This document shows, in pieces, positions 1-64,000 of a DNA stretch of 64,000 bases. Position 1 is the first letter of the stretch; each line of letters opens with the position of its first letter. The position numbers and the translations under genes were made by a program. The notes beneath the pieces were generated by a model. That model saw nothing but the letters and a program-made list of their open reading frames with translations, had not been told where the DNA came from and made no database searches. The stretch spans positions 27,955,916 through 28,019,915 of the forward strand of contig NC_052489.1 of NCBI RefSeq assembly GCF_009730915.1. The letters are read 5' to 3'. This DNA comes from Dioscorea cayenensis subsp. rotundata. Lineage: Eukaryota > Streptophyta > Magnoliopsida > Dioscoreales > Dioscoreaceae.

Positions 1-412
1 TCAAGGAGAATATATACATGTCCCACCTCACATCTTGACATCCACCAACCAGCTGAGCATGACTGCTCATTTTTCCAACTTTTCAAGCAAATGTGACATA
101 TGAAACATTCATATATTTTAAGATTTTTAATATAAATATATATATATAAATGAATTCAAGAGAAATCACTTGTGGTCTTATATATATATATACAATTTTA
201 TTTTTGTTTGGGTATAAACCAAATACATGTAAAATAAGAATTTTTCTTTTTTTAATTAGAAGTCAAGGAGAATATATGTCCCATCTCACATCTTGTTATC
301 CACCAACAAACTGAGCACGAGTCATGACCACTGTTATTTCAGTATTCTCAAATACTAATGTTTATTAACTATGTCTTTCAAGCAACTGTGACATATTAAT
401 CATTCACAGTAC
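1..412. repeat. Diverged tandem duplication
   Basis: Bases 1-120 and about 262-412 are diverged copies of one unit. Both contain a 'tcaaggagaatatat' start, a 'ccacctcacatcttg / ccatctcacatcttg' block, 'tccaccaac' and, further on, 'caagcaa(a/c)tgtgacatat'. The spacing is about 262 bp. No coding potential was seen. It lies downstream of the decayed lipase gene and could be an old local duplication of its 3' flank. Confidence 0.7.
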
Positions 413-1114
413 AACTTACAACACTTATTAAGATCATCCTCGCTACATCCATATGCAAAGCTTATGCACGATGAAACAATACTCTAAGATGAATATTGAT
501 TAAAAATCAGAGAAGCTTTACAATTGTTTCTCGGTGGAGCATGTCTGAGCGAAGGGAGGGATTAGTAAACTTACCTTGAACCGAGACCAGTGGCAATGTG
601 CTTGTAACCAGCTTCAGTTAAATGTACTCCGGTCCGCAACATGGTTTGATGGCTCCATGCAATACTGTTGATCCCAACTCTCCACATTCACAAAGATGAG
701 GTTGTAGCTATACTAAACCTTCACCTCCCACAACAAGCTCTTAGAGGGAAACTTCCAAACCCCGGAAGTAGGCCGAAAAGCCCACAGAAAGAGTATAATA
801 ATATATATTTCAGATAACTATTAAAAGAACTTTCTATTTTGTTTTTGTGTTTTCAAAACCAAGATAAATCTTTGTTTTGTGTAATGCAAAAATTAATTAC
901 AAAATTGTTGTTGTTGTTTTGATAAACTGAAGACGTTAGACAGCTTTTAGATAACCAAGTATTATCTATAACAGTTGGAAATTAATATGACACACAATTA
1001 TTTATTAAGAAGTACCCCAAAGAAAGATTTATGAATTCTTCAAAGCATATTTATGTCAAGATATTATTAAATACTTCGAGGATGTAAAACCATTATTTGT
1101 CACTGAATTGATAA

Positions 1115-1116
<2 letters not shown>

Positions 1117-1184
<68 letters not shown>
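1117..1184. repeat. (AT)34 microsatellite
   Basis: An uninterrupted AT dinucleotide run of 68 bp in the GDSL pseudogene. The apparent Tyr/Ile-repeat reading frame across it is an artefact of the repeat. Confidence 0.98.
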
Positions 1185-1186
<2 letters not shown>

Positions 1187-2099
1187 TGTTCATTTTCATT
1201 TTGTGAAAGTCTAGTTTGAGCATTGTCGGTGTTGTGATCCTTAGCTCAGTCGTCAAAGATCACTCTCAATCACAAAGCATGTGAATGACAACGATCTAAA
1301 AACAAATGCTTATTACATATATTTATTTTGATAAATAAGTCACATGCACAGTCTATGAAGTTATAATATAACAGTAAAAGAATCATCAAATATCTATACA
1401 CCCTCTCATCTTGAGTGGGTTTTCGCCATCTGATCTCAAGAATTTTTCTGAATAAATATCTTAAGCAAAAGAACAAATTAAATAGAGATAAACCGAAAAA
1501 TCGGTGATTATATATATATATATATAATTAATTTGAAGTTAAGAAACAAAAATGAATAACGACTCATACTTCAAAAATAATAATAACCTTTAAACGAAAA
1601 ACACTAATTAAAATCAATATGAACGTACCATGTTTTCAGGTGATCGGGAAAACTGAGGCATAAGGGCCTCAAAATAATCAGCTTAGATGATGGTGACATG
1701 AGATGCAGTTTCCTCAGAAGCTGTAGCTCATTGATGAGAAAACTGGTTGTGGTGATGAGGAGAACTCATTCAACCAATTGATGCAACCTGTTTGTTGATC
1801 ATAGCTTTCATTATTAGAGACATGAAGAACAGTAAGGTAGGCTGAGCTACATCCAATTGGTAAGTTCCCAGGCACCAACAATGTTCTTGCTCCAAGCTCA
1901 ATCACTTCAGTAACGCGCTCTGCTTATAGCATTGATCACTAAAGGTACAAATGTTACCACTTCTTCCAAGCTTCTTCCTTGAAAAATGGGTGGTTGTAGT
2001 CATTGCCTCCAATTCTCCCATTAAGAACAGTGCACTGCTTAACTTCCTCATCACATTCTGTGAAAAACATCAAAGCTTAAGATAAATTCATGTCGCTAT

Positions 2100-3600
2100 A
2101 GGATTCATCATCATCTAAAATATATTAATTAAGCAGCATAAGAGACGTACCAACATAGATATAAAAGTAGTGATTAGACAAATATGACCGGCTCAACAAA
2201 AACATAATTAAATTAGAATGCAGCCCGGTCATAAGTAGTAATTAGATATCTTTGGCATCTCTCTCACAATGGGGACTACGTGAAAAAGATATATTAGCTG
2301 TGAGGCGACAATTAATAGTTTCAGTATGGGGTCATCTTTCCATAATTGTGTTTGGAGATGTGATCAGTGTCTTGAATTGTTTTTTTTTAAGGACGATAAA
2401 TGCATATCTCTACGATGGGTAAGTGTGTGTTATGTGATATAAAAAATCTATTTTTAATACTGCTAATCACTTAAGTTGAATGACTTTAACAATATCTTAA
2501 ATTTTAGATATTCATACATATATTTGATTTAAGTACACACAAATATTGTACCATATTGATGATTTATATATATAGTTTAAAAATATTAAATATAATCATG
2601 GTGTATAATGTAATTTACTTTTTTTCATTTTTGGCAGGGACATGATGTCTAAATTAAATGACATAATGGTTTAAAATATTATATATATGTATATATATAT
2701 ATATATTATGTGTGGCGTGAGGGATAGTAGATGTGAATATTATATATAAAATTGTATCAAATGTGGTTACATAATATTTTTAAAACATAAAACTAAAAAT
2801 AGATAATATGAGATTGCATTTGGGAAAAAACTTTAATTTTAATTTCTCTCAGTGAAAATATTTGTGAATTAATCCAAGAGTTTTTCTTTTAATAAATATA
2901 TATAAATCACATCTTTTAACCACTATTATAATGGGGATTTTGAATCCTCAATGATATTAGATGATAAATACTCCATTAGCTAAGAAATATGTACTAAATA
3001 TATTTATGTATATATATACTACATATATAAACATATATATATATATACTCATATACTATATGTATATATCTACATAAGTCTGTGTATAAATATATATATA
3101 AATATACATCAGCAAAATATAAAATTTCATAATATAGTGTATTAAAATGTATGCAACTAAACACTAAATTTAAATATATTGTATTTTAAAAACTGATTAT
3201 TTCGAGTTATATTATAACTGAAAATTCACTACCTTTAAATTTAAATTCAACCAAACCCCACTTAAAATGTCAATTCATTAATCTTATGCTTGGTTGAAAA
3301 AAAAGTTAGTGGCTATTAAACAATGGTTGTTGGTGAGTGGATAACATTTTTGAATTTTTTTTTTGAATAATAGACGATAAACGCCTTTTTTTATGAATAT
3401 AACAATACTAAACAGTACTTGAATCCGGATGTACAGTATAAAAATAGTATAAAAATCCCGGGTGAACACTGTATGAACAGTACAGGGAACAGTACTGTTG
3501 GGGAGAGATTTGACTAAACTGAAGTAGTTTGAACAGTACAGAAAACAGTACAGGGAACACTGTATAAAATTTAAAAAGTTTAATGACTAAACTCATCGAG
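2100..3600. other. AT-rich insert within the lipase relic, with AACAGTA-rich block
   Basis: AT-rich sequence between the lipase fragments, with many short AT runs and no coding signal. At about 3395-3600 there is a distinct block with repeated AACAGTA / ACAGTACAGGGAACA motifs (for example at 3477-3491 and 3546-3560) and their reverse TACTGT forms. This suggests a small mobile element or a local minisatellite inside the old gene. Confidence 0.55.
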
Positions 3601-4246
3601 ACGAGAAAGAGAGATAATATTATAGTGATTAATCAATCAACTTACAAAACCCTGAAGTAGTTGAGCAAATGGAAGGTAGTAGCTGTTTGAACAACTCAAC
3701 TTGCACGTCCAAAGAGAATTTGTTCAAAATCTAAATATATTTTTATTCTTCTCAAAGAAGTCACTGTTCAATGCGGTTGCTCCAGCCACCGCAAAGTTGG
3801 CACCTTTTCTCAAAGTTCCGGCTATCGCCGCTGGCCAAGTACGGTGGCACTAATGGCAATCCAATCGCCTCCGCTGTTATTATTTTTTTCCATTTATTTA
3901 TATTATTCATCATCATATTTTAAATCAAGAATAGAGAATATATATGAACTAAATTAATATAATTAATGTAAATATATGTGTAGTACTACTATATATACTT
4001 TACCTAGGAAGTCAATCAAACAAGACGGCCATCGGAGAATCTGCCGGTAGGGTGATGGAAGAAAGTTTGGCCGTAGGGAAGGTAATTGACACGGTGAGTG
4101 TTGTTGACGAGGAAGAGGAGGTTTCCGGTGTCGGCGAGAGAGTCGCCGAAGCTGAAAATGGAGGTGAAACATGCTTGTTTGTGACTTGGTAGGAGAAGAA
4201 TGAAGGTGGAGAAAAGGAGGAGAAGATATGCAGAAGAGGAAGCCAT

Positions 4247-5750
4247 TTGAGGAGAAATGATCATATGTGGTCGGTGGTCCTTATTATTTGAATGGTTTAA
4301 TATTAATAGAGATTTCTTTTGGAGAAGGAATTTGATTGTTTTTATATTCAATTATGTATGTTTATTTATCAATTAATCAAGGCACGCTGGATAGAGTTTG
4401 GTTGGTGAATGGTGATCAGTCATGGTGGTTGGTCTAGTACAAACAGTGGGCTGGGGATTCTTTTGAAGTTTAAGGAAAAAGAAAAGGTAGACTAGGACAT
4501 GGTATGTATGCATTTAAAATCATTGAACACTTGCATATTTAATGTGTATTAAATTGAGTTATGTTGACTATTAATAAAGAGAAATTCTTTTAGTATGGGT
4601 CCATCCGTGCTTGCCTTGAATACAAACCTATACGTTTCAAAGAAACATATTTTTATTGCTAAATAAATATTTTTTTGCAAAGAATCTGTGGATATATGAC
4701 AGTGTGTTTGGGGAATGGACCAGATGGTGGAAGGTGCACAAATGGTCCCAAAAAGCGGACATGGTTACAAGTTGTTATTTTCATGACCCGTGACTTTCTT
4801 GAAAGTAAAAGTACACATGTTTTTGATGAGCATTGAACCTGTAACTGCGAGATAGGGCAAAAAAATCACATGTTCAATTATTGCCTTTTCCCATTCCTTT
4901 TGATTTTAATTAAAATTAATTATATATTTTTTAAGTTGTAGACCTACACCTACAATCAAGGATCTATCAATTACCATCATTGCATATAGTAGGACTTAAA
5001 CTCAGGATTCTAAAAATTTTATGCCAATGTCTTTTGTAATGGGGTCAATTTAGAGATCTCAATGGGATGAAGATTCACAGGGGGAGGTATTCCCTAACCC
5101 GAACCCCGATTTTCCCAAACCCATTCCCAACCTCGAACCCAAGTACACAAAAAATATTTTAATATATATTTTCATTTAATATAAATATTTTTTTAACTTT
5201 ATATATACATAATATTTAAATTATATATTCGAGAGCGGGGAGGGGTAAGGAAGAGATTCCTCTACCCCGTTTTCCGAATTTTAGCTTCAGGCCCTACTCT
5301 GCCCAAGTTGGAGTGAGGAATTAGGTTCTCAGTTGTGTCCGGGACAAATTGACAACGCTGGATCAATTTTGTCTAATTTTAGAATTTTAATTGCTTGCAC
5401 CTGTTCATTTCTCATATAGGTGTGATAGGTTTATAAAACATGAGAATGTGAATTACATTTTTAAAAAAGATAAATAAAATAACAGCTTTAATTAATCAAC
5501 ATTACCAAATTATTACCTTTTGAGAAAAACACAAAGGACAAGTAACATGCTGGTCGAGAATTTATTTAAGAGATCCCTTTGTAAACTATTAGCAAGGGCC
5601 ATCATAGGTTTTTTCTTTGAAGAAATGTAAATAAGCTACATCATAGAGATGCATATATGTGGATCCAGTTACTATATCAACAAATAAGGACATGAATACC
5701 TTCACATAGAAAATTTGATGCTAATAGGCCATTGGCCACATTATTTCAAA
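4247..5750. other. Intergenic, possible MITE remnant at 5040-5345
   Basis: No gene was seen. Within it, 5080-5150 is rich in AACCC/CCCCGA, and 5230-5290 carries roughly complementary GGGGAGGGGTAAGG / CTCTACCCCG sequence around an AT-rich middle. This arrangement resembles a degraded small inverted-repeat element. The ends and a target-site duplication could not be fixed. Confidence 0.35.
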
Positions 5751-5751
5751 A

Positions 5752-7545
5752 ACTTGTCTATTCTCTTCATAGTTGCTATATATGTTCGAAGGGATGTCAG
5801 GGTTGGAAACCAACTTCTCGAAAACTTGTCTATTCTCTTCTCGCGTTGACCAACTTCCGAGTCAAGCTGAGGCCCTGACCCTTAGTTGTGCGGTTGGCAG
5901 TCTCCGTGCTACATATCTTGGTATACCTATTTCCGGAAGAAGACCAAGGAAGAGGGACTGGAAATCCTCATTGCCAAGGTCCCGGGGAGGTTATCATCTT
6001 GAAAGCTCGCCACTCGCCTATCGGTGGTAGACTTACTTTGTTAAATTCCTGCTCTCTCCGCAATTCCAACGTACTCGGATGTCTATCTTTCGCTCCGAGC
6101 CGGGTGATCGTGGGAGGTGGGATGGACTTTAGAGGGACTTTTCGTGGTGGGGCACCGATCTAGATAAACCCTAAATGTCGTCTCGTCACCGGAAGAGTAT
6201 TTCAGGCACCAAAGGAGTTAGGTGGGTGGGGCATTCTCGACTTGAAGGTTTTTCAACTCGCCCCTTCGCAAATGGTGGTGGAAATTGTACTCGGATGCGA
6301 GTTGGTTCGGGTGGCCAATTGTGCGATATAACTATGGAATTTCAGATCGAACCCTCGCGATATTCACCGTCACGGTAGGACCTCTTTTCTTTTGGAGCGG
6401 TCTTTTTCGATCGCTTCACGGCTCTAAGAGGTTGCACCGTGCAAATCGCTTCGGTGGTTCCCATGCGTTATTACGGGAAAGATAAATGGCTTAAACCCTG
6501 GCTGAGCGCCTATGAATATTTGGCCTCGATTTGTTTTTCCGAGTCGATGAAACCCCTACCAGCACCCAGTTAAGGATCTTTTTCACATTCTAGATATTGC
6601 ACCTTTTTCGGAGGATGCCGAGGTGGTGAGTTTTCTGGAGACATTCACCCTCCGCGAGGATCAGTCTGAGGATGATCTAAAATGGTGGGCTCTAACTCCC
6701 GACCGCTTTCTGCTAAATCCTTCTACACCTTTCTGTTGATGGAGGGATTAAATGCCCAATGGCCAGGGTTGTCTGAATTCTCGTGTCCACAGAAGGTTAA
6801 TATCTTCAATTGGCTTGCTTGGAAGAATAAAATCCTTACTTTGGAAAATTTAGCTCGTGCCGGCGCTGCAACAGACTTCCTACCACTACTTGTGTCTCGT
6901 GCCATGCGCATCGTGAATCGTGGACCATCTTTTCCGTAATTGTCGGGCTTGTTCAACCAATTTGGGGGTTTCTTCCTAAAACCTTTTTGGTTTTATGGCG
7001 CTTCCTCTTCCTAGATGAAGTGTGGGGATCTTGGTGGTTTAATCACGCCCTAATCTGCAACCCTTAGGCGGTGTCATTGTGAAAGCGATTATTTGGCATG
7101 TCCGGCTTGTTAGGAATGATCGCATTTTTTTAATGCAGTTGTTTGTCCCCTCTCACTGTGATTTCGAAGATTGTTCATGCTCGATTCTATGGTTTTCTGA
7201 GCCCCTCCTTCTCAAAGAAGCGAGCTTTGGTGAGCATGCTTTCTACCTTGCGTCGCATCCCGGTGTTCTCTCGCATCATGTTGACCCCACGGATGGAGTG
7301 TCTCCCTAGTGGCGTGGACCCTAGCTCGGGATCCGGGGCAGTGAGTTTATTTGTTGATCCTCGGTCACCGCTTTGGCCGTGGTGTGTCTGGCTATTTGTT
7401 TTTGGCTACCTTTTTGTTTCCACCTCTAGTGGATCTGCTCGCTTTTTGTGGTTTTAGTCGTACACTTGGGTCGCTTGGTGGTGTATCTGCTATCTTTTCC
7501 TTTCTAATGCATGCGGTTTATCCACCTTTTCAGTATAAAATTACA
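5752..7545 (+). mobile_element. L1-like LINE fragment (RT C-terminus, zf-RVT, 3' end)
   Basis: A 5'-truncated, frameshifted non-LTR retrotransposon. The order of domains fits a plant L1. The end of the reverse transcriptase contains SGLETNFSKT and YLGIPISGRRPRKRDW (about 5790-5965), then GGRLTLLNS near 6030. The zinc-binding domain of plant LINE reverse transcriptases follows near 6780-6930 (CPQKVNIFNWLAWKNKILT, LENLARAG, then CxxCH spacing in another frame). The 3' end near 7505-7535 has 'gcggtttatccacc', the same terminus as the LINE copies at 45.1, 52.9 and (weakly) 63.6 kb. A short local duplication ('aaaacttgtctattctcttc' at 5752 and 5820) lies at its left edge. It is inactive. Confidence 0.88.
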
Positions 7546-7884
7546 TGATACTTATGTAAAACAAAATGAATATGACTCAACTGATAATTTTTTTTTAAAA
7601 TGGATTAATCAAAACATTGGTAAAAATAAAAAATGTTATGAGAAATTAAGAAAAGATGTGACTTACGAATCAAATAAAAGAAAAGATCACAGAGTTCATT
7701 AGTCATTTGGCCAAACTTAAATTCTCAAAGTTTATTTCCAAAAATAAAAAGTTTGGTTTATCAATAATCCATTGCATCCATTGGCAATGATCCTATAATC
7801 AACTCCAGTAGAGCGCAATCCATCCTAAGAAACACATCTTGCTGGATCCGGGCACACCATTGAACCCAACTTTCCACACATAGT
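7546..7884. other. Short intergenic spacer
   Basis: Sequence between two LINE remnants in opposite orientation. No gene or clear repeat was seen. Some bases after 7546 may belong to the LINE insertion site, but no target duplication was recognised. Confidence 0.5.
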
Positions 7885-10262
7885 TTTTGAAGAAAAAGAG
7901 CTATTGAGAGCTATTTATTAAATAAAACAAATAAAAGAAACACAAATAAGGGCAAAAACCCAGTACATAAGAACTCACGAGCTAATAACAAAGTTAAACA
8001 GCTAAAACAAAACAAGCAAAGAGATATTAAAAATGGTAACCATAGCTTCTAATACATTTCATTAACCATCTTGGGAGATCCATGGCTTGGTTAAAAAGCA
8101 AAATATCATGGCATGATCTTCTAAGGTTGTGTACTTTTGAATCAATCTCTGACTGTCCGAAGTGAAGATTTGATTAAGAAATTGCTTAATCTTATAACAA
8201 TCAGTAAAGAGGACAACAACTTTGATCTTCCTCTCATCAGCAATTCTGAGTCCAAGTTCGGCAGTAGTCAATTCAACATCCAATGCACTAGATTCTGTAC
8301 TATTGGAACAACCTAAAAGCATCGGTTATAAAAGTCAATGATGTAAAATCCACAGCCTCCGGAAAAAGTATCTGGGAGCCAAGAAGCATCAGAAAAAATA
8401 AAATAGCTATATGGATAGTTCTTAAGGATGTTCATAAAGAAATACTCCCTTTGTTGATTTGCCCTCTTAGAAATATCCTGAACTTGATCAACCGAGGACC
8501 GGGTAATCCAATAAGGATCCAGTTGTTGACCTTTGAAAATAAGGCAACATCTTGCTCACCAGATGATCCACATAGTAGTAACAATGATGGAAGCAATGTA
8601 TTTGGCCTTTGAGCTATTCACATTCTCAGGCCAGAACCCTTTCTGGACATTATTAAGCAAAATGGAACAAGAATGAGTAGAGATACAAGGCTTGATCCAA
8701 GCTAACCAAATAGAGGAAAAATTCATCTTGGCCAAAGTTGAAGGAATAACCTTCCAGCTTATAGTATCATATGCCTTAATTCTCTATGTCTATTTTGACA
8801 ATCATCCAGTTGGGAAAGCTATGATCCTTATCCAAAGTGTGCACAATTTCGTGAAGGGTTACAATATTATCAGCTGAAGACTGGCCATGAACAAATCAAG
8901 ATTAATTCTTCTATCCCAATAAGGTTGGGTAAGACAATCTTTAATCTGTTGGCCAAGATCTTAACGATAATCTTGTAACAATTATTACACAAGGTAATAA
9001 GATGAAAATTAGAAACATTTTGAGGATTATCCTTTTTAATTAGGGATAAGAGCAAAGTGAACCCCCAAGAATTAGGCATGCAAGCATTCTCAAAAAAATA
9101 ATTAACAACATTAAAAAACTCACCATGAATATCAAGCCAAAATAAACTTATAGAATTCAACATTAAATCCTTCAGGCTAAGGAATTTAAAGTTTTGAAAA
9201 TTTTATCTTTTAGAGACCTTTCTGATGAGTTGATCAGTATCTTGGGGAGATAAAGAAGGAAGGTCTAAAGGAAGGGCTCTCATAAGATCTGAAAAAGAAA
9301 AGCTAGAATTTTCAAACCAGAGATTACTAAAGTGATTTAGAGTGATTTGTTCAATCCCATCCTTACTAGTTTGAATATTTCCCTACTAATCAAGAATCTG
9401 AAAAATTGAGTTTTTGTGTTTATTCATCTTGCCACTAATATGAAAGAAGGATGTATTTAAATCCCCGTTAAGCATCCACATAAGTCTGGATCGTTGAGCC
9501 CATCTAAGGTTACTTTGTCTAAGAAAGGCACTATATTTATTGTGAAGGCTTCTATGGGTGATATAAACAGTAGAATCCTCAGAAATGACAGCAGCAATAT
9601 CTAGAATTTGGGAATCAATGTCCATCTTCAATGAGGGCCTCTACAATTCTAATATCTTTGTCCAAAGAATTCAAGCCATTTATCCTCCAATCCAAAAGAT
9701 TGCACTTAACTCTACAAAGGAGATGATTGAGAACATTCATAGGAGAAGAATGTGGCTTAAAATCCTAGGAAGATTTGACAATATAGTGACAACTGTGACA
9801 TTGAGCATATTCAAGCCAATAATTTTCAAATCTAAAAATCCTAATCTTAGTAGGAGTCTAGGAAAGCACGAAAAAAAAGTAAAAGAAAATGGTCGGAATA
9901 AATTCTCGGCAAATGAGAAATAAAATAAGAACTAAAACAGTAAGACCAATTAAAATTCACAAGACACATGTCCAACCTAGCCCCAACTACAAGCAGAGCT
10001 AGGTCTCCCATTGTGCCAAGTAAATTTAGAACCATTAAAATTAACATCAAGAAGAAAATTTTTTGAGATAAAATCATTAAAACAATCAGACTTACTAGTA
10101 TAATAATTAAAAAAGCAACTTTTGTGTTCAGTATGGGAGCTAATCACAGTAAAATCACCAGCAATGCACCATGAAAAATTTAAAACAAAAATATGGGATG
10201 ATTCATTCCAGAGATTCATTCAAAAATATGGGATGTTCAGTACGGGAGCTAATCACTGTTTG
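7885..10262 (-). mobile_element. L1-like LINE fragment with EN, RT and RNase H relics
   Basis: A minus-strand non-LTR retrotransposon remnant, read from 10262 down. The endonuclease part shows WCIAGDFTVISSHTEHKS, FTWHNGRPSSACSWG and HLPRIYSDHFLLL (about 10180-9880). The linker before the reverse transcriptase has RWAQRSRLMWMLNGDLNTSF (about 9540-9450). The reverse transcriptase has LLSLIKKDNPQNVSNFHLIT and YKIIVKILANRLKIVLPNLI (about 9070-8920). Most of the catalytic RT core is missing between 8920 and about 8700. An RNase H-like domain (FSDASWLPDTFSGGCGFYI near 8350-8400, then ALDVELTTAELGLRIADE near 8270) closes it. Stops and frame changes occur throughout. The terminal RNase H marks a plant L1 lineage. 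A partial duplication near 10130 and 10228 ('gggagctaatcac') lies at the 5' edge. Confidence 0.85.
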
Positions 10263-10324
10263 CTAAACCCATCAATTCCGGTTCAACTCGGATTAAAAAT
10301 TTAGAAAAGAGTATCCTACTTGAA

Positions 10325-10372
<48 letters not shown>
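10325..10372. repeat. (AAT)n microsatellite
   Basis: About 15 AAT trinucleotides next to the 5' end of the minus-strand LINE. Confidence 0.97.
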
Positions 10373-10373
<1 letters not shown>

Positions 10374-11820
10374 TAATGCAAGTAAAAAAAATTTCTCAAT
10401 AATTATGTTTAATTATTCATACATATAAAACATATATTTATATTTTTATGAATAAGCTAAATATACACAATTTTTCACTTTGTTTTGATTTATAAATAGA
10501 GTGTGAATACAAAACAAAGAAGTGGTGAGGGGCAACATAAGTTAATGGTTTTTTTTTAAAGCATCATAACAACTTAAAAAATTTAAGTGAGAAATAAGAA
10601 AAACTAAAAATATTATTATTATTAATTAAAAATTAAAAAAATTACACTAATGTCTTGACCACTATACATTTTTTTAACCACAATCCATGATTGTTAGAAG
10701 GTCACCAACCATCATCGATCACCCTATGATTGGTCATCAATGTCATTCAATTATTATCACTATCAAGTCACTTGCCATCGGTATTATTTAGTTACAACTA
10801 TGAAGCAGTTGCATAAATAATATAAAAGATATCACAATAATTATATTATTTATCATCCAATCTTAACTCAATTAAAAGGAGATCAACACAAAATATTTTA
10901 TATAGTATATAAAATAACATAAGCATTTGTTTTATATTTCACTTATTTATGAGGTTAATACTTTTTATACTGTACCCTCCTGAGGGAAAATGGACCCTGC
11001 AGATTCAAGACGAAGTTGGGTCCATGCCTATCCTTATCTTCGTTGGTTGATATATTAATATAATATAATTAATTGATTTGGTGTTATAAATAAATTTATG
11101 TATATATATATATATAAATAGATTGGCCACATCATCTTAAGATGTCCTTAAATTCAAATTTAAAGATGTCTCACACAATCTGTGTAATATCAAATAATAC
11201 TTAACACTAACTAGTAGTGCCCAATCATAGTAAATAACAGTAACTTTATGTACCACCAATATAAAAAACAACTATTATATTATAATTTAATAACTGCAAC
11301 ATTGACACCTCACCAATGGCTATCTATAAATATCTATAGTATCCAATATCTATAAATTTTAAAATATTAAAAACCTCGTTAGAAAATGTATGCTGGTATA
11401 TGTATATACATATATGTTTTAATATATATATATATATATATATAATTTGAGGATGCCACAGACATTGACACCTCACCCATGACTATTTGCTTGTTTGGAC
11501 ATAATAAAAATAATTACAAATACAAGTGTTTTTTATATCACATCAATTACTTTATATCAATTCTGTAAGTAATTAAATACGGGTGAAATTATGTTAATTA
11601 TACATTTATTTATTAAAAAAAAATAGCCTGAAAAAACTCTACTTTAAATATAATAAAAACCATATTTTTTTTCAAGTAATATAAAGTTGAGCATTAATAT
11701 TCAATCCTCAATAATAGCATGATAATAATAATAATATAATACCAAATTGATTTTCTTTTTTTTTTTTAAAAAAAATTTAATCATATTGCATTTGTTTATT
11801 AAGAAAAAAAAAATATTTAT
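10373..11820. other. AT-rich intergenic region
   Basis: No gene was recognised. The region has AT runs at about 11100-11115 and 11423-11443 and a block with repeated 'cctcacc / catcaccatgac' text at 10660-10780. It forms the upstream region of the LETM1-like gene; no confident promoter element can be named. Confidence 0.5.
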
Positions 11821-11821
11821 G

Positions 11822-11908
11822 ATGGAAGCGAAAGGTGGCGGGAAGCCCGAAGTCTCAACAGCCTCCACCTGGTTTTTGGCTGCTTTGGCGTTTAGCACTT
11901 TGCATTGA
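11822..11908 (+). other. Possible upstream ORF of the LETM1-like gene
   Basis: A 28-codon reading frame (MEAKGGGKPEVSTASTWFLA...) begins 155 bp upstream of the proposed main start and ends before it. It would act as a uORF only if the transcript starts above 11822, which the sequence cannot show. Confidence 0.3.
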
Positions 11909-11976
11909 AGAAACGCGCATACTTTTAGCATTGAAGAAAACGCTTGTTTCTCAGACCTTGCTGTGCTTGACGTGCC

Positions 11977-14900
11977 ATGGCGACGGCGTCCATCTCTCCT
12001 TCCAGGTAACAATCTTTGCTCCACTTCTTCTCATTTCTTAAACAAATTGCATCTTTTTAACCAAAGATTTCACTAATGGGCTCTCTAGATATCTAATATG
12101 GCATAGTTGTTATGAAACCACTCACAGATCAAAAAGCCCTCTTTTTATGTTTGTTTGGTATTTCTTTTTCTTTATATTTGTGTTCATTTGAGTAATTGTT
12201 AGATTATTGTGGTATTGTTTGTTTGGATCAGTGCAAAATGAAGGAAATAGCAAAAAGTGGTGTTGTTTTGCTTGAGCTTAGTTGATTGGAATAAAAATGA
12301 TGGAGATTTTTTTATTTTTTTATTTTTCCATTAATCATATCCCTTTTTTTGTATGCCTGAGTTATACACTGTTAGTAATAGCAAAATTAAGTGACAACTG
12401 GTATCGATACTCTACTGCAGTCCTTGGTGTTGTTGCTATATGTATTATGAATGTTATACAATCAGAGTTTCTAAATGATTATTTTGATTTTGCTTATTAT
12501 GATGAGATGTTGGTGAAATTTTAGCTCATGTTGTGTTGCAGAAACTTTTTTTTAAGTTGGAAATCAGGGGATTTCAAGATCCATCCTGCATTTCTTTCAT
12601 TAAAATCAGGATTCCAAAGTACTTGCAGAAATGGTTCTTCAAATAGAGTTCATGCATTGCCTTGGTTTTTTACCGATTTCACATCAATTCAGGGCACACA
12701 TTTATCTAGACGATGTTCTGTTATTGTGTGTACTGGTTCTCAGAATTACGACTTCAATGAGAAGATGAAGCTGCCTTTAGATATTTATGATCATGATGGG
12801 AAGCTCATTTCCTATGTGGATTATTCTCTCAAGCTATTGCATGAATTGGCTGCAAATGTTTTTGCTGATTTTAAATCTCATGAATCCTCAAAAAACTTTC
12901 TGAAACTTGTCAAGGCATGGATAGGTGTGGATGTCGACTTACATCTCCGGCAAACTGCATATCTGGTATATAAGTAAATCAACACTATCATGGTCTAGAT
13001 ATCTTCCCTATGAACTGGTTGTTGAAGGAAATATGATCAAAGTCATAAATTTACTTGAATTTTTATGTTATTCTCATTTTTACTTTTTAAATTTGGTTTT
13101 TAAATAGACCTGTCTCTCTTTATTATCAAATGATATATACCATTACTTTGACTTGCGAAATAAGCCTGAATTCAAGAATGTTAATCTTCAGATTCTAAGT
13201 TAGAGTATTGTTGACTCTGTCTTTGTGATCATGAATTTGTTCTTGACTAGATAAGAGTGTTGGTTGCCAAATAGTTTAGACTTCTGAAATCCTTGTGGCT
13301 ATGTCATGAGGCCCTTGTATTGATATTTTAATAGACATTCATGTTCTTTGAAGATCATATGTAGATATTTATTGCCATATTGTCTGGAGTTTGGCCTATC
13401 TTTTCATCTTGATCTTACTGCATCCCTTAAATCTCTGGAACAAATGGAAATTTTGAAAATTTGTTTTTCTGGATGTTTAGGCAGCAGTCTATGGTTTTCT
13501 TAAAGCTGTAATGGATATGGTTAGCATGTTTGATGATCAACATCTTTTATGCATCAGGTTAGTTTTGACTAACTTATTGAAAAATATTTTTTTCCGAGGC
13601 ACAGTTCATAGGATTACTAATTTATCTTTTCTTTTGCTTCAGCCTTACATCAAATTTAAGCTTGATCATGGAATGCATCGAAGAGGTGTTGGAAAACAAG
13701 GACCTCGAACTAATGAAACGGTTTAGAATAGAACAAGTTCTTGTGTTGAATCGATACTTTGCTCCTTCATTGGAAAGATGGGCCTCAGAATATGCAAAAT
13801 GGTCTATATTTTTCAATTTTTCTTACTAATTTTAACGTTTTTTCTCGTCATTGTAGTTTTTTTGCTTATGTTTATGAAATTTCCACTGATTATTGAAGTT
13901 ATTGAGACTTCGTTGTCTCTTTGGTAGGAAGACATCCAATGAGCTTAAGATGATCTCTTTGACTATCAGCAGTTGTATTGCTGTTACAAAGTTGGGTGCC
14001 CAAAGAATTTCTTGCCCTGCATTTTACACGACTCTTGCTGAAACAATACAGGAACTTTTTGAATCAGCACGTGTTCTCGGATCATTAGGCATTTCATATC
14101 AGTTTGCAACCATGGCTGGTCATGAACATGAATTCTTGAACATTTTTGGTCCCAAGGTATTGCATCACAATACAGAAGATGAGATACTTTTTTGGATGAC
14201 GTTGTTACAGAAAAAGCTTTTTGCTGCATTTGTTAAAGAGACTTTTCTTCACCATCTTGAAGGTTCCTTTGATAATCAGGTAAACTATTACAAGAAAACT
14301 TGCCTTGGGTCTCAATTTACTGAATATTTATGAAGGTATTACTAGATGCAAACCAAACATATCATTTGGACCCAATTGGAACAAAAAAAATAAAGCTAAT
14401 AGGATAAGAGACCTAGGTTTATATATTCAAGTTCATATTTACCAAATCAACTGATTTTGAATTATTTGTTACTTTAATATAACCTCTTGATACATGCTAG
14501 TCTATTTTAATAACCATGGTGGTGCAAACAAACTGATTAACCTAGGTCTGATACCATGTTAAATGCAAATCATTTATATTTTTCTGGATCAATGCAACCT
14601 ATAAACTTAAACTAATAGGTTGAGAGACTTAAGCTTAAGTATTTAGATGAATATTTGTCAAATTAACGGATACGCAACTGTTAATTACTTTAATATACCA
14701 TCTTGATACATGTTAATATTTTACATCAGCTAATTAGATTAGTATAAATTTGAATATATAAGCTTAGATTTCTCATCTTAAGCTTTCTTGTTGAATTAGC
14801 CTAGATTATATATTTAGTTTGCAACTAATAAAGTATCGGAGCTTGGTTAATTGGTTTCTTTGTTTTATTAAGAGAGCGGTTAGCGTAACTAATAGTTCTA

Positions 14901-16882
14901 CATTTGTTAATTTAGTAAATATAGGCATAGGTTTCTCATCCTTTTAGTTTTAGTATGAGTTTATCATACCAAGATAATTAGTTTGGTTTATATCTAATGG
15001 CAATGTTTTGGTAGCTCTTAGTTACAAACTACAATCAAACAACTTTTCCTTAAAAATTGCACAGAATTACACAGACCTTTAAGTAAGATGTTGATCACTT
15101 ATTTATTTATGGCTGGGAATTATTTCATCCAAATGTTAATGATGCTACTAGTTTTCATTTAATAAGATCTACAGGTTTTGGCACGGGATTTGGCTATTCT
15201 AGGACTATTTGCGTTTCTGGGAAGGAAAACAAGACTGTTCTTATTGCATATGGGCATAAATGATATTGAAGAACCTTTGAAAAGCTTCATCTGGTAACCT
15301 TTCTTCACTCAATGAGTGTTTATCTGAAATCTTTGTATATCTACTCATCAAATATATTTTTGGAACATTGCTATTGTAGTTACTTGGAATGCGGCATCCT
15401 GTTTGTATATCCGAATCTGTCTTCCTTACTCATGTATCAACTATTCATGGAGGTATACTTTTTCATTTGTTGAACATATTAAGCACATTTTTGGGCTTAA
15501 CTTGATTTATAATATCATTTTTGTGATAGGTTGTAACCGAGGAAATTAAGTGGCTCGATTTATATTCTGAAGTGTCGCGCACTAGGCAACAAGCTAGAAA
15601 GCGGTCGAAACAACATCCTACACAAGCTGAGAAAGAGATAATTCTATCTGCAGTTTTTGGTGTTTGCTCAGACATATTCTCAAACTTTGCTCTCTACTGT
15701 AAGAAGACTCAAAAAACTCCGAGTGTGAATGTTGTGATTTTTTTGAATGAAAGGTAACTAAACAAAAGTACGACAAGCAAGAGAAACTTTTAATTTTGTG
15801 CTAACTTGGATTAGCTCAAATGTTTTGTAGCAAAAACCTTCTAAGCCTTTGCCTTGAAGATTACTGGGCTGCTTATGATAAAATATGGTAAGTCAAATGA
15901 AGTGGTCGAAAATCTCTTCTTGTTCTCATTGTTCTTTTTGATGATTGTTTGTGTTAACTTTCCCATTTCAAACAACAGTTTGCACATCCCCATTTCTGAA
16001 ATAGTGTCATTTTTATCAGTTCGTTGACAGAGAATGCAAATTTATCATGTAGAGATCCCCCATGAGAAGCTTGCAGATCTTACTGCTAATGAAATATTTG
16101 AACCACCAACAACTCCAAAGTTTACAGAAATAGACCAGGTAGTACATCATGCATTTTTCTTTTTTTCTTTCTTGCAAAATAATATATATAACATTGACTA
16201 ACTGCTTCAAATTTAACAGCCTGTCTGCTCTGATAAGATCTTCGATGCATACCCTGAAGCTGTCAACATAGATCCTCCTCGGAGCATAATTGCAAAATAT
16301 AGCCATTTTGTTTTATCTACTATGACAGTATGAATTTTCATTCTCTCTGGTATCATTGACAATTGCAAATTCGTCACTAACTTGAAATTATGATCTAGGA
16401 TCTGTGCATGGGAATTCAATTGCTCTTCATAGACATATCGGTCACCATCTCCTTTCTTCGAAAACCACTCTATGGACGAAAGCTTACTACAACGGAAAGG
16501 AAGAAGATTTTTCAAACATTCATCGATGTCATTTGCGTCATTCCGTTGGTGGTACTAATGCTACTTCCTGTAAGTACATGCTGATAATGTTCCTCCTTAA
16601 TCAAAAAATTTAATTCTTCAGAACTAATAAATCTTTAACTTTGGTTTGTTGGATTAGGTGACTGCCATTGGTTATGTCATTATCTTAGCAATAATCAAGA
16701 AACTCATGCCGAATTTGGTAAATTTAATTCGCCTCATCACTTTCAAATCAAATTTATGCTTAATATCTGAAATTTCTGAACAGGTCCCTTCTTCATTTTC
16801 AACAGAAAGATTGGATGTCATAAAGCAATTGACAAGAGCTAAGAAGATGAAAGGACACCCATCTTGTGGCCATGTTAGCTGA
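11977..16882 (+). CDS. LETM1-like protein, 14 coding exons
   Basis: Proposed exons: 11977-12005, 12542-12965, 13481-13557, 13643-13801, 13928-14279, 15175-15293, 15380-15452, 15530-15753, 15831-15887, 16031-16138, 16220-16327, 16399-16569, 16658-16717 and 16784-16882. All borders are GT/AG. About 686 residues result. The start ATGGCG has a good context, and the first ~60 residues are Ser/Arg-rich and low in acidic residues, like an organelle transit peptide. The C-terminus (about residues 600-680) gives the family call: RKLTTTERKKIFQTF, hydrophobic IPLVVLMLLPV, then MPNLVPSSFSTERLD. This matches the LETM1-type segment (basic helix, membrane span, P-N-x-x-PS-x-F) of plant LETM1-like proteins. 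LETM1 proteins act in organelle inner-membrane ion exchange or translation; the role of this plant subgroup is not established. Phase is consistent everywhere except exon 9 to 10, where one base is missing and TGA would form at the junction. The gene is either damaged there or contains a sequence error. Confidence 0.8.
14390..14725. repeat. Diverged tandem duplication in intron 5
   Basis: Segments 14390-14510 and 14610-14725 share 'ctaatagg', 'gagac(c)t', 'attactttaatata' and 'cttgatacatg' in the same order. This is an old intronic duplication inside the largest intron of the LETM1-like gene. Confidence 0.6.
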
Positions 16883-18239
16883 AATGTTGCAAATAGTTAA
16901 ACATATTTCTCTTTGTTCTTTCATTGACATATATTATTTCAATTTAGATTGGTTGAGATATTTTTATATCAATTTGCTTCAATGAATTAATTAAAGTCAT
17001 GAATGACAGCAACTTTGATGTTGGCTAAATTAATTATAAAAAAGAAAAAAGAAAAAGAAAGCAATGATGACTCATCTTGGTTATATTTATCTTCTATTCT
17101 TTAACTTAACTGTGTATTTAATAAAATTATTGTTTCATTGACTTGTGAAAGTTATCCAAGTCTTTGCAAAACTTTCACATGATATCTATGAATCTAAATT
17201 TATGAAAACTTTATCAACTAAAATTGTGTGTGTGTGTGTGTGTGTGTTTTTTCCAAATTAAAGGATTAAAATATAATAAAAAAAAAATGCAAGGCAAGTG
17301 GCCAAGCTGCACCTTCCTAGAAATTCCCCACCTTTGTTTTCCTGATAACTTATTTATCATATGCACCAATTGTTTTTATTCATGAATTGACTACCGCATT
17401 AATAATGTTTTGTAACAATTAAAAACAAGCGGACAAACAAATGAAACAACATTAGAATATATTATATTATAATATTTTTTTTTACTCATGTTTTAGTTAA
17501 TATATTTGATTTTAAGTTTTAAAAAAATGTAAATTTATCAATGAGCTCTTGACTTAGCCGTATATGGTCTTTTGCAGTTATTTAAGGAGTTCATTTTTCA
17601 GGTATTTATTGAGCTTATTCTATTTTTATACATCATTGATTTTTTTAAATAAAAAAATATGTGGTTTATTTATAAAAAAAAATTTAGAATAAAAGCAGTT
17701 CAGAGATCTTTCTAAAAAATAGGTTTTTTTTCTAAAAAACTATAATATGATAAATAAATTTTCAAGATATATTTGAGTATAAAAATTAATCTGTAAAGAA
17801 ATTTTTTTTTTTTTGAGAAATCTACTTTAGGTATTAAAATAAATTAGTTTAGACCATTTGACTCCTAAGAAACTAATTGTTTAAAAGCTTAAAAAATTAA
17901 TATTTTTTAATATTTAAATTTGAAGTTTGATTAAGTATCTATAAATTAATATAAAAAATATTATTTTGAGTTAAACATGATTTTATACGGAGATATATAT
18001 ATATTTACAGGCTTTCCATAATTTTTTTTAATTATTGAATATTTAAATTGAAGTAGAAAAAAAAGTTTCTAATTTGAATTAACGTAATTAATTAAAAAAA
18101 ATGAAAACTTGCAGGGTCGTCAATGGACGCCTAAATAACCAATCAAAGGACGCACGTGCTCAATTAAAAATTCTAAAAAAATAATAAATTATCATTTTTT
18201 TAAGATAAAAATTAAATAAAAAAACCAACAAAGAGGGCC
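16883..18239. other. Intergenic region between LETM1-like and NINJA genes
   Basis: AT-rich, with no gene. It contains a (GT)n run of about 20 bp near 17228 and many A/T homopolymers. The last ~200 bp serve as the upstream region of the NINJA-type gene; no specific promoter motif can be supported. Confidence 0.5.
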
Positions 18240-18377
18240 TCTTTTCTGATTTTTTTCCTTCAGCTCGGGAGCTCTCGGATCTCTTCTTCGCACATCGAGT
18301 AAATTTCTTCGATTTCTCCTTCGGAGAGAGACTAATCGGAATCAGAGAGTGATCATTCTCGGATTTTTTTTTTTCAG
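18240..18377 (+). other. Probable 5' UTR leader exon of the NINJA-type gene
   Basis: A C/T-rich segment (cttcagctcgggagctctcg ... tctccttcgg) looks like a plant leader. It ends at a good splice donor (CAG|GTTTGATT at 18377/18378). A matching acceptor TCTGCAG lies at 19604, followed by about 110 bp of leader before the ATG at 19715. The exact transcription start is not visible. A long 5' UTR intron of about 1.2 kb is inferred. Confidence 0.55.
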
Positions 18378-19714
18378 GTTTGATTTGTTATTTCTCTTCA
18401 AAATTGGGGTTTTTTCGTGTAGTTTGCTTTGTTTTGCTGAACTTTTGAGGAGTTTCGTTTATAGAGCTCAGAGACAAATCAGTGGAACAGTTGATGGGTG
18501 ATTTTCTTTTATTTTTTGTTGTTATTTTTTTTTATCAATAAAAGTTTGATTTTTGGAGTTAGTTGTGGATTTGGTGATTGAATTATTTAATGAGATGCAT
18601 GAATCCTTGGGTTTTTGGGACTGTCTTTGTGATTTTTCTCCATTTTAGGTTAAAATCAAGTCTTTTTTTTTTTAAGGATTCTTCCTGCTTTCTTCTCCTT
18701 GAGACTGAATAATTTGCATATATATGGTTAAAAATTATTACATGCATGTTTCTTTTCCTCTGATCTTTGAATTTATGATTTCAAGCAAACCATGCTGTAC
18801 ACTCAATTATTTAGGGCAGGCGATCACACGCCTCCTAGGTTTTGCCTAAATGGTCCGTAAACTGGTATGATTTCTTCATTTTCACTGCACTTGAATAAAG
18901 TCTTTTTGATTTTTTTAATTTTTATTTTTTATATTTGCCTGCAGTTATATAGGTATTTGTTTATAAATGATTATAGGTTCTACTTATTGAAATGTGTATA
19001 ATTTGTGGGGTATAAAGTGATGCATATACTTGTCTCATCCCTTGCATTCCATTTATTTGTTTGTTTACATACAGTTTGTAGTGCCCGCTAGAATGTAGTG
19101 TTTTTCGGAAATTGTTTTTTCTTTTTGGATGGAATTATTCTTCTGTGTTTTTTTCTTTTTAGAAATACTTGAGTTGAGTTTAGTTATTTTTGACTTTTTC
19201 CTAATTATAACTTTGAAACACTGCATGATTTGATCCTTAATGATACTTTTTGGCAGTCTACTCTGAATTGGATTTTAAACTGAACTTTTTCTATTTTGTG
19301 CTTTTTTGCTCAAGCTCATTGTCTTGGATGTTGTCTATTCTGGTAAGGTATGGTGGATAATTTGGAGTTCGATACATATATCGCTAATGATGTGCAATAA
19401 GTATGACCCCTTTTATGATGCATTTAGATATGATGCTTTCTATTTGAGATTGTAGATAAGTTTCCCTTTGATTTGTATCTCATACGTTGACAGCTATTCC
19501 TGTTTCCTGTTCTTGATTGATGTTTTTGCGATATTTCTTGGAAGTATTCTAGTAAAATATGATCTTTCCTTACAGCTCAGTAAATGTATTTTTGTCCTCT
19601 GCAGGAATTTATTGATCTTTACTGGTTATGGATTAGGAAGACTTTTCTTTGTCATCATCAAAGAAAGACAGAACTGACTTGTCTGTTAAGTATTCATTCG
19701 GTTCTACTGAACAA

Positions 19715-22192
19715 ATGGAGGATGAAGGTGGGCTCGAGCTAAGATTGGGTCTTTCTTGTGGTGGATCATCGGGAAAATCTAAATGCAAAGACCGTCCATC
19801 TGATACTAAACCCGAGGAAGGAAGTAGTAGTAAAGGTGGGAACATGAATGCTTCCGATGGCTCATTTAAGAATTTCTTCCAGGCAGATGTTCAGAATAAA
19901 GATCAGGACAGGAAGCAAAAACAAGATAGTTTCTGGACCGACCTTGGAAAATGCCCTGCTCCTGCAACTGATAATGCTACCGGTGTGCATGGGAATTTAT
20001 CTCAGTTTGAAGGCGCCAAGATTTATGGGCTTCAAATAGTAAGACAACTGATGACGATGAAGAGAAATCAGGGTCAAGCAAGCGTAAATCTCCATTTGAA
20101 GAGGGCAACCTTCAAAAGAAGCATGAAAGGGCCGTTGAATATGCTGACTCAGTTTCTAAAAAAGTCCAATTGGTGTTACCATGAAAAAAATTCTCGTGTT
20201 TCATTTACTACAGATGATGGTTCCACCGGTGAAAATGAGGATATTGCAGAGTCAGAAGCAGAAGGCTCAAACTCCTGGTCAGTTCCACCACATGATGATA
20301 GTGCCAAGTGCTCTGACATTCCAAAGTACACTGATAAGCATGCTTTAAAGGACCCTGCTTTGACTGGGTCCCAAATGCAGAAAGGATCCTGCACCTCAGG
20401 CACTGAATCCACCAGTGAACTCGGAAAGGGACCATATGGGATGCCAATGCAATTTCAACCTCTAAATGTCACGACAGTGCCTTATCCAGTACCAGTTAAG
20501 GTACCAGCTCCTGTTAATGCACCCAATACAACAGGATTCCCTTCACCTTGTGTCATGCAACTGATGCCCCTTGCAAATAATGAGCGCCCCATGGTCCAGG
20601 CAATGAGCGCTAGCAACCCCCCACAGCTTGCTTTTGGTTATTCACATGTACAACTTCCAACACTTGAAACCAATTCTTCCTGGGCATTTGGTTCTCAGCC
20701 TCAACTTGTGTCCTCTTTCCCTGGAAGGACTGATGGTGCGTCTAATTCTGTGCATGCTGAAGATGATATGAAGATATCTCATGGTAAATCTTCTCTTCTC
20801 TAAGTTCAATATCCCCATTGAACATTTACTTTGTTGTTAGCAAATAGATATGCGATTGTCCATCATCAAATCATGTTCATGTTCTTCTATTAGGAAATAT
20901 ATATGTTTTACTTACATGAAAGTGGAAGGATTTAAGAGTTCATTCATTCAGGAGAATGCTGCATTACATGCATGTTGAATCTTGCTTCTCACAAGTCAAT
21001 TGTCATTTTTAGTCTTGGAAAGGGAAATATTCTGTCATAAAGAAATGCTTAGCCTGATGATTGGCTTGATCATGGAAAATTAATGAATTTTTGGTGTATA
21101 CAGTAGATCGTGGATATGTCCTTGAGCTAGGTTTTTATTATTAAACCTCTAAAAGTGGCATAAAAGATTTGAAATGATAATAAAAAACAGCAATTTAGCC
21201 ACATGACTCAACTTACCAAAACTTACGGGGATACCTGGTTCTCTGCCATATTAAGAATAATAAAAAAAAACACTGGCTTTGAAGGTATTTAAGAATAAAG
21301 AGTATGAATTAAGCTGACCCTACACAGGGCAAGGTCCTGGATTTATACAGGTTACAACAGAGGATACCTGGTTATGTTAAGATACAACTATATAAAGTAA
21401 CTATCTAATCAGGAGGCTAGTCTGATATCATAATATCATATAGATACATATGTTAATATTGTAATATATCTAGCAATCATAATTGATTCATGGAGGATGG
21501 TCCTAGCGAAGGTCTTGTCAATACCTGTGATTCTATATGGCTTGAGTTATCATGAAGTTTCCAGATGTATGCATTACCACAGCTTCATTAAACAACATTA
21601 GGCATGATCATATAATTCCTTCAATTTATTTGAGTTTATGCTTTATATTTTCCTTTGGTTTTTTGTACTAGGTGCAACTTCATCTAGAGTGGCAAGCGGT
21701 TCAGCAGCAAATTTAACGTACAGCACATTGGATGCCATGAAAGGTAGTGGTGCAAAGCATGCTGGAGAGGCTTCCACATATCAAGCTGAATCTGAAGGGA
21801 AGGGAAACAGTATAATCTTTAAGCCTAAGGAGACAAACAGTCAACATGTTGGGGAAGGCTTTGCTCAGGAAGGTTCTGCTATAAGACCTGGTATCGCACC
21901 GAATGTGAAATTTGGAGGTTCTGGTTCTTATCCGGATCTTCCATGGGTCTCAACCACAGGATCAGGCCCGAATGGTAAAACTATTTCTGGCGTCACCTAC
22001 AAATACAACAAAGATCAAATAAAGATTGTGTGTGCTTGCCATGGGACTCACATGACTCCCGAAGAGTTTGTTCAGCATGCCAATGCAGATGCCCCAGTTT
22101 TAGAAAATAACACTGGCTTAGGGAACAATTTCAAGCAGCAATCCAGCAGCCTCAGCTCACAGTTGATTTCAAAGAGACCCAAAAAAAGCTGA
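19715..22192 (+). CDS. NINJA-family (EAR-motif) transcriptional co-repressor adaptor
   Basis: Two coding exons, 19715-20783 and 21672-22192, give about 529 residues. NINJA/AFP proteins bridge JAZ repressors to TOPLESS co-repressors in the nucleus. Residues 7-14 are the EAR motif LELRLGLS. The middle holds FTTDDGSTGENEDIAESEAE, the conserved acidic NINJA segment. The C-terminus (about residues 445-496) is the JAZ-binding domain: DLPWVSTTGSGPNGKTISG, then IKIVCACHGTHMTPEEFVQH. ATG 19715 is chosen because MEDEGGLEL matches the usual family N-terminus; the open frame extends upstream without an ATG. Between about 20010 and 20190 the family-like text (DLWASNSKTTDDDEEKSGSS, KRKSPFEEGNLQKKHE) lies in the other frame. 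Three one-base losses, at about 20010, 20158-20163 and 20184-20190, explain this and together restore the frame. As written, about 60 residues are scrambled without a stop. Confidence 0.9.
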
Positions 22193-22978
22193 ACCAGGTA
22201 TTTCATGAAACATTGTTGTTCAGTAACTTGACAAAAGCAGTGCTGTGCTGTCGAAGGCATAAATCACCATGATAGTTTCTCAGATGTTTATTTCCTTAAA
22301 TTGTCAGTTATTTTTCTCTTTGGCTTCAGTTTCTTCAAACACTGTGCCGATTTAGTTTTTATGTGGTATTTTTGACAGATGACTGTAAGCTGCTGAAGTC
22401 ATTTTACTCCTTGTCAAATTTTTCAGTTTATGACTCTGTAAACCACATTACAATCTGAGTATCAACTAGCTAGGTTGCTTTTTAACAGTGTATGTTTTTA
22501 CTCTTGGCCATAAAAATAGTAACTCATTGCTAGATGACAGTGAAAAGCATTATCAAGTAAATTTCATCCTTTTTTTGAAATGCAGATTGATTGATCAGCT
22601 AAGTTGAGGATTATAATTAAGGTAGGGGCCTGGTAGATATTGGAATTGCAGCTATATGGTCTCATCTATGGATCCTATCTCCTCTTATTGTGTTCTTGTG
22701 TAAAACATTTCTATGCATTCATTCTCCCTGTGGTTAGCTGATGTGAAGCTAGCTGATGCTTAATGTGAGTTTTGCAGCAATCTTGTACATTGTTTTTACT
22801 CAGTTAGCCTTTCATTATCATAAGAGATGACACATTATTTGATAAAGATATTGTGTCAAACTCAACAATATTTTTCCCAATTTCTTAATTGAAAGCCAGT
22901 GATTGAGTTTATTTGACTGAAAAGTTTAAGATAGGAGGATAGGATATTTGCTTCTTATTCGTGATAATACATATGTAT
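22193..22978 (+). other. Probable 3' UTR and downstream region of the NINJA-type gene
   Basis: A T-rich non-coding stretch follows the stop codon. A possible 3' UTR intron has a donor CAG|GTATTT at about 22198 and an acceptor ATGCAG at about 22587. No other gene was seen before the duplicated UGT block begins. Confidence 0.4.
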
Positions 22979-23217
22979 TGGAATTGAAATGGATTGGTTG
23001 TTGTCACTGATTTTCAATTCTACATTTAAATAAACGCTAATTACTTGCATTGTCAGTAACCACATAATTATTATTAATATATCCAAGAGTCTCCGAATCA
23101 CACACACTTGCACAAGATTACCAAGATATTCACTTTGACAGTCAACACAGTTACACTATGGAGACTGGAGTGCATTAAAAGACCGCATTAAATGACAAAC
23201 CAATGAAACTAATTTAG

Positions 23218-23254
<37 letters not shown>

Positions 23255-25080
23255 TTTAAAATGAAAATACGTTCATTTTAGCTGACGAAACATGTGCGTT
23301 TATTTTAACCAACATCATACAAACCCAAATCAAATGAAGATGCCCACATGCATCAATTGGGGAGCATGACTTCCTTAACTACCTTCTCCAAGTCAACCAA
23401 AGATTGGCCACCAATCTGACAAGCCTTTAATGCACACTCCTTCCACTCCATGGCCTTCTTCCTCATCTCACTCCCTTTCTCACCACCCATCATCTCCCTC
23501 ACCACCTTCTCCACCTCTCCTCTCTCACACCACTCCCCTATCTCCATCCCCACTCCCCATTCCCTGCAAGCAAACCTGCAGTTCGTCGGCTGCTCCGCAA
23601 AAGAACGGCCACGAGATCATCGGCACACCGCCGGACAAACTTTCCAACGTGGAGTTCCAACCATTATGTGTCAAAAAGCCTCCAACCGCTGCATGCTCCA
23701 GAACCACCTCTTGAGGACACCAACTCACAATCAAACCTCTTTCTCTTGTCTCCTCCAAAAACTCTTCCATGTCATCACCTGAGTAATTCTTCTCCTTAAC
23801 AAGATCAGACCTTAGCACCCACAAAAAATCACATTTGCTATTGGCAAGCCCCCATGCAAACTCCACCAACTGATCTTTGCTTAGCACTGTAATACTACCA
23901 AAGTTAACATACAACACTGAAGCTCTATCCTTTTTATCTAACCAGTCCAAGCAAGTAGTGTCTTCTTTCCATAGGTTTGAGCTGAGAGATGAAACAGGGC
24001 CACTGGGGACGTTGTGTTTGGAAAGGAGGAATAGAGGGCCAATGGTGTAGATTGGAATGGTTAACATGGAACGCAGGGAGTTCAGCACTGTTGGCTCTAG
24101 TTCTTCAATGGTGTTAATGATGATGGCAGAGCCTTGTGTGGCTCTTTGAGCTTCAGTACCTGTGAAGTTTAGCAGGATTTCATTAGGGTTGGTTGTGCGG
24201 ATGAAGGTGGGAAAGTCTCTTAACCGCATGTCCTTCATCCCTGGCACAGACGGTACTGGAGTGTCTAGATATCCATCACTGAGTTTACCTTCATCTTCAT
24301 TTTACAAAGTCAATATTGTTACCAAGTATAAAATAGATAAATTTATTCTAACTATCTATCTGAGAAGAGAAAATTAAGATACCTAGGAGAGGGATAAGGC
24401 CATCTTTGAAGAGCTGCTGGAAATGGAGGTAGCACATGAAGCCACAAGCACTAGTAGTCCAGAGTAACACAACAGGGATGCCAAGCTCTTTAGCAGCATC
24501 AACACTGAAAGTCATGAAACCACCGGAAACAATACAAGAAACAGTAGGTTTTTTCTGGTTAAGTTTGTGAATGAGATGAAGTAAAGGAGAGAGACAAGTG
24601 GTAGAAGTGGAAGCACAAAGAGATGGGATGTCTTGGGTGACGTTGAGCTCTCCAGAGGGAGGAAGGCCGTCGGGGATGGTGGTGAAGTTGAAGTCATCGG
24701 CGGCGAGGAGGGCGGCGGGGCCTTGGGAGGAGAGAAAACGGTTGTGGTTGTACTCGGTGTTGACGAAGGTGATGTGGAAGCCATGGGAGTGGATGAGCTT
24801 GGCAAGGTGGAGCATGGGGGCTATATGGCCTTGTGCTGGGAATGGGATGCATACTGCATGGGGTTTCTCTGCTTGTGCTTCCATCTTTGTGTTGGTTTGG
24901 TGATGGGGTATAGGATTCATATGGTGTTATTTATGAAGTTCTTGGGGAACCATTAGTTGAGCTTGACTCTTTTGTCTTCACCACAAACATGTTTTCCTTG
25001 CTTGTACGAATCAATAATATTATTGAAGGGCCCTTAAAGATCTGGCTGTAAATGATTGAAACTTTTTAGAGGTACTGTCA
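22979..25080. repeat. Segmental duplication, copy 1 (contains UGT copy 1)
   Basis: This block, from 'aatggattggttgttgtcac' near 22988 through the UGT gene to its upstream flank, is repeated at about 37074-39205. The 3' non-coding part is almost identical, including the 'gtcagtaaccacataattat' text and the ATT microsatellite, which is longer here (23219-23252) than in copy 2. Exon 1 and the upstream part are more diverged than the 3' half, so the two halves may have different histories. Confidence 0.88.
23353..24884 (-). pseudogene. UGT85-like UDP-glycosyltransferase, copy 1 (frameshifted)
   Basis: Family 1 plant UGT. Exon 1 is 24884-24383 and exon 2 is 24294-23353, with a phase-1 intron (donor CTAG|GTATCT). 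The start M at 24884 aligns with the other copies. Exon 1 shows KPHAVCIPFPAQGH, whose His is the catalytic base of the family, and FHITFVNTEYNHNR, typical of UGT85. Exon 2 has IRTTNPNEILLNF, SVLYVNFGSITVLS and the sugar-donor PSPG box [20 protein letters not shown], then [20 protein letters not shown]. The frame breaks at 23599-23602, where four bases replace three, just before the E-Q end of the box. Two compensating changes lie at about 23525-23540. The C-terminus ([20 protein letters not shown]) is otherwise well kept. UGT85 enzymes glucosylate small acceptors in the cytosol; this acceptor is unknown. It is a pseudogene unless the extra base is an assembly error. Confidence 0.85.
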
Positions 25081-25147
25081 TATTTAATTGTTAGACTATG
25101 ATACCGTTGGATGATTATGTCATCTCATAGATCCATTTAACTTTTAC

Positions 25148-25582
25148 TCATGAAACTATCTTCAATAATAGTTATTCTATAAAATGAAGCTCACAATCAA
25201 CTTATTAAACTCTTATCTATTAAATTATTTTTTTTACTATAATTATTTAACAAAAATTTAAATATTATTAATAAAATAATTAAATAATATATTTTTAAAA
25301 ATTATAATACAAAATAAATATTTAAAATAATTAAAAATATTAAAAAAAATATTAAATTACTATATTATTTTGAAATAATAATTTATTTGTGATGATAAAA
25401 ATAAAAATTAAAAATGTGGTCCCATTACTTTTTAATTTTAAAAAAATATTAAAAAAATAATGGGGCCCACTCATTGAGCTTTTGGTGGCTACCAAACGTT
25501 CAATGGGCATTAAACCCTCTTTATGGAGGGTTTAATGTTTCATTGTTTATTGAACCCCATTAAACCCCTACTAAAGATGCTA
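25148..25582. mobile_element. MITE-like insertion upstream of UGT copy 1
   Basis: The upstream flank of UGT copy 3 runs straight through where copy 1 has about 0.5 kb extra between 'aaactttttag' (25068) and 'ccatcagaattgaaaataat' (25589). The insert has loosely inverted ends (tatcttcaataatag / catctttagtagggg read in reverse). Near the right end is a 12-bp hairpin, CATTAAACCCTC and GAGGGTTTAATG, at 25509-25538. The middle is AT-rich and non-coding. No target-site duplication was fixed. Confidence 0.55.
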
Positions 25583-26660
25583 AGAATCCATCAGAATTGA
25601 AAATAATGATTTGTTGGGAGTTGCACTTGCACATGACCATAAAAATAATACTTTGTGACTGACTAAGGTCCGTCAAATCTTTTGGAAAATCTAAGGTCAG
25701 CGGAATGGAAATATGAGGATGGGGATGGAAAAGGAGAAGTGGATAGGGATGGAGATGAGGATGGGGATTGGGATATAAATAAAAAAGGATGTGAACAAAT
25801 TAAAGTAATGTCTCATTGGAAGGGATGGGGATAGGAATAAGAGAGGGTATAGAGAAAAATTTTAGTAAAATTATTTTTATACCCTCTAATTGTAAAAAAA
25901 ATAATTATTAAATTACTCCAATTTTTATAAATTTTTTTTAAATAAGTTAATTATATTTAAGGATAACTAATTTTTTAATTTATAAAATAATTTAAAGAAA
26001 ATTATTCATTTTAATTATTATAATTAAATATTTTAAATAAAAATCCACTTTAATTATTATACGTTTTTATTATAATAATTAAAATAATTAATTCATTTAA
26101 GAATTATTCAATTTAATATCTATAATTAAATATTAAATTAAATAATAAATTTTAACTACATTTTTACTACTTTTTTATGTAAGATAAAATAGACAAAATT
26201 TTTACTTTCCTAAAATAATTTCATGATAATATTTTTTTTATTTAATTATGATAATTAAATATTTTAATGGCATAAATTAATTTAATTAAAAGTGATTTAA
26301 TTATAGGATGTATTTAATTTAATAGTGATTTAATTATAGGAAGTATTGGATGTATTATAAAAATATTTTTTTTATTTATTAAGGGTAAAATGGTAATTAA
26401 AAGGCAAGGAATACTCATGTCCCTCAAAATTAGGGGCATGAGCAATCCAGATTTTGAGAGGATGAAGTCCCCCTCAATCCCATCCCCTACCCCATTGGTG
26501 CATGCTCAAACATGGGCATGCACATGCCACAAGGATTGATTACCATTCCTTGGGATCAATCCTTGCATCCAAATAAGTGTATTTTTAGACCTTGATAATT
26601 TAATTTTTTAGTTAATTGATTAATTTTTATTAAATTACACAACCTCTTATCTCTCCCATG
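25583..26660. other. Intergenic region with possible inverted-repeat element
   Basis: No gene. The stretch 25690-25850 is rich in GGATGGGGAT/GGGATGGGGA, and 26450-26580 in CCCATCCCC / CCATTCCTTGGGATC, around a very AT-rich centre. This resembles a degraded non-autonomous DNA element of about 0.9 kb. Boundaries are uncertain. Confidence 0.35.
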
Positions 26661-27054
26661 TCTTTCATTACTTCACTAATACTCTGGACTCGGTTAGCCA
26701 TACGGAGCTCATTGAGGTTAGGAGAGTTTTTCCTAAGCCCAGTCTACCTCACGGCTGCTCATCGAGGTTGGGAGAGCCCATCCAACGCCCGATTTGCCTT
26801 ACAACTACTCTATGATGCCATGCAAGCATAGGTGAGCTAGCTCGTCCTCTTGGAAAGCCACACACACCATGTTAGGAGGCTCGGCCAACTTACCCCAAAC
26901 CCAAGGAGGCCCGAGAAAAAGGGTAAGGGGCTCATTCATGCCAATGAATTTGTTAAGGGCTACCTAAGCTCATAAGGGTGAGGTAAGCTTAAGGTTGAAT
27001 AGGCCCTTGAGGTTAGAGTGAGCCTCATAGTCTTAGTGAGGACAAGCTTGGAGA
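26661..27054. other. GC-richer unclassified repeat block, left part
   Basis: Composition changes abruptly: many 'gctcat', 'gaggttgggagagcc', 'aagctcataagg' elements and few A/T runs. The LTR element at 27055-30483 interrupts it, and similar text resumes at 30484-30835. No open frame of note. It could be a fragment of an older retrotransposon. Confidence 0.45.
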
Positions 27055-27589
27055 TGTTGGGTTTTGGACCATACATCATGTAGGGATCTAATGATATATG
27101 TGCACAAGTTGTGTAGAACTACACAAATAACATTTATAATTGTGCATATCTTATTATATTTAGTTTTGAATGGACCCAATTGAGATGATCTAAATTAAAT
27201 TTTGGATAGGGTGCTATTTATCTAAACTAGATGTGTGGATTTAAATAATAATAATGTGATGTATAAAATTACTGGGGGCAAAATCTTCAAGTCTTTGATG
27301 TGTAGACTTATAATTAGTTCCATAAATATTTCTTATAAATATGGTGTGGTCTTTGACTGAGCAAGCAACGATCTGAAATTCAGAATTAGGTTTTTCTGAA
27401 TTAAGGTTCTTATTTCCTCTCTGCGTGTGATCAGTTAGAAAAACCACAAGACCTAATCATTAGCATCAATGGATTCAAGTGTAAGTATGCTTCCGCTAAA
27501 TTTATGTTGTTTCCAAATAATTTCCAATCAAGAAGATCCTGACTTTTCATAGGGATTATTCCCATTGTGAAATTCATCTAGTTCCATCA
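27055..27589 (+). repeat. 5' LTR of the 27-30 kb element
   Basis: Direct repeat of 29945-30483, beginning TGTTGGG and ending CCATCA, with the primer-binding-like site two bases after it. Confidence 0.88.
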
Positions 27590-29944
27590 AGTGGTACTGG
27601 AGCGGTCTTGCTTTGAAATTATTTGAGAATAATTAGATTTTTTGAATTAAATCATAATATTTGAATTTATTAATTTATATATATAATTTGGTTTGCATGT
27701 TTGGGCAAGTTTGCATGCTAATATAAAATTAAATTGTATATACGGCGATCACAGTGTAGAAGTTAGTTGACTTCGTTAATATATATGTATGTGTGTAATT
27801 AGTGTGATAATTACATGTTAATTAGATATCCATATATACGTTAAATTTAATTTGGTTTTTAATCTCATGAGAATCCTTCGAAGATTTTGAAAATCACTAG
27901 TTAATTTATATAATCATATATATTAATATATAATATGATTTTCATGGATGTGGGCCCTCTAGTATTTGTGGGAGGCTAAGACATGCAAAGTTATTATTGA
28001 TCACAAGAGTGTTTAGGGCCATTAAATTAAAGTTATCCGCTTCAATTTGAGTGTTTTTTTCACATATTGCAGGATAGCTTATTAATTTGTCTACAAGTTG
28101 ATTATCTGCAGACTATATATATAATTTTGGTTTGATTTTATGTTTTTCCCACTAAAGGATTAATTTGCATAATTAAGGATTTATGTTATGCTAATTGTTT
28201 TTTTTATTTTAGAGATCACAAGGGTGTTATTATATGTTAATTTATATTTATTTTGATTAAATTAATTTTTTATGATTATCCCAATTAAAGTTCAGGAATA
28301 TATTTAATATTTTATATCAATTTAAAATTCACTTTGATTTTAGTTAGGATAACATTTGAATTTTAACTTAATTATTGAGGATTCATTTGAGATTATCATG
28401 AATTTAATTTTTGTTCATGATTATAAAGTTATTTTAATAATCAGTATGAAGATAACAACTTAGAGTTGCTTTTATAAGCTTTTTTTGGGTATTTACTGCA
28501 ATTGATAGAAACAACATCGTCACCAAAGTGACCTATGTTGTGAAAACTTTTTGTTTGAAAATAACCATAGTATTAGTGCATGCTTATTCTCATGCAGACA
28601 ACACGTCAGCCCAAAGAAAGACTATTGTCTAGCAGAAATTTATTTGCATATGTGGTAATAAGTTTTTTATAGTTATAAAATGTATGTTGTGAGTATTTAC
28701 TCACCCCAAAGGAAGGCTTTGAACTTGATTGGATCTTACTATAAAACTTGATTATTACAACAAGCTAATCACTAGTGAATTGAATCTCTATCCAAAGACT
28801 AAATTTGATATCACTCGATTAGCTTGAAGATGGGTTGTTGTTATTTATATATTATGATTATTAGACCTATGGTTAATTAATTATGAGCTAATAATTGGTT
28901 ATTGCTCTCTGTACAATAGTCATCATGAGTGTTAATAAGTTGTTTGCTACACCAAATAGCATTCCCATGCTTAATGGCACAAATTTTAAGGTTTGGAAAG
29001 CTAAAGTTACACTCGTTTTGGGATGTATATATGGATATAGACTATGCGTTAAAGGAATCATGTCTTGCACATTTGATAGATCAAAGCTCCATTCATGATA
29101 AGAATCTTTGAGAGGTGGGAGCCGTCTAACCGTATCGGTCTAATGATCATGAAGAATACAATCCTGGAGGTTTTTTTTTCAGGACACTACGTTTGAGGAA
29201 AAAGATATTTTAGCAATTCTTCGACACCCTGGAATACTGCTTTGTAAGAAGTGATAAGGTGGAGACTAGTGCTACCTTTGAGGAAACTAGTCTCTATGAG
29301 ATATAAGGGTGAGGAATATACAGGAGTAGTCCTCGATATGTGTCATCTAGCTAAGAAATTAAAGGGCTTGAAAATTGAGACGCTAAAGAAAAGAGAGTTT
29401 AGAGTGGTTCTGTGAATATTGAGCTTATAGGGATAAACTCCATTATTGTGGATCTACTTGCATGAGCGCCTATAGTTTTCAACAAGCATGTTGCTTATAT
29501 GGTTGACATTAGTAAAGATGCTTTAATTAGTGGGAGTTTATATTTAGTTAGCTTAATATTTGTATTAATGTCATGCCATTTGTAATAGATTTTATGGAAA
29601 ATTTTAGATTATTCATTGTTTTACTCTGAACTATGATCTCATGAAGTTTGTAAAGTTGGACCAATTGAAAATAGACAAGCGTAGATCACATTGGCTTGTA
29701 ATTTCCATGCTACACATCCACACTTGATCTATATCATTAGTTAAGTCGGTATATGTGATCATTGTGGATTTAGTTGCATTATACTGGCGACGACTGACCC
29801 TTTGTTCCATGTATGGATGAGGCTGATGGACGAGATTGATTTAAGTAATTTTTCAGCTGTGATCACATTTTGGTTGTTAATGGTAATCTATACACAATTT
29901 TTGAATTCTCGAAGGTGCATGATTGTATGGTCCAAGTGGGAGAT

Positions 29945-30483
29945 TGTTGGGTTTTGGACCACACATCATGTAGGGATCTAAGGATATATGTGCACAAGTT
30001 GTGTAGACATACACAAATAACATTTATAATTGTGTATATCTTATCATATTTAGTTTTGAATGGACCCAATTGAGGTGATCTAAATTAAAGTTTAGATATG
30101 ATCCTAATTATCTAAACTAGATGTGTTTGTATTTATATAATTATAATGTGATGTGTAGAATTCCTGGGGGCAAAATCGTCAAGTCTATGATGGGCAGACT
30201 TGTAATTAGTTCCATAAAGATTTTTTATAAATAGGGTGTGGTCCCTGATTGAGCACGCAACGATATGAGATTCAGAATTAGGTTTTTCTGAATTAGGGTT
30301 CCCATTTTCTCTCTCTGCGTGTGATCAATTAGAAGAACCATAAGACCCAATCATCATCATGAATGGATTCAAGTGTAGGTACGCTTTTGCTAAATTTATG
30401 TTGTTTCCAAATAATTTCCAATCAAGAAGATTCTGGCTTTTCATAGGGATTATTTTCATTGTGAAATTCATCAAGTTCCATCA
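29945..30483 (+). repeat. 3' LTR of the 27-30 kb element
   Basis: Matches the left LTR over its length with scattered substitutions. It is preceded by the purine tract GTGGGAGAT. Confidence 0.88.
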
Positions 30484-30831
30484 GGAGGGGCATGCGAGTG
30501 TTCCTACTGTTGGAGCAAGCGTGCTTGACCATGACAAGCTTATTAGGTGGAGCAAACTCATAGCTAAGAGCTCTTGGGGTTGAGACAAGCCTATCCTACT
30601 GGGTAAGCTCACCTTGACCTCAAACTCATCTTGACCTTAGGAGGCTGAGGGCTCCTAAGTAGACTCATCTAGCTAATGCGAGCGTTGATGAGCTCACCAA
30701 GTTAGAGTTTAGCCTGTCCTAGCTTAGTGAGACTGCGGGAGCTCATTAGAGAAGTGAGATTAGGATTGAGTAAGCCCTAGAGGTCAGGGCAAGTGAGCTA
30801 GCCGAATGAGCTCTATGGGACAAGACAAGGG

Positions 30832-30862
<31 letters not shown>
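30484..30862. other. GC-richer repeat block, right part, and AT run
   Basis: Continuation of the block split by the LTR element ('ggagctcattagag', 'gagctagccgaatgagctc'), ending in an (AT)n run at 30836-30862. No gene. Confidence 0.45.
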
Positions 30863-30867
<5 letters not shown>

Positions 30868-31345
30868 TCATGGTAAATCATAAAATTTTAGAGAATTTCG
30901 ATAAAGATTTATTAGATAAAAAAAACTTTGTAAGGATCTACAAAGGATATTTGAAACTTTGTAAGAATTATTATAATTATAAAGTAATTTTTAATTAGAG
31001 TTGTAAAAAGATTGCTAACATTAGATTAGAAGGTTCTATTTAAAGTTGATTTAATTAATATAAATTAAAATAAATGTTTACCAATTCAAACTGTTATATA
31101 ATTAATTAATATGATATTAGTATTAATATTATATATTGAAAAAAAATCTCAATTATTTGTTATCTTCAAGTGTTTTTTTGGTAGGTCATTCTCTAAATAA
31201 ATGATAGGAATCTCTATTCTCTACGAAAGTTAAAAATAAAATAATAAAATAATAATGATGATGATCCTATTCACATCAACAATTAAAAAAAAAAAAATTG
31301 ATGTGATCCCCTTCACATCAATGATGAACTATCCGAATGAAATGT
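30863..31345. repeat. Dispersed duplicated block, intact copy
   Basis: Similar to 62400-63742: shared text includes 'taattataaagtaat', 'taattagagttgtaaaa', 'taaagttgatttaatt', 'attagtattaa', 'gatgatcc(t/c)attca' and 'cc(g/a)aatgaaatgtcctt'. The other copy is split by a LINE, so this copy shows the empty site. Non-coding. Confidence 0.72.
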
Positions 31346-31738
31346 CCTTGCCACAATCATTCAAAGTAACGTACGTTTATGTTTTTGTACTCTTTTACGC
31401 TAATTAATATTTAGTATTTTATTGTTAATAAGAACAAATGACATTAAATAAGCGCATTCAATGGCTGTTGGAAAAAATGAAAATAATAATAATAATAATA
31501 ATAATTCTTGGGTCCTGAATAATTACAATGAAAAAATGACCAACATGGGTTTCATCTCAGCTCTGCCTTCAACTCTGGCTCAAGCCATTTTAAATTAGTT
31601 CTTTTGCTAAATTATTTTAGAAGTGTCAATGTATCTTATTCTATGAAATAGATATTTTTGAGTCTGATAGCCTTTGTATCCTTACTTACCCTTTCTATGT
31701 AATCTTATTTTTTTTAATAAATTTATAATTAATCTATT

Positions 31739-31774
<36 letters not shown>

Positions 31775-32250
31775 CATTATAAATCATTTGATATGTTGAG
31801 GAATATATCCCTAGTATCTTCCCATTGTATTCTTAAGCCTGAATTCAAACATTTATCCTTTACCTTTGTCCACAACCTTAAGTATAGGGATAAAATTTCC
31901 CCCTTTCTCATACCCAAGGGAATTATTAGGGTTAGTGGATTCCCATTTCCCCAATTTATTTTTTGTTATTTTGATAAAAATAAAAATCTATAGAATATTA
32001 GTTAAAAATCTATAAAAAATACAATTTCGAAACTAATTAAAGAATACCACACCACATTGCCGTTAAAGCTTCATGAATTTATTAATTTTTCTAGAAAAAA
32101 CACAATAAAGCAATTAAAGTGATTTATATAAATAATTTTTTTATGCTTATCTAATCATCAATAATTTTACAATTAAATAAACCTATATCTTTTTTTAGAT
32201 ATTTATAATATATAAATATATAATTTAAATTATATGATTTTGGGATGAGA
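31346..32250. other. AT-rich intergenic region
   Basis: No gene. AAT microsatellites lie at about 31484-31504 and 31738-31773. Confidence 0.6.
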
Positions 32251-32438
32251 TGTTAAGATATATAATGATGTTTATTTAGTTTGGTTAGTATATTTTTGAT
32301 TTAAATATTTAAGTTAGTTGTGTGTTGATTAAAACTCAAATTAGTAGAGATTATCTTTTTAGAATTTTGCCTTTATAAAGGCTTCAATGATTATGAATAA
32401 AGTGTGCAGTTTTCTTCATCTCTTCTTTTAAGTTATCA
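32251..32438 (+). repeat. 5' LTR of Copia element
   Basis: Direct repeat with 35467-35587. It includes 'gattatctttttagaatttt' and 'gcctttataaaggctt', with a TATAAA-like core probably used as a promoter. Confidence 0.85.
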
Positions 32439-32502
32439 GTGGTATCAAGAGTCAAGGTTTTCAACAAAAGGGAGAGTTTTTTTTGTAGACAAAAAATTCA
32501 CA

Positions 32503-33480
32503 ATGTCTGCAGATAACTTTGTGCAACCATCTATTCCACGTTTTGATGGTTATTACGATCATTGGAGCATGTTGATGGAAAATTTCTTAAAATCCAAAGA
32601 GTATTGGAATATTGTTGAATTCGGAGTGGCAAAACCGGATGATGGAGTAGTACCTACAGAAGCACAGCGGAAGGAACTTGAGGCATCAAAGTTGAAAGAC
32701 TTGAAGGCGAAGAATTACTTATTTCAGGCCATTGATCGATCTATTTTGGAGACGATTCTTTGCAAAGAAACCTCCAAGGATATATGGGATTCGATGAAGA
32801 AAAAATATCAAGGCTCATCAAGGGTGAAGCGTGCACAACTTCAAGCCTTGAGAAGGGATTTTGAAAATCTACAGATGAATGATGGAGAATCTGTTAACAA
32901 TTATTTTGCAAGAACCATGAGATTGGTCAATAATATGCGGTTTCATAGGGAAAAGATGGATGATGTCACTATTGTTAAAAAAAATATTGCGATCTTTGAC
33001 AACAAAATTTGACTACATAGTTTGCTCAATTGAAGAATCAAAGGACATAGATGCACTCTCAATTGATGAACTTCAAAGCTCTTTATTAGTTCATGAACAG
33101 AAGATCAACCGTAATTTTATTGCTAAGGAGCAAGCTTTGAAAGCCTCTACAACCAACAACTTCTCAATATTACGAGGTAAAGGTCGAGGTGGAAGTAGAG
33201 GAAGAGGAAGAGCAGATAGAGGCTACAGAAGTGGCAACAGAAATACTGATGATGTTTATCTACAAAGTAAAGGAAGAGGACAAGGTCAACAATTTGATAA
33301 ATCTAAAATTGAGTGTTTTAGATGTCATCGATTTGGTCATTACCATTCTGAATGTTATACCAAGCTACCTAATGACAAAGACAAAGGAGAAAAGTCAAAT
33401 TTTGCAGAAAATAAAGAAACGGAGACTTTGCTAATGGCAATTCAAGATAGTCAGGAATCTCACAAGTCAGATATTTGGTT
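32503..33480 (+). pseudogene. Copia gag relic with zinc knuckle
   Basis: It starts MSADNFVQPSIPRFDG and has the usual gag core (IWDSMKKKYQG, LQALRRDFENLQM). A frameshift at about 32985-33000, in an A-run, moves the reading frame. A Gly/Arg-rich tract near 33170-33290 precedes a CCHC zinc knuckle CFRCHRFGHYHSEC at about 33317. Nucleic-acid binding is expected of the family. The frameshift makes the copy defective. Confidence 0.9.
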
Positions 33481-34690
33481 TGTGGACACTGGTTGTAGCA
33501 ACCATATGTGTGAAAGTAAGTCTTTCTTTTCTTACTTAAATGAAGATTTTCACTCTACTGTTAGCTTTGTCGATTACTCTATGGTGAATGTGATGGGAAA
33601 TGGTGATATTAATATAAAAAACCAAGAATGGTTTTGTAGAAAAAAATTTCTAATGTTTTTTATGTTCCTGACTTTAAAAGTAACTTACTAAGTGCTGGTC
33701 AGTTGCAAGAAAAGGGATATACAATTACTATTCAATAGGGTACTTGTGAAATATATGATCCTTGTAGAGGTGCAATTGCAACTGTGCCAATGAGTTCAAA
33801 TAGGTTGTTTCCTATAAAGATTAAATGTGCTCAACCTTGTTTGATGGCTAAAACAAAAGACCCTTCATGGCTATGACATTATCGGTATGATCACTTGAGC
33901 TTTGGTGGATTGAAGACACTCCAAGAAAAGGATATGATGATAGGGCTTCCTAAAATCACTATTCCCTCCCAAGTTTGTGAAGAGTGTGTTGTTGGCAAAC
34001 AACATCGTACTTCTTTCTCTCAAGGAAAGTCTTGGAGAGCAAAAGATGTTTTAGAACTTGTTCACTCTGATATTTATGGACCAATAAATCCTACTTCTAA
34101 TGGAGGTAAAAGATATTTTATTACTTTCACTGATGATTATTCTCGGAAAACTTGGGTTTATTTTTTACAGGAGAAATCAGAAGCTTTTAGTGCATTTAAA
34201 AGCTTCAAGGTATATGTTCAAAGTGAAACCGAGAAGCCTATTAAAACAATTCGCACTGATCGTGGAGGAGAGTACTATTTGAAAGACTTTGAAAGTTTTT
34301 GTAATTATCATGGCATCCGAAGAGAGCTCACAGCTTTCTATTCCCCACAACAAAATGGTGTATCAGAAAGAAAAAATCGAACCATCCTCAATATGGTGCG
34401 AACCTTGTTAACAAAGGGCAGAATTCTGAAGAATTTTTGGCCAGAAGCAGTGAATTGGAGCATTCATATCTTGAATAGAAGTCCTACTTTTGCTGTTCAA
34501 AACAAAACACCAGAAGTAGCATGGAGTGGAAGAAGGCCAGCAGTAGATCACTTCAGAATTTTTGGTTGCATTGCATATGCACATATTCCAGATGAGAAAA
34601 GAAAAAAGCTTGATGATAAGGGCAAAAGTGTGTTTTTCTTGGGATTGGTGAAATATCCAAAGCTTTTAAATTGTATGATCCATTAACAAA
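33462..34690 (+). pseudogene. Copia protease and integrase relic
   Basis: The protease active-site motif is DTGCSNHM at about 33486. A frame change near 33640 and stops near 33738 and 33875 follow. The integrase has the zinc-binding H/C residues (ending CEECVVGKQH), then catalytic-core motifs HSDIYGP, FTDDYSRKTWVYF, RTDRGGEY and SPQQNGVSERKNRTI, consistent with a D-D-E core. The open frame for this part is 33895-34686. Confidence 0.92.
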
Positions 34691-35442
34691 AAAAATTGTG
34701 GTGAGTAGGGATGTTATTTTTGATGAGGAGAGCACTTGGAATTGGAGTGAGCAGCAGCCTACTTCAATTATAATTAGTGATGAAGCTGAAGAAGAAGGAG
34801 AGCAGGTCCAACATCAAGAAATTTCAACTAATGAAGCTTCAATTACTACCGAACTTTCACAAACAGCAGCAGAAACATCAACTAAATCCCCTATTACTCG
34901 TGTCCGAAAAAGGCCGGCTTGGATGGCAGATTATGAAGTAACAGATTTCAACCAATCTGAAGACCTTACTACTCACTTTGCTTTATCTTCAAATTGTGAT
35001 CCTTTATCTTTTGAAGAAGCTATCCAACATTCAAGGTGGAAAAAAGCTATGGATAATGAAATTACATAAATGAAAAAAAATAAAACATGGGAATTGACTG
35101 AATTTCCCAAAGGGCAAAAAAACAATTGTTTTAAAGTGGGCATACAAAGCAAAATTAAACAAGAAAGGAGAAATGTCATATTTGATTAGATTTACATATA
35201 CTAATTATATAGGAGATTTAGATGATCGGAAAAGCGCATCTGGTTATATATTTATGATGGGTTTTGGAGCTATCTCATGTTTATCAAAGAAGCAATATAT
35301 TGGTATTCCTTCAACTATTGAGGTTGAATTTGTAACAGCAACAACATGTGCCTCTCAAGTAGGGTGGTTGAGAAATATTATTGAAGAACTTCAATTAAAA
35401 AATGAAAGCATTCATGCAAGGGAGATAACTTTAAACTTATGA
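34671..35442 (+). pseudogene. Copia post-integrase and RNase H relic
   Basis: After a frame change, 34671-35069 encodes the acidic linker before the reverse transcriptase, ending FEEAIQHSRWKKAMDNEI. The RT itself is deleted. RNase H resumes with YIGDLDDRKSASGYIFMMGF (about 35203-35262) and ends near 35442. The deletion joins the start of RT directly to RNase H. Confidence 0.88.
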
Positions 35443-35466
35443 GATAAACATAAGTTTAAGGGAGGG

Positions 35467-35587
35467 TGTTAAAATAATGATGTTTATTTTAGTAGAGATT
35501 ATCTTTTTAAAATTTTGCCTTTATAAAGGCTTTAATGATTATGAATAAAGTGTACAGTTTTTCTTCATTTCTTCTTTTAAGTTATCA
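35467..35587 (+). repeat. 3' LTR of Copia element, internally deleted
   Basis: Matches both ends of the left LTR but lacks about 65 bp of its centre. Confidence 0.82.
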
Positions 35588-36707
35588 ATTCAGTGGGTAA
35601 CGCATTCTTTGTCTTCTCTCCATCTTTGATTGGAAAGAGAAATAATCACGATTTGATAGTAGTTACAACGGAACTAAGATATGACTCATCTTTTAATGTA
35701 ATTACCAATCTATTCCTATATTATATAATAAATAAATAATAAAATTTATAAACTCATGGTTAAGAATAACCCATATTTTATTTCGGTGGTACTACTAAAC
35801 CAAATCTATTGGATTATTTTTTTATAGCGAATGGTAACTTCACTCATTTATGTTCTCATTTTCCAAAATTTATTCTTCCACCAAGTTGTTCTAATGTGAC
35901 ATTAAATAAATAAATAATATTATAATTTTAATTTGAGATGTTTGTTGTTATCCACTTATCCTTAGCAGTTCACATTTAATTTATTTAGAACTTCCATTCA
36001 ATGTTTATTATAAAAATAGATTTGATGCGATGTGGGACCTGTGGATTACACCATTAAAATGTTATTTATTGTATTGGATCTCATATTTTTTTAATAAATA
36101 TAATTAAGTTACGGAATGAGCTAGAAAACAAATGAAATCATATGGTGACCGTTCAATGTCACATTGATAAAAACTTCAGACTAAATAAACCTAAATATTA
36201 TTTAAAAGAAATCACACAATTAGATGAATGAATAAAAACTATATAAAAAAAATTAGACAAATTGCAAGTTAATGAATGGATGAGGACAATGAAAACACCA
36301 AGGCCTCTTTAATTATTCTGCACATTTATCGACCAATTAACTTAAAAAAAAACTTCAGCATTTAAATTAAATATACACTAAATCATGCATAATCCATGAT
36401 GTAACATGGCATGTGATCTAGGCATCTAGCGCATGTAAAAGTCATTAAAGTTCGTTTTTAATGAGGTGATTAATTTGTGAAATTTAAATTTAGTCTGTCA
36501 CATAATCACAACCACAGATATATCACGTATTGACAGTGATTTAGTTCACTGGATGAAAATGAAAATAATAAATTAAATTAATGAGCTAGATAAAATATAA
36601 GTGATAAAATTATTTTTATATCATTAATAAACATGATTCATACTTGTAAGTAAAATAGTAATTAATGTTTAATCAACATAATACAAATCCAAATCAAATC
36701 AAGATGC
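35588..36707. other. Intergenic; 3' flank of UGT copy 2, empty-site reference
   Basis: No gene. The part 36010-36640 is similar, in order, to pieces scattered over 44265-53160: 'tttgatg(c/t)gatgtg', 'atgtcacattgataa', 'aatcacacaattag', 'caatgaaaacac(c/t)aaggcctctt', 'caccgaatgaaaatga'-like text. It is therefore the uninterrupted version of the 3' flank of UGT copy 4. Confidence 0.75.
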
Positions 36708-37076
36708 TCACTTATAGTGATTAGGAAGCATGACTTCCTTAACTACCTTCTCCAAGTCAACTAAAGATTGGCCACCAATCTGACAAGCCTTTAATGCACA
36801 CTCCTTCCACTCCATGGCCTTCTTCCTCATCTCACTCCCTTTCTCACCACCCATCATCTCCCTCACCACCTTCTCCACCTCTCCTCTCTCCACACCACTC
36901 CCTATCTCCATACTCACTCCCCATTCCCTGCAAGCAAACCTGCAGTTCGTCGGCTGCTCAGCAAAGAATGGCCATGATATCATCGGCACACCGCCGGACA
37001 AACTCTCCAACGTGGAGTTCCAACCACACTGTGTCAAAAACCCTCCAACCGCTGCATGCCCCAGAACCACCTCTTG
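36708..37076 (-). pseudogene. UGT85-like fragment, copy 2 (3' end only)
   Basis: Only the last ~120 codons remain, from [20 protein letters not shown] through [16 protein letters not shown] to the C-terminus. The PSPG end is intact here, unlike the fuller copies. At 37074-37076 the coding sequence stops abruptly and is joined to the 3' flank of UGT copy 3, with a short 'ttgaaatgg' overlap in common. The 5' part of the gene, including the catalytic His, is lost. The PSPG 'THCGWNS' position carries Gln instead of His. Confidence 0.92.
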
Positions 37077-39205
37077 AAATGGAATTGATTGTTGTCACTG
37101 ATTTTCAATTCTACATTTAAATAAACGCTAATTACTTGCATTGTCAGTAACCACATAATTATTATTAATATATCCAAGAGTCTCCGAATCACACACACTT
37201 GCACAAGATTACCAAGATATTCACTTTGACAGTCAACACAGTTACACTATGGAGACTGGAGTGCATTAAAAGACCGCATTAAATGACAAACCAATGAAAC
37301 TAATTTAGCATTATTATTATTATTATTATTAATTTTAAAATGAAAATACGTTCATTTTAGCTGACGAAACATGTGCGTTTATTTTAACCAACATCATACA
37401 AACCCAAATCAAATGAAGATGCCCACATGCATCAATTGGGGAGCATGACTTCCTTAACTACCTTCTCCAAGTCAACCAAAGATTGGCCACCAATCTGACA
37501 AGCCTTTAATGCACACTCCTTCCACTCCATGGCCTTCTTCCTCATCTCACTCCCCTTTCTCACCACCCATCATCTCCCTCACCACCTTCTCCACCTCTCC
37601 TCTCTCACACCACTCCCTATCTCCATCCCCACTCCCCATTCCCTGCAAGCAAACCTGCAGTTCGTCGGCTGCTCCGCAAAAGAACGGCCACGAGATCATC
37701 GGCACACCGCCGGACAAACTTTCCAACGTGGAGTTCCAACCATTATGTGTCAAAAAGCCTCCAACCGCTGCATGCTCCAGAACCACCTCTTGAGGACACC
37801 AACTCACAATCAAACCTCTTTCTCTTGTCTCCTCAAAAAAACTCTTCCATGTCATCACCTGAGTAATTCTTCTCCCTAACAAGATCAGACCTTAGCACCC
37901 ACAAAAAAATCACATTTTGCTATTGGCAAGCCCCCATGCAAACTCCACCAACTGATCTTTTGCTTAGCACTGTAATACTACCAAAGTTAACATACAACAC
38001 TGAAGCTCTATCCTTTTTATCTAACCAGTCCAAGCAAGTAGTGTCTTCTTTCCAGAGGTTTAAACTGAGAGATGAAACAGGGGCGTCACTGGGGACGTTG
38101 TGTTTGGAGAGGAGGAATAGAGGACCGACGGTGTAGATTGGAATGGCTAACATGGAACGCAGGGCATTCAGCACCGGAGACTCTAGTTCTTCAAAGGTGT
38201 TAATGATGATGGCAGAGGCTTGTGTGGCTCTTTGAACTTCAGTTATTGTGAATTTAAGTAAGATGTCATCAGGGTTGGTTGTGCGGATGAAGGTGGGGAA
38301 GTCTCTTAAGCACACGTTCTTTATAGCTGGAACTGATGGTACTGGAGTGTCTAGATATCCATCAGTTAGATTACCTTCATCTTCATCAAATACAATATTA
38401 ATGTTAGTTGTCTATATATATACGGAAGTAAATTTATTCTAAATATCTGAGAAAAGAAAGCATACGTACGTACCCTTGAGAGGGATAAGGCCATCCTGGA
38501 GGAGCTGCTGGAAATGGAGGTAGCACATGAGGCCACAAGCACTAGGAGTCCACAGAACCAAAACAGGGATGCCAAGCTCCTTAGCAGCATCAACACTGAA
38601 AGTCATGATACAACTGGAAACGATACAAGAAACAGTAGGTTTGTTCTGATTAAGTTTGTGAATGAGTTGAAGCAGAGGAGAGAGACAAGTGGTGGAAGTG
38701 GAAGCACAAAGAGATGAGATGTCTTGAGTGGCGTTGAGCTCGGCAGAGGGAGGGAGACCGTCGGGGATGGTGGTGAAATTGAAGTCATCGGCGGTGAGGG
38801 GATCAACGGGGCCTTGGGAGGAGAGGAGACGTTTGTGGCTGTACTCGGTGTTGACGAAGGTGATGTGGAAGCCACGGGAGTGGATGAGCTTGGCGAGGTG
38901 GAGCATGGGGGATATATGGCCTTGTGCTGGGAATGGGATGCATACTGCATGAGGTTTCTCTGCGTGTGCTTGGAACTTGGCATCCATGTTTGTGTTGCTA
39001 ATTTGGTGGAGTATTATGGTGTTATTTATGCAGCTTTGGGGATCAATAATTAATTGAGGGTTTGTTTTCTTCACCACAAATATATTATCCTCGTTTGTAT
39101 GAATTAATTATATTATTGAGGGCCGCCCTTCTATATCTGGTTGTGAATATAAGAAAATTATTAGGAGTAACTCAGTACCAGCCCATTGAAATTAAAAATA
39201 ATGTT
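37074..39205. repeat. Segmental duplication, copy 2 (contains UGT copy 3)
   Basis: Counterpart of 22979-25080. It begins exactly where UGT copy 2 is cut. The ATT microsatellite (37310-37332) is shorter here. Confidence 0.88.
37432..38987 (-). pseudogene. UGT85-like UDP-glycosyltransferase, copy 3 (multiple frameshifts)
   Basis: Exon 1 is 38987-38474 (donor AAGG|GTACG) and exon 2 is 38380-37432. The first exon is intact, with KPHAVCIPFPAQGHISPMLH and FHITFVNTEYSHKR. Exon 2 keeps all family motifs but needs at least six one-base corrections, all in short homopolymers: about 37553 (C run), 37610 (C run), 37678-37681 (the extra base shared with copy 1), 37835-37841, 37903-37918 (two) and 37962-37965. 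The 3' half is nearly identical to copy 1, while the exon 1 side and the GAPVSSL region (an extra codon, SDAPVSSL) resemble copy 4. It looks like a chimera of two UGT lineages joined by duplication or gene conversion. Confidence 0.85.
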
Positions 39206-42040
39206 TTGTTGGAAATCTACTATATTAGTAGTAGTGTTAGTATTAATGTTAGTATGAGGTATATATGTACGTAGATGGATAGTTCACTCTTCTAATGTAG
39301 GGTTGGTTGAATAGATTACTTAAGTATTATCTATGAAAAGTGAAATTATATATATGGGGAAAAATTATTTATTAGTTCATGTTACTTTTCAAGCATACCT
39401 TTAATGTTTTTTTTGACAAAATTATATATCATTCAAACCCTCCTTTTTAAACTTCATCCTTTTAGGTCCTTTCCGGCGCCTCTCCTTTCTAAACTTCATT
39501 CTTTTAGGTCCTTGCCGTCACTTTGAGCCGTGATACTTTTAAAAATTGTCTCAATTGCCCTTGTGGTTTTTGGAGAAACATTGATGTAAGGACTTGTCAA
39601 GCATTAATTAGTTGTTTTTAAAGCTCGCTAAAGAAGCCATTTTTTTTTTATCTTTTACTTCCTCAACATAAAACTAAATAACTTTTCTGAAATAATAAAA
39701 TATAATTAATAATGAAGATATAATGCAACAAATAAATGGATAAGCTAGAAACAAAGTAGATAGTCATGATATTAAAGAATTCATCTGGATAAGCTAGAAA
39801 CAAAGTACATATTATAATAAATGACATCAAATTACATAAAAGAGAAACCACTCATATTAAATGAATCAATCTAAAATTAGGTAACACACTAATTACTTAT
39901 TAATTTAAGAGTTAAGAAAGATAGACAAAAGTCATCTGTTATATCTTATCCAACTGTGCAAAACCTACAAGTTTCTTTTTTTAAGAGATAAAATTCAATA
40001 GTATTGGAGGTTGTTTGTGACACTTTGAACTATTTTTAGTGGTTCCTTTCTCCTTTTTAGGTTTTATTTTCATGAATCTTGATGGCTCTACAATAACTTA
40101 TCATATATTCCTTAAATTGACTTGTGCTAAACTGATGAGATCAATCTCAAATTGTTTTGCTAGATTTAAATTAAAAAATTGGTGAAAAATAGCAAACATT
40201 AGCACTAAATGCATAATATGGAATATAAATATTTTTTTCCTTGCATTTAACAAATAAATGTGCCAGTAAATATGTCGTGTAAGAAAATAAACATGTATGT
40301 ATAGTACAATAAAAAACAAGTTCTTTACAAATTAAATAGATAGAAGACAAAATAAACGTAACTAGATATAATAATTTGTTACATCAGATTTTGAACAGTA
40401 TTGTACAATATCACATATTTATAGCAAAATGTGAATAATAAAACCTAATATTAAGGTAAAAAGTGATAAACTAAATATAAAAGGAAAAATATTGGCCACT
40501 AACAAAGTATTATTAATGACTTATGTGCTATAATAAAGAGATAACGATATTATATAATATCTCTATTTCGCAATAAATAATAACAATGCTTACTTCCTTC
40601 CCATCATATAACTCGATCAAGTGTCATCATCAGTTTGCTTTTTTAAGTTATTCTCACAATAACGCAATGTGATTTGTGCATAATTGATCTTGCAAATTTT
40701 GGTCACTTAAATAATGATCTCAAAATGTGTCAAACAATCACGTTATCTTTACATATTGGCAAAATTCCCAACATTGCTTAATTTTTTAGCAAAAAAGTAT
40801 GCTGGCCTTGGATGTCACCGAACCTTCATACTTTTCAAGCTTGGGGTCATGATAGTAATGTTTCACAACTATTATTGCATCTACTTTCCTTTTCTTTGAT
40901 TAGGCATTTCTCTTTTTACTTTCGACCTCTGGCTTCATACTTTTCTCTAAAAGATGGGTTCTCTTAGATTCGACAAAATCGAAGTGGAAACAACAGTGAC
41001 AGAATACATAAGCACGGTTATCTCTCCAAAGTTCTCTTCAATTTGGGCAAAAACTCCAATAAAATTGTTTTTCTCGAAAGACATCTATGGAAAACTAAAA
41101 AGGAAGAAGGAGCTCTTTTCAAAGATTTTTATCTTGGAAAACAAAATAATTTAATGGTTTGCCAGTTATGGGCTTTGGAAAACTAAAAATTTTAGGGGAA
41201 ATTATTTATTAATCCCTGTCACTTTTCAAATATATCTTTAAGTCCTTCTAATAAAACTAAAAATTATTTAATTGTTATAGGCTTTGGAAAACTAAAAATT
41301 TTATTATACAAAGAAAGGGCATAATGGTAAATTCATTAAAACTTCACACTACCACCCATCAGTTGGATTTAAAAGTTACTTATTAAAAAAGAAGGGATGT
41401 TTTAGATATGTCAAAACGTCAAGGGGTGTTGATTATACTCTCTAAAATTGAATTGGAAAAAAACATCAACAATGACGGATCCAAAGGGGGGTCAGTCCCT
41501 TCGCCTTTGTTAACTTCAGAGACTTCACTAGAGTTTGCTTGAAAGGGAACCGGAGAACAGCCAGCCCTCGAGAAATTTTGGGTATCTATGAGTGATGCTA
41601 GTATCAAGAATTACAAATTTTAAATTGGACTTGTGAATTCATATTGTTCTCATTTATATTTTAATAATTTGTAGTTTTTTAGCTGGCTTTTCCGGTTATA
41701 AATAATTGGGTGTGAATAAACAAATGCTAATACAATAATACATAACATAAGAACCATCCCAAAATAAATAAATAAATAAATAAATAAAGAAGAAAAGAAA
41801 AGAAAAGAAACTAACCGAATTCGAAAGGTAAAAAAAAATTACACAATAATAGAAATCACAATTTTTTTATAAATTATTAAAAAAAAAACAAAATCAAAAT
41901 GAATGATGCTAGGATTGTAATCACATTTTTTAAAAATACATTCAGTTTATAGAATTTTACTATGTCTGGTTCATTTTCATTTTTTACATTTTTAATGCTT
42001 AAATAAACTAAAGCAAATAACTCATAATAATGTAAACTAA
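39206..42040. other. AT-rich intergenic region with short tandem duplications
   Basis: No gene was recognised. Two small duplications are visible: about 39437-39515 ('aaacttcat(c/t)cttttaggtcctt' twice) and 39736-39808 ('tggataagctagaaacaaagta' at two places 50 bp apart). A (AAAT)n stretch lies at about 41764-41788. Other open frames here have no family signature. Confidence 0.5.
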
Positions 42041-44260
42041 AGCAAATGCTTCTTTTCAATTATTACTTGCATATTGACCTAAAAAAATCATGCTTAAATA
42101 ACTCATAATAATGTAAACCGTTAGCATACATATTTCTACAACACAATTTTTTTCAATCATTATAATTGGTTTTGAAAGGTTTAATGAAATATTAATACAA
42201 AATTAATGAGTGCAAATTAAACCTTTCTATTAGTAATGCCATAATTAATGCAAACAAATATTTAAGTGCAATAATATTTTAAAAAAATTATAATTATTTC
42301 TTGAAATGATCTCAGGTATATACTTCTAATTTGCTTACATATAAACTCAAAACAAATGTTTTTTTTCAATTATTACTTGCAAATTGGCCTAAAAAATCAT
42401 GCTTAAATAACTCATAATAATGTAAACCGTTGGCATACATATTTTTACAAAACAAATATTTTTCAATTATTATAATTGGCTTTGAAAGGTTTAATGAAAT
42501 ATTAATACAAAATTAATGATTGTAATTAAACCTTTCTATTCGTAATGTCATAATTAAGGCAAACAAATATTTAAGTGCAATAATATTTTTTAAAAAAATT
42601 ATAATTGTTTCTTGAAATGCTCCCAGGGCATCTACTTTAAATATATGTACTTCTACTTTGCTTACATATAAACTAAAGCAAATGCTTCTTTTCAATTATT
42701 ACTTGCATATTGACCTAAAAAAATCATGCTTAAATAACTCATAATAATGTAAACCGTTAGCATACATATTTCTACAACACAATTTTTTTCAATCATTATA
42801 ATTGGTTTTGAAAGGTTTAATGAAATATTAATACAAAATTAATGAGTGCAAATTAAACCTTTCTATTAGTAATGCCATAATTAATGCAAACAAATATTTA
42901 AGTGCAATAATATTTTAAAAAAATTATAATTATTTCTTGAAATGATCTCAGGTATATACTTCTAATTTGCTTATATATAAACTCAAAACAAATGTTTCTT
43001 TTCAATTATTACTTGCAAATTGGCCTAAAAAATCATGCTTAAATAACTCATAATAATGTAAACCGTTGGCATACATATTTTTACAAAACAAATATTTTTC
43101 AATTATTATAATTGGCTTTGAAAGGTTTAATGAAATATTAATACAAAATTAATGATTGTAATTAAACCTTTCTATTCGTAATGTCATAATTAAGGCAAAC
43201 AAATATTTAAGTGCAATAATATTTTTAAAAAAAATTATAATTGTTTCTTGAAATGCTCCCAGAGCATCTACTTTAAATATATGTACTTCTACTTTGCTTA
43301 CATATAAATCTAAAATAAATGATTCTTTTCAATTATTACTTGCATATTGACCTAAAAAAATCATGCTTAAATAACTCATAATAATGTAAACCGTTAGCAT
43401 ACATATTTCTACAACACAATTTTTTTCAATCATTATAATTGGTTTTGAAAGGTTTAATGAAATATTAATACAAAATTAATGAGTGCAAATTAAACCTTTC
43501 TATTAGTAATGCCATAATTAATGCAAACAAATATTTAAGTGCAATAATATTTTAAAAAAATTATAATTATTTCTTGAAATGATCTCAGGTATATACTTCT
43601 AATTTGCTTATATATAAACTCAAAACAAATGTTTCTTTTCAATTATTACTTGCAAATTGGCCTAAAAAATCATGCTTAAATAACTCATAATAATGTAAAA
43701 CCGTTAGCATACATATTTTTTTACAAAACAAATATTTTTCAATTATTATAATTGGCTTTTGAAAAGGTTTAATGAAATATTAATACAAAAATTAATGATT
43801 GTAATTAAACCTTTCTATTCGTAATGTCATAATTAAGGCAAACAAATATTTAAGTGCAATAATATTTTTAAAAAAAATTATAATTGTTTCTTGAAATGCT
43901 CCCAGAGCATCTACTTTAAATATATGTACTTCTACTTTGCTTACATATAAATCTAAAATAAATGATTCTTTTCAATTATTACTTGCAATGGCCTAAAAAA
44001 ATCATGCTTAAATAACTCGTAATAATGTAAACTTTTGGCATACATATTTCTACAAAACAAATATTTTTCAATCATATAATTGGCTTTGAAAGGTTTAATG
44101 AAATATTAATACAAAATTAATGAATGCAATAAAACTTTTATATTAATAATGCCATAATTAATGCAACAAATATTTAAATGCAATAATATTTTTTAAAAAA
44201 ATTATAATTATTTTCTAAAAATGCTCTCAGGGCAGATTATACATCTACTTTTAATATATG
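42041..44260. repeat. Tandem array of ~310/327-bp units in dimeric arrangement
   Basis: The marker TCTTTTCAATTATTACTTGC recurs at 42051, 42361 (variant), 42687, 42997, 43324, 43634 and 43977. Spacings are 310, 326, 310, 327, 310 and 343. Odd units share 'atgatctcaggtatatac', even units 'atgctcccag(g/a)gcatctac'. So A and B types alternate with a ~637-bp higher-order period for three dimers, and then a partial, more diverged seventh unit. Unit 6 is longer because of one-base additions in homopolymers. Each unit has a 12-bp inverted repeat (GAAAGGTTTAAT / ATTAAACCTTTC). No coding function. Confidence 0.93.
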
Positions 44261-44371
44261 TATAGATATATTTGATGTGATGTGCTTTTCTCCATCAAAA
44301 TGTTATTTATTTGATCTCATATTTTTTAAAATAAATATAAATTAACAAGTTACATAATCCTTAACCCCTTA

Positions 44372-44667
44372 GGTTTAGTTATAATTATGTACTTTCTGCC
44401 TTTTAGATACAATTAAGTCCTCATATTTGATCGAGTTGGGTTGTTCTAGTCCACGACAATATTTTAAGGTACAATTAAGTCCTTACAATTTACACTTGTC
44501 CATCTACACCGTGGATTCAAATGATCCAATTTACACTTGTCCATCTACACCGTGGATTCAAATGATCCAACTCGATTAAATATGAGAACTTAGTTGTACT
44601 TAAAAATATTGCAAAGACTAAAAGGGCAAAAAATACATAATACATAGACCTGTATAGTAATTAAACC
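44372..44667. mobile_element. Foldback (MITE-like) element with long inverted repeats
   Basis: The left arm 44372-44440 (ggtttagttataattatgta ... cctcatatttgatcgagttg) is the reverse complement, with changes, of the right arm 44568-44667. Nine-base flanks AACCCCTTA and AACTCCTTA differ by one base, consistent with a Mutator-type 9-bp target duplication. The loop holds a perfect 41-bp tandem duplication (44486-44526 and 44527-44567). Non-coding. The paralogous flank near 36115 lacks it. Confidence 0.75.
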
Positions 44668-44878
44668 AACTCCTTATAGCTAGAAGGAAAGTGAAATACC
44701 TAATATGTGGTGTTTATTCCATGTCACATTGATAACAACTTGAGACTAAAAAATAGGCGTTTGCGGATGAGGGAAAGAAGTTTGAAATTGAGGATGGTGT
44801 TGCTTTATTAAATAGGAACAATTTGATGTTTATTTTTATTTTTAGTGTTTGTTTGCATGAGTCATGATTAAATCAGAA
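44668..44878. other. Spacer: UGT 3' flank remnant and LINE target
   Basis: 44690-44756 matches 36130-36180 ('atgtcacattgataacaactt'). From there to the LINE insertion the sequence is unmatched. It ends with the LINE target duplication ATTAAATCAGAA at 44867-44878. Confidence 0.5.
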
Positions 44879-45160
44879 AATCAAGCGCTCACTCAACTTC
44901 TATAGCGCTAGAACCTCTAATCCTACTAGCGGCTCCGACCACAATGCAGCCCAGGAGTAGTTCTCCTTCTACATTTCTAGACAGGCCTAAGATGCCAGAC
45001 TATATCTTCCGCTTGCTTAGACTCTTATTTACTTTATGCTTCCCTGTTTTTTAGCTGTACTCTGGTCCTCACTTCTGGTGAGAGGACTTAACTATTTGTA
45101 CTTTTATCTTTTCCTTCAATAAATCAGTGGTTTATCCACTCTTTTTTCAAAAAAAAAAAA
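44879..45160 (+). mobile_element. 5'-truncated LINE (3' UTR only) with target duplication
   Basis: Only the last ~280 bp of an L1-like LINE: 'tcaagcgctcactcaac', 'caggagtagt', 'ggtgagaggac', then 'aataaatcagtggtttatcc' and a poly(A) run. A perfect 12-bp target duplication ATTAAATCAGAA flanks it (44867-44878 and 45161-45172). The 3' UTR is shared with the LINEs at 52.9 kb and 63.5 kb. Confidence 0.9.
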
Positions 45161-45617
45161 ATTAAATCAGAATTATAGCCCATTATAGTTTATTTTATTT
45201 AAAATTATTTTTAATATGCTACATTCTTTGATCAAAACCTACACAAAATAAAGGGAAAATTACTGTTCACCCCTCGTAATTTTCAAAACTTCCCAAAAAC
45301 CCCTCCATCTTTTGCACACTCCCGGACAGACCCTCCGTTATATTTTTACATTCCTTTTAACCCCAGCCGTAAGTTGAAGTGGGTCCACGATATGAAATTC
45401 CTTTTTGCCCTTGCAAAAGGTGGAAAAATGGCCCTAATCATAACTTTCTTTTACGATAGTTTTTCAATGCCTCGCTGCTTTTTTCTCAAACAAAGTTTAG
45501 AAGACTCATATCTTGTTCTTCTTGTTCTTGTTCTTGTTCTTCTTGTTCTTCTTCTTCTTCTTCTTCTTTTTCTTCTTCTCATTTGGTGTATTCAATTTTA
45601 GCTCTTCCGATTAAATT

Positions 45618-46620
45618 ATGGAGACTTTTTGTGCTATCACTAGATACAACGGGGAGGGACGAGTGCTAATGTTCACTGCTACCGACTTCTTGGGAATCAA
45701 AGTAGTTATTTGAAATATGTGAGCGATGGGGTCTCGATATTTCCCGTGTCGAGGTGAAGTTTATCACAACTCGATGGACATAAAACCAGTATGTCTCATA
45801 TAAAACGAGGTTGACTTCCAGACAGCACGTGTCACGTGCAGACTCCATCTTCAAATGTTCTCGTTGTTGATCTTGTTGTTGAGACGGATGACGCTGGCAT
45901 CGTATCCTCACCGAAAACGAGTTCTTCTCGTCTGTAAGTTTCTTCTCGCTTATGTTTATATAGTTGTAGAAGTTAATTATTGTTTATTATCCCCTGCCAA
46001 TCTGTTTACATTTATCAAGTTTCCATTAACTTATTAACTTATTATTTAACTTTTTTTGTTTTAACGCTTTAAGATTTATGTTTATCGCTTTAAATATTTT
46101 GTGTCTCCGCTTTAAATATTGATCGTGTTTGTTTAAACTAAAGTGTTGGCTGGAATTCGTAATCTGGGCAACGCTCTGTTCCACATCATGGCGAGCCCGA
46201 GGGTGTGGCACGCCTTCCTTCCTCATCCGATCAAGTCGAAGTGTTGTCGCTGGATATCGACAATGTTTTGAAGGCGCTGAACATTTCGGAGACGCACTTA
46301 GGAATTTTTGCAATCAAAAGGAATTTTGACTTCAAATCATCGAAGAACGAGAAACACCGGGTGATCGTGGAAGGAAGCTTCGACTTCAAAAATGGCGTAT
46401 AAGGAAGCTATATTCTCATACTGACAAACGACAGTCGATGGATGAAAAATCGCGAATCGCGCTTTGCGATCACCGCGACGAGAAGGCAACCTCGGTGTCC
46501 CTAGACGAAAGAGGATCGAGTCGAAGCGTCCCCGAGGTCCGCAAGTTGCGCTGTAGCCATCGCCACGCTTTCAGTCACAATCGCAGATCGTGGAATGAAT
46601 CATGTCCTGACTCAGGCATC
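45618..46620 (+). pseudogene. mudrA-type transposase, N-terminal remnant
   Basis: The start is ATG 45618 (METFCAITRYNGEG). Exon 1 has a frame change but keeps VEVKFITTRW and the mudrA-like PVCLI/HLQMF text. It ends at a donor TCT|GTAAGTTT (45934/45935). The acceptor CTAAAG at 46142 opens exon 2, which reads, across frames, FEGAEHFGDALRNF then AIKRNFDFKSSKNEKHRVIV. That is the MuDR DNA-binding/zinc-finger region of plant Mutator transposases. Exon 2 ends at ATCTG|GTATAT (46621). Stops and frame changes are present and the catalytic DDE and SWIM domains are absent. Transposase activity is not possible from this copy. Confidence 0.72.
45948..46141 (+). repeat. ~21-bp periodic array in mudrA intron 1
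   Basis: Core GCTTTAA/GTTTA occurs at about 45982, 46003, 46066, 46087, 46109 and 46131, at spacings of 21-22 bp, with weaker copies between. It lies between the donor at 45935 and the acceptor at 46142. Confidence 0.72.
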
Positions 46621-46640
46621 TGGTATATACTTTTATTATT

Positions 46641-46760
46641 GTTTAAATATTGAACTTTATATTTAAATATATCTCTTACGCTTTTAAATAGTTTATTCTC
46701 CGCTTTAATCGTTATTTTTTTATCGCTTAAAAATAAATTTGTATCCGCTTAAAATGTACA
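46641..46760 (+). repeat. ~21-bp periodic array in mudrA intron 2
   Basis: GTTTAAAT, ATTTAAAT, CTTTTAAAT, CGCTTTAAT, CGCTTAAA and CGCTTAAA start at about 46641, 46661, 46681, 46701, 46724 and 46746. They lie between a donor at 46621 and an acceptor GTGCTAG near 46772. Confidence 0.72.
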
Positions 46761-46772
46761 ACGGGATGGTGC

Positions 46773-47178
46773 TAGCGGTTCCCTGCTGCACTAATACACG
46801 CCCGGTTCCCCCAAGCGCTTTCCACTCCCGTCGCACATAAAAAAATCGTAACATTACATTACACTCTATAAGAGATTATTAAGTAATAAGGATATTAGCC
46901 GATAATGAAAATGAAAATGAAACAGAACCCTACCCGATAATGTACCTCGCGGACTACAATATCATCCAACAAGAATGTAACCTCAAAACGAAACAGTAAT
47001 GAATTTAATTGAATTTAGATACATGTACATTTACATCGACAAAAATTTGTCATGTTTTTCCGAAAAAAATGAATCAATTTAAACCGGTTTACATTTGAAA
47101 CTATTACACCTATACAACGACTATGACCCCCGCTCATGACACTCCTCCTCGGGTTCGCTTTTTACACAAGAAACGGAG
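46773..47178. other. Interior of the Mutator-like element, unassigned
   Basis: Between the two convergent gene remnants. No domain was recognised; the central and C-terminal transposase is presumably deleted here. Confidence 0.45.
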
Positions 47179-47268
47179 TTTAAACAATTACATTGATATT
47201 TACACAATGAACTATATACTTAAACACCGAAAGTGTATGTTAAACAAATCGAATCTGGATTATTAAAG
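47179..47268 (-). repeat. ~21-bp periodic array below the Ulp1 exon
   Basis: TTAAAC/TTTACAC cores at 47179, 47200, 47220, 47240 and 47263. In the minus-strand transcript it follows a donor-like AAG|GTATGT near 47383, so it may be intronic. Confidence 0.62.
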
Positions 47269-48123
47269 AAAGAATCGTGTATACAAATATAGAAAGAATG
47301 ACTAAGAACCCGCTTGCGAAGACTCCCCTCCGGGCCGTGATGCTGCTGCCCTCCCCTCCCTAAGTATGCTGGAAACATACCTTAATCGCAGATAAAGGGA
47401 CGCCGACCCTGCGGTATCCCGTAGCTTCTCACCGTGAGTAATCGCTCGATAAACCGCATGACATAGACGCTGCGATCGACACTTCCTTTTTCTCGTCAGG
47501 GGGCTTCGTTGCCGTGAACAAGCGGGTACTTTTGCGGTCGCCGACTCGCCCTAACTCCATGTCGATACAGATGTCGAATAGGTTCCACTGCTCGAGATAT
47601 ACAAGTTCATATTAGAATGCCGATTATTTACCGAACACTATTACACAAACACAAATTATTAAAGCACTTACCATTTCTAGCTGCGTTTTATCGTGATTCT
47701 TCGCTTTGGCATGAAGAATAATGCCCCAGTATTCTTGTTTTTTTCATTGTCGAGGACGACGACATGGAAGTGGCCACTCATAATTATCGGGAGGATGACG
47801 ATGTCCACTTCACTGCAAGTTCTGCGCGGCATCTCCAATCATAGCTATCGTGGATTCATGTGCGTCCGCCGCTCGCTGACACTGAACAAGGCCGAGTGGC
47901 CGTGTGATGGAGGTGCGCCTCTTATAACGATATGGCACTACGCCATCGCCTTTTGCAAGATACATACTGACGCGTCCCATCACATCGCCCTCGTGACCAT
48001 CTCCTTCCCCTCGAGCGGTGTCGAATAGATTGGCCCGTGTGGTGCCGACAGAGTCATTCTTCCACACGCATGCTCTGTGGTTGAACGGAACAAAGACATG
48101 TAAACAATGTTGTAAGTATAAAA

Positions 48124-48275
48124 TTAAACGTTAAAGTATAAACTTTAAATTCTATATTGAATGGTTAACGGTAACGGTAATATTTAAAGGGTATCACTTA
48201 TAAGTTAAATGTTATCTGTAAATTTTAAACGTTAACGCTCCCTACTTAAATGGTAACTAAAAAGCAGTTTAAACA
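48124..48275 (-). repeat. ~21-bp periodic array in Ulp1-gene intron
   Basis: TTAAA(C/T/G) or TTAACG cores at 48124, 48145, 48165, 48184, 48205, 48225, 48246 and 48269, spacings 19-23. The array fills the intron bounded by donor 48302 and acceptor 48078 (minus strand). Confidence 0.78.
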
Positions 48276-49508
48276 ATATCATAAAAACTTCAAACTTACT
48301 TGTCCATAGGGCGCTGAGGAAGATCCTTATCAACTCCCGCCTCATACTTATCTGAGGCGGGATTAGCAACGATTTTTTTCTTCGGAACGAAGACTCTTCC
48401 CAAGTTCTTCTACTTTTTATCGCTTCCTTTAATGGGGCACGACTGCAGAAAGATCAACGGGAGACACTTCTTTACATGCTTCTTGTTCTTGTGGGATTGT
48501 GTCTGCCTTCGATGCGCAGCACGGTCACCGCTGGTTCCACCGTGAATTCCCACTTCGCTGAGGATAGACTCAACGACCTTCTCAACCGTGAGTTCCACTG
48601 CAGCAGAGATCAATGGGAGACACAACGTTGTCCCGGTTGTTCTTCTTCATGGATTGTGTCCATCTTTGATGCCGCGATCTGTCACGCCACGGCTCCACCA
48701 GTATGCATGATGTCGCCAACAACGAGTCGACGATCTTTTTCCACGCAGCAAACCTCGGGCACCATCTTCAATCTCCTCCACCGTGATGGGCATGTCATCA
48801 ACGCTAACAACTATCGACCACGATGGTGCTGCTGCCGATGGTGCTCGCTATTATTTCATCGTCACCGGCACGCAGCGGAGACGGAGGCATTATTGTTTTT
48901 CCTCTTTTTGCAAGCTTCTTCGAATGAGGCCGTCTTTCGAAGGGCCACCCCGATGATGTCCTCGCTCGTCGAACTCCGACTGGGCGTATCCGTCCCCGGG
49001 TGCTTCATTTGTTTGAAGGGAAGGCGCAGTCGATCGTGATCGCGACCGGCCTTCCAACGCCTCACTCGAGCGACAAGTCGAGGGAACCTCGGTCATCAAA
49101 AATCGGCAAGCCCGCATGAGAGTTGCAGCTGACATCCCTCGCCCTAGTGCCGGCAGGGAGCCGCCACGCTCGGGGAGCCGACACTGGTCGGGGGAAGCCA
49201 CGGCCCAGGGGGTGGGAGGGCTTCTCCGCCTCGACGAATGCGCTTTTGACCGAAGGTGGAGAACGGCGTCCAGTCAGCAAGGAAGAGGGTCGCCCTCTCA
49301 TCTCGCCTTTTGAGCAAGCGGTTCCCGGAGCAATAGCATCCGACCGACTGCTGGCTCGAACAAATACTTCTTCATCAAGATTCACGGAACCACATTTCAG
49401 AAACTAGCATGTGTAAAGCAAACAATCTTAGCGAAATTATTTAGTTTAAACAATTAAAACTATATTTACATATGTAACTCGTGATATTTAAACGTTATAA
49501 CCTATTGT

Positions 49509-49645
49509 GTTAAACATAGAACAAACAAATTAAACATTAAACTAAAAGTTTAAACGGTAGTTGAACAAAAGTTAAACGGTAAGTTATAATTTTTAAACGA
49601 TAGATGAATAAAGTTAAACGGTAAATGATATGGTTAAACGTTAAC
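49509..49645 (-). repeat. ~21-bp periodic array in intron after the DUF1985-like exon
   Basis: TTAAAC cores at about 49509, 49529, 49550, 49571, 49592, 49612 and 49633, with consensus GTTAAACGGTA. Spacing is 20-21 throughout. It is flanked by a donor at 49682 and an acceptor TGCTAG near 49405 (minus strand). Confidence 0.85.
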
Positions 49646-50522
49646 GCTCTACGCTAAACAAAAATATTTTTTTGAATTATTACCTCTTTTCCTTCGAGAG
49701 ATGACAAACTCGTCTCTATCGTCGCTCGCTTCCGTAAGTATTTTCACCGTAGCACAAAGATCCTTGGGATCTTGCAAAAACGGACTTTCTTTCCGGCTCC
49801 GGTCACTCAGAAAACCGGATGTTAAGCGCCACTGCGAACCCCTTAACATACCCGGTGTTGGTCTTCTTCCCCGGCGATCTAGATCGGACTCGGGTAGCGG
49901 CTTGTGGTATGTCCTCCATAAGCCACTCATGCGCCGCTTGCACCCATGCGTAGCGCCCCCATTCCGTGTAGATCATCGACATAATCAACGATCCAGTTAG
50001 GAACCGAAAGCAGAGGTATTTGGGAAGAGGATTGTACCCTGGAGAGTACACCATCGTGAGTTTGGCAAAATTCTCCTCTTCTCCCTCTCGTCCAACGAGT
50101 TCTGTGAAGAGTGCTCCCGATGGAGTCTCCGTGTCTCTCGTGACGTCTTCGATAAATACCTCTCTCGAAAGTCGACCGTGTTTTCTTCTTCGAAACACGA
50201 TCGCCTCCCCATCGCAACGCGAGCCAAGAACGATTGCTACATCTTCGAGTCCGAAAGTCGCGCATGCTTTCCCGATCCCGAATTTATTGAGTGCGGTTAT
50301 CGTATCTCCGCAACGGAGAGTCAAGAAGGGCCCGCTCTTGGTATACTGACTTCCAACTCGAGAATGTCGTGGAACGGTGTCCTTCGGATGATCTCCCAGT
50401 GTCGAGGGATCATGTGAACTTTCAATTCGACCCACGGTCTCCACTCGCGGTGTCAAGTAGCATCGCCCATTAACTAGATCGACCGCCATAATCACAAGCC
50501 TCGCGACAATAATAGCACATTG

Positions 50523-50720
50523 TTAAGCTGAAATGTAATTTGTTAAACGAGTAAACACTCGCTCTTAAACACTCGATATCATTTTTTTAAGCAGATGACG
50601 TATACTATTAAACAGAGATACAAATAATTAAACGGAGACGTAACTAACTTAAACGGTAGAAAGCTCATTGTTTAAACGGAGACCCTCATTTTTACAATCG
50701 CAACCATATCAACTCGAACG
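50523..50720 (-). repeat. ~21-bp periodic array upstream of the DUF1985-like exon
   Basis: TTAAGC/TTAAAC cores at 50523, 50543, 50565, 50587, 50608, 50628, 50649 and 50672, with weaker ones at about 50691 and 50713. An acceptor CATTTCAG lies at about 50530, so this is probably a 5' intron of the minus-strand gene. Confidence 0.82.
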
Positions 50721-51366
50721 GTAAACGTAGATTATAAACATTACACAAAGCACAACAATCGGAAAACCATTTCGATCGTATACACAGACGAAAATGTAAA
50801 ACAAAACAAAAACCCTAGCCGAGACATCTCCCTGCAGACTAACAAAACCCCGACCGATTAATCCCCTCGAAAGCTTCAATGTCTTCCAACAAAAAAACAA
50901 AATCACAAACCAAAAACCGAAAAAAATGTCTCTTCAGTAATGTAATAGTTAACAAAAACCATAATGAATACCTTAGACCGCAGTGACTGAAATGCTGAAT
51001 ACTTGCACGGGACTTCTTCTTCGAGACGCCGGTGGAAAGGGAAGAGTGCCGTGGGAAGAGAAGAGCTGGAGACGCGAGTTGAGTCGGGAGTCGCGAGTTG
51101 AGAGAAGACAAGCAGCTGTAATGCCTAAGAAAAACCCACCCACTTCCTCTCACACCGCCGAAATGGGTGCAGCCACGACTTCCCGTACAAGGGCATTTTC
51201 GTCCATAAAATTTTAAATACACTCCGCTTTAATGCCGTATCGTACTTTTGGGGGTTTCAAAATCATGGAGTTGAAAAAGGAAGGGGTTTTTGGGTATTCA
51301 AAACTATGGGGGTTTGTTTGGCAATTTGGCAAAGTTGTAGGGTTTTTTTGGCAATTTCCACTAAAC

Positions 51367-51902
51367 GTAAATATAATTTTAAAAAAATAAATCACACAAT
51401 TAGGTTAGTAAATAAAAAATGTATTCAAAATATTAAACAATTTCTTAGGCTCCCGTGATGCAACCTCTGAGAAGAGTCCTACGCCAAAGGAGATTCATGA
51501 TCCGAGTGCAAGGTAGTGCGTTTTTGTGGGGAGTTGTGAAGGACATCTGTATCCTTGTGGGGGTGTGTTTTGTTTTGTTTTGTTTTTTTTTTCATGTTGT
51601 TGTATCACATTTAGTGGTTAGCTGTTTTGTATATTTCTGTATTGGTTTTTGTTTTAATGAATGTCGTAGCAATGAATGGATGACAACAATGAAAACACTA
51701 AGGCCTCTTAAATTATTCTGCAAATGAGCATCTAAAGAATTAATGTATAAGGCAACAAAATGGTTTGCAACCTAATAAAAAAACATTAATCAATTCATAT
51801 TGATTGAATATTACTAAGTTATTCATGAAATGAATAAATTTGTTACACGTCTTATCAACCAATTAACCTATAAAAAAATGTTTTTATACTATAACAACAA
51901 CA
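51367..51902. other. UGT 3' flank fragment with a ~250-bp insert
   Basis: 51376-51410 and 51665-51725 match 36190-36320 ('aatcacacaattag', 'caatgaaaacac(t/c)aaggcctctt'). The text between them, including a T-rich GTTTTGTTTTG run, has no match there and is probably another insertion, of unknown type. The last 15 bases (51888-51902) are a LINE target duplication. Confidence 0.55.
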
Positions 51903-52888
51903 TCCACCAAGAAATGAATCCTTCTTCTGGACTGGGATTAGCACCGTTCTTACTCCTTTCAGAACATGCATAAATTACCAAGAGGACTTTTATTCCTAGC
52001 CACTCGAAAAAAATGGCATTTTCTCTGTCAAATCATTCTACAATTTCTTAATTGACAGAGGGCTTCGAAGTCAACTTTATTCTCATTTCTGGAAATCCAA
52101 ATCCCCAAGCAAAATCACTTTATTTTGCTGGTTGGTCAGAGAAAACAAAATTCTTACTCTTGACAATCTATTCAAAAAAGGTTGTAATCCTAATGCCACT
52201 GAAACATGCATTCTTTGTCATAATAACTCGGAAACAGTGGAACATCTTTTTCTTGATTGCAAATATGCGGAACGTATTTGGTCCTTCTTCAAACAAAACC
52301 TTGATATTGAGTCTTCCCCACCCTCAGTATCTAATATTTAGACCATTTGGATTCCCTCATTAATTTCCTCTCGTCGGAACCTGGGGGACCTCTGTTCTAG
52401 AGCCATAATCTGGAATATTTGGTTTGAACAAAACAATCGCATTTTTAACCTTACTTGCCTACCTATTATTTCAATTTTATACAAGTCTGCTAATATGCTG
52501 CTTTCTTGGCTTTCAATGATTTAGAGAACCTTCATTAGGATACCACGGAGGCCACCTCGGAGGATCAAGCGCTCCTCAACTTCCCAGGGCACTAGACCCA
52601 CTGATTTCATCGGCGATTCAGTGCACACTGCTGATCAGGAGTAGTCATCCTATCCTTATTGCTGGCCAGGCCTGTGTCTCCAGACGGTTGACTTTCACCG
52701 TCCCAAACTTGTCTCATTTTTATCTTTCTTCATGTCTTGATTTTTGCTTTCATCTGCTTTTCCTCATCCATGGTGAGGATTTCAGTTTGTTATTTTATTT
52801 TAGACTTTTCTCGTTCACGACCTTTTCTATCATACTCTTTGTTTCCTTCTTTTTAATAAATTAGTGGTTTATCCACTTTATTCCAAAA
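51903..52888 (+). mobile_element. 5'-truncated L1-like LINE with zf-RVT and target duplication
   Basis: A perfect 15-bp target duplication ACTATAACAACAACA lies at 51888-51902 and 52889-52903. The coding part shows the zinc-binding domain of plant LINE reverse transcriptases: SKITLFCWLVRENKILTLDN, CILCHNNSETVEHLFLDC, YAERIWSFFKQ and IIWNIWFEQNNRIF, with a stop after VSNI. The 3' UTR ends 'taataaattagtggtttatc'. The matching spot in the paralogous flank near 36350 is uninterrupted. Confidence 0.93.
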
Positions 52889-52903
52889 ACTATAACAACA
52901 ACA

Positions 52904-54205
52904 CATCAGCATTCAAATAAATATTGAATCATGGATCATTCATGAGGTAACAATGAATATAAAGTTTGCATGCCATGTGATATAGCGCAAGTAGAAGTCC
53001 TTAAAGTTCGTCTCCAATAAGGTGATTTGTGAACTTAATTTGAATTTAGTCCGTCACATAATTTTTTTATTTTTAATAAAGTCCGTCACATAATCACAAG
53101 CACAGGCACCTCATATATTAACAGTTATTTAGTTTGCTCACCGAATGAAAATGAGAACACGAATAGAACTGAAAAAAATAAAACAAAAATGAGAATGAAA
53201 AAAAGTAGGTTTCGAAATGAAAACACTCGTGAGTTAATTTGTTTAACAAAATTCGACCTGATCACCACTCAACACTAAGCACGCTACGAGAGTAAATTAG
53301 GTGGTTTAAATAAAATAATGTATATTTATAAATGAATTGTAAAACAATATTATTATAGTATTTTATAGCATTTATATAGCATCATTGCAAAAGGATAACT
53401 TAATTACCATTAGATCATTTACGGGTGATCTTTATTATCATTATCATTATTATTATTTTAAATAAAAATACTTTCATAATTCATGAATGAAACATGTATG
53501 TTAGCTTTTAGGGGTTATTTGATTGTTTGTAAGTGAATATTAATTTGATATAAGTTCAAAAATATAATTACCATCCATGTAAGTGTGACGATGAGATTAC
53601 CCCATTATTTATTATTAATATAAATGATTATTTAATATTTTTTATAAAAATTAATTTAAATAAAAATAATTAAATAAATTAATAAATTATTTATTAAATT
53701 TAAAAAATATTTAATAGTTTTTAAAATTTTATTACTTGAAAAAATTTATAATTAAAATTTAAAAACACTCCATCTTTCAATTATTTTTTTAATATTTTCA
53801 ATTATAGACATATGTTTATCATACAAATATTTAATTATACAAATTTTCAATATTTAATTAATTTTATTACTTAAAAATATTTTATAATTACTTTTTAAAA
53901 ACAATATAATATTTTCAATTAAAACAAATGTCTTAAAATATTTAATCATATAAATATTAAATTATAAAAATATTTCATATTTTTTTATTTTCTTACTTAA
54001 AAAATATTTTTATAACTAAATTCAAACACAATTTTGTTTATTAAATTTTTCTATAATTAAATATTAGATAAAGTGAATACCAATTAATTTACTGTATTTC
54101 AACCTACAACAAATCAATATATAAATACAGTTACATATAAATAAAAATTTACATCAACCCAAACATTCATTTACATATAAAATCACTTATATCACATAAA
54201 TCACC
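52904..54205. other. Remainder of UGT copy 4 3' flank and AT-rich sequence
   Basis: 52904-53160 continues the match to 36350-36560 ('catgtgat(c/a)ta', 'ttaaagttcgt', 'tttagtc(c/t)gtcacataat'); one piece, 'agtccgtcacataat', is doubled around a T-rich insert at 53046-53093. From 53500 to 54180 is very AT-rich text with faintly inverted ends (ggttatttgattgtttg / gttttgtttgatgaggtg in reverse), perhaps a degraded DNA element. No gene. Confidence 0.5.
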
Positions 54206-54395
54206 TCATCAAACAAAACACAAATTACAAATTCAAATCAAGATCTCACACTCGATTATTGGGAGCAAATCAAACAAAACACAAAAACAATAATCAATTC
54301 AAATCAAGATGCCGCACTCAATTATTGGGAAGCAAATCAAACTAAACACAAGTCCAATTCGAATGAAGATGTTGCACTTAATTATGGGGGAGCAT
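54206..54395. repeat. Three tandem copies of a ~60-bp unit at the UGT copy 4 stop codon
   Basis: The unit 'aaatcaaacaaaacacaa ... ttcaaatcaagat ... cactcaattattgggaagca' occurs at about 54210-54272, 54276-54336 and 54338-54395. The third copy includes the natural UGT stop region, so the gene's own 3' end has been tandemly triplicated. Confidence 0.75.
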
Positions 54396-55933
54396 GACTT
54401 CCTTAACAACCCTCTCCGAGTTAACCAAAGATTGGCCACCAATCTGACAAGCATTTAATTCACACTCCTTCCACTCCAAGGCCTTCTTCCTCATCTCCCT
54501 CCCTTTCTCGCCACCCATCATCTCCCTCACCACCTTCTCCACCTCTCCTCTCTCCACACCACTCCCTATCTCCATCCCCACTCCCCATTCCCTGCAAGCG
54601 AACCTGCAATTCGTCGGCTGCTCGGCAAAGAACGGCCAGTCGGCCACGATATCATCTCGGCACACCGCCGGACAAACTCTCCAACGTGGAGTTCCAACCA
54701 CGCTGTGTCAAAAACCCTCCAACCGCTGCATGCCCCAGAACCACCTCTTGAGGACACCAACTCACAACCAAACCTCTTTCTCTTGTCTCCTCCAAAAACT
54801 CTTCCATGTCATCACCTGAGTACTTCTTTTCCTTGACAAGATCAGACCTTAGCACCCACAGAAAATCACATTTGCTATTGGCAAGCCCCCATGCAAACTC
54901 TACCAACTGATCTTTGCTCAGCACTGCAATACTACCGAAGTTAACATACAACACTGAAGCTTTATCTTTTTTATCTAACCAATCTAAGCAAGTAGTGTCT
55001 TCTTTCCAGAGGTTTAAACTGAGAGATGAAACAGGGGCGTCACTGGGGACGTTGTGTTTGGAGAGGAGGAATAGAGGACCGACGGTGTAGATTGCAATGG
55101 TTAACATGGAACGCAGGGCGTTCAGCACCGGAGACTCTAGTTCTTCAAAGGTGTTAATGATGATGGCAGAGGCTTGTGTGGCTCTTTGAACTTCAGTTAT
55201 TGTGAATTTAAGTAAGATGTCATCAGGGTTGGTTGTGCGGATGAAGGTGGGGAAGTCTCTTAAGCACACGTCCTTTATAGCTGGAACAGATGGTACTGGA
55301 GTGTCTAGATATCCATCACTCAGGTTACCTTCATCTTCATTTTACAAAGACAACATTAATGTCAGTAGTATATATATGGAAGTCAATTTATTCTAAATAT
55401 CTGAGAATAGAAGGCATTCCTTGGAGAGGGATATGGCCATCCTGGAGGAGCTGCTGGAAATGGAGGTAGCACATGAGGCCACAAGCACTAGGAGTCCACA
55501 GAACCAAAACAGGGATGCCGAGCTCCTTAGCAGCATCAAGACTGAAAGTCATGATACAACTGGAAACGATGCAAGAAACAGTAGGTTTGTTCTGATTAAG
55601 TTTGTGAACGAGTTGAAGCAGAGGAGAGAGACAAGTGGTGGAAGTGGAAGCACAAAGAGATGAGATGTCTTGAGTGGCGTTGAGCTCGGCAGAGGGAGGG
55701 AGGCCGTCGGGGATGGTGGCGAAGTTGAAATCGTCGGCTGCGAGGAGGTCAGCGGGGCCTTGGGAGGAGAGGAGACGGTTGTGGTTGTACTCTGTGTTTA
55801 CGAAAGTGATGTGGAAGCCATGGGAGTGGATGAGCTTGGCGAGGTGGAACATGGGGGATATATGGCCTTGTGCTGGGAATGGGATGCATACTGCATGGGG
55901 TTTCTCTGCTTGTGATTGGAACTTGGTATCCAT
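54378..55933 (-). pseudogene. UGT85-like UDP-glycosyltransferase, copy 4 (frameshift and donor loss)
   Basis: Exon 1 is 55933 to about 55423 and exon 2 is 55334-54378. The coding text is nearly continuous: KPHAVCIPFPAQGH with the catalytic His, SACGLMCYLHFQQLLQDG, IRTTNPDDILLKF, SVLYVNFGSIAVLSKDQ and [20 protein letters not shown]. Two defects stand out. After GGVP, at about 54635-54660, ten extra bases (2 + 8, the longer one repeating 'cggcca') break the frame just before WPFFAEQ, inside the PSPG box. At the end of exon 1 the donor is CCAAG|GAATGCC, where copies 1 and 3 have GT. The PSPG His of 'THxGWNS' is Gln, as in copy 2. It is the best-preserved copy in homopolymer regions. Loss of function is likely. 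Confidence 0.88.
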
Positions 55934-56051
55934 TTTTGTGTTGCTAACTTGATGGAGTATAGAAATCATTATGGTGTTATTTATTGAGCTTTTGGGATCA
56001 TTAATTAATTGAGGCTTTGTCTTCACCCCAAATATATATTATCCTTGTTTA

Positions 56052-57529
56052 GGCTTTTTTATTTTATTAAAAATAATTTTTTTTAAAATTATTACGCATA
56101 CGGAAATGTGCATTTTCTATTATTTTTTTTTAATAATTTTGTTTAAAGACAAAGCCCACTAGTTTTTTAATATTTAATTTTTTTTTTAAACCCAAGAGCT
56201 CATTAGTTTTTAATGTTATATTTTTATTTTTTAAAAAATCACGGGTCGGGTAGTTTTTAAATTAAAAAGAATTTTACATTCGAGGCTTATAATTTTCATT
56301 AATTATTTTATAATTTATTTTTTTTCCACTTCTACTATGTTATTTCTACTTTCACTAATTGGAACTTGCCGTTAATAATTTAAATAAATAATTTCAATAT
56401 TTTTTTATAATAACAAAATATTAAATATTTAAAAATTTTAACATGTAAAAATTACTCCCACAACTAAACCAAACTCACTTAATATTTTGAATGAACTAAA
56501 ACAATTACATATATTATAAAATAATTCAACTAGTACAATATTTAGGTCATATTATTGCATATGACTTAGACCAACGGCATTCGCACAATTTCGACTATTG
56601 TAACTTTCATTGCAATATAAACCACAATGTTTTGGCTAACTTCTTTCTCTTATGCCTATCTCATTATGAATTTTGGTGGATTTTGGGCGCCCTGAAGGTG
56701 GTGTTCTTATTGTAAGATCAAGACATATATAGACGTGGATCATTATAGGGGTTCCAGTGTCTCATTTGAAATTGCCTAAAACTTTTTATGGTATACATTA
56801 AAAATTGTTTCATGCTTATAAACATTATCTACATATGTCTGTCAATGTAGATGAATATATACACACGCTGCAAGAACATGGCGATAAGAAAAACGAAGCT
56901 TTTGAAACTCACTGCAATCACACCATCGTCTTCTCAAATTAATGCGATAACTGCAAGCTATACCACCGCATTGAGGTAGTGCTATTTCATCTACCATAAA
57001 AGAAGCAGTGAAATTGAAATTGTGTTGTAGATTATCCCATGCTCTCCATTCCGTTGAAAGCTTTTTTGGTGGAATGTTGTCATCTTTATTAATTTAGTGT
57101 TGAGATAAACCACACGTGGAAGTCACAACACCAAGCTTCACATGCAATTCTATAACTTGAACATCATGAAATGCTAGGTGGCAACTGAACATCATCTAAA
57201 CATCTCGGTAGTTATATAATTTGAAAGACCGATAGTGGATCTTACTTTGACTTGAGGAAAGACCTATAAGAAAAATTAATAGAAATTATAAGAATTTGAA
57301 TGTAAAATTTTTTTTAAATTTAAAAAACTACCGGACCTGCATTTTTTAAAAAATTAAAAGTTTAATATCAAAAAACTAATGGGCCCTTGGTTTTTTAAAA
57401 ATAAAATATAAATATTAAAAAATTAGTGGGATTTTTAACTTTAAAAAATATGTATTTCCGTAAATAATTATAGAAATACATATTTCGGTAAATAATTTAA
57501 AAAACATTATTTTAATAAAAAAAAAATGC
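56052..57529. mobile_element. Mutator-like element with ~250-bp inverted repeats and 9-bp target duplication
   Basis: The ends are long inverted repeats (left 56052-56310, right about 57270-57529) sharing, in opposite orientation, 'attttattaaaa', 'ccca(c/t)tagttttttaatatt' and 'tttacattc' segments. Flanks CCTTGTTTA at 56043-56051 and 57530-57538 are identical. The corresponding upstream site of UGT copy 3 (near 39092, 'cctcgtttg') is uninterrupted. Nine-base duplications and long terminal repeats are the Mutator pattern. It inserted about 110 bp upstream of the UGT copy 4 start codon. Confidence 0.92.
56560..57190 (-). pseudogene. Mutator transposase C-terminal fragment with SWIM-like finger
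   Basis: On the minus strand within the element, about 56935-56864 reads RRRWCDCSEFQKLRFSYRHV then LAAC. This is a SWIM-type C-x-C ... C-x-H finger in which the third Cys is replaced by Tyr (FSYRHV). Upstream lie the text KLGVVTSTCGLSQH and PPKKLSTEWRAWDN. Downstream, after a frame change, comes RTPPSGRPKSTKIHNE, a proline/arginine tail typical of these transposases. No DDE core is present. The fragment supports the Mutator assignment and shows the copy is dead. Confidence 0.65.
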
Positions 57530-57538
57530 CCTTGTTTA

Positions 57539-58590
57539 TACTACCTAATTATTACATTAATTATTGAAGGCCCCTTCTAGATGTGATGGTGAATAAAAGA
57601 AAATTGTAAGGAGAATATGGACGGTAAACAAATAGAAGACAAAGTCATACTCCCAACACTTTTGTTTATTTAGAGTATGATTTTATGTGAAGGATGAATT
57701 AAATAGTCTTGTTGAAAAAAAAAAATCATGTGTTTATATGCATTATTTAACCTCAGGGAAAAAAATTGTCCTATGTATGGTTTGAAATATCCTTTATAAT
57801 GTTAAACTAATTAATTAATTTGTCACGTGCATCAAGTCAGTCAAAGGAGCTAGGAGAGGATCTATCATACTGTCTTAACGTTGCCACTGAAAAGTCGAAC
57901 ACATCCATGCATGCAAATACAAACTCAAAAGCATATGGGTAGACACCCAAATAGAGAACCCCATAACTTTACTAAATGGTGAATGAAAAAAAAACTAATA
58001 CAACTTCAAACTACATTACCAGACTTTTAAAGACTGCTAAAAGACAAGGTTGCTGCACTAGCACACAAACAATGCAGATAAAAAGTAAGTTAATAAAGTA
58101 AAATGGTTGGATTTGCACAAAGTCAACTGTTTGCAAAACAAACTTCTGAGTAATATCCAATAGCACATGATATGCAATAAATTTTGTTTCTATTTTTTTT
58201 TACAAGGGTATTTGGAAATATAAATTTAGATTGCAAGCTCGCAAAATTAATTTCTAAAAGTTGTTTTGTAAAATTCAAAATGTTTATCTACTATATTATG
58301 TAAAAAAAAAAAATGAATTGAATTCAAAGATAGCTAGAACAGAGTCATATGAAAAGAAAAACGAAAGACGAAAGGCCGGCGAGTGAGACATAATTCGCTC
58401 ATTCGTCCACGTCGCAGAGTCAAACTCCTTCCCTCATAGACCACCTTCTTAATTAACAACACATATAATCACAATTACTTAACCAACAAAACTTAAAGAT
58501 CCAAATTAATGAAAGATCACATACAAATATATATAAGAGTCCTTTAAGTTGCAAGGCTCTTGATTCCACCTCTTAGTCCTATGTCTCGTA
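57539..58590. other. Intergenic region upstream of UGT copy 4
   Basis: 57539-57605 matches the upstream flank of UGT copies 1 and 3 ('ttattgaaggcccc', 'aaaagaaaatt'). The rest is AT-rich, with no gene or recognisable repeat. Confidence 0.5.
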
Positions 58591-58591
58591 G

Positions 58592-59240
58592 GTAGACCTG
58601 TTTATGGGCTGGGCCGGGCCGGGTTCAGGCTATGCATTATCCATAATTACTAATATTTAAACTTATCCAAACCCGGCCTGGCCCAAAAATCGAGGTCTTA
58701 ACCCTTGCAAAAATCCTTCCAAATTTAATGACCTCTACCCAAGGCCCACACAGGCCTGCCCAAATAGGTTTTTCATCAAATACTATATAAGTTATAAAAA
58801 AAAAAAACTTAACAATAATATTAATATTTGAATATGACTAACTATTATTCTACAAAATATTTAAAAATTAAAATACCAAATGCAAATATTTGTACAATTA
58901 CAAGAACTAAAATTCAAACCATTATAATCAATGACAATCAACAATAAATATATTATATATATATATATACAAAACTAATTAATAAATGATCAGTGGAAAT
59001 TCAAACTATTATATATATAAGTATATATAAAACTAATTAATAAATATATTTTATAATTCAGGCCGGACCAGGCGGGCTCTGGCTTTTAACAATGAAAACC
59101 AAACTCGGCCTATTTTTAAAATGGGTTTTTTTTGTCCAAGGCCCGGACATGGGGGTTTATATATTTGTCCAAACCCTTCTAATTTTTTAGCGGGCCATCA
59201 CCCTTGGGCGGGTAGCTGGCCATTGGACAGATCTACTCGT
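58592..59240. mobile_element. Possible hAT-like non-autonomous element
   Basis: The left end 'gtagacctgtttatgggctg' with GGGCCGGGCC, and the right end (read in reverse) 'gtagatctgtccaatggcca', are alike. Inside are blocks of GGCC/GCCCGG around an AT-rich centre. This resembles plant hAT-type small elements. An 8-bp target duplication could not be shown. Confidence 0.45.
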
Positions 59241-60835
59241 TATATTATTTTACTATTTTATTTTGAATTTGCATAAATAATCATTTTATTATTTTTTTCA
59301 TATATATGTATTTAAATTATGGTTATTTTAATCATAAGTTATATTATTTTACTATTTTATTTTGAAGACGATTGATTTGTTAAATGAATTATTCTCCTTA
59401 CGTATCACGGAGTTGTGATTCTGCAATTGACAATCAGATCTTCTTTGAAAAAACTCAATTATCGTTTCAGACCCTAATAATTTGATTTTTTTAATAAAAA
59501 AATAATTTTTTTATGAAATTGCAAGCCAATTGCCCAACTTTGACAAGCTTGCTAGGGGAGCAAACTTGTAGCCAAGCACGCTGTTGGGAATCTTGGGATA
59601 GAGGCATAGGGTCAAACGACTCAAACCTACATGGGATAAAGTGGGGTCCACTTTTAGCACATTTAAAAGTTCAAACTTCAAACCAAAAATCCCAACATGG
59701 AAATAAAATTTTTTGGACGGTTTTATAAAAAATTATTACAAAAATAAAAAAGCTCCTTTCGGTTATAGTTTCTTGTAAATTGTAATAGTTTACATTTTTT
59801 TTAAGTAGTGTTTGTTTGGACAGTTTTGGAGTTACATATAACTTGAGTTACTGAATTTTTAAAAATCCAGTGTATAATTCACAAGATTCTAAAACCCCAT
59901 ACAACCAAAATCACATTTAATGAGAGATTTGGTTTTACGGAAAAATTAACAGTAAAACTAAAACCCTAGTTTTACAGTTTTTCTGATACATAATTTATGA
60001 CCTGAATTTGACCAATTATAAAAAAATAAATATTATCAAATATTCATTGATATCTTTGTAGAGTGAAAAATTATAAATATAATAATAAATATATTTTAAA
60101 ATTTAATTTTAAAACTAATTTAATAATAAAATTAAGAGTTAAATAATAAATATAATAATTTAAATCATTAAATAACATGCTAGAAATATAATACTATTTT
60201 TGTTAGATTAATAATAAAAGTCAAAAATTGTAAAATATAATAAAATTTAATAAATATACAAATAAATTTAATAACTAATTTAATAATACAATTAATAGTT
60301 AAATTAATTAATAATGAAAGTAAGATATTTGAAATATAAAAAGTTTTTAATTCAAAATTTACAAATTTCTCTTACTAAATACAGAAGTTTATAATACAAT
60401 ATTTTTTTTGTTACATCTAATCAAACACCAGATTTGACTGCATTGTATTTTAAAATCTATATATATTTTCAATTATATTATAATTAAAAATTTACTGTAT
60501 TTATAATTATATTGAACCAAATACCACCCCAATAGAAAAACTCAAACTCACCCATCTTCTCTCTTCATTTTGTGATCAATTTGGTGGGGACGGGGAAATC
60601 CAATCACTCTCCTACTAATCCCAAAAAGTTGTAAGCTTCTTGGTTCTTCTCGATCTCTTGATTTGTACTAAATGATTGAAATTTGATGGATTTAGAAGAA
60701 GAGTAATGCTATATAGAGCGAAGCAGTCATACGAACCAGCCACACGGCTGATGTAGCTAGTTACATGGCTGCTTCTCTTTATTTTTTTATAAAATTAAAA
60801 AGAATAAAAATAAAAACACAAAAAGAGGACTCTGC
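59241..60835. other. AT-rich intergenic region
   Basis: No gene. 59800-60520 is AT-rich with weakly inverted ends ('gtgtttgtttggacag' and, in reverse, 'tggtatttggttcaata'), possibly a degraded small DNA element. 60540-60700 resembles a transcript leader (C/T-rich), but no reading frame follows. Confidence 0.4.
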
Positions 60836-61145
60836 CTCTTTCTCTCTCTCTCTATCACTCTCTCTTTCTCTCTCTCGTCTTCCTTCTTTCTTGTACCACC
60901 GCTCTTGGCGCCGCTTCCCTCTCTCCTGCACCCCGTTCCCAGTCACTGCTTTCCTCTCTCTTGCGGCATGAGTCCTCGGTAGCCGCACCCCTCTATCTAG
61001 CACCCTTGCTCCCGCCTGCCGTTTCCTTCTCTCCTGCACCCTCGGTCTCGGCGTCGCTTCCTTCTCTCTTGTATCCCGCTCCTGGCTGCCACTTCCCTTT
61101 CTCTTGCAGCACGAGTCCCCGACAACCTCACCTCTCTGTCCAGAA
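60836..61145. repeat. (CT)n run and C/T-rich degenerate repeat
   Basis: A (CT)n microsatellite at 60836-60877 leads into a C/T-rich stretch in which 'cgcttcc(c/t)tctctc(c/t)tg(c/t)' recurs roughly every 50-60 bp (60910, 60950, 61020, 61050, 61090). Reading frames across it are Ser/Leu/Pro or Arg/Glu runs without family identity. Confidence 0.7.
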
Positions 61146-61703
61146 TCTGTAATTTTTTAGTTTTAGATAAGATTCAATCATATTTCTAAGGAGAAATGAT
61201 TTATTTTATTCAGTTAAAATTTGATCTAAATGATGATTTTTTTAGTCATAATTTCACAATAATTTTTATTTTATTTATTTAGTTTTAAATTGAAAGCTAA
61301 ATTTATCACTATAGGAGAATGGATTTATTTTATCCGGTTAAAATTTTCTTAAACTCAATTTATTATTCGTAGTCTATACAATTTTTTTTTAAAATAATAT
61401 TTAAGTTGACTCACAACACCTTGAGTAATTACTTCAACTATTCAAAATTATTGATAGTTAATTGTTTTTATTAATTTTACTTGAGATGGATATTAGTCCG
61501 ATCAGTGAGGATTGGACATTTTTGTTGTAATAAATTGGAGGAGAGGTTCTTGATCTAAGAATCATTATATTTGTTTGGATTTAACATTGATCGTTCTTGA
61601 ATTTGTTTATGATTTAAATTAAAAAAAAAAGTTGTTTATGATAAAGTCTGTGTCCCAGAAATGTTTGATTATTTGTCTGTGCTATGCTACTAAATTTCTT
61701 CTT
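61146..61703. other. AT-rich intergenic region
   Basis: No gene or clear repeat. A loosely doubled 'tttattttat(t/c)c(a/g)gttaaaattt' occurs near 61200 and 61325. Confidence 0.45.
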
Positions 61704-61910
61704 GTTTGCAGATTTTGTATCATCAGTTGTTGCAGATTTTGTATCATCAGTTTTTGCAGATTTTGTTATCTTTGCTGCTCAAAGTTTGTGTATTTTTATT
61801 TGCTAATAATCAGTGATGTATGTGTATTTTAGTTTGCAGTTTTTTATCATCAATTGCTCAGATTCTTAAACATTCACTTATTTAGTTTGCAGATTTTTTA
61901 TCATCAGTGA
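61704..61910. repeat. Degenerate ~24-bp repeat
   Basis: 'ttgcagattttgtatcatca' occurs at 61706 and 61730, shortened at 61754, and with changes at about 61833 and 61885. The first copies are in tandem at 24 bp; the later ones are spaced by similar text including 'cagtgatgt(a/c)tgtgta'. Confidence 0.8.
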
Positions 61911-61957
61911 TGTCTGTGTATGTTAAAAAAAATTCCAGCATTCCAGGTCCTTGTTCT

Positions 61958-62035
61958 GAAGATGGAAAGTAATTCATCATATACAATATGAGAAAGTGAT
62001 GTCTTAAAAACATGAAGATGGAAAGTAATTCATCA
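61958..62035. repeat. 56-bp spaced duplication
   Basis: 'gaagatggaaagtaattcat' is present at 61958 and 62014, a recent tandem duplication of 56 bp. Confidence 0.85.
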
Positions 62036-62399
62036 AACACTCATAAGTCGGAGTTTGGCCAGCAGAGAGCATCAACGACAAGCTTAGAGCCTCGGAGATA
62101 TCAACACTATCTATATACAATACAATGCATACCCTTCTTCAGGAAGGCAAGCATAGCTCAGTACAAGCCCAATACATTCTGGCTTACAACAAATAGATAT
62201 CCCACTAGAATACAACATAGCTCGGCACGACCAGATCATACCAGGACATCATTCTATATAATTTGCTGAGATGTACAGGCTAGCACTTTTAATTTGCTCC
62301 AATAATAGATTGGTAAGCCAGAATGTATTTGCTGCATTTTAATAGATCAAACATTTATTTAGATATATTTGTAATTTAAACTTATACAATATGTATATA
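62036..62399. other. Non-coding region with an 85-codon open frame
   Basis: An open frame at 62012-62269 (starts MKMESNSSNTHKSEFG) lacks any recognised domain and begins inside the 56-bp duplication. It could be a pseudogene piece. No function is assigned. Confidence 0.35.
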
Positions 62400-62715
62400 T
62401 ATATGGTAAATTGAAAATTTTTCCATTAGGATTTATTAAGTATGAAAAACTTTGCCGGAAACTAACGGGATGTTTAGGAATTTATAAGAACTTTTAAATA
62501 TTTTACCTCATTGTAATTATAAAGTAATGTTTAATTAGAGTTGTAAAATGATTGATCAAATTTGATTAAAAAATTTTAATTTAAAGTTGATTTAATTTGA
62601 ATTTAATCAATATTAACTAAAATAAATATTTTAAAATTTAATTATTATTTAAATTAATTAATATGTTACTAGTATTAACATCATATATATGTATATATAT
62701 ATATATATATAGAAC
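62400..62715. repeat. Dispersed duplicated block, left part of interrupted copy
   Basis: Matches 30863-31140. The block is cut by the LINE at 62716-63590 and resumes at about 63595-63742 (matches 31180-31345). Confidence 0.7.
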
Positions 62716-63590
62716 TAAGCTTTGGAAAAAGACTTATAGATGGAGGAACGCGTAATGCCTTATATTCTTCTTTCTTCTGGAAATTGAGTTGTCCAAGCAA
62801 AATCACTCTTCTTTGTTGGCTAGCTTGTGAGAACCGAATTCTAACCCAAGATAACTTAGTCAAAAAAGATTGTAGCACGCAAATTGCGACCGATACTTGT
62901 GTTTTACGTCACAGATCTTCAGAATCTACAAAGCATCTCCTAATTCACTGTGACTTTGCCGATAGGATTTGGGCCTTTTTTAAACAAACCTTAAACTTAC
63001 CTTCTCATTCTAAGGTTATCTCAGAGGTCTAGTTTTCCTAGATTTCTTCCATAGAGGTTCGACAAAGAACCAAGTGGGACTTTTTTGCCCGGGCAATTTT
63101 TTGGAACATTTGGCTTGAAAAAAACAAACGAATCTTTATTTTTCATGCTATGAATTCAAGTACAATAATCATTAAAATCGTTCACATGTTACTGGATTGG
63201 ATTTCCGCAGCTAGAGACCAGCTCCAAGTTCCGGCGGGATTAACTCAAAAGTTGAAGCGCTCACTCGTCTTCCTGAATGCGAGGCCAAAGGGAAATTCCA
63301 CCGACATGGAGTAGTCTTCGCCTGATCTAGCTGATGTTTTTGGCAATCTGAGTAGACTTTTGTCACCTCCTGGTGGACTCTTTCATCTCAGCTGTGTTTG
63401 CCTCTTTTTTTTGTATTTTTGTATTTTTGTTTTTCCGTTTCCTGTTAGGAGTTTATCACCGCGGGTGAACAATTCTCCTATTTGGTTTTCTGGTCTGTTG
63501 TTGCAAGTTTCTTTTATGTTGCTATTGTTGTACATGTAGTTCTTTTTTTCAATAAATTTGTAGTTTATTTATTTTTAATAAAAATAAAGC
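62716..63590 (+). mobile_element. 5'-truncated L1-like LINE with zf-RVT
   Basis: The coding remnant shows LSCPSKITLLCWLACENRIL, DTCVLRHRSSESTKHLLIHC, FADRIWAFFKQT and IFWNIWLEKNKRIF, the same zinc-binding region as the LINE at 52.1 kb, with the second Cys of CxxC replaced by Arg. The 3' UTR 'gaagcgctcactcg ... ggagtagtc ... aataaatttgtagtttattt' matches the family end. The target duplication is unclear: imperfect 'actaagctttgg' versus 'aataaagcctgg'. Confidence 0.88.
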
Positions 63591-63594
63591 CTGG

Positions 63595-63742
63595 ATTTTT
63601 TTGTTGACAGTGGGTTAAAGATGGTAGATGATTCTCCAAATCAATGATGGGAATCTCACCAAGGAAAGTGAAACAAAAAAGCCAAGCAATGATGATCCCA
63701 TTCAGATCAATTACACACTATCCCAATGAAATATCCTTGTTT
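63595..63742. repeat. Dispersed duplicated block, right part of interrupted copy
   Basis: Shares 'gatgatcccattca(g/c)atca' and 'cc(c/g)aatgaaat(a/g)tccttg' with 31270-31345. Confidence 0.68.
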
Positions 63743-64000
63743 GTGTTATTGTGGGAAGTATGAACAAATCACATGCAGCGTTCAAACCTCACTCTATTTT
63801 TATTTTTATTTATTTTTTAATAAAAATATGTAAATCATAATTTTATTAAAAGAAAAAAAATTCAATAGTTTTATTGAATAAAAATAGATAAACCATAACT
63901 TTATTGAATAAAAGTGGATAAATTATAACTTTATAGAAAGAAAAGAGTTCAAACCCCGTTTTATGAATTGGATGGGAATAAAATAATCAATTATTCAATT
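63743..64000. other. AT-rich end of window
   Basis: No gene. A short block 'gaataaaa(a/g)tagataaa(c/t)(c/t)ataactttat' is repeated about every 30-35 bp from 63820 to 63940. Confidence 0.5.

Follow-up and report, generated by a model that had tools for sequence, protein, structure and literature searches.

Arrays of a CGTTTAA-type motif with a 20.8-bp period in a yam VANDAL-like transposon: probable target sites of a VANC-type anti-silencing protein

The closest described counterparts of the repeats considered here are the targets of Arabidopsis VANC proteins, which bind short motifs arrayed in tandem and in one orientation in the noncoding DNA of VANDAL transposons, and remove silencing (PMC5735166). 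As that paper describes VANC21 and VANDAL21, the protein, shown to bind by ChIP-seq and EMSA, occupies introns, intergenic DNA and terminal noncoding DNA, where its motif, YAGTATTAY, lies densely and in one orientation within tandem repeats (Hosaka, 2017; PMC5735166). The VANC6 targets of VANDAL6/8 are given there as AGTTGTCC and AGTTGTAC, and target words in Arabidopsis differ between related families (PMC5735166). KIU (Kaonashi) VANDALs with DUF1985/Ulp1 act likewise according to a review, whose passages on Ulp1-bearing MULEs of melon, grapevine and rice describe Mutator-like elements with a captured Ulp1, as predicted for the present case, and mention no arrays (PMC13317346).

In our window, a 64,000-nucleotide stretch of the genome of the yam Dioscorea cayenensis subsp. 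rotundata, the earlier note had rightly recognised a Mutator-like element. VANDALs, or non-TIR Mutator-like elements, are defined by a 9-bp target duplication without long terminal inverted repeats. The element is 6.1 kb long, decayed and, in the window copy, dead; its left end begins with GGGAAAATTAC and its right end closes with GGCAATTTCCAC. When termini were compared by eye in nine elements, 9-bp target duplications were legible in two (copies A and M) and decayed in the window copy, and only short degenerate end similarity was seen. Thirteen other copies are matched in pieces at 66-91% identity; aligned with MAFFT, they hold 441 array sites, although they were picked through an 11-mer containing the core, so that recurrence of the arrays among them says nothing on families with another word. 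Full-length relatives are about 9 kb long and have arrays distributed over their entire length. In the alignment most of the mudrA body is deleted from the window copy, and a 3.4-kb deletion copy (L009) retains five same-strand arrays with 24 sites. The element, its genes and its predicted introns are as follows.

45253..51361, no strand assigned: Mutator-like element (non-TIR, VANDAL/KIU-type), internally deleted; from blastn to copies and end comparison
46163..46399, plus: mudrA transposase remnant (DBD_Tnp_Mut), 17 bits, under the cut-off of 25
47302..48074, minus: decayed Peptidase_C48/Ulp1-like part, same gene as the DUF1985 exon; from relatives
47588..47671, minus: predicted GT-AG intron of the minus-strand gene with one lone core and no array; from splice borders and core search
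48075..48299, minus: predicted GT-AG intron of the minus-strand gene, with array; by eye
49404..49683, minus: predicted GT-AG intron of the minus-strand gene, with array; by eye
49806..50522, minus: VANC-like gene exon (DUF1985); from relatives with PF09331 matches, no Pfam match of its own

The gene content was recognised largely through relatives. A Pfam search of the window ORFs and of pieces of the copies returned no DUF1985, C48 or MULE match, and the domains were therefore demonstrated via related sequences. The exon at 49806-50522 has homologues at 149 other places in the genome (39-61% identity; 150 of 5664 candidates scored), and 39 of the 149 homologues contain a PF09331 match; on this basis the minus-strand ORF is an exon of a DUF1985 gene. 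The segment 47302-48074 has 70% DNA identity to L012 6903-7894, and relatives of the piece L012:7281-7538 (minus strand) fall inside 5 of 47 PF02902 matches when compared by eye. Eleven of these 47 matches have a DUF1985-type exon 1.4-2.9 kb upstream of the C48 domain and on its strand. The Ulp1/Peptidase_C48 part, which marks the KIU subtype, is thus assigned only through relatives and position; unaltered pieces of the copies taken alone gave no C48 match in Pfam, and two unaltered Ulp1-like pieces gave no protease match in a PDB search. DUF1985 with a downstream Peptidase_C48/Ulp1 domain, as also seen in the KIU elements, is the make-up of the VANC/KIU genes of VANDAL transposons. The DBD_Tnp_Mut score of the mudrA remnant rises to 21.9 bits in the 13-copy majority sequence, still under the cut-off. 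A codon-position test on 12 copies gave no clear coding signal, as expected of dead copies.

Within the element, copies of the core CGTTTAA/CGCTTTAA, usually preceded by C or T, follow one another on a single strand at steps of ~21 bp. The pattern G[TC]TT?TAA has 44 sites in 45253-51366 that form 20 same-strand pairs at 18-24 bp, as against a mean of 0.16 (sd 0.43, maximum 3 in 500) in block-wise dinucleotide shuffles, and 119 sites with a single pair in the 57,886 bases of the window outside the element. The stricter pattern CG[TC]TT?TAA gives 20 sites and 10 pairs (shuffles: mean 0.01, maximum 1) and occurs once elsewhere in the window. Over 14 copies, core spacings peak at 20-21, 41-42, 62, 84 and 104 bp, with a best period of 20.8 bp, and no pair at 18-24 bp was found among 163 cores in seven fetched loci without the element. 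The periodic core repeat reported by the earlier note is real, its same-strand pairs at 18-24 bp far exceeding the shuffled controls. The six stretches that it had named fared unevenly in a cruder test for any 5-mer repeated at 18-24 bp, of which the core-based pair test is independent: four stand out on their own (value equalled or exceeded in 0-1 of 300 shuffles), the signal in 47179-47263 is weak (21/300) and that in 48124-48269 non-significant (131/300). This cruder test is also unclean outside those stretches, since 45253-45981, which holds a TTCTTG tract, and 50714-51366 exceed all 100 shuffles; the observed value was reached by 3 and 4 of 100 shuffles in the exon-bearing segments 46132-46640 and 47264-48123, and by 27, 41 and 64 of 100 in 46756-47178, 48270-49508 and 49634-50522, respectively. 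Tandem Repeats Finder at score 40 reported a ~21- or 42-bp array in two of the six stretches (46054-46120 and 49510-49644) and none in the other four. The arrays of the window copy, with core counts by strand in the 13 copies, are listed below.

46064..46136, plus: array in the mudrA first intron, CGCTTTAA core, 21-22 bp; copies, 18 plus and 0 minus
46641..46752, plus: array, probably in the remnant of a further mudrA intron, CGCTTTAA/CGCTTAA core; from core counts and copies
47179..47263, minus: weak array between the convergent genes, 3' of the minus-strand gene; copies, 60 minus and 0 plus
48124..48269, minus: degenerate array in predicted intron 48075-48299, non-significant alone; copies, 38 minus and 0 plus
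49446..49634, minus: best array, CGTTTAA, 20-22 bp, in predicted intron 49404-49683; copies, 93 minus and 0 plus
50523..50672, minus: array in the leader of the minus-strand gene (probably a 5'-UTR intron); copies, 73 minus and 6 plus
51225..51232, plus: lone CGCTTTAA close to the right end; from core search

Noncoding DNA of the element generally holds arrays, including introns of both genes, the leader, the intergenic gap and the DNA upstream of mudrA; the arrays do not constitute a class of intron of their own. Across copies they occupy homologous AT-rich noncoding positions with varying unit number. The strand layout described earlier holds in the window, with six CG-cores on the plus strand at 46065-46746 and 12 on the minus strand in the arrays at 48124-50672. 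The 13 aligned copies have 29 plus and 0 minus sites in the mudrA body and 264 minus and 6 plus sites in the right half with the minus-strand gene. The proposed rule that orientation follows the gene is thus good for introns and fails upstream of mudrA in full-length relatives, where strands are mixed (84 plus, 58 minus). Likewise, coding exons are nearly rather than entirely free of the core, as one CG-core falls in an exon at 49822 (minus), and the CG-core at 51225 (plus), near the right end, is a further exception. Where the earlier note placed at least four stretches between plausible splice borders, two or more predicted introns of the minus-strand gene (49404-49683 and 48075-48299) do hold arrays flanked by a GT donor and an AG acceptor; 47179-47263 and 50523-50713, which sit 3' of that gene and in its leader, lie between no coding exons.

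Genome-wide, three cores in ~21-bp rhythm give 566 overlapping matches, as compared with 2 for a reversed-pattern control, a search for the CGTTTAA-type motif only that says nothing on families with another word. Of 42 array loci on C1-C4, 8 have a scored DUF1985 exon at a distance of 3 kb or less (~0.13 expected), and the other 34 have none that close among the 150 of 5664 candidates scored. No listed array lies within 12 kb of any of the 29 MULE-transposase loci with high scores on C1-C4, which rules out the array as a general MULE feature for these loci.

Transposases can bind short repeated motifs, and the arrays might accordingly be internal binding sites for the mudrA transposase. The L009 deletion copy, which keeps its arrays without genes, would suit this reading. 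However, the arrays extend over all of the ~9 kb, with their greatest density in an intron and the leader of the DUF1985 gene rather than at the element ends, and the 29 MULE loci with no listed array within 12 kb, although they belong to other MULE families, also speak against it. We therefore consider it improbable, although the earlier note's guess of a transposase-binding array was close in kind to the VANC-type targets that we prefer. Plain minisatellite drift, in which slippage expands the noncoding, AT-rich parts of an old transposon with no bound protein, is quite improbable as well. Tandem repeats do originate by slippage, and unit number differs between copies, but spacer letters vary from unit to unit and from array to array, with core and two-turn phase preserved, as in spaced binding sites and not a fresh tandem repeat, and separate arrays within one element have the core in common. 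An intron-specific device, either an introner-like insertion (repeated insertions creating introns in many host genes) or a sense-oriented splicing enhancer, as the earlier note had suggested, would agree with the sense orientation in introns of both genes and with their GT-AG borders, but it is very improbable and we reject it because leader, intergenic and upstream DNA carry arrays too, some of them antisense, and the predicted intron at 47588-47671 lacks one.

VANC-type targets explain the pattern of location and orientation better than an introner or splicing reading. The arrays, with their two-helical-turn rhythm, near-restriction to noncoding DNA, recurrence in 13 copies and co-location with DUF1985 exons, are probably VANC-type anti-silencing target sites, the binding and anti-silencing being taken over from Arabidopsis VANC21 and VANC6. 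The specificity of KIU VANDALs, on which Sasaki and colleagues wrote in EMBO J in 2022, is said to depend on the sequence of the motif, its density and its helical periodicity, and the 20.8-bp rhythm of the yam arrays fits this. The layout of VANC targets, a short tandem motif in one orientation in noncoding DNA, is present here except for the mixed strands upstream of mudrA. As described for VANDAL21, the motif is dense, mainly non-exonic and located in intron, intergenic and upstream repeats, the element encodes a DUF1985 protein, and unit number varies between copies (PMC5735166). The same noncoding tandem layout is reported for the VANC6 targets, which differ in motif and host (PMC5735166). 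By contrast, CGTTTAA/CGCTTTAA, with its CpG, is unlike both Arabidopsis motifs named in that paper. The device thus looks like a kind already known from Arabidopsis, with a different docking word as what is new.

If the arrays are such targets, their reader would be the DUF1985 (VANC/KIU-type) protein encoded on the minus strand of the element family. It would recognise CG(T/C)TT(T)AA cores, usually preceded by C or T, and with cores two helical turns apart (20.8 bp) it could load at high density along one face of the DNA in introns, leader and intergenic DNA. There it would strip DNA methylation from the arrays and so permit transcription and transposition. The arrays would grow and shrink through slippage or unequal crossing-over, and would sit in introns, leaders and spacers because repeats there do no harm to the protein. 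All 13 other copies have TG|TTTAA as their commonest core class, and the window copy has CG|TTTAA. It is possible, though we put it forward only tentatively, that the ~21-bp CGTTTAA word is common to subfamilies whose DUF1985 exons are 42-52% identical to that of the window, that one pool of anti-silencing protein could serve many elements together with nonautonomous derivatives that consist of arrays only, such as L009, and that in old copies the CpG of the word has decayed to TpG, which would tie motif loss directly to host methylation.

Overall, a VANC-type anti-silencing layout appears to be readable directly from the DNA of another plant genome, which supplies both a motif and a phase for testing. 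The array matches in this genome number in the hundreds and may allow one to measure how a DNA-binding transposon protein coevolves with its targets, and the CpG within the recognised word would provide a direct means of studying the contest with methylation.

The decayed Mutator-like (probably VANDAL/KIU-type) element at 45253-51361, which carries a putative mudrA remnant on the plus strand and a DUF1985 gene on the minus strand, contains a periodic core as claimed in the earlier note. Within 45253-51366, 44 cores of the form G[TC]TT?TAA gave 20 same-strand pairs 18-24 bp apart, against a mean of 0.16 (maximum 3 in 500 shuffles) when dinucleotides were preserved within 150-bp blocks, and against one pair among 119 cores outside the element in the window, which is C19:27955916-28019915. 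The stricter form, CG[TC]TT?TAA, lies inside the element in 20 of 21 cases. Of six stretches proposed as periodic, four were individually significant in a cruder 5-mer test, but 47179-47263 was weak and 48124-48269 was not significant by itself. In the same test, the element outside these stretches (45253-45981 and 50714-51366) was likewise above shuffles, and for two exon-bearing stretches 3 and 4 of 100 shuffles reached the observed value. Other repeats in the window include a tandem repeat with 86% matches immediately left of the element (42033-44231; about seven 309-bp units, or six of 327 bp), and one short repeat (GCATTAAAAGACC, then ATT units) found at both 23172-23252 and 37263-37331, 14 kb apart, which are perhaps two ends of a single large element.

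Copies of the element were sought in the genome (584 Mb, 2249 contigs; a plant, judging by its transposons) with the 11-mer CGCTTTAAACG, and the first 20 of 71 places were taken, 10 kb each. A copy was present at 13 of these places and absent at seven. All 13 have 24-47 array sites (25 in the window copy), in a sample that favours array-bearing copies because the selecting 11-mer contains the core. The seven places without the element held 163 cores and no pairs at 18-24 bp. Twelve copies span 8.2-9.7 kb and one deletion copy 3.4 kb; a number of boundaries in copies E, H, I, K and L had no blastn match and were placed by hand. The window copy has an internal deletion, mainly of mudrA plus the left ~1.5 kb. 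The deletion copy (locus L009, ~4039-7405) has no genes but keeps five same-strand arrays, which recur at intervals of ~565-600 bp and could reflect amplification of the array-bearing segment. The commonest core class is TGTTTAA in every one of the 13 others and CGTTTAA in the window copy, a pattern that suggests CpG decay of methylated motifs.

The proposed ~21-bp period holds across the 14 elements, where same-strand core distances peak at 20-21, 41-42, 62, 84 and 104 bp; the best-fitting period, 20.8 bp, is two turns of B-DNA. A 2022 EMBO J study reportedly added helical periodicity to the anti-silencing picture. Genome-wide, three CGTTTAA words at 19-23 bp gave 566 matches, overlapping ones included, and the reversed triple pattern, used as a control, gave two; positions of the triples are known for about the first hundred places, from contigs C1 to C5.

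When 13 copies were aligned (the window copy and the 12 long ones, excluding the 3.4-kb copy), the 441 array sites are confined to discrete blocks, mostly AT-rich, and exon blocks are almost free of them, so that the claimed absence of the core from exons very nearly stands. The mudrA body has 29 plus-strand and no minus-strand sites, and the right half, containing the minus-strand gene, has 264 minus and six plus, whereas the strands are mixed, 84 plus to 58 minus, in the left spacer upstream of mudrA. Therefore, array orientation follows the host gene in transcribed noncoding DNA, as had been proposed, but not upstream of mudrA. It may be that a T-rich sense strand of introns simply suits plant splicing. 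In full copies A, F and J, 45753-45986 (mudrA exon 1 and the intron border) has two matches each, in the left parts of loci L012, L010 and L021; the left spacer may thus contain a second version of the first mudrA exon, together with a separate plus-strand array.

At least four of the stretches had been placed between plausible GT donors and AG acceptors; of the three introns predicted on the minus strand, two hold arrays:

49404-49683, minus strand, predicted GT-AG intron holding an array
48075-48299, minus strand, predicted GT-AG intron holding an array
47588-47671, minus strand, predicted GT-AG intron with one lone core

The ORF at 49806-50522 (minus) has no Pfam match. Of 5664 candidates, 150 were scored, including the ORF itself; it shares 39-61% identity with the 149 other genomic places, and 39 of the 149 contain a PF09331/DUF1985 match. 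Contig C2 repeats the window layout, with an array at 3540992, an exon at 3541156-3541848 (open for 304 aa, DUF1985 at 35.4 bits with a cut-off of 35.1) and an array at 3542015. Among 42 array loci on C1-C4, a scored exon lies no more than 3 kb away in 8, against about 0.13 expected, and 34 have none, with 150 of 5664 candidates scored. In addition, 11 of 47 PF02902/C48 matches lie 1.4-2.9 kb downstream of a same-strand DUF1985-type exon, in a comparison that left out 16 DUF1985 matches. Five of the 47 enclose a homologue of copy A's Ulp1-like piece (compared by eye), whose window counterpart is decayed. Among 12 copies, pairwise difference is 14-17% in the array intron (49404-49681) versus 25-27% in the exon (49806-50522), a difference that a higher CpG content of the exon might explain. 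C18:4029561, C17:8421134 and C1:5402554 are DUF1985 exons in open frames of 324 aa, each followed downstream by C48; no CGTTTAA triple lies near the last, which may mean that a different family uses a different word.

On C1-C4, 29 high-scoring MULE-transposase loci were compared with the listed arrays, and not one has an array within 12 kb (smallest distance 32 kb); the arrays are therefore not a general MULE feature and accompany the DUF1985-bearing family. VANC-type arrays are of a kind already known. According to Hosaka et al. (2017; PMC5735166), VANC21, a DUF1985 anti-silencing protein, occupies the introns of VANDAL21 and its noncoding DNA between genes and at the termini, its bound motif YAGTATTAY forms dense same-orientation tandem repeats that vary among copies, and VANC6 words differ from those of VANC21. 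Another article (PMC10398659) restates these findings and adds that RNA-directed methylation targets those noncoding regions too, and a review extract describes the same behaviour for Ulp1-bearing KIU VANDALs (PMC13317346). The sequence features tested here match the VANC/KIU layout in all but two respects: both strands carry sites upstream of mudrA, and the evidence for mudrA itself is weak. By analogy, we infer that the arrays of this DUF1985-bearing element would be targets of a VANC-type protein, whose binding would bring anti-silencing.

CGTTTAA differs from both words named in PMC5735166 (VANC21 and VANC6), and a narrow search (the word plus 'transposon') gave no VANDAL paper with CGTTTAA by title among the matches listed. 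DUF1985 exons of subfamilies using CGTTTAA (e.g., C2:22451231, C4:7717655, C2:3541156, C3:12866536 and C2:9746104) share 42-52% identity with that of the window, and this observation of a shared word is biased towards CGTTTAA because CGTTTAA was the search pattern. If true, the use of one word by such diverged subfamilies would be unlike Arabidopsis, for which fast divergence is reported.
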